IMG/VR virus record: IMGVR_UViG_3300023104_000007
Location: 1-41,927 of that record
From: a virus
Length of the DNA: 41,927 nt
Direction: 5' to 3' (one strand)
The position numbers and the translations under genes are program-made. A model generated the notes under the pieces. The model saw only the letters and a program-made list of their open reading frames with translations, did no database searches and was not told the origin of the DNA. Positions 1-41,927 of the stretch are shown here, piece after piece (positions within the stretch are counted from its first letter, which is position 1; every line of letters starts with the position of its first letter).

Positions 1-120
1 GACACGGCCACATTCGGCACGGCAGACAAGATCGTGGCTGGCCTGAATTCGGTGCTGCCGCTCGACAAGCTGACAAATCCCAACATCAAAAGCGTCTGGG
101 AGACGGGCGATATCGCCGGT
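1..120. repeat. Direct terminal repeat, left copy (circular junction)
   Basis: These bases match 41808-41927 with a single difference: position 5 is c, position 41812 is t. The same reading frame runs through both copies, so this is the overlap of a circular or circularly permuted molecule rather than a duplicated element. The mismatch turns a Met codon (right copy) into Thr (left copy). Confidence 0.95.
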
Positions 121-1587
121 GCTTTCCGCAACAATCTGGCGCAGGAACAGCAGATTGCGTCGGCAGACCAGCGGCAAAATCCTATCGCGCGCGGGGCGGG
201 GCAGATCGCCGGCGCGGTAGTGGGCCCCGTACCCGGCCGCAGCCTGCTCGCCTCTGGCGCGCGCGGGGTGGCCAAATCCGCCGTGAGGGCCGGCGCGGTT
301 GGTATCCCACGCGCGCGAGCCATTGCTGGCGCGGCTCGCATCGCGGGCGAAGGGGCTATTCAGGGCGGGCTGCATGGCCTCGGCCAAGGCGACAGCACGT
401 CGGTCGGCGATCGTGTGTCCGAAGCAGGCAATGAGGCGCTTCAAGGCGGTCTTGGGTCACTGATCGGCGCCGGAGTAGTGCGTGGTGTCGGCCGTGGTCT
501 TTCGCCGGTGATTGATCCTGCCGTGGCGAAGCTTGCCCAAATGGGCGTCGTCATGACGCCTGGACAGCGCGCGGGGCGCGGCTTGGCGCAGTGGGTCGAG
601 AATACCGGAGAAAGCATCCCAGGCCTTGGCGTCGTGATCCGGGGCGCAAAGCGCCGTGGCATCGAGCAATTCAATACCGGGGCGATAAACGAGGCCCTGA
701 AGCCTTTGGGTGCCGTCCTTCCGAAAAAAGCAGAAGCGGGGCGCACTGCGATCGAGGCGGCGCAAGAGATTATCGGCAACAATTACGACGACGCGTTGAG
801 CCGCGTTCGTGCTCCTGTTGATCAGGTCTTCCAGAGCGATCTGGCGGCGACAGCAGCTAATGCAGCCAGTCTTCCGCCTGAGGCGGCGCAATCGTTCGAC
901 TATATCATGTCGAATAAGATCGCGCCCCTCCTGCAAGGCGGCACACTGGATGGCGCTGGCTTACAGGATGTCACGCGGACCCTTCAGCGTTTGGCCGCAG
1001 AGGCGCGGAAGAAGCCGGTCGAAGGTGAGTTTCTGGCCGACCAGCTGAGCGCTGTCCGCCAGCACTTCCTCGATCTGGCGGGGCGCTATTCACCCGAGGG
1101 CACAGATGGGTTTCTGCGTGCCAACCAGGCTGAAGCCAATATGAGCCGGATCTACGATGCTGCCAGCAAAGCGCACGGAGACGGCGTTTTCACGCCACAG
1201 CAGCTTTCGGCCGCGACAGCGAAACGTGGGTACGGCACCACGGCCAAGAGTGCTGCGGCGGGGAATGCGCGCCTTCAGGATATCGCTGATGCGGCCAAGT
1301 CGGTCTTGCCGAACAATGTCCCGAACAGCGGGACAGCAGAGCGCGGGGCACTTCTTGCCGGCGGCGGGGCCGCTGCATCCGGAGGGCTTGGCGCCCTTCT
1401 CAACCCACTGCTTGCATTGCCGGCCGCTGGCGCCGCGCCATACATCCCCGGCGTTGATCGTGCGCTACAAGCGTTTGCGCTTCGCGGCCAAGGCAAAATT
1501 CCGAAGGCGCTTGCCGATCAGATACGGAAGCGCGCTTACGTCGGCGGGATGATCGGGGCGCCGGTTGCGCTCAACGTAGGAGAGTGA
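1..1587 (+). CDS. Putative internal virion / DNA-ejection protein (3' part; gene starts at 41652)
   Basis: This is the 3' portion of a gene that crosses the circular junction. Joined to 41652-41927 it encodes about 580 aa. The frame is open from base 1; the GTG at 34 is only an internal codon. The protein is Ala/Gly-rich, with long glycine-rich amphipathic stretches near the front of this portion, a central helical region, and a second hydrophobic Gly/Ala patch near the C-terminus. That composition fits proteins ejected into the host envelope by short-tailed phages. It is the last of four genes (39489, 40398, 41072, 41652) between the tail proteins and the tail fibres, where P22-like phages keep ejection proteins. 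No enzymatic motif is visible, so function rests on position and composition. Confidence 0.7.
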   Translation, partial: DTATFGTADKIVAGLNSVLPLDKLTNPNIKSVWETGDIAGAFRNNLAQEQQIASADQRQNPIARGAGQIAGAVVGPVPGRSLLASGARGVAKSAVRAGAVGIPRARAIAGAARIAGEGAIQGGLHGLGQGDSTSVGDRVSEAGNEALQGGLGSLIGAGVVRGVGRGLSPVIDPAVAKLAQMGVVMTPGQRAGRGLAQWVENTGESIPGLGVVIRGAKRRGIEQFNTGAINEALKPLGAVLPKKAEAGRTAIEAAQEIIGNNYDDALSRVRAPVDQVFQSDLAATAANAASLPPEAAQSFDYIMSNKIAPLLQGGTLDGAGLQDVTRTLQRLAAEARKKPVEGEFLADQLSAVRQHFLDLAGRYSPEGTDGFLRANQAEANMSRIYDAASKAHGDGVFTPQQLSAATAKRGYGTTAKSAAAGNARLQDIADAAKSVLPNNVPNSGTAERGALLAGGGAAASGGLGALLNPLLALPAAGAAPYIPGVDRALQAFALRGQGKIPKALADQIRKRAYVGGMIGAPVALNVGE

Positions 1588-1816
1588 CCATTTCCGCCAA
1601 ATAGCTGCGACTGCCGCCCCGGTTGCAACAACGGCGCCCTTGAGCGCCATGATCGTCATCATCTCTGCCATCCCCACCACCTACCACGTTGCGCATCCAA
1701 TCCAAATAGGCTAATCTGATCGAACACGCGGGCACCACCCGCTTCGTCTGACGCCGACGTAAAGGCGCTCTGCGGAAGGCCGCCGCTCCGGCCCTCTTGG
1801 ACAGCGGAGCGCGCAC
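1588..1816. other. Intergenic gap with weak hairpins and a possible promoter
   Basis: This 229-base gap separates the ejection-protein gene from the tail-fibre genes. It holds small inverted repeats: GGCGC/GCGCC (about 1633-1648), GCGGG/CCCGC with a 5-base loop (1728-1742), and GGCCG/CGGCC near 1770-1790. None is followed by a T-run. A weak promoter-like pair is TTGCGC (1689-1694), 17 bases, TAATCT (1712-1717). A - strand ORF starting near 1680 runs antisense into the upstream gene and is probably a shadow. Confidence 0.3.
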
Positions 1817-2449
1817 GTGAGCGGCGTATACGATTATAGCGAAACCCCATCCAGCAACACGTCGATCAATGGCATCGACATTGGGGAAGGCTGCGCGGCG
1901 GGCAACTTGAACAATGCGCAGCGCCAGATGATGGCGGATATCGCATCGTTCATCGCCAACGCTATTCTGGATCAGGTCACCTCGAACGGCAGGATTGGCC
2001 GGGACGGCAATTTATACCTCGACCTGTATCTGTCGAACCCGATCCTCAATTTCGACGTGAACGACTACCTGCTGTTCGACCGCACCAGCAATACGCTAGC
2101 TGCATTCGTCGGCGGGACTCAGATTTTTGCGGCGAACCTGTCCGCCTTCAACGTGCTGCGCCCGCTTCAGCAGAACGGCAACCAGGTCTGGCACGCCGCG
2201 AACCTGACCAACGTAAGCCAACTTGCCAATGACGCGGGATACATGCCCGCGACTGGCGGAACGTTCACCGGCGGCATCAGCGCGCCCGGTGTAACCACGC
2301 CAACGGTGACGCTTGCGGGCGGCATCGCCGTGTCCAGCAGCGGCGGCAAGGCCGTCATTCTGGTGGGGGGCAGTCCGGTCGCATCGGTGGACAGCGCCGG
2401 CAATTTGCGGGTGCTTGGCAACGTCACCGCCAGCGCAGGTACATTATGA
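1817..2449 (+). CDS. Tail fibre protein
   Basis: The 210-aa product opens with a segment typical of phage tail-fibre N-termini (SGVYDYSETPSSNTSING, then a region around NAQRQMMADI). The C-terminal half is rich in Gly, Thr and Val with fibre-like motifs such as ATGGTFTGGIS and VDSAGNLRVLGNV. The start is GTG with GGAG (1806-1809) seven bases upstream. The stop overlaps the next gene by ATGA. It lies downstream of the ejection genes and upstream of lysis, the usual place for adsorption proteins. It probably forms part of the receptor-binding fibre; the receptor cannot be predicted. Confidence 0.8.
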   Translation: MSGVYDYSETPSSNTSINGIDIGEGCAAGNLNNAQRQMMADIASFIANAILDQVTSNGRIGRDGNLYLDLYLSNPILNFDVNDYLLFDRTSNTLAAFVGGTQIFAANLSAFNVLRPLQQNGNQVWHAANLTNVSQLANDAGYMPATGGTFTGGISAPGVTTPTVTLAGGIAVSSSGGKAVILVGGSPVASVDSAGNLRVLGNVTASAGTL

Positions 2450-2871
2450 CGCTGCCCGCATCCGGCCCCATTAGCTTGACGCAGATCGCTGCGGAGTTCG
2501 GCCTTCCGGCCAACAGCGCGTTCCCGGCTGCGTTCTATGGTAAGGGCGGGGCGCCAGCTTCCGGCCCCCTGTCGTTCGCCGACTTCTACGGTCGATCGGC
2601 GTTCACACTGAGTAAGGCCCCCTCCAGTATCGCCGTATCTGGCTTCAGCCAGTCTCAGACGTGCGTCGTGACCTCGACCATCGGCACGACCTTCACATTC
2701 TCCGGGACCACCGTGCGCTGCACGGCCAGTCAAACCGATAGCACGCATGCGAGCGTCACGGTCACCACGCCTGCCGGCGGAAACGGTAGCGTCAGCGGGA
2801 CTGTGCGTGTAACCGCCAGCAACGGCGACTTCCTAGATGTTGACTTCAACGCCGATTGGGGATCGTCCTGA
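2446..2871 (+). CDS. Putative tail fibre-associated protein
   Basis: The product is 141 aa. The N-terminal half carries the pattern LPASGPISLTQIAAEFG and later SFADFYGRS, a short repeat-like sequence found in many phage tail proteins. The C-terminal half (about 60-141) is Thr/Ser/Val-rich and looks like a beta-sandwich. The start overlaps the fibre gene stop (ATGA) and its own stop overlaps the next ATG, so the three genes are translationally coupled. It is likely a structural partner of the fibre; no enzyme motif is seen. Confidence 0.7.
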   Translation: MTLPASGPISLTQIAAEFGLPANSAFPAAFYGKGGAPASGPLSFADFYGRSAFTLSKAPSSIAVSGFSQSQTCVVTSTIGTTFTFSGTTVRCTASQTDSTHASVTVTTPAGGNGSVSGTVRVTASNGDFLDVDFNADWGSS

Positions 2872-4031
2872 TGGCCGAATATTCGAATGATGTAATAGAC
2901 CAGTATGGGCGGCCAATAATCGGCGCGCTCGTTACTGCGGTGCAAGGCGGCATGGCAATCGCCACCGCAAATACCGATGGGCTTGGGCAATTCACGATCA
3001 TCGCGCCTGATGGCATTTACACGCTTCAGGTTCGTATCAATGGCTCGTTGGTGCTGGAATACGACAACGTAGCGATTGGCGCGGTCGTGCCTGTGCTCGC
3101 GCCTATCATCATATCCGGCCCCACCACCCCCATCGCCGGCTCGATCATGAAGATCGACTACCTCTCGCAGGGAACGACGCCGCTGCCGCCCGAGGCGGGG
3201 ATCTGGGCCGGCCCGACCTATTCGCATGTCGGTGAGAGCTGGGACTTCACCTCGACCGATGGCTCGGGCGCCGATGCCCCGGCGTTCGCGCGCCTGACCC
3301 GGGCGGTAAACGACAGCTCGACGGCAGACGTCGTGGCGCTAGGCGGTATCACGCTGGTCAAGGCCTCCAACGGTCGCGGCTTCGGCGCGAACATCATCGC
3401 GCGGACGTCAGGCACCGGGATTACCGACGTCCATCTGGTCGGGCAGGAAATCGATTGGGTGGTGGCGGCCGGAGACACGGTCGCCAATACGTCGGGCGCG
3501 CTAGCGATCAACGCATTCGGTGCAGCATGCCCCTTTGCGATCCAGTTCGGCGGTACGGCATTCGGTGGCAGCTACGTCAACCTGTTCCTGATCTCGTCTG
3601 ACATTTCCGGCGCCGTCATCGCGCCTGGCACCGGCTCGATCGGCTCCATCATCGACACGGGCGCGGCAACCTATGGCTCCGGCACGCCGATCAAGATGCG
3701 CAACACGCATCGGATCAATTTCTACAACGCCGCCAATTCGGCGCAGCACTCGGTCTATTCGGATGCCTCTGGCAATCTGCGTATCCAGAACGGCGGCGCC
3801 GGGACCATTGTCGCATTCCGCAACGCCGCCGACGATACGTCCACCTTCACGGTCGACGATGTCGGTAACGTCAATGCGAACAGCCAGTATCGGGTTGGCG
3901 GCACGAAGGTTGTCGGCGCGCGCGGGGCGGCGGTCACGGCGCCCGCCGGCGGGGCGACGATCGACACCCAGGCCCGTACCGCGATTAACGACCTGATTTC
4001 GCGGCTCCAGGCGCATGGTTTGATTTCTTAG
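2871..4031 (+). CDS. Tail fibre / receptor-binding protein
   Basis: The 386-aa product has an N-terminal domain (about 1-90) resembling a transthyretin-like or carboxypeptidase-regulatory beta fold: DQYGRPIIGALVTAVQGG, then DGLGQFTIIAPDGIYTLQV. The middle is repetitive and Gly/Thr-rich. The C-terminal part has fibre motifs (SVYSDASGNLRIQNGG, FTVDDVGNVNANSQYRVGG) and ends in a short helix (ARTAINDLISRLQAHG) that could trimerise. ATG 2871 is preferred over TTG 2856 because it overlaps the upstream stop and has GGGGA upstream. It is probably the distal adsorption fibre. Confidence 0.75.
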   Translation: MAEYSNDVIDQYGRPIIGALVTAVQGGMAIATANTDGLGQFTIIAPDGIYTLQVRINGSLVLEYDNVAIGAVVPVLAPIIISGPTTPIAGSIMKIDYLSQGTTPLPPEAGIWAGPTYSHVGESWDFTSTDGSGADAPAFARLTRAVNDSSTADVVALGGITLVKASNGRGFGANIIARTSGTGITDVHLVGQEIDWVVAAGDTVANTSGALAINAFGAACPFAIQFGGTAFGGSYVNLFLISSDISGAVIAPGTGSIGSIIDTGAATYGSGTPIKMRNTHRINFYNAANSAQHSVYSDASGNLRIQNGGAGTIVAFRNAADDTSTFTVDDVGNVNANSQYRVGGTKVVGARGAAVTAPAGGATIDTQARTAINDLISRLQAHGLIS

Positions 4032-4037
4032 GAGGAA

Positions 4038-4187
4038 ATGATGTTCTGTAAGCTTTTGGCATTCCTGATCGAGCACGCGCCGACCGAAGCCCTGCGCGCG
4101 AAGCTTCGGGCGATCTATGACGAGCATTGCGGCACCGTCACCGCGAACGACGGCGGCGGCGGTGGCAACGGCCCTCCGCCGAAGTGA
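4038..4187 (+). CDS. Small protein of unknown function (49 aa)
   Basis: A short ORF follows a strong GGAGGAA ribosome binding site placed directly after the fibre gene stop. The product starts MMFCKLLAFLIEHAP, has a charged helical middle with a Cys, and ends in a Gly-rich run followed by Pro-Pro-Pro-Lys. It sits three bases before the next gene, in the same operon as the lysis genes. The RBS and exact fit between neighbours support it as real. I do not recognise its function. Confidence 0.65.
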   Translation: MMFCKLLAFLIEHAPTEALRAKLRAIYDEHCGTVTANDGGGGGNGPPPK

Positions 4188-4190
4188 TCC

Positions 4191-4706
4191 ATGTACCAGC
4201 CGAACATCATCTATGGAGCGATTGTCGCCGGGGCCGCTGTGGCTTCGGCGGCATCCGCGCGTGAGGACCGCCGGCCGGCTCTGATAGTCACGGCCGGCCT
4301 CGCTGCATCCTGGCTGATCTTCGTTACGTCGTGGGCGCCTTGGTCGGCCGCGATGATGCTTTCGGCCTATGTCGTGGACACCGACAGCGTCGATATCTGG
4401 GCAATGTGCAACTGCCTCAACGGGTTGCTGGTGCTCTACGTCGCCCGTCATCTCTGGTGGGGCGCACTAATGTTCGGATTGCTCCTAAATGGTTGCTTTG
4501 CCGACGTCTTATGGTGGGCAAATCTGATATCTTGGGGGGCGTTCAAACAGGCGATCGATCTCATCTTCAAAGGGGAGATGGCGGTCCTCTACTCGCTGGG
4601 GGGATGGAATGCCGCCGCCATTCTGGTTCGCCGTTATGCTCTTCGGCGGGATCTTCGCCGTTCGGTACGTGCAGCATCTAAACCGTCGTCGGTAAATCAT
4701 GGCTGA
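4191..4706 (+). CDS. Multi-pass membrane protein, lysis region
   Basis: The 171-aa product has about four hydrophobic segments (roughly residues 7-23, 32-60, 72-92 and 95-115, with a further hydrophobic stretch near 130-145) and a very basic C-terminus (RRYALRRDLRRSVR). It is Trp-rich. It lies just upstream of a TM/coiled-coil protein and the endolysin, so it may act in membrane permeabilisation or as a holin partner. That is inferred from position only. It overlaps the next gene by 8 bases. Confidence 0.65.
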   Translation: MYQPNIIYGAIVAGAAVASAASAREDRRPALIVTAGLAASWLIFVTSWAPWSAAMMLSAYVVDTDSVDIWAMCNCLNGLLVLYVARHLWWGALMFGLLLNGCFADVLWWANLISWGAFKQAIDLIFKGEMAVLYSLGGWNAAAILVRRYALRRDLRRSVRAASKPSSVNHG

Positions 4707-5085
4707 GGAGGTATTCGCCCTCCTCAGAAATGGATGGACGCCCGGCGGCGTAGGTATCTGGGTTCTGGTGCTGATGACCGGCGTCGGGCTGTGGAAGGGT
4801 CTGCCCGCCATGCTCGACGCGTGGACCCGCCGCGCCGATGCCGAGGCAATCCGGATCGACAACGAGTTCAAGCGGCTGGAACGCCATATTGAGGCTGGCG
4901 AGAGGCGCCACTCCGAGTGCGAGGAGCGCTGCAAGGCCCTTCAGGATACCGTCGCCGGCCTATCGCGCCAGATGCGCCAGATGCAGCTCAGCGCCGTCAG
5001 GCTGGGGGCCGATGAGCCTCCTACCATTACCGCGACCCTCATTGCCGAGCTTGACCGCTTGCCGAGTGGAGATTTCAGGACATGA
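4699..5085 (+). CDS. Membrane-anchored coiled-coil protein, lysis region
   Basis: The product is 128 aa. One predicted transmembrane helix (about residues 17-37, GVGIWVLVLMTGVGLWKGL) is followed by a charged coiled coil (about 44-95) containing two Cys in CEERC. The stop overlaps the endolysin start. One TM plus a coiled coil directly before an endolysin fits a holin accessory or a regulator. A separate Rz/Rz1 pair lies downstream, so it is not the primary spanin. Confidence 0.65.
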   Translation: MAEEVFALLRNGWTPGGVGIWVLVLMTGVGLWKGLPAMLDAWTRRADAEAIRIDNEFKRLERHIEAGERRHSECEERCKALQDTVAGLSRQMRQMQLSAVRLGADEPPTITATLIAELDRLPSGDFRT

Positions 5086-5666
5086 TGACCCCGCTCGCCT
5101 TCGCGCGCGACTATATCACCCGCTGGGAAGGCGGCCTGTCGCTCGATCCGGAAGACAACGGAAACTGGACAGGCGGCAAGAAAGGCGTCGGCGCGCTCGT
5201 CGGCTCCAACCGCGGCGTGACGGCGCAGGCTCTGGCTGCACACCGCAAAGTCGATGTGAGCGCGATCACCAAGGCGACCATGGCGGCGCTCACGCTGGAC
5301 GAGGCGGGGCAAATCGCGCTTCTGGCCTATTTCTACGCGCCGAAGCTAGACAAGCTGCCGTGGAACCAGTGGACCGCAAGCATCTTCGATATGGGCTGGG
5401 GCGCTGGGCCGGGTCAGTCGATCAAGCTGCTGCAGCGGCAGATCGGCGTCGCCGATGACGGCAAGCTCGGGCCGATGACGATCACGGCGGCGGGCGCCTA
5501 TCTCGCCAAGCATGGGCTTGAGGCCTGCGCCTGGCAGTGGGCGTTCATCCGCGCGCGCTTCTACGTCTCGCTCAAGCAATGGCCGTACATGGCCGGCTGG
5601 ACCAACCGCACCGCCTATTTCACGCCGGCCGATAACGATGGCTGGTGGGGGAGGTTCGCGGCATGA
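5082..5666 (+). CDS. Endolysin, GH108-type muramidase
   Basis: The 194-aa product begins FARDYITRWEGGLSLDPED, which matches the start of GH108 phage lysozymes; Glu16 in WEGG is the expected catalytic residue. The typical NFGIT-like region is replaced by GALVGSNRGVTAQAL. The C-terminal part (about 105-194), with GWGAGPGQSIKLLQRQIGVADDGKLGP, resembles the predicted peptidoglycan-binding domain paired with GH108. No signal peptide is seen, so release would depend on a holin. It overlaps its upstream neighbour by 4 bases and the downstream holin-like gene by ATGA. Confidence 0.88.
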   Translation: MMTPLAFARDYITRWEGGLSLDPEDNGNWTGGKKGVGALVGSNRGVTAQALAAHRKVDVSAITKATMAALTLDEAGQIALLAYFYAPKLDKLPWNQWTASIFDMGWGAGPGQSIKLLQRQIGVADDGKLGPMTITAAGAYLAKHGLEACAWQWAFIRARFYVSLKQWPYMAGWTNRTAYFTPADNDGWWGRFAA

Positions 5667-6004
5667 AGATACTCTCCCGCCCGTTACAGCCCCTCGCACT
5701 ACGCGACTGGATCGGAATCTTCCTGATCAGCGCCTTCATCGGCGTGCTGATGGCGCTGCTATTCAAGGATATCCCGAAGCCGAATGAACAGCTCATCGTC
5801 TATATGCTGGGCCAGCTCTCCGGTTTCGTGGGGACCGTGATTGGCTATCACTACGTCACCAGCGTGCAGGACGCTGCCAAGACGGAAAACACCGGGAAGA
5901 TGGCCGACACGATGAAGGCGATCGTGCAGCAACAGGGCGGTGAAGTGCGCCCCGATGTCATGTTGGCGCCCGGCGAGACGGCGCAGGCGGAGAAGGAGGC
6001 ATGA
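5663..6004 (+). CDS. Putative holin
   Basis: The start is ATG 5663, overlapping the endolysin stop as ATGA. The 113-aa product has two hydrophobic helices (about residues 17-35 and 48-68) joined by a short polar turn with KDIPKPNE, then a soluble, acidic C-terminal tail. This size and topology fit a class II-like holin between an endolysin and spanins. Two other membrane proteins lie upstream, so which one makes the lethal hole is not certain. Confidence 0.7.
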   Translation: MKILSRPLQPLALRDWIGIFLISAFIGVLMALLFKDIPKPNEQLIVYMLGQLSGFVGTVIGYHYVTSVQDAAKTENTGKMADTMKAIVQQQGGEVRPDVMLAPGETAQAEKEA

Positions 6005-6420
6005 TGTTCCTCGCCTCACTCAAGACGGCGCAGTTCTGGCTGAAGGGCGCCCCCTACCTCGCAATCGCCGCGGCAGTGCTGGCCGGCTGGCTCTACGTGA
6101 GCGGACTGCAGGCGACCGTGAAAGAGCAGCGCGGGCAGATGTACGATCTCAGCGTACAACTGAAAACCGAAACCGCAGCCCGCCAGCGCGACGTCGCCGG
6201 CCTAACCATCCTCTCGAGCGGATTGGTGGCCGCGTCCTCCGCCAAGCAGAAGGACCAGGAGGCCCTATCCAATGCGATCGATGTTCAGCACCCGCAGCCT
6301 GTTAGCGCTGGCCTGTCTCGCCTCATTGAGTGCCTGCGCGCCAACGATCAGGCCCGGGAATGTGCCCCCTCCGCCGGCACTGGTGGAAGCGTTGCCACCC
6401 CAGCCGGAAGCACCCGTTGA
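6001..6420 (+). CDS. Rz: Rz-like inner-membrane spanin subunit
   Basis: The 139-aa product has one N-terminal transmembrane helix (about residues 14-35, KGAPYLAIAAAVLAGWLYVSG) and then a periplasmic coiled coil (about 38-95), the layout of an i-spanin. AAGGAGG directly precedes ATGATG, so the start may be 6001 or 6004; the latter is better spaced. The gene for the outer-membrane partner overlaps its 3' half in another frame. It should link inner and outer membranes during the last step of lysis of a Gram-negative host. Confidence 0.85.
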   Translation: MMFLASLKTAQFWLKGAPYLAIAAAVLAGWLYVSGLQATVKEQRGQMYDLSVQLKTETAARQRDVAGLTILSSGLVAASSAKQKDQEALSNAIDVQHPQPVSAGLSRLIECLRANDQARECAPSAGTGGSVATPAGSTR

Positions 6421-6523
6421 GGTCACCGACGCCAGCGTAGGCGCGTGGATCGTGGCGCTGCGCGATTATGGGCGGAATGTGGCTGCGCGGTATGAGGCGC
6501 TGCGGGCTTGGGCGGTGAAGTAG
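6272..6523 (+). CDS. Rz1: Rz1-like outer-membrane lipoprotein spanin
   Basis: The 83-aa product has a lipoprotein signal peptide ending in the lipobox LSAC, with Cys22 as the lipidated residue. A proline-rich segment follows (NVPPPPALVEALPPQPEAP), typical of Rz1. It starts inside the Rz gene in a different frame, overlapping it by 149 bases and extending 103 bases past its end. AGGAGG (6256-6261) lies about 10 bases before the ATG. The lipobox, proline-rich tail and overlap with a TM/coiled-coil gene make this a firm spanin pair. Confidence 0.88.
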   Translation: MRSMFSTRSLLALACLASLSACAPTIRPGNVPPPPALVEALPPQPEAPVEVTDASVGAWIVALRDYGRNVAARYEALRAWAVK

Positions 6524-6586
6524 CTGCGGCGGTTGGCCTTGAACCAACATCGGAAGGTCGCCGGCCGGCCCCCTCACGCCGCAGCT
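6522..6586 (-). other. tRNA-like fold (acceptor stem plus T-arm, no anticodon)
   Basis: A perfect 10-bp inverted repeat AGCTGCGGCG / CGCCGCAGCT (6522-6531, 6577-6586) encloses a second hairpin. Read on the - strand, the inner hairpin is GTTGG-TTCAAGG-CCAAC, a canonical T-arm with TTC-A-A loop, followed directly by CGCCGCA, which pairs with TGCGGCG at the 5' end as a 7-bp acceptor stem. Only 28 bases lie between acceptor and T-arm, and no anticodon arm or D-arm forms, so it is not a normal tRNA. It sits between convergent genes (Rz1 and HNH), so a termination or processing role is also possible; there is no T-run. Confidence 0.4.
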
Positions 6587-6638
6587 ATTCATGACGCCTT
6601 GCAAGTTGGGACAATACGACGTCCCGCGCCACGCACCC

Positions 6639-7289
6639 CTATACCCGATCGCGGGTCGGGAGGGAATCGGGTTTCGCGATGGTGGCGAGCATGGCGCGGG
6701 CTTCACGCTTCCTCGCTCTGAATGCGTTGGTTCGCTGCGTCTGGCATGTGATGCATGTTCGAGCGCCATCTTTGCGAACGTAAGTGTTTTGCGGCGTAAA
6801 TGCGTGCCCATTTTTACAGACGAATGGCCGATATCCCCATGGTTTTTTGGGCCGCTTTATCGCCATGCAAGCCTTGCAAACCCGGAGGTCTCTATTCCCC
6901 CAGGACTTCACATTATCCCCAGAAAGCGGATGGCCCAACCTGCAGTGCGTTTTCGCCGCGTTCCGCGCTGCTGGACTAATACCCCGGAGAACATTTTCGC
7001 GATTGGTAACCGGCTCTAAGTGATCCGGATTGCAACAGGATCTGTTACGGCACAGATGATCCATAACCAAATCCGGCGGCACTTCACCTTTGACTAATTG
7101 ATAGGCCACCCGATGTGCTGGGGCGCTTGTTCGTTTGCCAATATAGAACTGGCCGTAACCACCTCCACGCAAGCCTCCGAGCCAAGGCCAACACTCATTG
7201 AGTGCGCGCCGATCGACCTTAGCCCAGAAACGCTCGCTAAAATCAACCAGCCTCGCGCGCATGTCACTTATAGCGGGCATGTCACCCAT
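6639..7289 (-). CDS. HNH endonuclease (HNH_3 homing type)
   Basis: The 216-aa product has the standard layout of phage HNH_3 homing-type nucleases: FWAKVD near residue 21, CWPWLGGLRGGGYGQFYIG, AHRVAYQLVKGEVPPDLVMDHLCRNRSCCNPDHLEPVT, then NRENVLRG. The ...VMDHLC...CNPDHL segment carries the His/Asn core and zinc-type Cys. The C-terminal third has further CxxC/CxxxH-like motifs (CRLGHP, CKACM, CKNGH, CITC), likely zinc-stabilised DNA-binding repeats. It is the last gene of a five-gene - strand cluster reading away from attP and meets the lysis cassette tail to tail. It could be a mobile intronless homing gene or a packaging-assisting HNH; TerL lies far away, which favours the former. Confidence 0.88.
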   Translation of the reverse strand: MGDMPAISDMRARLVDFSERFWAKVDRRALNECWPWLGGLRGGGYGQFYIGKRTSAPAHRVAYQLVKGEVPPDLVMDHLCRNRSCCNPDHLEPVTNRENVLRGISPAARNAAKTHCRLGHPLSGDNVKSWGNRDLRVCKACMAIKRPKKPWGYRPFVCKNGHAFTPQNTYVRKDGARTCITCQTQRTNAFRARKREARAMLATIAKPDSLPTRDRV

Positions 7290-7444
7290 CCCCCTCGTCC
7301 GTTTGGCCGCTGAATAACAACATGCCCGTCTTGCCCATAGACCATGGCGTAGTGCTTGATCTCAGCGAGCGCAGTCGGGCCTTCCGCTGACGCCACTACC
7401 AAGCCGTCCTGCTTCAGACGGAATCGCTGCCACTCACTCTGCAT
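7268..7444 (-). CDS. Small hypothetical protein (58 aa)
   Basis: The frame is open from ATG (7444-7442), overlapping the end of the upstream gene by 11 bases, to a TAA at 7268-7270 inside the start of the HNH gene. The product is a compact mixed-charge protein starting MQSEWQRFRLKQDG. It is the only ORF filling the space between its neighbours and keeps the overlapping pattern of this cluster. No family is recognised. Confidence 0.55.
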   Translation of the reverse strand: MQSEWQRFRLKQDGLVVASAEGPTALAEIKHYAMVYGQDGHVVIQRPNGRGGWVTCPL

Positions 7445-7616
7445 CTTGGTTGCTCCCGGATAGGGCGGTGAAGCTAGGATTTACGAAGCGGCGCCACGAC
7501 ACCATGCGCACCTCACGGCAGACGATCCAATCCTTTTTCCGGCTGTTGATCGGGCAGTAGGGCGCAATGATAGCGTTTTCCCGATCGCGCAGGAATGCCT
7601 TTAGACGGTGTCTCAT
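7434..7616 (-). CDS. Small hypothetical protein (60 aa)
   Basis: ATG 7616 overlaps the stop of the upstream gene (ATGA), which selects it over the longer possible start at 7667. The product is basic: MRHRLKAFLRDRENAIIAPY, then SRKKDWIVCREVRMVSWRRF. Its charge suggests nucleic-acid or membrane-surface contact, but nothing recognisable is present. It belongs to the same coupled - strand cluster. Confidence 0.55.
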   Translation of the reverse strand: MRHRLKAFLRDRENAIIAPYCPINSRKKDWIVCREVRMVSWRRFVNPSFTALSGSNQDAE

Positions 7617-7978
7617 GCCTTCACCTCGGTTGCTTGGGGGGAGTTTAGCGGATCGACCTGTGCGCACGACGCAATCTTGTCGGCGAAGATAACGAATGTG
7701 TTCCGCCCGTCAGTGCCTTGGGGGTAGTGGCCCGCGAACCGGCGCGCCTCGCGTTCCAGATAGGCAAGCTTCTCGCGCAGTTCTGCCACTTCGGCGGTCA
7801 GGATAGCGTTGGCTTCGCGCTCGCTGTCGAGCGTCTGGGTAGCCTCCCAATACTTGCGGGCCTTCACCCTGTGCGACGCGATCTCGGACTCAAGGCTCCT
7901 GTTGAGGGTCCGCAGCGCGCCGTTCTGCCGGCGTAGGCCGTCTATGGTGTCGGGGACGGGTGCAGATTCTACGCTCAT
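7613..7978 (-). CDS. Coiled-coil protein of unknown function
   Basis: The start is ATG 7978, overlapping the upstream stop as ATGA. The product is 121 aa. Residues about 15-85 form a long coiled coil (LRRQNGALRTLNRSLESEIA, then EREANAILTAEVAELREKLA). The C-terminal 35 residues look globular (FAGHYPQGTDGRNTFVIFAD). It resembles the small accessory coiled-coil proteins common in phage early operons. Function unknown. Confidence 0.65.
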   Translation of the reverse strand: MSVESAPVPDTIDGLRRQNGALRTLNRSLESEIASHRVKARKYWEATQTLDSEREANAILTAEVAELREKLAYLEREARRFAGHYPQGTDGRNTFVIFADKIASCAQVDPLNSPQATEVKA

Positions 7979-8253
7979 AGCGGCACCTGATCTTCGATCA
8001 GCTTTCCGTCCGGCAGCGGGGTCCACCAAAGATGGCGCTCGTCCGCTTCATCAAAAGGCCACCCGCCGACGTTTGAATGAGTTGTGCCGATCTCATCGCC
8101 GAATTGATTGTACAGACGAGCGGCCACCTGAAATCCTAGGCACAACGGGGACCCGAGGTAGGGATGCTCGCGGACGGGGATACGCCACCAAAGCACGTCG
8201 CCATGGTCCTCCTGCCAATCGCAATATGGGCGTGGTCGGGTTAGGTCATTCAT
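7975..8253 (-). CDS. Conserved phage hypothetical protein (92 aa)
   Basis: ATG 8253 follows an AGGAGG site on the - strand and is chosen over an in-frame upstream ATG at 8301 that has no RBS. The product is rich in Trp and acidic residues (DWQEDHGDVLWWRIPVREHP, then HLWWTPLP), a pattern I have seen in small hypothetical phage proteins. It is the first gene of the five-gene cluster reading away from attP, only about 60 bases from the attachment core. Confidence 0.65.
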   Translation of the reverse strand: MNDLTRPRPYCDWQEDHGDVLWWRIPVREHPYLGSPLCLGFQVAARLYNQFGDEIGTTHSNVGGWPFDEADERHLWWTPLPDGKLIEDQVPL

Positions 8254-8272
8254 AGCGGCCTCCTGCTGCCAA

Positions 8273-8292
8273 GTGGGCAGAAATGTGGGCAC
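8273..8292 (+). repeat. Left pair of GTGGGCA repeats (candidate integrase arm sites)
   Basis: Two direct copies, GTGGGCAG (8273-8280) and GTGGGCAC (8285-8292), lie 12 bases apart on the left side of the attP core. Two more copies with the same orientation lie to the right (8441, 8471). Short direct repeats on both sides of a core are the usual arrangement of tyrosine-integrase arm-type sites. Confidence 0.45.
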
Positions 8293-8312
8293 TTTGCTCA
8301 CAATAGGAGGAT

Positions 8313-8337
8313 GGTTCGAATCCCACCCTCTCCGCCA
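8313..8337 (+). other. attP: attP core: 3' end of a tRNA-Ser gene
   Basis: The segment begins ggttcgaatccc and ends ctctccgcca: the T-loop (GTTCGAATC), the 3' side of the T-stem, the 3' acceptor strand cctctcc, discriminator g and cca. The acceptor strand pairs with GGAGAGG, the usual 5' end of bacterial tRNA-Ser. The 5' T-stem strand (gatgg) does not pair well with cccac, and no 5' half of a tRNA is present upstream, so this is an attachment site that rebuilds the host tRNA 3' end on integration. It lies about 130 bases upstream of the integrase start. Confidence 0.85.
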
Positions 8338-8358
8338 ACCATTGTTTACTACCGTCCA

Positions 8359-8385
8359 CCGGGGGCTGCCACAAGCGGCCCCCGG
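8359..8385. terminator. Strong GC-rich hairpin between attP and int
   Basis: CCGGGGGCTGC (8359-8369) and GCGGCCCCCGG (8375-8385) form an 11-bp stem with one U-G wobble and a CACAA loop. No T-run follows on either strand, so it may be a Rho-type or processing hairpin rather than a classical intrinsic terminator. It lies just after the tRNA 3' end, where a terminator would follow the host tRNA after integration. Confidence 0.45.
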
Positions 8386-8440
8386 AAGGAGATGCGTCCA
8401 TTACTGACCATTGATGCCTACCCGCGACTAGGCTCATACG

Positions 8441-8478
8441 GTGGGCAGGCCGTGGGGAGCGAATCAGACTGTGGGCAG
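8441..8478 (+). repeat. Right pair of GTGGGCA repeats (candidate integrase arm sites)
   Basis: GTGGGCAG occurs at 8441-8448 and again at 8471-8478, in the same orientation as the left pair. The second copy contains the GTG chosen as the integrase start, so integrase binding here could also repress its own gene. Inverted near-copies inside int (GTGCCCAC 8723-8730, CTGCCCAC 8751-8758) may be chance. Confidence 0.4.
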
Positions 8479-9616
8479 ATTGACGGTCAAGAAGGTCGAA
8501 TCGTTGACCGAGCCGGGGCGGTATTCCGATGATGACGGCTCCGGCTTTCACGTCCGCGTCACACCCGATGGCGGAAAATATTACGTCCTGCGCGCGACCA
8601 CGGGAGGCAAGCGCAAAGACATATCGATCGGATCGGCTAAGCGGATCACGCTGGGGGTTGCCCGTGAGAAGGCGCGCAAGCTGAGGGAGGAACTGGACGC
8701 TACCGGCGACATCGCGCTCCATGTGCCCACTTTCGCCGAGGCGGTCGTTTCTGCCCACAAGTCGCGCACGGCCGGGTTCAAGAACGAAAAGCATGTGGCG
8801 CAGTGGCGATCGACGCTCGAGACTTACGCGGTGCCGTCGATCGGCAGCAAGCCCGTGGACAAGGTGGAGCGTGGCGACGTGGTCCGTATCCTCGAGCCGA
8901 TATGGCTGACCAAGCCGGAAACCGCTGACCGGGTCTTGCAGCGCATCGATCGGGTAACGCGCTGGGCTGTCGGCCATGGATACAGGAAAGACCGGATCGA
9001 CACGGCGCTGGTGCGCGATGCCCTTCCGCCACGGAAGCGGCGCCGGGCCGATATCAAGCGGATGGCATCGGTCCCGTGGCAAGACGCGCCGGCATTCTGG
9101 GCGAGCATACCGCTCAGCCGCAGCGCCCCGCAGATCCGCCTTGGCCTTTCGCTGTTGATCCTCACAGCGGTTCGCCCCGGCAACATTGCTACCGCGCGGC
9201 GCTCTCAATTCGATCTGGATGGCGCGACCTGGATAATACCGGCCAGCGAGACGAAGACTGCCGAGGTGCTTAGGGTGCCGCTCTCTCAGCCAGCCATTCG
9301 CATAGCACGGGCGATGATGGCCGATAGCGACGAAGATCTGCTGTTCGCGGTGTATGGCGAGCAGATCAGCCCCGACACATTGCGCATGATGATGCGCCGC
9401 CTCAACCGGACTGAGACACCGCACGGCTTTCGCTCGACCTTCAAGGAGTGGTCGCGCGCTCATGGCTGGGCCGATCATCTGAGTGAGGCTGCCTTGGGTC
9501 ATGCCGATCCTAACGAGGTGCGCGCGGCTTATGCGAGGTCTGACCTTCTGGAGGAGCGCCGTCCGATGATGGCGGATTGGGCTTCATTCCTTGGAGGGTC
9601 AGGGACCACGCCATGA
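8471..9616 (+). CDS. int: Tyrosine recombinase integrase, P4-like
   Basis: The 381-aa product has the DUF4102-type N-terminal arm-binding domain (SDDDGSGFHVRVTPDGGKYY), a core-binding domain (about 85-185) and a catalytic domain. Catalytic residues visible are Arg235 (TAVRPGN), Lys262 (SETKTAEV), His318 and Arg321 (HGFRS), His344 (LGHAD) and Tyr354 (RAAYARS). GTG 8471 is preferred to GTG 8441 because it has GGGGAG upstream and gives a standard N-terminus (GRLTVKKVESL). It integrates the phage, probably into a tRNA-Ser gene judging from the adjacent attP. Its 3' end overlaps the convergent excisionase-like gene by 107 bases. Confidence 0.92.
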   Translation: MGRLTVKKVESLTEPGRYSDDDGSGFHVRVTPDGGKYYVLRATTGGKRKDISIGSAKRITLGVAREKARKLREELDATGDIALHVPTFAEAVVSAHKSRTAGFKNEKHVAQWRSTLETYAVPSIGSKPVDKVERGDVVRILEPIWLTKPETADRVLQRIDRVTRWAVGHGYRKDRIDTALVRDALPPRKRRRADIKRMASVPWQDAPAFWASIPLSRSAPQIRLGLSLLILTAVRPGNIATARRSQFDLDGATWIIPASETKTAEVLRVPLSQPAIRIARAMMADSDEDLLFAVYGEQISPDTLRMMMRRLNRTETPHGFRSTFKEWSRAHGWADHLSEAALGHADPNEVRAAYARSDLLEERRPMMADWASFLGGSGTTP

Positions 9617-9767
9617 GCGATTCGACCGGCACGAGGGTACGCCGGCCATGCTTGACCGCTCGCACGTCGCCAGAATTGAGCAGCTTGTAGAAGGATGCGC
9701 GGCATAGGCTGAGCATGCGCGCGCCATCTGCGACGCTCACCAAGATAGGCTCCATTTTCTCGCTCAC
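9510..9767 (-). CDS. xis: Excisionase-like helix-turn-helix protein
   Basis: The 85-aa product has a MerR/excisionase-type winged HTH in residues 1-55: MEPILVSVADGARMLSLCRA, SFYKLLNSGDVRAVKHGRRT, LVPVESLMAW. GTG 9767 overlaps the upstream stop (GTGA); ATG 9755 is an alternative. It is the last gene of the long leftward operon and runs antisense into the 3' end of int. Position and fold indicate a recombination directionality factor that bends attL/attR DNA and promotes excision. Confidence 0.78.
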   Translation of the reverse strand: MSEKMEPILVSVADGARMLSLCRASFYKLLNSGDVRAVKHGRRTLVPVESLMAWSLTLQGMKPNPPSSDGAPPEGQTSHKPRAPR

Positions 9768-10294
9768 TCGCCACCCCCATCCCGAGAGAGGGCTTGGGCG
9801 AGGATCATGGCCATCGTCGCCTTGGTCGAGTCCCACGAGATCGTGTGATCGACAGCCTCTTCGTCGCCGAACTCATCGTATCGGATGATGCGCTCTTTCA
9901 CCTCACCGATGTACGCCGCTTTAGTGTCCGCGCTCGGGGTCAGGGCGGCAATCAGCCGATCCCGCTCGGCCTCTGCTGCGGTGGCGCGGGCTTCGGCTGC
10001 GGTTAGCGCGTTCAAGGTGCAAACGTCCGCAGACGATGTCGCGCATACCCGGATGCTGCCGAGCAGAGCATCCCGCTCCCTCTCCGCCTCCGCCAGCGCC
10101 GCAGCGAGGGTTTCGATGGTGGTGGCGGCCCGGCGAACTTCTGTCTCGATGGCCTCAAACATGGCCATCAGCGCGACAGCCTTTGCCCGATCGGACCGAC
10201 CCGCCGCACGCAGCAGCCGCCATACCCCTATGTCGTCTGGTATCGCATCGGCGACTCCCCTCAGCCGCCCAACCAGCTCTGCGGTAGCGGTCAC
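9764..10294 (-). CDS. Coiled-coil early protein of unknown function
   Basis: GTG 10294 is chosen because it overlaps the upstream stop (GTGA) and AAAGGA lies 7-8 bases upstream; a longer GTG start at 10321 lacks this. The product is 176 aa, starting with ATAELVGRLRGVADA as in many small early phage proteins, followed by long Ala/Glu/Arg helices with coiled-coil character (about 45-115) and a C-terminal helical part. It is probably expressed with xis. Function unknown. Confidence 0.65.
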   Translation of the reverse strand: MTATAELVGRLRGVADAIPDDIGVWRLLRAAGRSDRAKAVALMAMFEAIETEVRRAATTIETLAAALAEAERERDALLGSIRVCATSSADVCTLNALTAAEARATAAEAERDRLIAALTPSADTKAAYIGEVKERIIRYDEFGDEEAVDHTISWDSTKATMAMILAQALSRDGGGE

Positions 10295-10770
10295 GACCAA
10301 TTCCTTTCGAGGCGCTGCCACATTGCTTCCGGAACGTGCGGGCGAATGACGGCGCGGAAATCGGGCTGCTCGGATTTGTACCGACGCCAGTGGTGTCCGC
10401 CGGGCGTCGCAGCTTCGACGTTGGCAATCCGATCCGCCAGCTTCACCAGCGCCGCCGGCGGATGCTCGGCTATGCGGCGATAGATGCAGGCGACACGATC
10501 GCGGCGTTCCTCACCCTCGCCAGTGCAGGCATAGACGATCCGCAGCACGTCTTCGCCGAACAGGTCCAAGATCTGATCGGACGTGGCGGCGGTATCCTCC
10601 AGCACGTCGTGCAGGAAGGCAGCCTTCCACTGCGCGTTCGTGCAACCGAAATCCCGTGCGACCGAGACAACGGCAAACAGGTGCACTCCGTAGGGCTCAC
10701 CACCGTAAAGCTGGTTTCCGTGCGCCTTGATCGCGAAGTCCCGCGCCTCCCAGATCTCCCCCGCGATCAC
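10291..10770 (-). CDS. SpoT/Mesh1-like HD-domain hydrolase
   Basis: The 159-aa product shows the hallmarks of single-domain (p)ppGpp hydrolases: AIKAHGNQLYGGEPYGVHL (His17, His30), AAFLHDVLEDT (His54-Asp55) and LVKLADRIANVEA (Asp113). These match the metal-binding H...HD...D set of the RelA/SpoT HD domain, and no synthetase domain is present. It would remove the 3'-pyrophosphate from alarmones or related nucleotides in the cytoplasm, perhaps to relieve stringent response or toxic small alarmone synthetases. The start is GTG overlapping the upstream stop (GTGA). Substrate is inferred. Confidence 0.82.
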   Translation of the reverse strand: MIAGEIWEARDFAIKAHGNQLYGGEPYGVHLFAVVSVARDFGCTNAQWKAAFLHDVLEDTAATSDQILDLFGEDVLRIVYACTGEGEERRDRVACIYRRIAEHPPAALVKLADRIANVEAATPGGHHWRRYKSEQPDFRAVIRPHVPEAMWQRLERNWS

Positions 10771-11246
10771 GCCTGACCCCCGGCGCGGGCGCGGATCTCA
10801 GCCCAACGCGCCTTTTCCGCTTCGGTACGGCGATACAGCACAGGCCGAGAGGGGTAGAGATCACCGTCAGCGGCGATCCACCATGATCCGTCTGGCCATT
10901 CCCCTTGGTAATGCGCCTTGTGAATGCCGGTGCTGCCCGCCTCGATCGCGTCGAACTCGCTGCCATCCTTTGGGCAATAGATCGGGTCGTTCCAGCCGAG
11001 TTGCTTGAGCCGATTGTAGGCAGCGTTCAGGATGCGAATGGCGTCCTGCTCGGTCGGCATCATGTCCGCGAAGAACGCATCGCGCGCGCCGAAAGCGTCA
11101 GTCGATCGGTTCCACTGCTCTTCGTTCACATGGGTGACGCCGCACTTGTGGCCAGCCGGAACGCTTTCAACAACAGCAGCGGTGCATGCCCGCTCAAGTT
11201 CATGGATGGCAGGCATAATCCGCCCCGCCAGTTCAAGCATCTGCAT
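10767..11246 (-). CDS. Hypothetical early protein (159 aa)
   Basis: ATG 11246 is chosen over GTG 11249 because AAGGA lies at good distance upstream. The product has an N-terminal helical region, a middle with DAFFADMMPTEQDAIRILNA, and a C-terminal region rich in Trp and aromatic residues (HYQGEWPDGSWWIAADGDLY). It contains few Cys and no clear catalytic motif. The initiation region duplicates that of the gene at 11580. Function unknown. Confidence 0.6.
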   Translation of the reverse strand: MQMLELAGRIMPAIHELERACTAAVVESVPAGHKCGVTHVNEEQWNRSTDAFGARDAFFADMMPTEQDAIRILNAAYNRLKQLGWNDPIYCPKDGSEFDAIEAGSTGIHKAHYQGEWPDGSWWIAADGDLYPSRPVLYRRTEAEKARWAEIRARAGGQA

Positions 11247-11580
11247 CACCGTTTCCTTCGATAAGCTGGAGCGATGCTGGCGGAGATGGGATGAAAGCGA
11301 CCGTCCACGCCTTCACAGCCGTAGCCGATCCGGGAATAGGATTGCCGGTGCCCCATAGCGTCCAGACGCGGGTGCCATCGGTGGCCCACACGACCGTGCC
11401 AGCCGGGGTTGGCTCGCTCGGTGGCCGCCAATCAGTCGCATTTGTCGGTACCATCTGAGCCGCCGGCCATGCGCGTTTCGCTGCTTCTATCTCAGCCTCG
11501 ATCGCTCGCGTTTCCTCGGCGACGTAGCGGAGCAATTCGACGGACCGGCGCGCTAGCTCGCGCATTCGTTCATCAAGCAT
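11233..11580 (-). CDS. Hypothetical early protein (115 aa)
   Basis: The start is ATG 11580 behind AAAGGAAACGGTG; GTG 11583 is in the same frame. The N-terminus is a charged helix (LDERMRELARRSVELLRYVA), then a Trp-rich beta-type region (VVWATDGTRVWTLWGTGNP). The C-terminus ends GNGDADA, echoing the GNGDA end of the next upstream protein. It overlaps both neighbours. Function unknown. Confidence 0.6.
   Translation of the reverse strand: MLDERMRELARRSVELLRYVAEETRAIEAEIEAAKRAWPAAQMVPTNATDWRPPSEPTPAGTVVWATDGTRVWTLWGTGNPIPGSATAVKAWTVAFIPSPPASLQLIEGNGDADA
11243..11258. repeat. 16-bp repeat at a gene junction, copy 1
   Basis: GCATCACCGTTTCCTT here is identical to 11577-11592. On the - strand it reads AAGGAAACGGTGATGC and supplies the ribosome binding site and start codon of one gene plus the last codons of the gene before it. 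Confidence 0.7.
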
Positions 11581-11788
11581 CACCGTTTCCTTTCAGGAGG
11601 TGGGCGAGTTCGTGGCCGCGCTGGGTGAAGACCGGATAGGCCACCCATGCCATACCAGTGCCCTCGACGCGTCGGACCAAGCCCTTGCGTTTCAGCGCGC
11701 GGCAAACGGCGAGACTTCCCTCGCCAGTTCGCATGCACGCACGTTGCTTTTCCGTCAGCCCCTCAGCGAGCGCGGTCAGGTCGGTCAT
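11573..11788 (-). CDS. Small protein, possible winged-helix (71 aa)
   Basis: The product has helices around LTEKQRACM and SLAVCRALKRKGLV, then a short beta part and VFTQRGHELAHLLK. This spacing resembles small winged-helix folds that read 'T..Q...L..L...GLV', but no family is certain. The start overlaps the stop of the upstream gene (ATGA). It is part of the leftward early operon. Confidence 0.6.
   Translation of the reverse strand: MTDLTALAEGLTEKQRACMRTGEGSLAVCRALKRKGLVRRVEGTGMAWVAYPVFTQRGHELAHLLKGNGDA
11577..11592. repeat. 16-bp repeat at a gene junction, copy 2
   Basis: Identical to 11243-11258. The flanking context is also alike: both copies sit where an upstream gene encoding a GNGDA ending meets a GTGATG start. 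Confidence 0.7.
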
Positions 11789-12150
11789 GACACGGCTCCG
11801 ATGCGAGGCATGACACTCAGATCGATTTCGCCGATGTGGCCGGCGTGGATCAGCGTATAGGCACGGCGGCCATGGGGTTTATTGCCCGCGTCACCGTTCT
11901 GGCGGCATCGCCCGAACACGCCAGCCACCACCCCGACTATGGCTGCGACTAGTTCGTCAGGCTCGCTCGCACCCTCACGCCACGGGCAGGCGATCAGATC
12001 GATATCGCGGGCAAGCGAGCCATGGACTGCGATTGCATAGCCGCAACTTCGGGCAACCTCGCGGATCGGCGGCAGAAGCTCTTCAAGCGCTGTTGCGATG
12101 AACGATGCTTCGGCGCGGCGCAGGGCGGCGGCTTGGTATATCCCGCCCAT
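11785..12150 (-). CDS. Nucleotidyltransferase-like protein
   Basis: The 121-aa product carries AVHGSLARDIDLIACPW (residues about 41-57), matching the nucleotidyltransferase core Gly-Ser followed by Asp-x-Asp (Asp49, Asp51). A later HIGEIDLSVMP (about 108-118) could supply the third acidic strand. ATG 12150 has a strong GGGGAGGAA site. Stand-alone small NTase-fold proteins of this kind recur in phage early regions. Whether it transfers nucleotides, and to what, is unknown. Confidence 0.65.
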   Translation of the reverse strand: MGGIYQAAALRRAEASFIATALEELLPPIREVARSCGYAIAVHGSLARDIDLIACPWREGASEPDELVAAIVGVVAGVFGRCRQNGDAGNKPHGRRAYTLIHAGHIGEIDLSVMPRIGAVS

Positions 12151-12151
12151 C

Positions 12152-12196
12152 CTATTCCTCCCCGGCGATTGGGGCGGGAGGGGTGGCGCGGATCAT
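12152..12196 (-). CDS. Possible 14-aa micro-ORF between coupled genes
   Basis: ATG at 12196 overlaps the stop of the PAPS-reductase-like gene (ATGA), and the TAG at 12152 lies one base before the ATG of the next gene. The 14-codon frame exactly bridges the only gap in this part of the operon and may act by re-initiation to couple translation. It may equally be chance; the downstream gene has its own strong RBS. Confidence 0.25.
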   Translation of the reverse strand: MIRATPPAPIAGEE

Positions 12197-12987
12197 AGCC
12201 CGCACCAATTGTCTTCGCATGTCGCCGGCTCGGTATCGAGCGCCCTATCGAGCAGCGGATATTCGGGGACGCTGCCATTTGGCGGACGATACTTTCCGCG
12301 CTCGCTGTCGGCCCACCGCTTGACCTCGTGGATACCTTCGGCGCCGGCATACTTCGCCGGATTGAACATCGGCCGGCCAACCGCCGCCTCTAGGGCAGCG
12401 ACGCGCGCAATATCGGCAGCCGAAGCCCGACGCAGATCAGCGCGGTTGCTGTTGATGCAGATGGCGCATTCGTCCGATCTGTGGGGCAGAAGTTCCAGCG
12501 GCGTTTTCGCCACCATCCCGTCCCGGTCGGCGTCGGAGAAGTCAATCAGCGGGTGCCACACATGCCGGCCATTGTCCTTTTCTGGCATGAAGGCGGGGTG
12601 GCCGGAACGGGCGGCACTTTCAGCACGGCGGACCCCGACGCACACCAGCGCACGATGATCCGGGTCGTTTTCCGTGACCCACTTTAGGAAGGGGCGCACC
12701 TTCAGCTCCTGAGTGCAGAATTTGACCAGCCGCGTTGGAAACATGCCGGCCACCGTGTGATTAAGAACGGACGCTTCAAAGCCGATCGAGGCGAGCCGAA
12801 CGGCCTCCCAGCCCATGGATCGCACCCATGCTTCACCGACAGTGACGCGCGCGGCCCATGCGTCGGAAGACCAGCCGGTGTCCGAGTAAACGACCGACAC
12901 ATCCTTCAGCCCGTATTCGTGCATAAGCTGAAGCATGGCGATGCTGTCGTTACCGTAGGAGCAACGTGCAATGTATTTCGCCCCCAT
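12193..12987 (-). CDS. PAPS reductase / ATP-pyrophosphatase family protein
   Basis: The 264-aa product begins MGAKYIARCSYGNDSIAML, where SYGNDS (residues 10-15) takes the place of the SGGKDS PP-loop of adenylylating N-type ATP pyrophosphatases. KDVSVVYSDTGW, LVKFCTQELKVRPF and CVGVRRAES follow the PAPS reductase fold. A Cys pair lies in ECAICINSN (about 170-180), with a further Cys pair at the C-terminus. ATG 12987 overlaps the upstream stop and replaces a longer antisense-inflated start at 13044. Phage members are often linked to nucleic acid or metabolite modification; the substrate here is unknown. Confidence 0.78.
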   Translation of the reverse strand: MGAKYIARCSYGNDSIAMLQLMHEYGLKDVSVVYSDTGWSSDAWAARVTVGEAWVRSMGWEAVRLASIGFEASVLNHTVAGMFPTRLVKFCTQELKVRPFLKWVTENDPDHRALVCVGVRRAESAARSGHPAFMPEKDNGRHVWHPLIDFSDADRDGMVAKTPLELLPHRSDECAICINSNRADLRRASAADIARVAALEAAVGRPMFNPAKYAGAEGIHEVKRWADSERGKYRPPNGSVPEYPLLDRALDTEPATCEDNWCGL

Positions 12988-13847
12988 CACTTCGCGCCGT
13001 CGAGCTTGGCGAGGAGGGCGGCCTTGCGGACAGCGTCGCGCCATCTGCCCGGACTTAGGAAATCCATCGCTGAAATACCGAGCCGAGATGCCTGCTTACC
13101 CAAGTCCTCAGCGAACACGGCCTCCACCACCGCCCGGAATTCGGCCAGCACGTCGGGCGGGGAGAGGGCAAGGACGGCACTAGCGTAGTCTTGCGCTGCT
13201 ACATTCAAATCGCTGCTGATACCTTCTTGGGAAGGAAGTGCCGCTAAGGCGCCTTGCAAAAAGGCGGCCTCCAACCTCTTCGCCTCGTCCCCCGCTTCGG
13301 CGGTGGAGCGGAGGGGAGCTTTGCAATCGCAGGCGTCGCAACGCTCATCGCCGGCAGGATCGACGGGGCAACCCTCGGCCGAACAACCCGAACAGGTGTC
13401 GGCCCATGCTTGCCGGCCCACTTCGATCGCGCCACCACATTTGCCGCAACGCGTCTCCCCCGCCGCAATCGGCAGCGCGCGGAGGGAGGCTTCAAACGTC
13501 GACTTGGTCGCGCGCGCCATCTCTTCGATTTCATCCGGAGAGTAGCATGCTCTGGCCATGCAGCACGTCGCCAAGGCACTTGCCGCCTTCACGGCTTCCT
13601 TGAGATTGCGCAGTTCATCGACCCGAACCATGGTCAACTCGTTGCCGTCGCAATCCTCGCGACCGGCTGACCAATCATCCACACCCTCGCCGGGATGCTG
13701 AAGGGCGGCGAGGTGCTTGGCGTAATCTGCCAGTTGTCGGCAGTGCGCTTCGTTCGGCCATTCTTGATGCCAGCGTTTCCGCAGCCATTCCCTTGCGGCA
13801 ACAAATTCGGCATCCCGCGCCTGCTCAACAGCTACGGTGTCAGTCAT
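12987..13847 (-). CDS. Cys-rich early protein of unknown function
   Basis: ATG 13847 is chosen because AAGGAG sits about 7 bases upstream; ATG 13853 is too close to it. The 286-aa product has an acidic Trp-containing N-terminal part (REWLRKRWHQEWPNEAHC), then a central cysteine cluster (ETRCGKCGGAIEV, DTCSGCSAEGCPVD, ERCDACDC) likely to bind zinc, and a helical C-terminal part resembling phage proteins that describe 'DFLSPGRWRDAV'. It could be a modular adaptor. Function unknown. Confidence 0.6.
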   Translation of the reverse strand: MTDTVAVEQARDAEFVAAREWLRKRWHQEWPNEAHCRQLADYAKHLAALQHPGEGVDDWSAGREDCDGNELTMVRVDELRNLKEAVKAASALATCCMARACYSPDEIEEMARATKSTFEASLRALPIAAGETRCGKCGGAIEVGRQAWADTCSGCSAEGCPVDPAGDERCDACDCKAPLRSTAEAGDEAKRLEAAFLQGALAALPSQEGISSDLNVAAQDYASAVLALSPPDVLAEFRAVVEAVFAEDLGKQASRLGISAMDFLSPGRWRDAVRKAALLAKLDGAK

Positions 13848-13974
13848 GGTCATGCTCCTTGGGCGGCAAGGTGGGCTTGGGCAGCGGTGCACCGAGCACG
13901 AGGGCGATCGTGCGCTGCTGGAAGAGGACCTTGACCCGGTTGAGTTCGGAGAGGATTTGCTGATCGCCCTTCAC
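13840..13974 (-). CDS. Small protein (44 aa), coupled
   Basis: GTG 13974 overlaps the upstream stop (GTGA) and the TGA (13842-13840) falls just inside the next gene. The product starts with a helix (KGDQQILSELNRVKVLFQQR), then a hydrophobic patch (TIALVLGAPLP), and ends Pro-rich with an acidic/His tail. It fills an otherwise empty slot in the operon. Function unknown. Confidence 0.55.
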   Translation of the reverse strand: MKGDQQILSELNRVKVLFQQRTIALVLGAPLPKPTLPPKEHDHD

Positions 13975-14333
13975 CGCCCCGTCTCCGCTTTGGCGAGGGC
14001 GGTGGCGACGAGTGCTTCGACTTGGCGGTTTGCAGCGGTCAAGGCTTCGGTGATCCGGCGTGATCTCTCGTCTTCAGCCGCGCGCTTGCGCCGCCGAAAT
14101 TCGCCATCGACACCAGCGATGCTGTCACGCACCCACTCGGCTGTTTCCTTTTCAGCGAACGAAGCGACGACGCTCAGCCTGTAGCACTGCTTCGGCCAAA
14201 ACTCAGACTTGAACTTGACGAGGGAAGTCGTGAGCTTCTCGACCTGAGCCACTCTCACCACGACCTTTTCATCCAATCGATACAGCACCCATTCGCCAGG
14301 CTTGGGCTCCCGCCCCTGCGTCTCTGCGGTCAT
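13971..14333 (-). CDS. Hypothetical early protein (120 aa)
   Basis: The N-terminal half looks like a small beta-barrel (GEWVLYRLDEKVVVRVAQVE, FKSEFWPKQCYRLSVVASF) and the C-terminal half is a charged helix with many Arg/Glu (RRRKRAAEDERSRRITEAL). The start overlaps the stop of the recombination-linked gene upstream (ATGA), which may hint at a shared role in DNA metabolism. Function unknown. Confidence 0.6.
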   Translation of the reverse strand: MTAETQGREPKPGEWVLYRLDEKVVVRVAQVEKLTTSLVKFKSEFWPKQCYRLSVVASFAEKETAEWVRDSIAGVDGEFRRRKRAAEDERSRRITEALTAANRQVEALVATALAKAETGR

Positions 14334-15358
14334 TGGGCGGGGCTCAGTTCGAGCTTGCGGGCGGTGGCTGCGTTGCGGACGCGCTTGCCGTCTGCGCCGT
14401 AGCTGTCGATCTGGTCAGCCTTGACGGTCATGAGGCCGTCGATCAGGTCGGGGTCGGTCAGCGCTTCGATTTGGGCGATGAGGGTATCAGCCGTCTCTTC
14501 GCTACCGATTGCCTGCTCCAGAGCGTCCAGCTTGCCGCCAGTCGGGCCGGCGCCATCGATGCGCGGAAACTCTTCGTCACCGCTGATCTCGTTGCGCCGT
14601 ATGCTGTTGTAGCTGATCTGCAGGTTCGCCAGATCGACCGCGGTGAAATTCGCCGTCGCGCCCAACTTGGCCTCGATGCGCCGCTTGTCGATGCCGAGCT
14701 TGGCGAATGCCGTCAGGGCGTCGGCGATGCGCTTCGGTAGCGGCACCTCCGCGTTGCGCGTCTCCAGCGTGTTGCGGCACTCTTCGGACGCGGCCTGCAC
14801 CAGATACTTCGGCAGGACCGCAAAGATGCACTCGCGCAGCCGGCGCGCGCCCATGTTGGCGTTGTTCTCGTAGATGTCGCGAACGTCCGTCAGCCGCTCC
14901 GCGCCGCCGCGCTTGTCGCGCAGATGGGGCACGATGAAAGTCAGGCTTGCGCGGGCGTTCGTTTCCAGATCCCAGGCGCGGGCGAGCATTTCCGAATGGC
15001 CAGCCTCGTCGTCGCGGTTCAGTTCCGAAATGGTGTAATCGATATTGCCCCAGCACCGAGCGAGTTCGCGGGCGAGGTGGATCGTCTCGCCGCTGACCGA
15101 CTGGCCGCCACGCGGGAACTTGAAGAATGCGCTCTCGGCAACCTCGCGGGTGCGGCATGACTCCAGCGCCTCGTTCAGCGCGTTCGCCTTGTCGCGCGGG
15201 CGGTTAGCGGCGACTATCAGCGCGCCTTGCACCTCTGCGACGGCGCGGGACTGCTCGACCGTCGTTGCCTGCGACTTGCTGACACCGCGCGCATTGGCGG
15301 CTGATCCGAGAATATCGGCGGCGTTGCGCGGGCGCGTCTCAACTACTTGGCTAGCCAT
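14330..15358 (-). CDS. Phage recombination-module protein, possible ssDNA-annealing protein
   Basis: The 342-aa product belongs to a widespread phage group I recognise by pattern: EQSRAVAEVQGALIVAANRP, then SCRTREVAESAFFKFPRGG, ARELARCWGNIDYTISEL, and DVRDIYENNANMGARRLREC. Residues about 30-230 form the conserved part; the C-terminus is variable and acidic. It lies directly downstream of a DEDDh exonuclease and a YqaJ nuclease, the usual slot for a single-strand annealing protein working with a 5'-3' exonuclease. The annealing role is inferred from this context, not from a diagnostic motif. Confidence 0.6.
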   Translation of the reverse strand: MASQVVETRPRNAADILGSAANARGVSKSQATTVEQSRAVAEVQGALIVAANRPRDKANALNEALESCRTREVAESAFFKFPRGGQSVSGETIHLARELARCWGNIDYTISELNRDDEAGHSEMLARAWDLETNARASLTFIVPHLRDKRGGAERLTDVRDIYENNANMGARRLRECIFAVLPKYLVQAASEECRNTLETRNAEVPLPKRIADALTAFAKLGIDKRRIEAKLGATANFTAVDLANLQISYNSIRRNEISGDEEFPRIDGAGPTGGKLDALEQAIGSEETADTLIAQIEALTDPDLIDGLMTVKADQIDSYGADGKRVRNAATARKLELSPAQ

Positions 15359-15360
15359 CG

Positions 15361-15942
15361 TTATTGCTCCAGGGTCTTGAGGTGAAGATAGACGCGGCGG
15401 CAGGCGGCGACGTCGATTAGGGCATCATGTGCGCCGTCCAGATCCTCATTGAAGAAGTGGCGGATGCACTCTTCGAGCTTGGGCGGCTTCGGCTTGTTGA
15501 ACCCGGCTGCCAGCATCCGTTCGGTCGGCGGCAGGTTCACGATCGGGGTTGCCGCCTCCATCGTGCAGAACATTGGCTTGGTCATCACGCGCATCGCGCC
15601 ATGCCGGCGGGCTATCGCGGCTTCCATGATGCCCTTGTCGAACTTGATGTTGTGCGCGACCGTGGTGTCAGCCAGCCGGTACATGTGGCCGAAAATATCG
15701 ATCGCCATGGACGGCTCGACGCCGCGCGCCGCCGCGATCTCGGTCGTGATCCGATGCACATTGGATGCTTGCAGCGGGATCGGCACGTTGTTGTTGATGA
15801 CGAGCGAAATGCTCATCACCTCTGCGCCATCGTCTTCGCACAGCATCGCCGCCAACTGGACGAGATGAGGTTGCCCAGGATGATCGACGGGTAGCCGTTC
15901 CTGAAAGAAGCCGGTCGTCTCGGTATCGAAAAAGAGGATCAT
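15361..15942 (-). CDS. DnaQ-like DEDDh 3'-5' exonuclease
   Basis: The 193-aa product shows all DEDDh motifs: FFDTETTG (Asp6, Glu8), HNIKFD (Asp102) and AHDALIDVAACRRVY (His172, Asp177); VHRIT (62-66) is also typical. It should cleave DNA or RNA from 3' ends using two metal ions. It is stand-alone, without a polymerase, and lies between the YqaJ nuclease and the putative annealing protein, so it may trim recombination intermediates. It overlaps the upstream stop by ATGA. Confidence 0.85.
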   Translation of the reverse strand: MILFFDTETTGFFQERLPVDHPGQPHLVQLAAMLCEDDGAEVMSISLVINNNVPIPLQASNVHRITTEIAAARGVEPSMAIDIFGHMYRLADTTVAHNIKFDKGIMEAAIARRHGAMRVMTKPMFCTMEAATPIVNLPPTERMLAAGFNKPKPPKLEECIRHFFNEDLDGAHDALIDVAACRRVYLHLKTLEQ

Positions 15943-16835
15943 GCCGCTTCTTTCACGCTGAAGCGCCGGTACGGCTTGCGGGTGACCGTATAGGTCGAGC
16001 CCTTCACCGTTGACGCTGTGAGATAAAACCCTTCGAGCTTGGCGCCATCGGCATCGCCCAAGCGCTCCAGCAGTTCGGCCTTGGCGGCTTCCTCATCTGC
16101 CTCAGCAGCCTTCCGGCGCTCCTTGGCTTCGAGATATTCCGCCGCCGCGATCGTGCCGCGGTTCCAGCGAGACAGGTCGATCAGGCCGCCGCCGCCTTCC
16201 GCGTAGACCTCGGAAATAACCGAGCCGTCGCGGCGATAGTCGGGCTTGGGAGCATCGCCGGCGGCGACACGCTGCCAGAACAGATCAACCCGCTTTTCGA
16301 TGTCGGCATAGATCGCCGGCCGGAAATCGTACTGGAAGCGGCGCAACTCGTTACCGCCAACCAGAACGATCATGTCGCCCCAGACGCAGCCCGCGAGCCC
16401 CTGATAGGTCATGTTCTGCAGGAGGTAGGCCAGCGGTGGCTCATCGCCCCACTTCTTCACCTCCAGCCAATCGACCATCTTGCATTCCAGCACGCCGCGC
16501 CCGCGCTCTGGGCACATGACGATTTGGTCGGGGTGGCCGCCAAGCTTGCGCCCGTTGTCGAGCCGCAGCGCTTCGCCGGTCGGGATGTACCCCCACCGTT
16601 CGCGCGCGCCTTCGAGGATAAGGGGCTCGAGCTTGACGCCCCAATAGGCTCGCTCGTTTTCCGGGACTCCCTCGTTGACCGCGTTGAAGGCTGGCGTAGC
16701 GATGCGGCCGATCTTGCGCTGATAGAGCTCGTATTCGGTCAGCCAAGGGCTGCACTGGAACAGCGCCGCCACCTCGGAAGCGCCGACCACGGAAGCGCGG
16801 AATGCAGCATCGGAGAGGTTTGCTGGCGCGTTCAT
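15939..16835 (-). CDS. YqaJ-family recombination exonuclease
   Basis: ATG 16835 has GGAG upstream and gives a 298-aa protein. Motifs of the lambda-exonuclease/YqaJ fold are clear: VVGASEVAALFQCSPW (16-31), GVKLEPLI (Glu70), GGHPDQIV (Asp103) and VLECKM (Glu117-Cys-Lys119), the PD-(D/E)xK core. A helical C-terminal region (about 225-275) with charged repeats follows. It is expected to resect dsDNA ends to feed strand annealing, with the two following genes as likely partners. Confidence 0.88.
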   Translation of the reverse strand: MNAPANLSDAAFRASVVGASEVAALFQCSPWLTEYELYQRKIGRIATPAFNAVNEGVPENERAYWGVKLEPLILEGARERWGYIPTGEALRLDNGRKLGGHPDQIVMCPERGRGVLECKMVDWLEVKKWGDEPPLAYLLQNMTYQGLAGCVWGDMIVLVGGNELRRFQYDFRPAIYADIEKRVDLFWQRVAAGDAPKPDYRRDGSVISEVYAEGGGGLIDLSRWNRGTIAAAEYLEAKERRKAAEADEEAAKAELLERLGDADGAKLEGFYLTASTVKGSTYTVTRKPYRRFSVKEAA

Positions 16836-17242
16836 CGCCCGCTCTCCAGTTGGCCTGCAGCGTCCTCGGCCACGCTGGCAGGCTGGTTGTTGGGAAGGTC
16901 CGAGGCGCTCGCGGCGGGGGTGGACGCGGGCGGGAAGCAAAGAGGAGCCTTGGTTCGCAATGGCAGAGAATTGCAGGCACCCTCGTTAGCTGCCTCAGTT
17001 TCGTGGCTTGGGTTCGTGGCGCCACATTTGCCGTTGCGGCCTGCACCATACAGGTCCGATAGGCGCCCAGGTCGGCGCCGAAATATCAGCGGCCGCGCGA
17101 GCCGGCGCGCGAGATGTCGATCATCAAATACTTCAAGATATTGGCCGCAGCCATCTAACCACCGTTGCTCATTGACGTTCTCCTTGTTGCACACATGTGC
17201 CTGTTGACTGCCTGTAGGCAGAAACTCGTTGAAGCCGTTCAC
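16832..17242 (-). CDS. Hypothetical protein (136 aa), low confidence
   Basis: GTG 17242 overlaps the stop of the upstream gene (GTGA) and is preceded by GGAGG; the stop overlaps the YqaJ start (ATGA). The sequence is low in order: a Cys-containing start, a basic middle (RHLARRLARPLIFRRRPGRL) and an Ala/Pro/Ser C-terminus. The couplings at both ends support translation, but composition is unlike its neighbours. A strong internal AAGGAG before an ATG (near 17174) leads only to a five-codon frame. Function unknown. Confidence 0.45.
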   Translation of the reverse strand: MNGFNEFLPTGSQQAHVCNKENVNEQRWLDGCGQYLEVFDDRHLARRLARPLIFRRRPGRLSDLYGAGRNGKCGATNPSHETEAANEGACNSLPLRTKAPLCFPPASTPAASASDLPNNQPASVAEDAAGQLESGR

Positions 17243-17445
17243 CACAGCCTCCAATTTTCAGTGGTCGCCACAGCCCAGCCGGTCGAAATGACCAGCGGCA
17301 CGAGGATCACGACCATCAGCGTGAAGCAGGCCCAGCGCCACCTGCGGACGGATTGCGAGTAGGCCACCACCATCGGCTCAACCGGCCGGTAGCGGCGGAG
17401 TTCGGCGCGGTGGGCGTGGCGCGCTGCGAAGTCGTAGGGTGTCAA
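17239..17445 (-). CDS. Single-pass membrane protein (68 aa)
   Basis: The start is TTG 17445, overlapping the upstream stop as TTGA. The product has a basic N-terminal half (HAHRAELRRYRPVEP, SVRRWRW) and one transmembrane helix (about 40-60, ACFTLMVVILVPLVISTGWA). The basic side would stay in the cytoplasm. It could be an early host-takeover membrane peptide. Function unknown. Confidence 0.55.
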   Translation of the reverse strand: MTPYDFAARHAHRAELRRYRPVEPMVVAYSQSVRRWRWACFTLMVVILVPLVISTGWAVATTENWRLW

Positions 17446-17705
17446 GACAGCACCTGTTCGGCTACGAGCGCATCAAGCAGCGTCACGTCTTCGCGGTTGC
17501 AGCGGACGAGCGACCTGTATTCGGATACGAGATCCTGAGCCGTGCTCATGATGCTGACCGTGACTGCGTTCGGGTTGGCCGAAAATTCAGCGTACCGACG
17601 ATCTGCTACCGTCTTCAGGAGGTCGTGGATCTCCTGATAGAAGTCGGCGTAGGCGGCCAGCATCGCTGACCTATCCTTTGCCTGCTGCAAGAGTGTGCCG
17701 CCCAT
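17442..17705 (-). CDS. Hypothetical early protein (87 aa)
   Basis: ATG 17705 lies one base after the upstream TGA; the longer frame to 17972 is antisense-like and has no RBS. The product is mainly helical (GGTLLQQAKDRSAMLAAYAD, then RYAEFSANPNAVTVSIMSTA) and acidic at the C-terminus. Codon use and coupling fit the operon. No family is recognised. Confidence 0.6.
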   Translation of the reverse strand: MGGTLLQQAKDRSAMLAAYADFYQEIHDLLKTVADRRYAEFSANPNAVTVSIMSTAQDLVSEYRSLVRCNREDVTLLDALVAEQVLS

Positions 17706-17706
17706 C

Positions 17707-17991
17707 TCAGCGCCCCTCCGCCGCGAGCTGGCGGCCGAGGCGGATGCCGGCGAGAGCGAGATCGACAGAAGGCCCACCGCACTTAATGTCTGTCGCAAGC
17801 TGCAACGCCCGTTCTTCGTCCGGGTCCACCGGCGCGGACAGTTCGGCGACGATGGCGCGGGCTTCGTCGTAATGCGCTGACGAATAACGGATACTCGCCA
17901 ATTCACAGTAAGGCTCGCAGAGGGAGCTATTGCCCCCCATCTTCCGCACGAGCGCAATCGCGCGCTCCACAAGCTCTGGGCTCACATCCAT
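17707..17991 (-). CDS. Hypothetical early protein (94 aa)
   Basis: ATG 17991 is chosen since GAGG lies 8 bases upstream; an overlapping GTG 17994 is possible. The product looks like a small helical-repeat protein (SPELVERAIALVRKMGG, ASIRYSSAHYDEARAIVAEL, ALAGIRLGRQLAAEGR), perhaps TPR-like. It is coupled to both neighbours. Function unknown. Confidence 0.6.
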   Translation of the reverse strand: MDVSPELVERAIALVRKMGGNSSLCEPYCELASIRYSSAHYDEARAIVAELSAPVDPDEERALQLATDIKCGGPSVDLALAGIRLGRQLAAEGR

Positions 17992-18329
17992 CACAATTTC
18001 CTCTCAGCATCGCGGCGGGCGAGAAGGGCGTCTTCGCGAGCCATCTCGGCGCGGTGTTCGGCCGCGTATTCGGCGGCATCGATCTCGGCATCTCGCCAGT
18101 CCTGCATGCAGTCATCGGCAAGAACTTCTTCGTCGATCGCGGAGTCCGGGATACTGATCGACTTATCGACCGCAGTAACGCCCACGATCTCGACGCACGC
18201 AGCTTCAGGCGGATCGGTCATGTCGCCGGCAAAGCCGTTGTACGTGTCGTATTCGACAAGCACGTCGCATTCGACTTCAGAGCCGGTGCTGTCGTGCCAC
18301 ATCAGCCAGGTTTTGAGGGTGCGGGTCAT
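17991..18329 (-). CDS. Hypothetical early protein (112 aa)
   Basis: A beta-rich N-terminal half (LKTWLMWHDSTGSEVECDVLVEYD) is followed by an acidic segment and an Ala/Glu/Arg helix at the C-terminus. The pattern 'DVLVEYD' followed by 'EAACVEIVGV' resembles small phage proteins of unknown role. The start overlaps the upstream stop (ATGA). Confidence 0.6.
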   Translation of the reverse strand: MTRTLKTWLMWHDSTGSEVECDVLVEYDTYNGFAGDMTDPPEAACVEIVGVTAVDKSISIPDSAIDEEVLADDCMQDWRDAEIDAAEYAAEHRAEMAREDALLARRDAERKL

Positions 18330-18736
18330 GCCCTTGCCTCCCGATCAATCGCCGCATCGACGCTCGCCACGTCCCGGATGCGCTCTTCCCAGACCTCGCA
18401 AAGGTCGTCGTAATCGATGACCTCGGGGCTGCATTCGTGCAGGTGGCGGCCGAAGTTTGGGGCCGGTGGAGACAGGTCGGCTAGGATTGCGTCGCGGATG
18501 CCTTCGATGTCCTTGCGGATTTCATCCACCTGACGGCCAAGACGGTCGGCGCAGCACTTCAGGTCGTAGGCATAGACGCCGGCATCGTAGGACGCGCACA
18601 GCACGTCGCTCCCGATCATATCCAGCTTGAGATACGCCAGGATCAGCGGCCGGGCCACATCCACCCAGCGGTGCGCCTGCATGTGCGCCGCGTTCAGGTC
18701 GAACGGGGCGGCGTTGATGCTCGTAAGCTGGTTCAT
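18326..18736 (-). CDS. Hypothetical early protein (136 aa)
   Basis: The product is a mostly helical acidic protein: AHMQAHRWVDVARPLILAYL, then CCADRLGRQVDEIRKDIEGI, ending EVWEERIRDVASVDAAIDRE. The Cys-Cys pair and an early Asn/Thr-rich start are notable. It is coupled upstream to a 26-aa ORF by ATGA. Function unknown. Confidence 0.6.
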   Translation of the reverse strand: MNQLTSINAAPFDLNAAHMQAHRWVDVARPLILAYLKLDMIGSDVLCASYDAGVYAYDLKCCADRLGRQVDEIRKDIEGIRDAILADLSPPAPNFGRHLHECSPEVIDYDDLCEVWEERIRDVASVDAAIDREARA

Positions 18737-18813
18737 GCTGCTGCTCCCAAAAGCGCGGCGGTGAAATCGGCCCCAAGGCTGCGCGACGGGGCTAGGGGCG
18801 CTAGGCCGATCAT
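18733..18813 (-). CDS. Possible 26-aa microprotein
   Basis: The frame starts with ATG overlapping the upstream stop (ATGA, 18813-18810) and ends with TGA overlapping the next ATG (ATGA, 18736-18733). It therefore links two genes exactly. The product is small, neutral and Ala/Leu-rich (starts MIGLAPLAP, ends AALLGAAA). It could be a real microprotein or a frame kept only for translational coupling. Confidence 0.4.
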   Translation of the reverse strand: MIGLAPLAPSRSLGADFTAALLGAAA

Positions 18814-19106
18814 GACCTGCCGATCCGAAGTGCCGCGATTATGTCACCGCCCTCATCACGATGCTTGAACGGGTAGCGGCGCTTCCATTTGGCAATCGCG
18901 CAGCGGACACGCAGCCAACCGACGAAGCCAAGCTTGATTTCTCGCGGACTGTAGACATGGGCCCCGAAAAACTCGGTCCAGATCCTGACGCCGGTTGCGT
19001 GATCCAAAGTATAGTTCCCCCGTTTCCAGCGAGATCCATCGTTGTCGATGCTGACGACAATCGCGGCGATCAGTGCCGGCGTGGCGCGCGTTGTCAGCTG
19101 GCTCAC
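18810..19106 (-). CDS. Hypothetical basic early protein (98 aa)
   Basis: The start is GTG overlapping the upstream stop (GTGA). The product has a beta-hairpin-like part with Asp/Asn (SIDNDGSRWKRGNYTLDHAT) and a basic Trp-containing stretch (LRVRCAIAKWKRRYPFKHRD). The charge suggests nucleic-acid binding, but no fold is recognised. Confidence 0.6.
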   Translation of the reverse strand: MSQLTTRATPALIAAIVVSIDNDGSRWKRGNYTLDHATGVRIWTEFFGAHVYSPREIKLGFVGWLRVRCAIAKWKRRYPFKHRDEGGDIIAALRIGRS

Positions 19107-19414
19107 GCAGCCCTCCGTGCTATCTCGCGGTGCTGTTCAGCCTCGACCACCGACACGTCGCAGCCGTCGAGTGAGGCGTTGGGGGCGCGGCGCCACGTAA
19201 GCTGCCGGCACACGTCATCGACGCTCGCCTGCCAGCCGTTCTCGCCGACCGTTCCGGCCGACCATGACAGCGGGGCGCGGGTGACTTGTTCCAGCGCGGC
19301 TTGCGACCGGGTCAGGAGCCGGAATGCGTGCGTCAGGGCGCAGGGGTCCGTGCCGATCGCCATGGCTGCGCGGAGTTGGGCGACTTGGGCGGTGAGGATC
19401 TGACGCGCGGTCAT
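19103..19414 (-). CDS. Hypothetical early protein (103 aa)
   Basis: The N-terminal half is helical (ARQILTAQVAQLRAAMAIG, HAFRLLTRSQAALEQV). The C-terminal half contains two Cys (DVCRQL, DGCDVS) and an acidic helix. Coupled by ATGA to the upstream gene and by GTGA to the downstream one. Function unknown. Confidence 0.6.
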   Translation of the reverse strand: MTARQILTAQVAQLRAAMAIGTDPCALTHAFRLLTRSQAALEQVTRAPLSWSAGTVGENGWQASVDDVCRQLTWRRAPNASLDGCDVSVVEAEQHREIARRAA

Positions 19415-19740
19415 GCCTCGCCTCCGGTGGCTTTGAGGATGGCGGCATCTGCATTGCGCATGGCTGCGTCGATTGCTTCGTCACCAGCTGGCGGCATCCA
19501 GCCGCGTAACCCCTGCAGCGCGCTCAGAAGCTCCGGCGCGGCGGCGAGAAGGCGGGCGTTGGCTTCCGTCATCCAGCCAGACGCCTCCAAATATTCGGCG
19601 CCGCCGTGGAATTTAAGGGGCTTTATTCCCCAGTAGTGGTTGCCGTCATCATTGACTCGCGGATCGCAATCCCATTCGACATGATGCCAAGGCCCCGGCG
19701 TATGCCCCGCCGTAGCCGCTCCTGCTGTGGGGGCGGTCAT
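19411..19740 (-). CDS. Conserved phage hypothetical protein with TPGPW motif
   Basis: The 109-aa product shows the pattern of a very common small phage protein: HTPGPWHHVEWD near the start, a short beta region, then NARLLAAAPELLSALQGL and a helical end. The role of this group is not established. It lies second in the leftward operon, so it would be made very early. Confidence 0.7.
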   Translation of the reverse strand: MTAPTAGAATAGHTPGPWHHVEWDCDPRVNDDGNHYWGIKPLKFHGGAEYLEASGWMTEANARLLAAAPELLSALQGLRGWMPPAGDEAIDAAMRNADAAILKATGGEA

Positions 19741-20201
19741 AGCGATGACCCCGACTGACTGGCGTCAACCGACTGACGATATTCGTCCAGTGGGTCTAAG
19801 GGCTTCTGCTGTGCGTCGGCGCGTCCATCCGCGAACCCACTGCGATAGGTCGAAAACGCTCCGTGCGCGTCCTCATCCCCAGCGCCGAAGCTAGCGCCAT
19901 GGAATCCGTCGCTGTAGCCGGCGTGATAAGCCTTGCGGCTGCTGATCGCGTAATCAGCGGCAGGCCGGGGGTTCCAGACCGCGCCATCGCTCCGGCGAGC
20001 CATGCCATTAGGCAATTCGCCCAGATGGGCAAAGGCGTCGGGCCGCGAAATGGCAAGGGGATTGGCTGACCGGTGCACGCCGTCTGCGCAGAGCAGAACG
20101 TAATCGCCGCACCCAGCTCGGCAATCGACCGTAGCGATCTCGCCGCGGAACATCACCTGCTCGCCGGGCTGGTATTCGTTGTCTGCTGTGGCTTCCGCCA
20201 T
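19737..20201 (-). CDS. First gene of the leftward early operon, hypothetical
   Basis: The product is 154 aa, with a beta-barrel-like N-terminus (YQPGEQVMFRGEIATVDCRA) and two tandem aromatic/Gly motifs (RKAYHAGYSDGFHGAS and STYRSGFADGRADAQ) that look like a duplicated 'Y..GY.DG' repeat. ATG 20201 has a strong GGAGG site. It is the promoter-proximal gene about 40-75 bases downstream of the operators, so it should be the first left-arm protein produced. Function unknown. Confidence 0.65.
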   Translation of the reverse strand: MAEATADNEYQPGEQVMFRGEIATVDCRAGCGDYVLLCADGVHRSANPLAISRPDAFAHLGELPNGMARRSDGAVWNPRPAADYAISSRKAYHAGYSDGFHGASFGAGDEDAHGAFSTYRSGFADGRADAQQKPLDPLDEYRQSVDASQSGSSL

Positions 20202-20237
20202 TTCCTGCCTCCTTCACCGGGTGGTGTTGAGGAGGTT

Positions 20238-20278
20238 TGCCGCACGAATGCGGCAGTGTCAAGCGCATTAATGCGGCA
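20238..20278. promoter_or_regulatory. Left operators (OL): two TGCCGCA/TGCGGCA dyads
   Basis: A perfect dyad TGCCGCA-CGAA-TGCGGCA lies at 20238-20255. A second, imperfect one (left half aagcgca, spacer ttaa, right half TGCGGCA) lies at 20261-20278, its centre 23 bases away. The same 7-4-7 dyad recurs at 20874-20891 on the other side of the repressor gene. The arrangement mirrors lambda OL and OR. Confidence 0.75.
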
Positions 20279-20283
20279 CTATA
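20257..20283 (-). promoter_or_regulatory. Candidate leftward early promoter (pL) elements
   Basis: Two elements are seen on the - strand. TATAGT (20283-20278), one mismatch from the -10 consensus, directly abuts the imperfect dyad with AT-rich DNA upstream but no clear -35. TTGACA (20262-20257) lies between the two dyads but has a poor -10 at 17-18 bases. Either would be blocked by repressor on the operators. The exact start is undecided. Confidence 0.45.
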
Positions 20284-20382
20284 GATAAATCGAAAATTAA
20301 GCCTATGTACTTGATGAGGAAAGCATAAAATCTAGGGTAGGATCTGAAATGGGATTGGGAAACGTGTTCTCGGTGTTCGCGG

Positions 20383-20826
20383 TTAAGCGGGTTTCCGCTC
20401 TAGTTGGCGAACTGAAGCGCGAGCTAAGCCGCGCGAAAGGCGAGGATCGGCTGCCGCTTCAGGGTCGTCTAGCAGATGCAGAAGCGTGTCTCTCAAACCT
20501 TCAGCAAGGGCCTCCAGAACAGGACGCGGTGGGCGAATGTCCGCCGTCAAAGCCGTGTGCAGCACGTCGAGCACTTCGACCAGCGACTCTACACTAGGAA
20601 CGGATGCGGCGGCGCCAGGCGCTTGCTCTCCTACCGCCTCGGCAAGCTTGGCTATCGTCGTTGTGGTGGTCACGTGCTCATAGTCTTCGCGGATCGCGCG
20701 AGAGACCGTGTCCTTCCCGAGGCGCGCCCTTTCAGCCCATGCGCGAGCTGAAATACCCTTCCGCTTCATGACATCGCCCATCCACTCGGCGATCTCTTTT
20801 TGCCTGTCCTGCATAGTTCGCGGCAT
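20383..20826 (-). CDS. HTH phage repressor (CI-like)
   Basis: The 147-aa product has an N-terminal helix-turn-helix region (about 12-70): EWMGDVMKRKGISARAWAER, ARLGKDTVSRAIREDYEHVT, TTTTIAKLAEAVGEQAP. A linker and a helical C-terminal domain (PVLEALAEGLRDTLLHLLDD) follow, probably for oligomerisation. There is no S24/LexA-type peptidase domain. ATG 20826 or 20814 may be the start; neither has a good RBS, and in-frame codons further upstream would run into the operator. It is transcribed away from the cro-like gene, with identical dyads on both sides, so it is the likely lysogeny repressor. Confidence 0.78.
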   Translation of the reverse strand: MPRTMQDRQKEIAEWMGDVMKRKGISARAWAERARLGKDTVSRAIREDYEHVTTTTTIAKLAEAVGEQAPGAAASVPSVESLVEVLDVLHTALTADIRPPRPVLEALAEGLRDTLLHLLDDPEAAADPRLSRGLARASVRQLERKPA

Positions 20827-20868
20827 ACGACCCGCCGCGTAAGATCGTCGCGCCTCAAGAAAGCGGCT

Positions 20869-20903
20869 TGATTTGCCGCACAAATGCGGCATAAGATGCG
20901 GAA
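20869..20903 (+). promoter_or_regulatory. Rightward promoter pR with operator (OR) in its spacer
   Basis: TTGATT (20869-20874) and TAAGAT (20892-20897) are 17 bases apart. The perfect dyad TGCCGCA-CAAA-TGCGGCA (20874-20891) fills the spacer exactly, so repressor binding would exclude RNA polymerase. A further half-site TGCGGAA is at 20897-20903. The predicted transcript start (about 20903-20905) coincides with the first ATG of the cro-like gene. Confidence 0.65.
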
Positions 20904-21106
20904 TGCTAGACATATCTCATCCGGATTGGCTGGAACGCGCGATGAGCGAGGCTGGCCTTCGCACTGGCGAGCTGGCTGAATTGAGCGGCGTAAGTCGATC
21001 GCAGATCCAGCGCATCCGCAGGGGCATGAAGCCTAGACTGGATACCATCCTGTCTTTGCGGTCGGCCATTCAAGCTAAGGCTTCTGGCGCGCGGGTGGCG
21101 GCATGA
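20903..21106 (+). CDS. Cro-like helix-turn-helix protein
   Basis: The 67-aa product contains a compact HTH: MSEAGLRTGELAELSGVSRS, QIQRIRRGMKPRLDTILSLR. ATG 20903 overlaps the predicted transcript start and would be translated without a leader. ATG 20942 (54 aa) is preceded by a weak GGA and still contains the whole HTH. It is the first gene right of the divergent repressor and is coupled to the next gene by ATGA. It likely competes with the repressor for the TGCCGCA dyads. Confidence 0.78.
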   Translation: MLDISHPDWLERAMSEAGLRTGELAELSGVSRSQIQRIRRGMKPRLDTILSLRSAIQAKASGARVAA

Positions 21107-21390
21107 CCTCGCCCTTCACCATCACCGAGCGCACTATCCCGGTCACCGAGGTGTATTGCGACGGCGTACTGGTCGAGATGCCGCCGCAACAGGCTGCCAT
21201 CGCCAAGACGCTGATCGATGCCGGCGGCGAATACGTCTCTCGCGACGATCTGATGGCGGCGATCGGCTCCACGGCTGAGCCCAAGATCATCGAGGTTCTG
21301 GTCTGCAAGCTGCGGCGTGCGCTGGAATCGCATCATCATACCGCGCCGATCCAGTCGGCATATGGCCGCGGCTGGAGGTGGATCGGATGA
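21103..21390 (+). CDS. Stand-alone OmpR/PhoB-type winged-helix protein
   Basis: The 95-aa product is a single trans_reg_C-type domain: MPPQQAAIAKTLIDAGGEYV, SRDDLMAAIGSTAEPKIIEV, LVCKLRRALE and the wing SAYGRGWRWIG, which matches the 'RG.GY.' hallmark. There is no receiver domain, so it cannot be controlled by a classical phosphorelay. It is the second gene of the rightward operon, a position where CII-type activators occur, so an activator role is plausible. Overlaps both neighbours by 4 bases. Confidence 0.78.
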   Translation: MTSPFTITERTIPVTEVYCDGVLVEMPPQQAAIAKTLIDAGGEYVSRDDLMAAIGSTAEPKIIEVLVCKLRRALESHHHTAPIQSAYGRGWRWIG

Positions 21391-21551
21391 CCCCCATCGC
21401 CACCATCGGCGCCTTCATTGCCGCCGCCACCTCGCTCTTCTTCTTCACGCTCCTCTGGCTGCTCGCCAGCGACGAGGGCTTCGAGAGCCTGCGCGATCAG
21501 GCGGGGAATGATCTGTCCGATAGCAATCATAACGGAGGGAATGCTGCATGA
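21387..21551 (+). CDS. Small membrane protein (54 aa)
   Basis: ATG 21387 overlaps the upstream stop (ATGA), and its stop overlaps the next start (ATGA). One transmembrane helix (about 4-27, IATIGAFIAAATSLFFFTLL) is followed by an acidic, Asn-rich tail. Function unknown; small membrane peptides are common in phage early operons. Confidence 0.7.
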   Translation: MTPIATIGAFIAAATSLFFFTLLWLLASDEGFESLRDQAGNDLSDSNHNGGNAA

Positions 21552-22021
21552 GCGAAGGCCATGTCCGCCCGACAGTATCGTTAATGACGGACGATGATGT
21601 CCGCGCGCTGCTGTCCCCGGTTCTCATATCGATGTGTGCGAAGGACGGGCCATCCCGCGTCGCAATAAACATCGGGTGCGAGGAGAAGACGGTCCGCCGC
21701 GCGCGCGATCGTGAAACCTCGCTGAAGGCCAGCACGACGTTCAACCTGCTGGCACCGAACGGCAAGGCACTGGACCCGATCCTCGCGCATTTCGGCCGGC
21801 GTTCCGTCGCGATCGACGATGTCTTGATCGATGTCGCCGCCATTCCCTGCGATATCGCCGCCACACTGCCGCTGCTGATCGAACTGCTCCGCGATGGCGA
21901 TTGCTCCGACAGCGACACGCACAAGCTCGATGCTGCTGGCGTGATCGATTGCCTCGCCCGCGTTGGCGACATGCTCCGCAACAAGCGAGAACGCCTCAAG
22001 CTGAAAGTGGTGCGCAAATGA
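21548..22021 (+). CDS. Putative regulatory HTH protein
   Basis: The 157-aa product has a DNA-binding-like N-terminal half: LLSPVLISMCAKDGPSRVAI, then NIGCEEKTVRRARDRETSLK, ASTTFNLLAPNGKALDPILA. This reads like the HTH of regulators found beside cro in sphingomonad prophages. The C-terminal half is helical and acidic, then basic at the end (NKRERLKLKVVRK). It could control entry into lysogeny or late genes. Assignment is from pattern memory and position. Confidence 0.6.
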   Translation: MSEGHVRPTVSLMTDDDVRALLSPVLISMCAKDGPSRVAINIGCEEKTVRRARDRETSLKASTTFNLLAPNGKALDPILAHFGRRSVAIDDVLIDVAAIPCDIAATLPLLIELLRDGDCSDSDTHKLDAAGVIDCLARVGDMLRNKRERLKLKVVRK

Positions 22022-22122
22022 CCCGCGAGAACAAACTCCTCCTCGCCTGCATCGCGTTCGTGGTGATCGTGGCGCTCGGGTTGGCGCTGCTCGGCGGATC
22101 TTATGGAGGGTTCAAGGGATGA
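22018..22122 (+). CDS. Membrane micropeptide (34 aa)
   Basis: ATG 22018 overlaps the stop of the upstream gene (ATGA) and the TGA overlaps the next ATG. The peptide is almost entirely one transmembrane helix (LLLACIAFVVIVALGLALLG) with a charged start (MTRENK) and a Gly-rich end. Its coupling at both ends supports translation. Confidence 0.65.
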   Translation: MTRENKLLLACIAFVVIVALGLALLGGSYGGFKG

Positions 22123-22454
22123 CCGACCTCAACCTCTTCCTCGGCTGGGGCATCGGCGCTCTGTCGCTATCGGCCGCATGCCTCGCATACGCCTACCAGC
22201 AGCGCAGCAACTTCCTGACCGCGATCGCCGACACCCGCCACGTCAAGCGCTGGGCCGAGCAGGAGCGCCAACGCGCGTGCCAGGCCAACCGGCGGGCTGC
22301 TGATCTGGCGGCTGAGAACGCGGTGCTGAAGGATCGGCGGGAGCGGGCGAGCTATGCGCGCCAGTGCCGCACCAATCAGGACAAGGCTCTCATCGCCGCT
22401 ACCAAGGCTCGGATCGATCGCGCTGTGGCGGCTCGTCGGGAGACGGTGGCGTGA
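22119..22454 (+). CDS. Membrane-anchored coiled-coil protein (111 aa)
   Basis: One N-terminal transmembrane helix (about 5-26, NLFLGWGIGALSLSAACLAY) is followed by a long basic coiled coil (about 35-111) with two Cys. The layout resembles an i-spanin, but the gene is in the early operon far from lysis genes, so another membrane role is more likely. It ends in GTGA overlap with the next gene. Confidence 0.6.
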   Translation: MTDLNLFLGWGIGALSLSAACLAYAYQQRSNFLTAIADTRHVKRWAEQERQRACQANRRAADLAAENAVLKDRRERASYARQCRTNQDKALIAATKARIDRAVAARRETVA

Positions 22455-22837
22455 GCGGCCTTCGCATGCAGCAGTGGGCAGGCACTGGCGAAACCGAAGT
22501 CCGCGAGCGCGACGACAAGATCCGTCGCGCCGTTGGCTACATGAAGCGCGATCAACCTATAGCCGCGTTCTACGGCGTGCCAGTCGAGCTCGTCGCGTCC
22601 ATCCGCAAGGAGGCGGCTCCCAAGGTGCAGCCGCGCGTCAGGGCCCACCTCAAGTCGTTCAAGCAGGCTGGGATTTACGGCATTGGCGCCGACATGGGCG
22701 CCGACTTCCGGCAATCGACGGCCAACTCGAGCGCGCTTCTGCATCGCCGTATCTGGTCGTTGTACGAGCGGGCAGCTCAGGAGCGCGGCTTGCCCGATCC
22801 GCTGGTGGCTGCGGTTCAGTTTGGAATGTCGGCATGA
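22451..22837 (+). CDS. Hypothetical protein upstream of RusA (128 aa)
   Basis: GTG 22451 overlaps the upstream stop (GTGA); the longer frame from 22364 is antisense-like. The product is basic, with charged helices (TEVRERDDKIRRAVGYMKRD, AAFYGVPVELVASIRKEAAP) and a C-terminal helical part (HRRIWSLYERAAQERGLPDP). A HTH-like segment around residues 30-60 is possible. It is coupled to rusA by ATGA, suggesting a role in DNA metabolism. Confidence 0.6.
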   Translation: MSGLRMQQWAGTGETEVRERDDKIRRAVGYMKRDQPIAAFYGVPVELVASIRKEAAPKVQPRVRAHLKSFKQAGIYGIGADMGADFRQSTANSSALLHRRIWSLYERAAQERGLPDPLVAAVQFGMSA

Positions 22838-23274
22838 ACGCGCTGGCATTCTCGCTCCCCATGCCCCCGAGCACGAACAACATGTTCGCGACCGACTTCA
22901 GGACGAAGCGTCGCTTCATGAGCAAGGAATACGCGGCGTGGCGTGACGAGGCTGTCGGCCTGATTAATCTAGCCTGGCAACAGAATGGCCACCCCGCTTT
23001 CCTTCGCCATCTGTCACTCACTATCCACGTCGGGCTTACCTACGTCGGCGATATCTCGAACCGCATCAAGGCGGTGGAAGACGCCATAGGCGAGGCAATC
23101 CCAGACTTTCCCAACGACCGTTACTTCGACCGCGTCGTGATCGAGCGCGTGCCCGGTTTGGATGGAGCACGCGTGCTTATCGGACAACTGGCGCCGCCAT
23201 CGGCACGGTCGATCGGCGAAATCATAGACCCCATAATGGCAGACATTGTGGGCAAGGTGGAGCGCGCTGCGTGA
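22834..23274 (+). CDS. rusA: RusA-type Holliday junction resolvase
   Basis: ATG 22834 overlaps the upstream stop; upstream codons in this frame are spurious. The 146-aa product has the RusA signature: LPMPPSTNNMF near the N-terminus, YVGDISNRIKAVEDAIGEAI (Asp73, Asn76, Lys79, Asp83) and NDRYFDRVVIERV (Asp99). These acidic residues coordinate metal and the Lys assists cleavage. It should resolve four-way junctions made in replication and recombination before packaging. Confidence 0.88.
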   Translation: MNALAFSLPMPPSTNNMFATDFRTKRRFMSKEYAAWRDEAVGLINLAWQQNGHPAFLRHLSLTIHVGLTYVGDISNRIKAVEDAIGEAIPDFPNDRYFDRVVIERVPGLDGARVLIGQLAPPSARSIGEIIDPIMADIVGKVERAA

Positions 23275-24038
23275 CCGAACCGTTGACCGCTCTCGATTGC
23301 GACCTCCGCGCATTCCCTACAATGCCGCTTGATGCTGTGCGCCTGTTCGGATCGCAGTTCCACGCTGTTGCATCGGACAGCGCGTGGCGGGCCGGCGTTA
23401 CGCTGTGGCTGCGCTCATGGCATCAGGTGCCTGCAGCAAGTTTGCCAGATGATGACATCCAGCTTGCGCGCCTCGCCGAACTAGGGCGCGACGTGAAGGC
23501 TTGGAAAAAGCTCCGGCCGCAAGCCCTCCACGGCTGGGTGAAGTGCGATGATGGCCGTCTTTATCACCCAGTGATCGCCTCGATGGCGAACGCCGCATGG
23601 GAAAAGCGCAAAGCCTTCAAGGAGCGCTCTGCAAAGGGGAACGGAAAGCGCTGGGGATCGCAAAAGGACGAAGCCAGCGATCCTAAAGCCATCCTTCAAG
23701 GACAACAAAAGGACTCCTCTAACGATCCTAAGGGAGAGGGAGAGGAAAGGGAGAGGGAATATTCCGATACTAACGTATCGGGCGCGGAGCTGCCTTTACT
23801 CGATCCGGACAAGGCGTTTTGGGCAACCGCGAAGACCTACCTCAAGCCGTTCGTGAAGGGTGACCCAGGCGCTCTGATCGGCAAATGGTGCCGGGATTTC
23901 ACCAAGGCGAACGCAGCGGCGGCGATCAGCGCGGCGCAGGTCGAGCGGGCGGTGGACCCAGTTTCCTACATCGAGGCGACCCTTCGCAAACCAGCGTTGC
24001 GCGTCGTGGGAAGCGATGAATGGGTGTCGCCATGCTGA
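23271..24038 (+). CDS. DUF1376 phage replication-associated protein
   Basis: The start is GTG overlapping the rusA stop. The 255-aa product's first 120 residues fit DUF1376 (AFPTMPLDAVRLFGSQFHAV, SAWRAGVTLWLRSWHQVPAA, LPDDDIQLARLAELG, then GRLYHPVIASMANAAWEKR). A low-complexity polar linker with many Lys/Glu/Asp follows (about 120-170), then a C-terminal helical domain (AFWATAKTYLKPFVKGDPGA) that resembles replication/helicase-loader proteins. It lies directly before primase-helicase genes. The biochemical role of the family is not settled. Confidence 0.8.
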   Translation: MTEPLTALDCDLRAFPTMPLDAVRLFGSQFHAVASDSAWRAGVTLWLRSWHQVPAASLPDDDIQLARLAELGRDVKAWKKLRPQALHGWVKCDDGRLYHPVIASMANAAWEKRKAFKERSAKGNGKRWGSQKDEASDPKAILQGQQKDSSNDPKGEGEEREREYSDTNVSGAELPLLDPDKAFWATAKTYLKPFVKGDPGALIGKWCRDFTKANAAAAISAAQVERAVDPVSYIEATLRKPALRVVGSDEWVSPC

Positions 24039-24631
24039 GTTGGCTACCGGCAAAGGCGGGAAAGCAGACATGCCCGCAATGCTCAGCAAATCGGAAAAAC
24101 AAGCGCGATCGGTGCCTTAGCGTGACCGACCTGCGGCCGGGATTCGTCTGGCACTGCCACAATTGCGGATTTTCAGGAGCGAACGATGCTGCACGACAAG
24201 CACAAGACATGGATCGAGGCACGGGGCATCAGCGTCGAGCTCGCGGAGGCGTTGGGGCTGGAGACGACGCGAGACGACGGCGGTTACTGGCTTACCGTTC
24301 CGTATCTGGACAGCGGCGAGATCGTGAACCACAAATATCGGATGACCGCCGAGAAGCGGCATCGGATGGACACCGGCGCACCGATGCTGTTCTGGAACGC
24401 GGACGCGATCAGCCATCCGGAGGTGGTCGCGGGGACGGCGCTGGTCATCACAGAGGGCGAGTGGGATGCGCTGGCAGCGATGACGGCGGGTATTCGCCAT
24501 GTCGTCTCAGTTCCGAACGGCGCGCCCGCGGAGAGGACTCAGGAGCCGGAAAACGCGAAGAGGTACGAGTTCGTTTGGCGCCATCTCGCCGACTTGGACA
24601 AAGTCAAAACCTTCATCCTGGCCACAGATGA
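24020..24631 (+). CDS. Primase zinc-binding domain ORF, out of frame with the primase-helicase
   Basis: The first ~55 codons encode a T7 gp4-like zinc ribbon: QTCPQC, a 22-residue spacer with RDRCLSVTDLRPGF, then WHCHNCGF. ATG 24020 has GGGAAG upstream; ATG 24032 is possible. The frame continues to 24631, but after about 24185 the translation is Arg/Gly-rich shadow of the next gene. The TOPRIM-helicase frame is +1 relative to this one. A run of four T (24170-24173) just after the last Cys is a possible slip or sequencing-error site. If frames join, the result is a full-length gp4-type enzyme. Confidence 0.55.
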   Translation: MGVAMLSWLPAKAGKQTCPQCSANRKNKRDRCLSVTDLRPGFVWHCHNCGFSGANDAARQAQDMDRGTGHQRRARGGVGAGDDARRRRLLAYRSVSGQRRDREPQISDDRREAASDGHRRTDAVLERGRDQPSGGGRGDGAGHHRGRVGCAGSDDGGYSPCRLSSERRARGEDSGAGKREEVRVRLAPSRRLGQSQNLHPGHR

Positions 24632-25610
24632 CGACGGCCCGGGTCGAGCGCTTGCCGCTGATCTGGCGTCGCTGCTCGGTGCCGATCGTTGCCGTTTCGT
24701 AGTTTATCCCGAGGGCTGCAAGGATCTGAACGACGTCGCTCTGGCTCATGGTCATTCTCGCGTCGTGGAAATTCTCAACGGCGCGAAGCCGTATCCGATC
24801 GCTGGCCTGTTCTGTCTCGAGGACTTCCCGCCAACGGCTGAGCTTACCTGTTGGCCAACGGGTATAGCCCCGCTCGACGGCGCCATGTTCATCGTTCCGG
24901 GCACGCTCACCGCCTTCACCGGATATGCCAATATCGGCAAATCGACCATCCTCTCGTCGATCATGGCCGCGCAGATGATGGCCGGCCGCTCGGTATGTGT
25001 CGCTCCGTTTGAAACCGATATTGCGATCCTGCGCGACAGTTTGCGGCTTGTCATGCTCCGCTGCAGCACAGCCGAGCTCCGCACCCGCGATTGCCGCGCA
25101 GTCGATCGGCTCATCAACGAGCGGCTGTCCATCATCTACCAGTCGGTGGATGAGGATGAGGAGATGGACCTTGAGCGGTTTCTCGAACTCTGCCGCGTTG
25201 CTGTGGTTCGTGATGGCGTGAAGATGATCGTCCTCGACCCGTGGAACGAGCTCGAACACAAGCGTCGCCGCGACGAAACCGAGACGGATTATACCAACCG
25301 GGCACTGCGCGCGATGCGTCGGTTCGCTGCCCGATACCAGGTTGCTTTCTGGGTCGTTGCCCACCCAGCCAAGCCAATGCCCGGCACGAGCGGCGTGCCA
25401 CGCGGGTATCAGATTTCAGGGTCTGCAGCGTGGGCGAACAAGCCTCACTATGGCCTGACTTACCATCGCCGTGATCCGTCTGCCAACTCGGCTGAACTGC
25501 ATGTCTGGAAGGTCAAGCAAGGCCTTCCCGGTAATAAAACCGACAAGGACGGGATCAAGGTCACGCTCGACTTCCGGACTTGGGAAATCACAGAGGACAA
25601 ATTCGCATGA
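24186..25610 (+). CDS. TOPRIM primase / replicative helicase (T7 gp4-like)
   Basis: The 474-aa product has a TOPRIM primase half with VITEGEWDALA (89-95) and LATDDDGPGRA (148-150 Asp triad) and CKDLNDVAL (178-186). The RecA-type helicase half has Walker A GYANIGKST (246-254), Walker B MIVLDPWNELE, and a His-containing motif AFWVVAHPAK. ATG 24186 follows CAGGAG seven bases upstream. It unwinds DNA at the fork and primes the lagging strand; no phage polymerase is present, so it must work with the host replisome. The separate zinc domain upstream is in another frame. Confidence 0.9.
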   Translation: MLHDKHKTWIEARGISVELAEALGLETTRDDGGYWLTVPYLDSGEIVNHKYRMTAEKRHRMDTGAPMLFWNADAISHPEVVAGTALVITEGEWDALAAMTAGIRHVVSVPNGAPAERTQEPENAKRYEFVWRHLADLDKVKTFILATDDDGPGRALAADLASLLGADRCRFVVYPEGCKDLNDVALAHGHSRVVEILNGAKPYPIAGLFCLEDFPPTAELTCWPTGIAPLDGAMFIVPGTLTAFTGYANIGKSTILSSIMAAQMMAGRSVCVAPFETDIAILRDSLRLVMLRCSTAELRTRDCRAVDRLINERLSIIYQSVDEDEEMDLERFLELCRVAVVRDGVKMIVLDPWNELEHKRRRDETETDYTNRALRAMRRFAARYQVAFWVVAHPAKPMPGTSGVPRGYQISGSAAWANKPHYGLTYHRRDPSANSAELHVWKVKQGLPGNKTDKDGIKVTLDFRTWEITEDKFA

Positions 25611-25885
25611 GCAAGCGTTACGACGTCGCATCCCCGCGCGATTACACCGATCGCAACGGCGAAAAGAAGACGAGCTGGATCAATCTCGGCGTTGGATTTG
25701 AGAAGGATGGGCGGATTTCCATCCTGCTGAACGCGCTGCCGATGCCCGGCCCCGATGGGCAAGCCAAGATTGTCCTGATGGAGCCGAAGCCCGCGGAAGA
25801 TCGCCCTCGGGATGCGAACTACAGCGCCGGCAACCGAGCTCCGGCAACGCGCAGCCGTGACCTCGACGACGACGTTCCGTTTTGA
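25607..25885 (+). CDS. SSB-like protein with acidic DDDVPF tail
   Basis: ATG 25607 overlaps the helicase stop and has AGAGGA upstream. The 92-aa product has a beta-rich, OB-like part (about 1-60: NGEKKTSWINLGVGFEKDGR, ISILLNALPMPGPDGQAKIV), a polar linker and the end SRDLDDDVPF. That tail closely matches the C-terminal tip of bacterial SSB (DDDIPF), which docks SSB-interacting proteins. It is adjacent to the primase-helicase, so it probably coats ssDNA or recruits host replication proteins. Confidence 0.75.
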   Translation: MSKRYDVASPRDYTDRNGEKKTSWINLGVGFEKDGRISILLNALPMPGPDGQAKIVLMEPKPAEDRPRDANYSAGNRAPATRSRDLDDDVPF

Positions 25886-25926
25886 GCGCCGCGCATGACC
25901 CACAACCACAGCACGGGGAGGTGAAG

Positions 25927-26376
25927 ATGAACGGACGCCCGAGCAGCTACACCGAAGAGATTGCAGACGCGATTTGCGAGCGGCTGTCCGATGGACGCAG
26001 CCTGCGCTCGATCTGCCTGGATGAAGACATGCCGGGCCAAACGACGGTGTTTCGGTGGCTCGCGGCCAACGAAGATTTCCGGAAGCGATACGCGCACGCG
26101 AGAGAGGCGCAGGCCGATGCGATCGTCGATGAAATGCTCGATATCGCCGACGACGGTTCAAACGATTGGATGGAGCGCCGTCGTGATGATGGGTCAGTCG
26201 ACGAGGTTCTAAACCACGAGCACGTGCAGCGTTCTCGGCTCCGCTTGGATGCTCGCAAATGGATGGCGTCTAAACTCGCGCCAAAAAAATACGGCGACAA
26301 GTTGGACGTAACCACTGACGGCAAGGCGCTGAATAGCGACCTGCAGGCATGGATGGACGCGCGCCGTGCTGACTAG
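25927..26376 (+). CDS. terS: Terminase small subunit
   Basis: ATG 25927 has a near-perfect GGAGGTGA site and is preferred over TTG 25882. The 149-aa product has an N-terminal HTH of TerS type (SYTEEIADAICERLSDGRSL, RSICLDEDMPGQTTVFRWLA), a central coiled region (FRKRYAHAREAQADAIVDEM) and KLAPKKYGDKL near the end, a motif shared by this small-terminase group. It recognises pac DNA and hands it to TerL, the next gene, which it overlaps by 11 bases. Confidence 0.88.
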   Translation: MNGRPSSYTEEIADAICERLSDGRSLRSICLDEDMPGQTTVFRWLAANEDFRKRYAHAREAQADAIVDEMLDIADDGSNDWMERRRDDGSVDEVLNHEHVQRSRLRLDARKWMASKLAPKKYGDKLDVTTDGKALNSDLQAWMDARRAD

Positions 26377-27898
26377 GGAGGAGGAGCAATTCCTGTCCCT
26401 GTTGATGAAGCGTTACCCCGACAAGCTGTCACGCTTGCGGGGGGGGTTTTACGATATCCGCGACAAAGCCGGGAACCGTATCCCATTCAGGATGAACGCA
26501 GATCAGGAGTTATTCATCCTCGGGCGGCACGGCCTGGATATCATCACGAAGGCGCGCCAGAAGGGTTTTACAACAGTGATCCAGCTCGACATGCTGGACG
26601 ACTGCCTGTTCATCTCGAATATCTCTGCTGGCGTGATCGCGCACAACCTCGTGGATGCCGAGGCGTTCTTCAAGGACAAGATCAAGTTCGCTTACGACAG
26701 CCTGCCGGCACCATTCCGCAAGCTGCGTTCGGCCGACACAGACAGCGCGCGAGAGCTGAGATTCAACAACGGGTCGAGCATCCGCGTCGGCACATCCCTG
26801 CGTTCGGGTACGCTCCAGCGCCTCCATGTCTCCGAATACGGCAAGCTCTGCGCGAAGTTTCCCGATCGAGCGCTGGAGGTCAAAACGGGCGCATTCAACA
26901 CTGTGCATATTGGCCAAAGCATAACCGTTGAAAGCACAGCAGAGGGCCGCGTTGGTTATTATTTCGACATGGTCCAGACGGCACGTAAACTGCAGGAGCA
27001 GGGCCACAAGCTAACTGAGATGGATTTCAAGTTCCATTTCTTTCCTTGGTGGACAGACCCAGGCTACGTGCTGCGCGAAGACGTGGTCATTACCGGGGAA
27101 ATGCAGCGGTATTTCAGAGAGCTGGAGGACGCCGGGATCAATCTCGCCCGTGAGCAGCGCGCCTGGTACGTGAAGAAGGCTGAGCAACAGGGCGACAAGA
27201 TGAAGCAGGAGTTTCCATCGACTCCTGACGAGGCGTTCGAGGCTGCTCTCGAAGGTGCGTACTTCGCCGCGCAGATGCGCCAGATGCGCAAGGAGCGCCG
27301 GATCTGCCGCATCCCGATCCTAGATATCCCGGTTTACACGACGTGGGATCTCGGCGTGAACGACGCAACCGGCATCACGTTTTGGCAGGACGTGGGCATG
27401 GAGCGCCGCGCTATCGACTACGAGGAGCACAGCGGCGAAGGGTTTGGATTTTATGCCCGCCTTTTGAAGGACAAGGGCTACAACTACGATCGCCACCATA
27501 TGCCCCATGACGCGGACCACCGCATGATGGGATACACGACGGAAAGCCGCCGCGAACTGGCGGTAAAGGCCGGCATAGGACCTATCGAGGTGATGCCGCG
27601 CATCAACAGCGAGCAGCAGGGGATAGACAGCTCGCGGGCGTTCCTGCCGCTGGTCTGGATGGACGAGGAGCGCTGTAATCGCCTCATCCAGTGCCTCGAT
27701 AGCTACCGCAAGGCGTGGGATGAAAAGCTGGGCGTTTGGAAAGATCGCCCCCTGCACGACGAGTTCAGCCACGGATATAAATCCTTCGAGACGGCGGCGA
27801 TTAGCCCGCGGGCGTTCGAGACGGTGGAAGCAGCGCGTCCGAGGGACGGTTACCGCCGATCGCCTCGCTCGGCACAAGGGAGCGCATGGGCAGCATGA
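26366..27898 (+). CDS. terL: Terminase large subunit
   Basis: The start is GTG 26366. The 510-aa product has an N-terminal ATPase with a degenerate Walker A (TKARQKGFTT, 61-70), GSSIRVGTSLRSGTLQRLHV and SITVESTAEGR, and a C-terminal RNase H-like nuclease starting YTTWDLGVNDATGI (Asp near 327). The middle has a W-rich FFPWWTDPGY segment typical of this terminase group. It pumps DNA into the prohead through the portal. Together with the circular overlap of the contig it suggests headful packaging. Confidence 0.92.
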   Translation: MLTREEEQFLSLLMKRYPDKLSRLRGGFYDIRDKAGNRIPFRMNADQELFILGRHGLDIITKARQKGFTTVIQLDMLDDCLFISNISAGVIAHNLVDAEAFFKDKIKFAYDSLPAPFRKLRSADTDSARELRFNNGSSIRVGTSLRSGTLQRLHVSEYGKLCAKFPDRALEVKTGAFNTVHIGQSITVESTAEGRVGYYFDMVQTARKLQEQGHKLTEMDFKFHFFPWWTDPGYVLREDVVITGEMQRYFRELEDAGINLAREQRAWYVKKAEQQGDKMKQEFPSTPDEAFEAALEGAYFAAQMRQMRKERRICRIPILDIPVYTTWDLGVNDATGITFWQDVGMERRAIDYEEHSGEGFGFYARLLKDKGYNYDRHHMPHDADHRMMGYTTESRRELAVKAGIGPIEVMPRINSEQQGIDSSRAFLPLVWMDEERCNRLIQCLDSYRKAWDEKLGVWKDRPLHDEFSHGYKSFETAAISPRAFETVEAARPRDGYRRSPRSAQGSAWAA

Positions 27899-28176
27899 AA
27901 AACGGTATCCACATCATCGACGCAATTCCTTTTGAGGAGGCGCCTGATCTTCGCATGTTCACGAACTCGCAAGAGACGCGGATTTTCTCTGCGGTCGGTA
28001 AGCTGGCGGCCTCCCTCAAGCGCGTGAGGGACACGGCAACCGTCTTCCAGGCGGATATGACGATGCGCGTATCAGCTTATGCGATGAAAGACATCGCAAG
28101 CGAGGTAGACGGGCTGGTTATGCTCGTCATGGAAGCGCTGCAGCGCGAAGAGCCGATCAGCGATGACGGCGAATGA
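27886..28176 (+). CDS. Hypothetical protein between terminase and portal (96 aa)
   Basis: ATG 27886 or ATG 27895 (the latter overlapping the terL stop) may be used. The product has a beta start (NGIHIIDAIPFEEAPDLRMF) and a helical remainder (FSAVGKLAASLKRVRDTATV, EVDGLVMLVMEALQREEP). No motif is recognised. The overlap with terL and with the next gene supports it as real. Confidence 0.65.
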   Translation: MGSMKNGIHIIDAIPFEEAPDLRMFTNSQETRIFSAVGKLAASLKRVRDTATVFQADMTMRVSAYAMKDIASEVDGLVMLVMEALQREEPISDDGE

Positions 28177-28385
28177 CCAACGACGACTTCCGCACGCTGC
28201 GAAAGGCCTCAGGCCTCACGCAAGAAGAGTTCGCTGGCGCGATTGGTGTCACACGTGAAGCGGTAAATCGCATGGAGGCGGGCCGCGCTAAAATCACGAA
28301 GCGCACCGAACTTTCCGCACTTCAAGTGACCTCACATCACACTATAGAGAAGCTGCGTTTCTTGAGCGTCATTGCCTGTCAGTGA
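28173..28385 (+). CDS. XRE-family HTH protein (70 aa)
   Basis: Residues 5-55 form a textbook Cro/CI-type HTH: DFRTLRKASGLTQEEFAGAI, GVTREAVNRMEAGRAKITKR. A short tail follows. It overlaps the upstream gene by ATGA and ends 12 bases before the portal gene. A stand-alone regulator inside the late packaging genes is unusual and may tune late transcription. Confidence 0.8.
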   Translation: MTNDDFRTLRKASGLTQEEFAGAIGVTREAVNRMEAGRAKITKRTELSALQVTSHHTIEKLRFLSVIACQ

Positions 28386-28397
28386 TATTATCCATGC

Positions 28398-30641
28398 GTG
28401 GCACTCGTTGATCCTGAACCGCAGACCGGCACCGACTTCATTGCCCTGAAGGCATGGGTCAAGGATGCACTGAACAAGCACGCGGGGTTTTACGAGGAAG
28501 CTCGCGAGTGCTATGACTTCGTCGCCGGCCGTCCGTGGAGCACCGAGGACAAGCAGCTGCTTGAATCGACGGGCCAGCCCGCCGTGTCGTTCAACCTCGT
28601 CGGCCCGACGATCGACGCGATCTGCGGGATGGAGGTCAACAACCGGCAGGAGGTCAAATTCCTGCCGCGCACGATGGGCGATGCTGCGGTAAACGAGAAG
28701 CTGACCAGCCTTGCCGAGTGGGCGCGCGATGAATGCCAGGCTGAGGACGAAGAGAGCGGCGCATTCCGCGATGCGGCGATCTGCGGTCGTGGTGTCACCG
28801 AAACCAGGCTCGATTTCGAGGAAGAGCCGACCGGCAAGATCATCGTGGACCGCCGCGACCCGCTGGAATGCTACGTCGATCCGGCCGCGTGTAAGGCGAA
28901 CTTCGCCGACGCGAAATACATGGGCGACTTCCGCGACCTCGACACGGCCGACGCCGAGGCGATGTTTCCCGGCATCGTGCCGTCCGCAATCAACGCGGAC
29001 TGGGCGCGTGTCATCGATCTGCACGACGGCGGCGAGGGAAACAAGCGCGACTATCCTGACGAGACGCGCCAAGCCCTCCGCGACGACAAGCGGCCCAAGA
29101 CGGTGCGCGTCGTCCGCATCCAGTGGTGGGAGCGCGTGCGGGCCTACATGGTAGTTCCGCCCGCGCAGCCGCCGGCTATGCCCGGTATGCCGCCCCAGCC
29201 ATCGCCCCAACCGCAACAGGTTTCAGCCAAGGATTGGGAGCCCAACGCCGAGCAGATGCAGGCAGAGGGCTATCAGGCGGCGCAGATCTGGACCCGAGCC
29301 TACAAGCAGGCGTTCCTTGGCGCAGATTCCATCCTGCCGACTACCGAGGCCGAGCAGGAAGAGGGCGGCGCGCAGGAAGCCCCCGAGCCGATCAGCGATA
29401 TCGAATGCTTCTCGCTGGCGTGGATCACCGGTCGCTGGGACCGCAACAAGCGCTACCACTACGGCATCACGCGCCCGCTGATCGACCCGCAGCGCATCGT
29501 CAACAAGTCCCTCATCCAGACGATCCAGATCCTCCGCACCAACGCCAAGGGTGGCCTGATGATCGAGAAGGGTGCGTTTGCCGACGTGCGCAGGGCCGAA
29601 GAGGACTGGAGCGATCCGAGCAAGACGATCGTGCTGCAGGATGGCGCGATTGCCGGCAAGCGCATCCAGGAGCGCACCGCGCCGCCGTTGCCGCCTGCGT
29701 TGGCTCAGTTGCTCGAGTTCTCCATGACGTCCATCCGCAACGTGACGGGCGTCAATCTGGAGCTACTTGGCGCCGCCGACCGCGAACAGGCTGCCAGCCT
29801 CGAATATCAGCGCCGTCAGTCGGCTATGTCGATCCTCGCGCCGCTGTTCGATGGCTTGCGCCGGTATCGCAAGACACAGGGGTATATCCTGATCGATTGC
29901 CTGCGCCGCTTGCCTCCGGGCGTGCTGGTACGCGTCGTGCAGGAAGAGGACCAGCAACCGGGCCAGCCTCCGCAACAGCCGGGCGCCGCGCCCAAGAACG
30001 CATTCGCTCCGTTCGATCCGGCGGCGTTCGGGCTCGACAAACAGGAGGACCGCTTTGACGTGATCGTTGACGAGGCGCCGTCTTCACCGAACCAGAAAGA
30101 GCAGACCTGGGCGGCGCTGCAGCCATTCATGGCAGGCCTTGCCGAGAAGCCCGGCGCGCTGGCAGTGGCGCTCAAATATTCGCCGCTGCCGCTGTCGGCG
30201 GTGCAGGAATTAACCGCGGCGATGCAGACCAACGGCATCCCGCCCGAGCTTCAGCAGCAGATCCAGGAGGGACAGCAGCAGATCGCGCAGCTCACTCAGG
30301 AAAACGAGATGCTCAAGGCGGACAAGTCGATCGAGGCGGCGAAGCTCCAGGCACAGAGCCAGAAGGATCAGGCCAAGGCGCAGACCGACCAGTTCAACGC
30401 CGAGACGGACCGCGTCCACAAGGTCGGCCAACTTGGTGGCGAAGGTCAGGATGGCAGCGAGTTCGAGATCCTGAAGCTCCAGATGGAGCAGCGGTTCGAG
30501 GCTGCCGAAGCCGCCCGCCAGCGCGATCACGAAGCGCTCATGCAGCATTTGAAGAACGCCGGCCAGATCGCCGCATCCCGCGTGCGCGCTGACGCCACGG
30601 CGGACAGCAACATCGAAACCGGAAGCGAGGTAGGGGTCTAA
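28398..30641 (+). CDS. Portal protein, P22 type
   Basis: GTG 28398 gives 747 aa, close to the 725 of P22 gp1. The N-terminal and central parts match P22-type portals: FYEEARECYDFVAGRPWSTE, GQPAVSFNLVGPTIDAICGM, AICGRGVTETRLDFEEEPTG, IVDRRDPLECYVDP, VTGVNLELLGAADREQAASL. A Pro/Gln-rich insert lies near 255-275. A long Gln/Lys coiled coil occupies about 615-710, corresponding to the barrel. Twelve copies form the DNA entry vertex and bind TerL and the tail adaptor. Confidence 0.9.
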   Translation: MALVDPEPQTGTDFIALKAWVKDALNKHAGFYEEARECYDFVAGRPWSTEDKQLLESTGQPAVSFNLVGPTIDAICGMEVNNRQEVKFLPRTMGDAAVNEKLTSLAEWARDECQAEDEESGAFRDAAICGRGVTETRLDFEEEPTGKIIVDRRDPLECYVDPAACKANFADAKYMGDFRDLDTADAEAMFPGIVPSAINADWARVIDLHDGGEGNKRDYPDETRQALRDDKRPKTVRVVRIQWWERVRAYMVVPPAQPPAMPGMPPQPSPQPQQVSAKDWEPNAEQMQAEGYQAAQIWTRAYKQAFLGADSILPTTEAEQEEGGAQEAPEPISDIECFSLAWITGRWDRNKRYHYGITRPLIDPQRIVNKSLIQTIQILRTNAKGGLMIEKGAFADVRRAEEDWSDPSKTIVLQDGAIAGKRIQERTAPPLPPALAQLLEFSMTSIRNVTGVNLELLGAADREQAASLEYQRRQSAMSILAPLFDGLRRYRKTQGYILIDCLRRLPPGVLVRVVQEEDQQPGQPPQQPGAAPKNAFAPFDPAAFGLDKQEDRFDVIVDEAPSSPNQKEQTWAALQPFMAGLAEKPGALAVALKYSPLPLSAVQELTAAMQTNGIPPELQQQIQEGQQQIAQLTQENEMLKADKSIEAAKLQAQSQKDQAKAQTDQFNAETDRVHKVGQLGGEGQDGSEFEILKLQMEQRFEAAEAARQRDHEALMQHLKNAGQIAASRVRADATADSNIETGSEVGV

Positions 30642-31114
30642 TGGCACGTCAGAAGGTCGTCGCGGCCAACATTCCGGTAAACCAGTTCGATCAGCCGTTG
30701 CCCATCGTGGCCACGGTGGCATTCGACCCACAGGCGGGCACAGGTAGCGCTTCGAGCGGCGCGGGGGCGGTCGTCGATAACGCGATCGCGACCGTTCCGG
30801 CGCTTTCCGGCACCACGCCCATAACCGGCACCTTCACTGCAACCGGCTCCAGTACGTTGTTCACCGCCATCCAGGGGCACGCGATCTGGATCAAGCTCAG
30901 TGGAACGTTCGTCGCGACCGTTGCCGTCCAGCGCTGCTCGGACGGCACAACGGCGACGGCTCAGGGGATAACGGTCGGCGGGACCGCCTATGCGGTCTTC
31001 ACGGCGCCAGCTCAGGAGGCAGTGTCAGCCGAAGATGATGGCGGTGTCGCGTATCGGCTGAACTGCTCGGCCTACACCAGCGGGACGGTGACCTACTCCA
31101 TCGGGCACAAGTAA
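30641..31114 (+). CDS. Putative virion-associated beta-sandwich protein
   Basis: The 157-aa product starts MARQKVVAANIPVNQFDQPL and then becomes Thr/Gly/Ala/Val-rich with regular beta strands (TGTFTATGSSTLFTAIQGHA, IWIKLSGTFVATVAVQRCSD). It overlaps the portal stop by one base and lies before the tailspike. It may be a decoration protein or a tailspike-associated part. No family certain. Confidence 0.6.
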   Translation: MARQKVVAANIPVNQFDQPLPIVATVAFDPQAGTGSASSGAGAVVDNAIATVPALSGTTPITGTFTATGSSTLFTAIQGHAIWIKLSGTFVATVAVQRCSDGTTATAQGITVGGTAYAVFTAPAQEAVSAEDDGGVAYRLNCSAYTSGTVTYSIGHK

Positions 31115-32485
31115 GTGAGCGCGCCATCGTCGTTTGATTTTGGGGCTCGAGGCAGGGCAAATACTGCGTTGCTCCGCGGGCGGCCGGTCCCGGAAGAGTT
31201 TGGTGCTATTGGCGACGGCGTCACGGACGATACGGCGGCAATCCAGGCTTGGATCAGCGCATCAACTCGCGCCGGCCGCGTGGCGGCGGTTCTGCCCCCT
31301 CGGTCCTATGCCATCCAGCCCAATTCCATCACCATTTCAGGCTACCTTCATTCGATACGCGGGGCCGGCAAGTCGAGTGAGCTTGTTCTATTGGCGGCTG
31401 GCGACGCGATCAGGTATCGCGCCGATGTCCCTGGCGGCGAAAGCATAATCGCGGGCATCCGTTTCAGGGCGGCTTCGGGCTTTAACACCGGGTCCTGTGC
31501 TATCCGCATGTATGCGGTGGTCGCTGGGACGGGCGTAAATATCGGCAGCATTTCTATCCTGGACAACACGTGCTCGAACATGGACGATTTCGTCGTGTTC
31601 GACGACAACGGCACCAACCTGTTCACGCCGACGCAGCCAGTCCAGAACTATTTCGGCTTTCAGATCCGGGGCAACAACACCAACGGTAGCGCCGGTAATA
31701 ATCCGAAATACGCCGTCAGGTTTGTCGGCGGCAGCGGTGGCCACACGCAGATATCGGAGAATAATTTCTCCTGCACCGAATATTGCATTTTCGGGGGAGA
31801 TGTCTCGGTCGGATTCGGCGACACAGACATCACCAATAACCAGCTTCTCGGAGCGAACGGCAAGGCGGCTGTTAACCTGACCGGGCCGTCCGACCCCTTG
31901 GGCTATAACCGCAAGCTGCAGATCACCGGGAATGATGTTGATGGGATGGTTCAGAACACCCTTGTTCTGACCAACTTTAGTTATGGCCTGGTGGCTAACA
32001 ACAACATGCAGAGCGGCGTGTCGGACAGCATGACGAATTGCTACCACATGCGCCAATCCGATGCCGCGCTCAGGAACTTCACCGAAGACACTTTCGTAAC
32101 GACCGCGTCGAATAGCGGCGGCACAGCCGCACGGAACCTGTTCGTCGTCGGCGTGGGTGGCGGCACTGCTGAATCGGCATTCTCCGGCTATTTTGTGGAA
32201 ATTGAGATCGCTGCGGTCATGTTCGGCTTTGGGGTTATCAACCTCAAACAAACATGGTTTCTTCGACGCAGCAGCGTAAATTTCATCTCGCCCCACTACC
32301 TTGCGTCTAGCGTGATGTACCCAACGGTTGATGGGGGCGGCAACCCGATCGCGATCACGATCAACGCCAGCGGTGGCGGCGCTACCGTAGCCTTTAATTT
32401 CACCCAAACAGGTGTGACGGGCTCTACCAATTTGACGGTTTCCGTTAGGGTAACCGGCCCGGCGCACACGTACGGGAGGCTGTGA
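31115..32485 (+). CDS. Tailspike protein, pectate-lyase-like beta-helix
   Basis: GTG 31115 directly follows the upstream stop. The 456-aa product contains the pectate_lyase_3 opening EFGAIGDGVTDDTAAIQAWI (about 29-48), then repeated right-handed beta-helix turns rich in Asn/Gly (ISILDNTCSNMDDFVVFDDN, ISENNFSCTEYCIFGGD, LQITGNDVDGM, GLVANNNMQ). The C-terminal 100 residues form another beta domain. Such spikes bind and often cut surface polysaccharide. The catalytic residues cannot be picked out by eye. Confidence 0.85.
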   Translation: MSAPSSFDFGARGRANTALLRGRPVPEEFGAIGDGVTDDTAAIQAWISASTRAGRVAAVLPPRSYAIQPNSITISGYLHSIRGAGKSSELVLLAAGDAIRYRADVPGGESIIAGIRFRAASGFNTGSCAIRMYAVVAGTGVNIGSISILDNTCSNMDDFVVFDDNGTNLFTPTQPVQNYFGFQIRGNNTNGSAGNNPKYAVRFVGGSGGHTQISENNFSCTEYCIFGGDVSVGFGDTDITNNQLLGANGKAAVNLTGPSDPLGYNRKLQITGNDVDGMVQNTLVLTNFSYGLVANNNMQSGVSDSMTNCYHMRQSDAALRNFTEDTFVTTASNSGGTAARNLFVVGVGGGTAESAFSGYFVEIEIAAVMFGFGVINLKQTWFLRRSSVNFISPHYLASSVMYPTVDGGGNPIAITINASGGGATVAFNFTQTGVTGSTNLTVSVRVTGPAHTYGRL

Positions 32486-33156
32486 TGACCAGCGCTTTCT
32501 CATGGAGCCCATTTCCCCGAGGGGGCGGCGGCGTGTCCGATTACGCTGGCACGGGGGTCGCTGTAAGGGCGGCTGGGGCGTGGCAGAAGACGTTCGTGAG
32601 CCCCGGCTATGTATCGGGCAACTGGTATCCGGCCGACTTCGGGCTGAGCGTTTCGTCGGGCACCGCCTACGCCGCGAACACCATCTATTTCGCCCCGCTC
32701 GTCATCTATCAGGACGTGACGATCACGGATCTGGCGGCTGAGATCACGACGGCGGTTGCTGCGTCGAACTTCCAGCTCGCGATATACGCGATGGACGCGA
32801 CGACGAAGCGGCCGACTGGCGCGGCTTTGACTTCCACAAGCAACATGAGCGGGGCGGCGACCACGTCTGTCGGCTCGACGCTGGCGTCCCCCGTCGTGCT
32901 CGCCGCGGGTCTTTGGTGGGCTGCGGTCAATTCGGACAGCGCGATCGGCCTGCGTACCGTCGCGCAATCGCAAGGGTGGATCGCCTCGCTGGTCGGGTCC
33001 GCAACGCTGGGCAACATCGCAAAATCGGCCCCCGGCGTGTTAGGCTACCGTGTCGCGCAGACTTTCGGGACATGGCCGACCGTCTCGCCTGCCGGACTGA
33101 CCGAGAACACCGCTGTGACCAGCTACGTCTTCGTCTCAGATTACAAGGCGCAGTGA
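32485..33156 (+). CDS. Putative receptor-binding / tailspike-associated protein
   Basis: ATG 32485 is chosen over GTG 32482 because GGGAGG is better spaced. The 223-aa product has a Gly-rich start and a jelly-roll-like remainder (TIYFAPLVIYQDVTITDLAA, SNFQLAIYAMDATTKRPTGA, PVVLAAGLWWAAVNSD), a pattern common in phage proteins that sit at fibre tips or on head surfaces. It lies between two adsorption-type genes. Confidence 0.65.
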   Translation: MTSAFSWSPFPRGGGGVSDYAGTGVAVRAAGAWQKTFVSPGYVSGNWYPADFGLSVSSGTAYAANTIYFAPLVIYQDVTITDLAAEITTAVAASNFQLAIYAMDATTKRPTGAALTSTSNMSGAATTSVGSTLASPVVLAAGLWWAAVNSDSAIGLRTVAQSQGWIASLVGSATLGNIAKSAPGVLGYRVAQTFGTWPTVSPAGLTENTAVTSYVFVSDYKAQ

Positions 33157-33157
33157 T

Positions 33158-33751
33158 ATGCCGGTTCTTTATCAGGCGGATGGCTCGGTAATCTGCACCG
33201 GAAATGCGAACCCGGCGCGGTCGGCGACATATCCCGGGCCTCGTAACAGTGCCGCGCAGACCGCCGCCGTGGAGGCGTTCTTCGCGGGAGATCCGGCGCC
33301 CGTCGATCTGATGAGCCCGACAAGCCTGTATGCGAGCATCCAGTCTGTCGCGGCTTCGGTGCCATTGGCTGGGGCGTCCGTCCCGCCGGCGGTTGGAGAT
33401 GCGGGCTCACTCGGCAGCGACCCGACCAAATTCGCGCGTGAGATGCACACCCATGCCAGCAAGGCCCGCAAGGAGCGCAAGACCGGCGTCAACACGGCGA
33501 CCTACACGTGGACGTTCCCAACGGCCTTCGGGGTTGGAGTCGTTCCGATCTGCAACGCCATCGTCGAAGACCCGGCCGACAGCGGAACGGACTCATACAA
33601 CGTCCAGATATCCGGCGTGCCGACCAATTCCCAAGTGACGTTTCGCATCAAGCGCCAATCTGCCGGTCTTCTGGCGCTACTCACGGGCGCGCTCTCGCTC
33701 AACCCGACGCCGGGCACCATCAACCTGCACTGCATAGCATTGGAGCCGTAA
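33158..33751 (+). CDS. Putative tail fibre protein with HTH-type His motif
   Basis: The 197-aa product has a variable N-terminal half and the segment GSDPTKFAREMHTHASKARK in the middle, resembling the HxH motif by which trimeric fibre proteins hold metal ions. The rest (TYTWTFPTAFGVGVVPICNA, YNVQISGVPTNSQVTFRIKR) looks like a fibre head domain. It is the last gene of the adsorption block before scaffold. Confidence 0.65.
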   Translation: MPVLYQADGSVICTGNANPARSATYPGPRNSAAQTAAVEAFFAGDPAPVDLMSPTSLYASIQSVAASVPLAGASVPPAVGDAGSLGSDPTKFAREMHTHASKARKERKTGVNTATYTWTFPTAFGVGVVPICNAIVEDPADSGTDSYNVQISGVPTNSQVTFRIKRQSAGLLALLTGALSLNPTPGTINLHCIALEP

Positions 33752-33752
33752 A

Positions 33753-34703
33753 ATGGTCGATTTCACGCAAGAAGAACTCGAAGCCGAAGCCGTAACCGCC
33801 GACGATATCGTCCCGGCGACGGAAGAGCAGGGTGGACAGCCCCGCGACGAGAGCGGCCGGTTCGCGCCGACCGCCGAAGACGTCGGCGAAGCGATCGAGC
33901 ATGCCGCCCAACAGCAGCAACAGCGCCGCACCGTGCCGCATGCCGCGCTTCACGCCGAACGCGAGGGCCACAAGGCCACCAAGACCCAGCTTGCCGCCGC
34001 GCAGGCGCAGTTGCAGCAGCTTGCCGAACTCCGCGCGCGCCTGTCGGCCCAGCCGGCCGCCGCTGCCCCCGTGGCGCCCGCAGCGCCGCAGGCTCCCGCA
34101 GCGGAAGGCGCGCAGCCGGCCCCGCAGGACGACCCGAACGGCATCAAGCACCTGACGGAGCGGATGGCGCAGTTCGAGCAGCAGAACCGCCAGTTTCAGG
34201 CGCAGCAGGCCGAACAGGGCATCGCCAGCCAGGAGCAGACCGTCCTGCACAATCAGCTGATCCAGAGCGAGCAGGAGTTTCGTGCGGCAACCCCCGATTA
34301 CGATCAGGCATCGCAGCACCTTATTCAGGCCCGCGCGCGCCAGCTGACCTTGATGGGGCTCGGCCCAGTCGAAGTGCAGCAGCATCTGGCGGACGAAGTG
34401 CTCGAGATCACCCGCGCCGCGATCGAGCAGGGCCGCTCGCCAGCCGAAGTCGCGTATGAATGGGCGCAGACCTATGGCTACCAGTCCCAGCAGGCCGCGC
34501 CGGCCCAACAACCGCAGGCGCCCAATCCGATGCTGGCCGCAATCGCGCAAGGGCAGAAGCAGAATCGCACGCTCGCTACGGGCCGCGGTGCCGCCGGCGC
34601 GGACCAGATCAACGCCGACGCCATCGCGCGCATGGATGAAGGCGAGTTCCAACGGCTCTACAACACGCCGCAGGGGCGCGCGCTGATCGACAGTCTTGGG
34701 TGA
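33753..34703 (+). CDS. Scaffolding protein
   Basis: The 316-aa product is acidic at the N-terminus, has ESGRFAPT near residue 34, long Gln/Ala-rich helices and a Pro/Ala hinge (APVAPAAPQAPAAEGAQPAP), and a basic C-terminal region ending RMDEGEFQRLYNTPQGRALI. This all-helical, Gln-rich profile directly before a major capsid gene is typical of podovirus scaffolds. It guides prohead assembly and leaves before DNA filling. There is no protease domain. Confidence 0.85.
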   Translation: MVDFTQEELEAEAVTADDIVPATEEQGGQPRDESGRFAPTAEDVGEAIEHAAQQQQQRRTVPHAALHAEREGHKATKTQLAAAQAQLQQLAELRARLSAQPAAAAPVAPAAPQAPAAEGAQPAPQDDPNGIKHLTERMAQFEQQNRQFQAQQAEQGIASQEQTVLHNQLIQSEQEFRAATPDYDQASQHLIQARARQLTLMGLGPVEVQQHLADEVLEITRAAIEQGRSPAEVAYEWAQTYGYQSQQAAPAQQPQAPNPMLAAIAQGQKQNRTLATGRGAAGADQINADAIARMDEGEFQRLYNTPQGRALIDSLG

Positions 34704-34732
34704 TTGAACGACGGTAAATTGTGGTGTAGAGT
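34704..34732 (+). promoter_or_regulatory. Candidate promoter for the major capsid gene
   Basis: TTGAAC (34704-34709), a 17-base spacer and TAGAGT (34727-34732) match sigma70-type boxes at four of six positions each. It begins right after the scaffold stop and lies about 135 bases before the capsid ATG. An extra promoter here would give the high capsid expression needed. Confidence 0.45.
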
Positions 34733-34770
34733 GATGATCGAACCGAGGTGCGATCTCGCTTCTACGCCAT

Positions 34771-34813
34771 GAGGCGCGACAGCCTCTCCGTCCCAGCTCC
34801 CGACGCGGGGGAG
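34771..34813 (+). promoter_or_regulatory. Structured leader of the major capsid gene
   Basis: Two short hairpins lie in the 5' leader: GAGGC-GCGACA-GCCTC (34771-34786) and CTCCC/GGGAG with a GC-rich loop (34797-34813). Further on, CCTT/AAGG around the AAGGAG ribosome site (34853-34862) could partly mask it. The leader may stabilise mRNA or regulate translation. Confidence 0.35.
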
Positions 34814-34868
34814 TTTCCGTAGCCACCACGACACGGCGGCGCAGAAACCCCTTCCAAGGAGCGCCATC

Positions 34869-35984
34869 ATGGCAACCACCAATTATCCTGTGGGTCACGC
34901 ACTAGCGCCGCGCCTTTGGCGCCGGAAGCTGGCCGTCGAAGCCCTCCGCAAGACCTTCTTCTCGGATCTCCTCGGCACTTCGGCCGACAGCGTCATCCAG
35001 CAGCTCGACGACCTCGAAAAGGGCGGCGGCGACCGCGTTACCTATGGCCTGCGCGGCCAGCTGACCGGCGGCGGTGTCGTCGGCGACGGCACGCTCGAAG
35101 GCAACGAAGAGAAGCTGTCCACCTATTCGGACACGCTGATCATCGACCAGCTGCGTCATGCCGTCCGTTCGGCGGGCAAGATGAGCGAGCAGCGCATCCT
35201 GTTCAATGTGCGCGACGAGAGTAAGTCGGGTTTGGCCGACTGGTTCGCAGAGCGTTACGACACGTCGATGTTCAACCAGCTCTGCGGCTTCACGGCGCAG
35301 ACCGATCTGCGCTACACCGGCATGAATGCCGCAATCGCGCCGGATACGGCGCACATCTATCGCCCGAACAGCCGCACCGCCGACGAGGCGCTGACGACCG
35401 GCGATGAGTTCACGCTCGGCATCATCGACGTGCTGGTGGCGCGCGCCGCGCAGTTCACCACGGCCTCCAATACCGGCGTGCCAATCAAGCCCGCGTCGTT
35501 CGCCGGCCGCAAGATGTGGATCATGTTCATCCACGATTACCAGGCCTACCAGCTGCGCGCGAGCGCTGCCGCCGGCACCTGGATCGACTACCAGAAGGCG
35601 CTCACGCAGGGCAGCTACGCGTCCGAAACGTCGCTGTTCAAGGGCGGCTACCTGATCGGTGAATATAACGGCGTCCTGCTCGTCAAGGCTCCGCGCGTCA
35701 CCAACGGCGTGAACAGCACCACGGGCGCCGCGGTCGCGAATGCCCGCCGCGCCGTTCTCGTCGGCGGTCAGGCTGGCATGTTCGCCATGGGCCGGATCAA
35801 GGGCGCCAGCGACGGCGACAAGTATTCCTGGGTCGAGGAAGAGTTCGACTACGGCAACCAGCTCGGCGTTTCGGCGGGCAACATCTTCGGCATGAAGAAG
35901 ACGCGGTTCACTCCGGCGGACAACAGCGGTCCGACGAGCGACTTCGCCACCTTCGTTGCCGCCACCTACAGCCCCGCACCGTAA
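34869..35984 (+). CDS. Major capsid protein (DUF4043 / N4 gp56-like)
   Basis: The 371-aa product matches the HK97-fold DUF4043/N4-gp56 capsid group: RRKLAVEALRKTFFSDLLGT, GDRVTYGLRGQLTGGGVVGD, LEGNEEKLSTYSDTLIIDQL, then KMWIMFIHDYQAYQLRAS, SLFKGGYLIGEYNGVLLV and RRAVLVGGQAGMFAMGR. AAGGAG is seven bases before the ATG. It forms the icosahedral shell with the scaffold just upstream. Assembly needs no visible protease. Confidence 0.92.
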   Translation: MATTNYPVGHALAPRLWRRKLAVEALRKTFFSDLLGTSADSVIQQLDDLEKGGGDRVTYGLRGQLTGGGVVGDGTLEGNEEKLSTYSDTLIIDQLRHAVRSAGKMSEQRILFNVRDESKSGLADWFAERYDTSMFNQLCGFTAQTDLRYTGMNAAIAPDTAHIYRPNSRTADEALTTGDEFTLGIIDVLVARAAQFTTASNTGVPIKPASFAGRKMWIMFIHDYQAYQLRASAAAGTWIDYQKALTQGSYASETSLFKGGYLIGEYNGVLLVKAPRVTNGVNSTTGAAVANARRAVLVGGQAGMFAMGRIKGASDGDKYSWVEEEFDYGNQLGVSAGNIFGMKKTRFTPADNSGPTSDFATFVAATYSPAP

Positions 35985-35994
35985 GGAGGACACC

Positions 35995-36399
35995 ATGGCA
36001 GGCATTGCACGCCAGACGCAGTACCAGATGCCGCACTCGCTGCGGAAGATGGTCACTTTCAACGATGCCGGTATCGCCGCCGGCAACCTCGTCGGCACCG
36101 TTCCGGCCGGCTCGATCATCACTTCGGTGATCGTGCAGATCGCGACCGTGTTCAACGCCGGCACGACCAACGTGCTGACCGTAGGCACGACCGGCACCGG
36201 CACGGATCTGATGACCAGCGCCGAGGCCATCGCCGGCACGCAGGGGCAGAAGGCGGGGGCTGCGTTCAAGGCGACCACCGCTTCGAACCCGCTCGCCAAC
36301 GATACCGACGTGTTCGTGGCCTATGCCCAGACCGGCACAGCCGCGACGACCGGCGTCGGCTACGTCATCGTCACCTACCATCCGAACAACGATCGCTAG
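35995..36399 (+). CDS. Putative head decoration protein
   Basis: ATG 35995 has AAGGAGGA upstream and replaces the longer frame from 35956. The 134-aa product is a Thr/Gly/Val-rich beta-sandwich (GNLVGTVPAGSIITSVIVQI, LTVGTTGTGTDLMTSAEAIA, GVGYVIVTYHPNNDR). The position right after the capsid gene and the composition fit a head-surface or capsid-stabilising protein. Confidence 0.7.
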   Translation: MAGIARQTQYQMPHSLRKMVTFNDAGIAAGNLVGTVPAGSIITSVIVQIATVFNAGTTNVLTVGTTGTGTDLMTSAEAIAGTQGQKAGAAFKATTASNPLANDTDVFVAYAQTGTAATTGVGYVIVTYHPNNDR

Positions 36400-36410
36400 G
36401 AGCCGGCACC

Positions 36411-36809
36411 ATGAAAGCCATCAAGACCAGCGAAAAGGCGGCCTACAAGGTCGTTCCAGGCCTCACCGCCGAGCAGGCTGCTGAAAAGGGCTATGTCGTC
36501 GTCGAAACCAACGGCGACGGCACCGCCCCTCTGTTCGGCTATTACATCGATACGGTGACCGGCGCCGCGCTCGAAACGCTGCAGGATCGCGACGATCGCG
36601 TTCCGGTGGCGGCTTCGGGCGAGCGTGTCGGTGCAGTCCCCATGGGCAACAAGGGCGCCCTACTCAATCCGGACGACCCCGTCGTTCATGGGCAGGGCGA
36701 CCATAACCCGCACGAGGACGGTGCGGCGCCCAGCGACAGCCAGAACAAGGATCTGAAGCTCGACGGTTATTCGCCGGGTGATGATCTGAAGGCCGGCAAG
36801 AAGAAGTAA
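36411..36809 (+). CDS. Hypothetical head-region protein (132 aa)
   Basis: The product starts with a small folded part (EKAAYKVVPGLTAEQAAEKG, FGYYIDTVTGAALETL) and ends in a disordered, charged tail (HGQGDHNPHEDGAAPSDSQN, AGKKK). It lies between the decoration-type and adaptor genes, so it is likely a minor head component or assembly factor. Not recognised. Confidence 0.6.
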   Translation: MKAIKTSEKAAYKVVPGLTAEQAAEKGYVVVETNGDGTAPLFGYYIDTVTGAALETLQDRDDRVPVAASGERVGAVPMGNKGALLNPDDPVVHGQGDHNPHEDGAAPSDSQNKDLKLDGYSPGDDLKAGKKK

Positions 36810-36812
36810 GCA

Positions 36813-37457
36813 GTGACGATCGTCATCAATCTCGGCGCGGCGCGGACCTTGGGGCAACTCAGGGCCCGTATCGCCGACGAACTGGACAGGTCGGACCTGT
36901 CCAGCCAGATCGGGCTGGCGATTGATGACGCGATTTCAGAGGCCGCGCAGACCCGATTCTGGTTCAACGAAGTGCGCGGCCTCCTCGTCCCGCTGGTTGC
37001 CGACCAGGAATATTATGGGTCAGATGAATTCTCCGCGATGACGGAACTCGATGCGGTGTACCTGTTGATCAATGGTCAGCGCCGGAACCTGTACCCGGCC
37101 AACGATCTCGACATCAACCAGTGGCGCGACGGCACTGCCGCCACGGGCGAGCCTTACCGCTGGTCGCGCTATGGCACGAGCCTGCGCCTCTATCCCACCC
37201 CGCGGATCACCTATTCGCTCTATGTCGATGGCGTCACGCGCCTTCCGCCTCTGATCAACGACGCCCAGGCCAACGCATGGACCAACGAGGGCGAAAAGCT
37301 GATCCGCGCGATTGCGAAGCGCGAGCTTCTGGCCAACGTGATCCGCGATTTCGACGAGGCGCAGGCGCAGCAGCAGCTTGTCACCAATGCCCGCAATGAG
37401 CTTATGAGTAAGTCCTACGACCGGATGGCCTCTGGCCAGATGGCCGGCAATGGGTGA
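36813..37457 (+). CDS. Head-tail adaptor protein (P22 gp4-like)
   Basis: The start is GTG 36813. The 214-aa product resembles gp4-type adaptors: LGQLRARIADELDRSDLSSQ and IGLAIDDAISEAAQTRFWFN, a beta part around YYGSDEFSAMTELDAVYLLI, and a C-terminal helix bundle (EKLIRAIAKRELLANVIRDF). It should dock beneath the portal ring and carry the tail knob. Overlaps the gp10-like gene by 8 bases. Confidence 0.78.
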   Translation: MTIVINLGAARTLGQLRARIADELDRSDLSSQIGLAIDDAISEAAQTRFWFNEVRGLLVPLVADQEYYGSDEFSAMTELDAVYLLINGQRRNLYPANDLDINQWRDGTAATGEPYRWSRYGTSLRLYPTPRITYSLYVDGVTRLPPLINDAQANAWTNEGEKLIRAIAKRELLANVIRDFDEAQAQQQLVTNARNELMSKSYDRMASGQMAGNG

Positions 37458-38901
37458 CATCCCGATCCAGTTCGGGGCATGGGAGCCGGATCGCGCTCCG
37501 CACATGAGCCCAGCACTTTCCGAAGCTATCAACGTGCTGCCGGTCGCGGGGGCCTATGCGCCGTTCGCATCGCATGTCGCGCTTGCCGGGACCACGCTGC
37601 CGGCACCATGCCGCGGCTATTTCTCGATCCCGTTGCCCGATGGCACGCCGCTCGTCTACGCCGCGACCAACGACGACATTTATCAGGTCGGTAACGGCTT
37701 CCTGACAGGCCGCTTCGATGCCACGGGGCTTTCACCGGCCTATTGGCGCTTTGCTCAGTTCGCCGGCCGCACCATCGCGATCAACCCCGGCGTCGATCCG
37801 CAGGGCGCCATTCCAGGCAGCAATTTCGCGGCGCTGGGCGGCACCCCACCCAAGGCCGTTACGTGCGCCGTGGTCAGCAATTTCCTCGTGCTGGGCAATC
37901 TGATCGATGACGGAATCGACGGTTACCAGCCGAACCGCATCCGCTGGTCGGGGATCAGTGATCCTGACACTTGGGGCACGAACGTCGGCACGCAAGCCGA
38001 TTTCCAGCCCATGCCCGATGAAGGCGGCCCCGTCATCGCAATCACCGGCCGCGAGGTCGGCACGGTGTTTCAGCGCAAGTCGATCAGCCGCATGCAATAT
38101 GTCGGAACGCCCAACGTCTTCAATTTCGAGGTTGCCGAATCCGGGCGCGGCGCGATCTCGACCGGCTCCGTCTGCGACATCGGTGATCTGGTATTCTTCA
38201 TATCAGATGACGGGTTCCGCGTCTGGAATAGCGTATCGAGTTCGCCGATCGGCACTGACCGCGTGGATCGCTGGTTCAATCAGCGCCTCGATCACAATCG
38301 GCTGGACGATATCATTTCGGGCTATGACCCGGTGCATAATTGCGTGTTGTGGGGCTTTCCTGAGCCCACCAAGGCCGGGATCGAGACGTTGATCTGCTTC
38401 TCGATCGATGACCAGCGCTGGACGACGATCAATTATCCCGTGCAGGCCCTCAGTTCCTCGGAAAGCCTGCCGCGCACGCTGGAAAGCATGCCGCCGCCCG
38501 ACAGTTTCGGCGGGTCGTTTGACGATCCCGCGTTCGCCGGCCGCGCACCGGTGCTTTCTGGCATGGACAACACTAATACCTACGGCACGTTCTCAGGCGG
38601 CAACCTGCCGGCCTCTCTCGCCACCGGCGATTACCAGTCATCGCCAGGACAGCGCACGTTCGTCACAGCGGTTCGCCCGATCGTGGACAGCGGCAACGTC
38701 ACCGTCGCGGTCGGCGAGCGGGATCAGACGACGGCGAATATCGTAACGTGGAAAGATCCGGTCGGGCTCAACAGCGCCGGATCGTGCCCACAGCGCAACG
38801 ATGGCCGCTACATTCGCTACAGGATGCAAATGCCGGCGAACGACACGTGGTCGCGGGCGGTGGGCATCGAGGTCGCGATCAAGGCGACGGGGCGGCGATG
38901 A
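37450..38901 (+). CDS. Tail hub / DNA stabilisation protein (P22 gp10-like)
   Basis: The 483-aa product has the beta-propeller-like pattern of gp10-type proteins: repeats such as TPLVYAATNDDIYQVGNGFL, GRTIAINPGVDPQGAIPGSN, NRIRWSGISDPDTWG, GREVGTVFQRKSISRMQYVG, VCDIGDLVFFISDDGFRVWN. The C-terminal 100 residues are a further beta domain. It closes the channel after packaging and connects to the needle and spikes. The ATG lies in the adaptor gene end; its stop overlaps the next ATG (ATGA). Confidence 0.8.
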   Translation: MGDIPIQFGAWEPDRAPHMSPALSEAINVLPVAGAYAPFASHVALAGTTLPAPCRGYFSIPLPDGTPLVYAATNDDIYQVGNGFLTGRFDATGLSPAYWRFAQFAGRTIAINPGVDPQGAIPGSNFAALGGTPPKAVTCAVVSNFLVLGNLIDDGIDGYQPNRIRWSGISDPDTWGTNVGTQADFQPMPDEGGPVIAITGREVGTVFQRKSISRMQYVGTPNVFNFEVAESGRGAISTGSVCDIGDLVFFISDDGFRVWNSVSSSPIGTDRVDRWFNQRLDHNRLDDIISGYDPVHNCVLWGFPEPTKAGIETLICFSIDDQRWTTINYPVQALSSSESLPRTLESMPPPDSFGGSFDDPAFAGRAPVLSGMDNTNTYGTFSGGNLPASLATGDYQSSPGQRTFVTAVRPIVDSGNVTVAVGERDQTTANIVTWKDPVGLNSAGSCPQRNDGRYIRYRMQMPANDTWSRAVGIEVAIKATGRR

Positions 38902-39092
38902 AGCTCCCCTATCTCAAGTCTGCCGGCGACGTGTTTGCCTGGGCGCGCCAAGTGGTGAACCTGCTCAACGCGCAGGAACGCCCGTTCACCGCCGGCCCTT
39001 ATGCCGATGATGCGGCTGCGGCGGCCGATGGGCTGGGCATCGGCGACGACTATCTCGACACCAACGGTTTTGCACGGAGGCGGATCGTATGA
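38898..39092 (+). CDS. Small tail-region protein (64 aa)
   Basis: ATG 38898 overlaps the upstream stop; the longer frame to 38748 is shadow. The product has an amphipathic helix (AGDVFAWARQVVNLLNAQER) and an acidic rest (YADDAAAAADGLGIGDDYLD) and ends RRRIV. It is coupled downstream by ATGA. It is likely a small virion or assembly protein. Confidence 0.65.
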   Translation: MKLPYLKSAGDVFAWARQVVNLLNAQERPFTAGPYADDAAAAADGLGIGDDYLDTNGFARRRIV

Positions 39093-39499
39093 CGTTCAAC
39101 CCGGAGCCGCTGGACACGCGCACATGGCCAGAAATCCACACCCTGCTTGCCCCGGCGATCGAGCGCGGCGGGGACACGACGACGCACGAGCTGATCGACG
39201 ATCTGCTCTCTGGGCGCGCGATACTGTGGGTGAAGCGCAACGGTGGCGAGCCGATCGCCGCTGCCGTCACGACGCTGCACACCGATCGCACCGTCCATTG
39301 CCAGCTGTTCGGTGGCCTGGGTTCTCTCGGCTGTATTGATGAGCTGATCGACGTCGTTGCGGAAAGAGCCCGCCCGATCGGCGTCGAGGCCATCACCATT
39401 CAAGGCCGCGTCGGCTGGGAACGTGTTCTCGGCGCGCGCGGCTGGCGCAAGAAGCAGGTTGTCATGGAACGCGTGATCGGAGGGCCCAGTGGGCAGTAA
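39089..39499 (+). CDS. GNAT-fold-like virion region protein (T7 gp13-like)
   Basis: The 136-aa product shows a GNAT-like order: a helical start (WPEIHTLLAPAIERGGDTTT), strands ILWVKRNGGEPIAAAVTTL, then CIDELIDVVAERARPIGVEA and VGWERVLGARGWRKKQVVME, which matches the C-terminal 'W...L...GW....' of acetyltransferases. Small GNAT-fold proteins occur in this position in T7- and P22-like phages, often without acetyltransferase activity. The Gly-rich acetyl-CoA loop is weak, so activity is doubtful. Confidence 0.65.
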   Translation: MTFNPEPLDTRTWPEIHTLLAPAIERGGDTTTHELIDDLLSGRAILWVKRNGGEPIAAAVTTLHTDRTVHCQLFGGLGSLGCIDELIDVVAERARPIGVEAITIQGRVGWERVLGARGWRKKQVVMERVIGGPSGQ

Positions 39500-40394
39500 G
39501 AAGAGCAAGACGACCAGCACGGTCACGCCTGCCGCTCCGACGTGGGCTCAGCCTGCGGTTGAACAGGGCGTGTCGAACCTCGGGTCCGCCTACCAGCAGT
39601 CGCAGAGCAATCTGGGGGCGGTGCAGCCGTATCTGATGCAGGCGATCCAGAATGTGGGGTCGGGTACGCCGTCCTACTTGCAGGCATCGAACAACCAGCT
39701 GGAAAGCACGATCAACGGCAGCGGCGTTGGCGCGAACCCCTATGAGGCGTCGCTTACTGCCAACCCCTATACTGACCAGCTCGCCAGCGGCAAAAACGAG
39801 TATATCGACAAGCTGCTTTCGACCACGGCGCAGGACAACCCGTATCTGCAGCAGACCGCTGATCGGATTGGGCAGCAGACCGGGGCGCAGCTTGCTTCGT
39901 CGTTCGGGGGCTCTGGCCGCCTCGGCAGCGGGTTAGCGTCGCTCCTGGGCGGGCAGGGCATCGGTGACGCGCTGTCGAGCTTCTACGGCACGCAGTACAA
40001 TAACGACCAGCAGCTTCGCGCGAGCGCGCTTACCAACGCGGCCCAGATGCAGCAGTCCGGCCTTACGAACGCAGCGCAACTTCAGCAGTCGGGCAACCAG
40101 TCGGCCGCCTCGCTGCGTGATGCCGAACTTGCACGCCAGCAGCAGGCCACATTGGCGGCACCGAGCCAATATCAGGGCAATCTGTCCGGCATTTCCTCGC
40201 TGCTCAATCTGGCGAACACTTCGACCACGCTGCCCTTGCAGAGCGCGGGGGCATATTCGAGCGGGCTGTCGGGCCTGATCAGCCCGTACACATCGACGAC
40301 CGGCACGAGCACGACCAAAACCACGCCCGGACTGTTCGATTGGCTTCAGATGTTCGGCCAAAACGCCGGTTCGATTGCTGGGGCAGGAGGGTAA
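39489..40394 (+). CDS. Putative internal virion / ejection protein
   Basis: GTG 39489 gives 301 aa. After a basic start (GSKKSKTTSTVTP) the sequence is Gln/Ser/Gly/Ala-rich with no Cys: QPAVEQGVSNLGSAYQQSQS, DRIGQQTGAQLASSFGGSGR, ASALTNAAQMQQSGLTNAAQ. The regular Gln/Ala/Ser helices followed by Gly-rich patches resemble ejection proteins of short-tailed phages. It starts the block of four such genes. Confidence 0.7.
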   Translation: MGSKKSKTTSTVTPAAPTWAQPAVEQGVSNLGSAYQQSQSNLGAVQPYLMQAIQNVGSGTPSYLQASNNQLESTINGSGVGANPYEASLTANPYTDQLASGKNEYIDKLLSTTAQDNPYLQQTADRIGQQTGAQLASSFGGSGRLGSGLASLLGGQGIGDALSSFYGTQYNNDQQLRASALTNAAQMQQSGLTNAAQLQQSGNQSAASLRDAELARQQQATLAAPSQYQGNLSGISSLLNLANTSTTLPLQSAGAYSSGLSGLISPYTSTTGTSTTKTTPGLFDWLQMFGQNAGSIAGAGG

Positions 40395-40397
40395 GAT

Positions 40398-41072
40398 ATG
40401 GGACTTTTAGACCAGGTTGCCGGCGTGCCCATCGTGCCCTTCGCGCCTCCCATGCATGGAGAGGCGCAAGCTGCTCCCACGCCGATCGGCCGCAACAAGC
40501 CGAAGGGGCTGGCTGGCGTCCTCGCTACGGCGGCGGATCTACTAGCTTATGGCCCGTTCATCGGTATTGCGCACAATCGCCAGAACCGGCAGGCGCGGCT
40601 GGACGATAATTCCGAAAGGATGCAGCAGGCTCAGCTTCAGGCGATGCAGGCCAAGCAGAGCCGCGGCCAATTCCTGCCGCTGCAGAATGGCGCAGTCGGC
40701 TTCGGTGATCCTGACACCGGCTCGTTCCAGATGGTGCAGCAGCCTCAGGCGCCGCTCGCTAAGCCGACGCCGCTGCAGGAGAATATCAACGTTCTCAAGC
40801 AGTACAACCCGACGATGAGCGATGCCGATATCGCGAAGATCGTCGAGCGGGCAATCCCAGGCTACGCCAACAGCGAGGCAGTGATCAGCGCGCGGAACGC
40901 CGCGGATCTGGCGAAGATAGATCGGCGGGTGGCTGGATCTCTGGCTGTGAAGCGAACGCCCGGCGGGCGAGCTCCCGGCGCGGCGGCCAAGACCACAATG
41001 ACGCGTGTCGTCGGTGGGAAACCGTACTATAAGATAGGCGGAGCCTGGTTTGACAATCCGGAGGGCAAATAA
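40398..41072 (+). CDS. Putative ejection-region virion protein (224 aa)
   Basis: GGAGGG is upstream of the ATG. The product has a short hydrophobic stretch (GLAGVLATAADLLAYGPFIG, about 37-56), then a Gln-rich helix (ERMQQAQLQAMQAKQSRGQF), a middle with FGDPDTGSFQMVQQPQAPLA, and a basic C-terminus ending with KPYYKIGGAWFDNPEGK, an end seen in virion proteins. It overlaps the next gene by one base. Likely packaged in the particle. Confidence 0.65.
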   Translation: MGLLDQVAGVPIVPFAPPMHGEAQAAPTPIGRNKPKGLAGVLATAADLLAYGPFIGIAHNRQNRQARLDDNSERMQQAQLQAMQAKQSRGQFLPLQNGAVGFGDPDTGSFQMVQQPQAPLAKPTPLQENINVLKQYNPTMSDADIAKIVERAIPGYANSEAVISARNAADLAKIDRRVAGSLAVKRTPGGRAPGAAAKTTMTRVVGGKPYYKIGGAWFDNPEGK

Positions 41073-41647
41073 TGCCGCGCATCACTGACCCTGCGTTGCT
41101 GGCCTCTCTGGAGACGCCGCAGACGGCGATCAATAAAGGGGCGGGCGCCGCTATGCCTGGTGGGCCGCAGCTGACGGGCGACGCGCGCAACACCGCATTG
41201 CAGAAGATTGCGGCATTGCGGGCGCTTGCCCGACAGCTTCAAGTTTCGTCTCATGAATTCGACCGGACGCAGAACGGACGGGGTATCGCGCAGTCGATCT
41301 CCGAATTTGCGCCGAGCCTATTCAGCCCGGACAATGCCAAGTTCGATGCCACAATCGACAGCATGACACCGCTGGCGAAAGCTGCTTTCCGTGTGCCGGG
41401 CTCGGGCGCTGACAGCGATAAGGAGAGCGCCGCGTTCCTATCTCTGGTGCCTTCTCGCTATGGCAACGACGCTGGCAATATCGAGAAATACCGTCAGATG
41501 GCCAATATCATTCAAGGATCTGTCGCGGATCAGCGGCGGCTGCTTGGGATTAAGGTTCCGGGCGGGCCGATGCGCCGGCCGAAAGCTTCAGCTCCCGCGC
41601 CATCGGCGCGCGCGCAGGTGATCGACTTCAACGATCTGAAGGATTGA
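41072..41647 (+). CDS. Putative ejection-region virion protein (191 aa)
   Basis: The product is mostly helical: NTALQKIAALRALARQLQVS, SISEFAPSLFSPDNAKFDAT, ESAAFLSLVPSRYGNDAGNI, EKYRQMANIIQGSVADQRRL. The C-terminus is Pro/Ala-rich and ends FNDLKD. The middle resembles segments in minor virion proteins that 'sample' DNA ejection; no enzyme signature is seen. It lies four bases before the large ejection-type gene. Confidence 0.65.
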   Translation: MPRITDPALLASLETPQTAINKGAGAAMPGGPQLTGDARNTALQKIAALRALARQLQVSSHEFDRTQNGRGIAQSISEFAPSLFSPDNAKFDATIDSMTPLAKAAFRVPGSGADSDKESAAFLSLVPSRYGNDAGNIEKYRQMANIIQGSVADQRRLLGIKVPGGPMRRPKASAPAPSARAQVIDFNDLKD

Positions 41648-41651
41648 CGGG

Positions 41652-41927
41652 GTGGATGTAAAGCTTCCTGATGGGCGCATCATCCGAAACGTTCCGGACG
41701 GAACCACGCGCACTCAGTTGATGGCAAAACTTGCCAGTTCGGGGCATGCTCCTATCAATCGTTCCGGGGTCGTGGCCACTGCGGATGCTGCGGCACGCGG
41801 CTTCACGGACATGGCCACATTCGGCACGGCAGACAAGATCGTGGCTGGCCTGAATTCGGTGCTGCCGCTCGACAAGCTGACAAATCCCAACATCAAAAGC
41901 GTCTGGGAGACGGGCGATATCGCCGGT
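41652..41927 (+). CDS. Putative ejection protein, 5' part (continues at base 1)
   Basis: GTG 41652 begins a frame that runs to the end and continues as the frame open from base 1. The 92 residues here start VDVKLPDGRIIRNVPDGTTRT, a short N-terminal motif found at the start of many large phage virion proteins, followed by LMAKLASSGHAP. The last 40 codons duplicate the first 40 of the window. The full protein would be about 580 aa. Confidence 0.75.
   Translation, partial: MDVKLPDGRIIRNVPDGTTRTQLMAKLASSGHAPINRSGVVATADAAARGFTDMATFGTADKIVAGLNSVLPLDKLTNPNIKSVWETGDIAG
41808..41927. repeat. Direct terminal repeat, right copy
   Basis: This copy matches 1-120 except at 41812 (t; c at position 5). It lies inside the same coding frame as the left copy. 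Confidence 0.95.

Follow-up and report, generated by a model that had tools for sequence, protein, structure and literature searches.

An orphan alarmone hydrolase, a minimal nucleotidyltransferase-fold protein and a PAPS-reductase-like protein in a cassette array of a P22-like temperate phage

Comparison of a P22-like temperate phage record with related phages revealed, in its left gene run, a variable accessory-gene array in which single-gene cassettes are arranged at short conserved junctions. Three of these genes, all on the minus strand, encode a small alarmone hydrolase, a nucleotidyltransferase (NTase)-fold protein and a PAPS-reductase-like (PAPS-like) protein (Table 1). With moderate confidence, we propose that these are independent enzymes, the hydrolase likely reversing the products of toxic synthetases and the other two having the roles that we infer below. 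The locus is a clear illustration of adjacent "nucleotide" genes that resemble a pathway yet appear to be cassettes exchanged at short gene junctions.

The gene run and its junctions

The window, i.e., the whole analysed stretch of 41,927 nucleotides (IMG/VR record IMGVR_UViG_3300023104_000007), carries the three enzyme genes in a tightly packed run, with overlaps of 1–31 bp or gaps of 2–78 bp between genes. The initial annotation had placed a SpoT-type hydrolase, an NTase-like protein and a PAPS-reductase-like protein here. All three ORFs are present, and profile, residue and fold matches confirm what each was taken to be; judged by homology, their presence and identities are far beyond chance, and active-site residues are retained in all three alike. 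The gene order is also as described, with three small ORFs of no assigned function (hp71, hp116 and hp160) separating the NTase gene from the hydrolase gene and the PAPS-like and NTase genes directly adjacent. The run may be labelled an early operon, based on recombination genes in the same run such as the RecE-like gene. A DNA search for close phage relatives matched one gene only (14330–15358).

Table 1 Features of the locus and its junctions, by position in the window.
Feature	Position	Strand	Description
hp185	9764..10321	-	No assigned function; last gene of the run
Hydrolase	10291..10770	-	Orphan small alarmone hydrolase (predicted), single HD domain, 159 aa
hp160	10767..11249	-	In L011, the gene before the hydrolase encodes a 90% identical protein; in L010, a different 236-aa ORF takes its place
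hp116	11233..11583	-	Inserted cassette flanked by two 16-bp repeat copies
16-bp junction repeat, right copy	11243..11258	+	GCATCACCGTTTCCTT; exact, 0 expected
hp71	11573..11788	-	Ends conserved in L010/L011, middle variable
16-bp junction repeat, left copy	11577..11592	+	Identical to the right copy; exact
Junction block, NTase stop / hp71 start	11752..11790		97% to L010, 100% to L011
NTase	11785..12150	-	Minimal nucleotidyltransferase-fold protein, 121 aa, PHROG 35913/31354
Junction block, PAPS stop / NTase start	12148..12190		81% to L010, there before an unrelated 159-aa ORF
PAPS-like protein	12193..12987	-	PAPS-reductase-fold / N-type ATP-pyrophosphatase-like, 264 aa, PHROG 424
Junction block, hp301 stop / PAPS start	12981..13022		88% to L011, there before a 70-aa ORF
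hp301	12987..13892	-	No assigned function; internally mosaic versus L010/L011
RecE-like gene	15939..16940		Same run as the three enzyme genes

In related phages, near-identical blocks of 22–52 bp recur at gene junctions, with unrelated genes between them. Gene ends were touched by 7 of 12 and 6 of 13 short blocks, where 1.4 and 1.5 would be expected (p = 0.0003 and p = 0.0026), in a test comprising two close relatives and blocks picked by BLAST at E 1e-3. The 16-bp repeat that is duplicated around hp116 is single-copy in the relatives L010 and L011. Such a pattern suggests that single-gene cassettes are exchanged by recombination at short conserved junctions, the recombination itself being what we infer from the comparison.

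The initial annotation had also grouped the three genes as a nucleotide-handling cluster, i.e., a set that could jointly counter nucleotide-based host defences or modify nucleic acids. This grouping was not sustained, because the three genes do not travel together. Both the NTase and PAPS-like genes are absent from the whole records of relatives with 76–97% identical hydrolases, the closest homologue of the PAPS-like protein (86%) has neither hydrolase nor NTase nearby, and a PAPS-like neighbour was found at 2 of 88 NTase loci. From these sequence comparisons, the three are independent swappable cassettes, and one pathway is not supported. A single pathway for nucleic-acid modification or against cyclic-nucleotide defence would fit the adjacency of the genes within one run and a weak similarity of the PAPS-like protein to SspD/BrxP/DndC, but we consider it very improbable given that co-travel is absent both in close relatives and in ~200 homologous loci, and that unrelated genes occupy the slots between the conserved junctions in relatives. 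Direct evidence for DNA modification or a CBASS link was not found: PADLOC, run on the seven proteins of the stretch 9,768–12,987, returned a single weak match, the PAPS-like protein, possibly reflecting only a fold in common, and had no match for the hydrolase or the NTase; partner genes of a Dnd/Ssp phosphorothioation system were not detected among these seven.

An orphan alarmone hydrolase and its likely role

The hydrolase was matched by Pfam HD_4 above its cut-off (2.1e-11), by PHROG 990 (1e-30) and, as a fragment covering the N-terminal part only, by NCBIfam spoT_relA (5.8e-16). Its matches among solved structures are SpoT, Rel and MESH1, the best of them being long-RSH hydrolase domains. 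All aligned positions of the HDxxED motif and of RelSeq H53, H77, D78, E81, D82, D144 and N148 are kept, the base loop reads QLYGG, and the position of RelSeq Arg44 is lost. The protein is, by sequence, a stand-alone small alarmone hydrolase (SAH) with an intact HD site and predicted activity. A search of the record for a RelA_SpoT synthetase domain (PF04607), with E values as high as 10 admitted, returned nothing, and the domain was likewise missing from 22 further phage records that carry a hydrolase. Encoded without a partner synthetase, the hydrolase is an orphan, and the arrangement of a toxSAS toxin-antitoxin system, i.e., a synthetase toxin beside the hydrolase, is absent from the record.

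PaSpo of phage SSU5 is 31.5% identical across 86% of the hydrolase. In the phylogeny, PaSpo falls inside a supported clade (100/99) and the hydrolase outside it, with a deeper placement that lacks support, so the substrate range of PaSpo is not simply transferable. The tree and alignment assign the hydrolase to a non-PaSpo lineage of orphan phage alarmone hydrolases, which is thereby added as a candidate counter to toxSAS defence.

That phage small alarmone hydrolases neutralise toxSAS, as the initial annotation stated, is published for PaSpo (PMC11559606, PMC9712102), which strips the toxSAS modification from tRNA (PMC11559606) and has been co-expressed to tame CapRel (PMC9712102). Relatives of the hydrolase are also encoded beside synthetase toxins. 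A relative from Apibacter (36% identity, with the loop in common) lies two genes downstream of a synthetase toxin domain (SaSAS match 1.4e-19, Tas1 weak), and in Mannheimia and Pasteurella phages the gene order is MuF-synthetase, small gene, hydrolase, as in the published Apk2-IapK-Aph1 order (PMC12226406). By analogy with PaSpo and these relatives, the most likely role of the hydrolase is to remove the 3'-pyrophosphates made by toxic synthetases. It is most likely produced during infection and would act on what toxic small alarmone synthetases make, i.e., pyrophosphorylated tRNA 3'-CCA ends and/or (p)ppApp, and possibly (p)ppGpp. Translation or ATP would be rescued in this way, and abortive defence of the CapRel/FaRel type, or an incoming toxin with alarmone-synthetase activity, would be blunted. 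A preference for adenosine substrates was considered from the loss of RelSeq Arg44 and was not decisive: this residue is also missing from the (p)ppApp hydrolase 7smg and from PaSAH (6yvc; identity from PMC10434055), and since PaSAH, with a similar loop, reportedly degrades both purine alarmones (PMC10434055), the loop does not decide which base the substrate carries.

Other functions were weighed against this role. Independently of defence, the hydrolase might reduce the (p)ppGpp level of the host, so that starved cells keep up transcription and translation while infected or lysogenic. The long-RSH domains among its best structural matches fit such a function, and it has been suggested that (p)ppGpp signalling is reprogrammed by phage SAHs (PMC12846349), but its relatives adjoin toxic synthetases and the Arg44 loop position is lost (not decisive, given the activity of PaSAH on both purines), and we regard this function as unlikely. 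There is a modest chance that the hydrolase provides lysogeny-borne immunity against (p)ppApp-synthetase toxins from rival phages (MuF-Apk2) or secretion systems, as phage Aph1-type hydrolases are immunity genes adjoining MuF toxins, the Apibacter relative follows its synthetase toxin by two genes, and universal immunity through hydrolysis has been published (PMC12226406); however, no toxin gene was found in the record, and the hydrolase sits in the recombination-gene run, not beside the head genes. Removal of toxic-synthetase products during infection remains our preferred reading.

The NTase-fold and PAPS-like proteins

The NTase family (PHROG 35913/31354) is widespread in phages, has no assigned function and is the least-known part of the locus. 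Pfam had no match for the protein itself and no NTase-family match for any of 63 family members, and membership of the MNT antitoxin/NTP_transf_2 group was not found. Its AlphaFold model (pLDDT 93.6) matched polymerases beta and mu with a Foldseek probability of 1.0. The motif HG(S/T)-x3-DxD and a later D are conserved in 75 viral sequences, in which H43, G44, D49, D51, W57, R95 and D110 are invariant, and the hG[GS], DxD, third carboxylate and fold of the pol-beta NTase superfamily are all present. These residues and the modelled fold make it probable that the protein catalyses nucleotide transfer. It appears doubtful that it is instead a non-catalytic inhibitor or antitoxin-like protein: its very small core (~105 aa) and the absence of a partner domain would suit that function, but the invariance of D49, D51, D110 and G44 across such diverse viral sequences fits catalysis. 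The model is tied between the SpoT synthetase domain (Z 8.3) and PolX (Z 8.1) and also resembles a phage Tas1 model. A synthetase paired with the hydrolase as its antitoxin was nevertheless rejected, as the residues follow the pol-beta DxD/D pattern and an NTase neighbour is absent from every other hydrolase locus.

Tentatively, members of the family may transfer a nucleotide to tRNA, a protein side chain or a signalling nucleotide of the host and so serve host takeover or counter-defence; if true, such an activity is undescribed for any phage protein so small. The analysis singles out this family, which is common in phages and has an invariant active site, as one lacking an assigned function.

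The PAPS-like protein matched PF01507 above cut-off (5.1e-7), and its model (pLDDT 87.1) matches CysH, with Z 12.8–14.8 against PAPS/APS reductases. The CysH fold is present and the CysH-type SSFG substrate loop is absent: SxGxDS is invariant in the phage family where the aligned CysH reads SSFGIQ. This motif together with C91, C174, C177, C257 and C262 is kept in 76–82 of 84 sequences. Residues and predicted fold point to an ATP-using cysteine-cluster enzyme for thiolation or sulfur transfer, probably not a true PAPS reductase. The recurrent neighbours of the NTase and PAPS-like families are generic replication/recombination genes only, with methyltransferases too for the PAPS-like family.

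Comparison with known systems

Like PaSpo of Salmonella phage SSU5, the hydrolase has a single HD domain with all metal and catalytic residues, is phage-borne and lacks a same-phage synthetase; the two differ in the loop (RKYTG in PaSpo, QLYGG here) and fall in separate clades. The Aph1/(p)ppApp hydrolases of MuF-Apk2 prophages (PDB 7smg family) are likewise temperate-phage HD hydrolases without RelSeq Arg44, but their genes follow those of a synthetase toxin and an inhibitor, whereas the toxin is absent here. The closest named phage proteins (43–46% identity) are phiCbK gp169 and its Caulobacter and Nodularia phage relatives, which share the QxYG loop and the KLADRIAN motif; these are uncharacterised proteins from genomes of 139–230 kb, and a keyword search of the phiCbK genome paper found no discussion of its hydrolase.

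The NTase shares its fold and a pol-beta-type three-carboxylate site with DNA polymerase beta/X and RelA/SpoT synthetases, but consists of only the ~105-aa core, with a three-residue spacing from GS to DxD. The PAPS-like protein has the fold and RxxESxxR core of CysH PAPS/APS reductases and N-type ATP pyrophosphatases (TtuA, TilS and DndC), and differs in having SxGxDS in place of the CysH SSFG loop, and in its five conserved cysteines. Finally, short conserved boundary sequences between exchanged genes have already been described in mosaic phage genomes (PMC3233612), and the locus provides a new instance of them, in which an exact 16-bp junction sequence is duplicated on either side of one gene.

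Gene run and its occurrence in relatives

The 41,927-base window is the virus record of a temperate phage that encodes a tyrosine integrase, a P22-type portal, a capsid protein, a primase-helicase and a terminase. A packed minus-strand gene run heads towards the integrase, in the order RecE-like exonuclease, polymerase exonuclease-subunit relative, a 342-aa gene, hp120, hp301, PAPS-like, NTase-like, hp71, hp116, hp160, HD hydrolase and hp185 (hp, protein without assigned function, named by its length in aa). The 342-aa protein matched PHROG 3657 (3e-93), and its gene is the main part of the window for which named phages (Gordonia, Rhodococcus and Streptomyces) have relatives at the DNA level; some of these relatives are annotated as ssDNA-binding protein.

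Features of the locus and of compared records
Feature	Record	Positions	Strand
Tyrosine integrase	window	8441-9616	
HD hydrolase, 159 aa	window	10291-10770	-
16-bp repeat, both copies	window	11243-11258, 11577-11592	
NTase-like, 121 aa	window	11785-12150	-
PAPS-like, 264 aa	window	12193-12987	-
hp301	window	12987-13892	-
342-aa gene	window	14330-15358	-
Polymerase exonuclease-subunit relative	window	15361-15942	-
RecE-like exonuclease (start of run)	window	15939-16940	-
Conserved junction blocks: hp120 start; hp120 stop; hp301 stop/PAPS start; PAPS stop/NTase start; NTase stop/hp71 start; hp71/hp116; hp116/hp160	window vs L010/L011		
Methyltransferase-like ORF (MSHWETAGASDEWYTPAFVFEALGERFDLDVASP...)	L010; L011	2607-3101; 3697-4191	
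Candidate toxin-immunity locus	L207	5425-6845	

The initial annotation had read the hydrolase, NTase-like and PAPS-like genes as one nucleotide-handling cluster. Its coordinates and gene order were correct and its protein identifications agree with profile, residue and model matches, but a joint function was not borne out, as the genes do not travel together in relatives and their slots can hold unrelated genes. The hydrolase recurs in four compared loci, L010-L013 (97, 92, 76 and 76% identity), and neither the NTase nor the PAPS gene was found anywhere on these records, which may be fragments. Another locus (L031) has a PAPS protein 86% identical with no hydrolase nearby, and no NTase gene on its record. 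A PAPS neighbour was detected at 2 of 88 NTase loci; among the other hydrolase loci, a PAPS gene was a neighbour once and an NTase gene never.

Probable gene exchange at conserved junctions

Between the window and its close relatives L010 and L011, the DNA was unrelated within most genes, but stretches of 22-52 bp at gene ends were almost identical. Short blocks touched a gene end in 7/12 and 6/13 cases in the two relatives (1.4 and 1.5 expected at random). In L010, an unrelated 159-aa ORF fills the NTase slot, with the same two junctions on either side. An exact 16-bp repeat flanks hp116, where none is expected by chance, and is single-copy in L010 and L011, both lacking hp116; judging from this arrangement, hp116 is a one-gene cassette insertion. 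Of two published models of phage mosaicism, one invokes homologous recombination at short conserved boundary sequences (PMC3233612), and the locus appears to be an example.

hp301 is itself mosaic, with short internal blocks of 94-100% identity to L010/L011 and unrelated sequence between them. In both relatives an ORF resembling a phage adenine methyltransferase, judged by eye, precedes the hp301 homologue; the window has no such ORF there.

The PAPS-like and NTase-like proteins

The PAPS-like profile matched CysH (4e-12) and, more weakly, Cap9, QueC, GMP synthase and TtuA, and the structure model matched PAPS/APS reductases (Z 12.8-14.8). The family motif SxGxDS is invariant, whereas CysH carries SSFG at this site. 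C91, C174, C177, C257 and C262 are kept in 76-80 of 84 sequences, the C-terminal pair falling where model confidence is low. Together, the motif and the conserved cysteines make an ATP-using enzyme of sulfur transfer or thiolation more likely than a genuine PAPS reductase. Its group, PHROG 424, is filed among phage accessory genes.

A scan revealed 228 viral loci with NTase-like homologues. Across 63 homologues there was no match to NTase Pfam families, and all matched PHROG 35913 and 31354, neither with an assigned function. The model (confidence 93.6) matched DNA polymerases beta and mu (Foldseek probability 1.0); a second comparison scored SpoT synthetase, PolX, TUTases and cGAS alike (Z about 8), which supports membership of the NTase superfamily and does not point to a function. 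All 75 sequences compared share G44, D49, D51 and D110, together with H43, W57 and R95, and the protein is probably an active enzyme. A limited literature search found no description of the family.

The hydrolase, and synthetases beside its relatives

Matches to Pfam HD_4 (2.1e-11), PHROG 990 (1e-30) and spoT_relA (5.8e-16, a fragment match) place the hydrolase in the RelA/SpoT hydrolase group; its solved relatives are SpoT, Rel and MESH1. Aligned with RelSeq and with PaSpo, the small alarmone hydrolase of phage SSU5, it retains all catalytic and metal residues. Five close phage sequences form its clade (support 100/99), separate from a supported PaSpo and phiKZ clade (100/99) and from long Rel enzymes (100/99), with the deeper branching not settled. 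Among named phages, its closest relatives are in phiCbK-like and Nodularia phages (43-46% identity).

The substrate cannot be read from the sequence. Characterised enzymes differ in base: RelSeq accepts G only, SAHMex A only and Mesh1 both (PMC7644958). QLYGG, the short loop ahead of the second conserved His, has no Arg at the RelSeq 44 position; this Arg is also missing from the (p)ppApp hydrolase 7smg and from PaSAH/6yvc. PaSAH is active on both A and G according to a reference title in PMC10434055, but is termed (p)ppApp-specific in PMC12691689.

No synthetase domain was found in the window record or in 22 other phage records carrying such hydrolases, so the enzyme is an orphan among these phages. 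Elsewhere the family is found beside synthetases. On an Apibacter muscae contig (L207), a synthetase toxin domain with a match to SaSAS (1.4e-19) and a weak one to Tas1 is encoded two genes ahead of the hydrolase. There, a synthetase-type polymorphic toxin end, an 82-aa gene and the hydrolase form a candidate toxin-immunity locus; the N-terminal leader of this toxin recurs at 2521 and 3821, which suggests more alternative toxin ends.

Mannheimia and Pasteurella phages have the order MuF-synthetase, small gene, hydrolase, which is the published Apk2-IapK-Aph1 order (PMC12226406). PaSpo removes the modification that FaRel2 places on tRNA (PMC11559606) and has been employed to tame CapRel (PMC9712102). 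Given such neighbours and the activity of PaSpo, the most economical reading, by family analogy, is that the hydrolase would detoxify 3'-pyrophosphorylated products, either during infection or in lysogeny. With the hydrolase and PAPS genes, the locus adds members to kinds already known; the NTase family is its least-known part.
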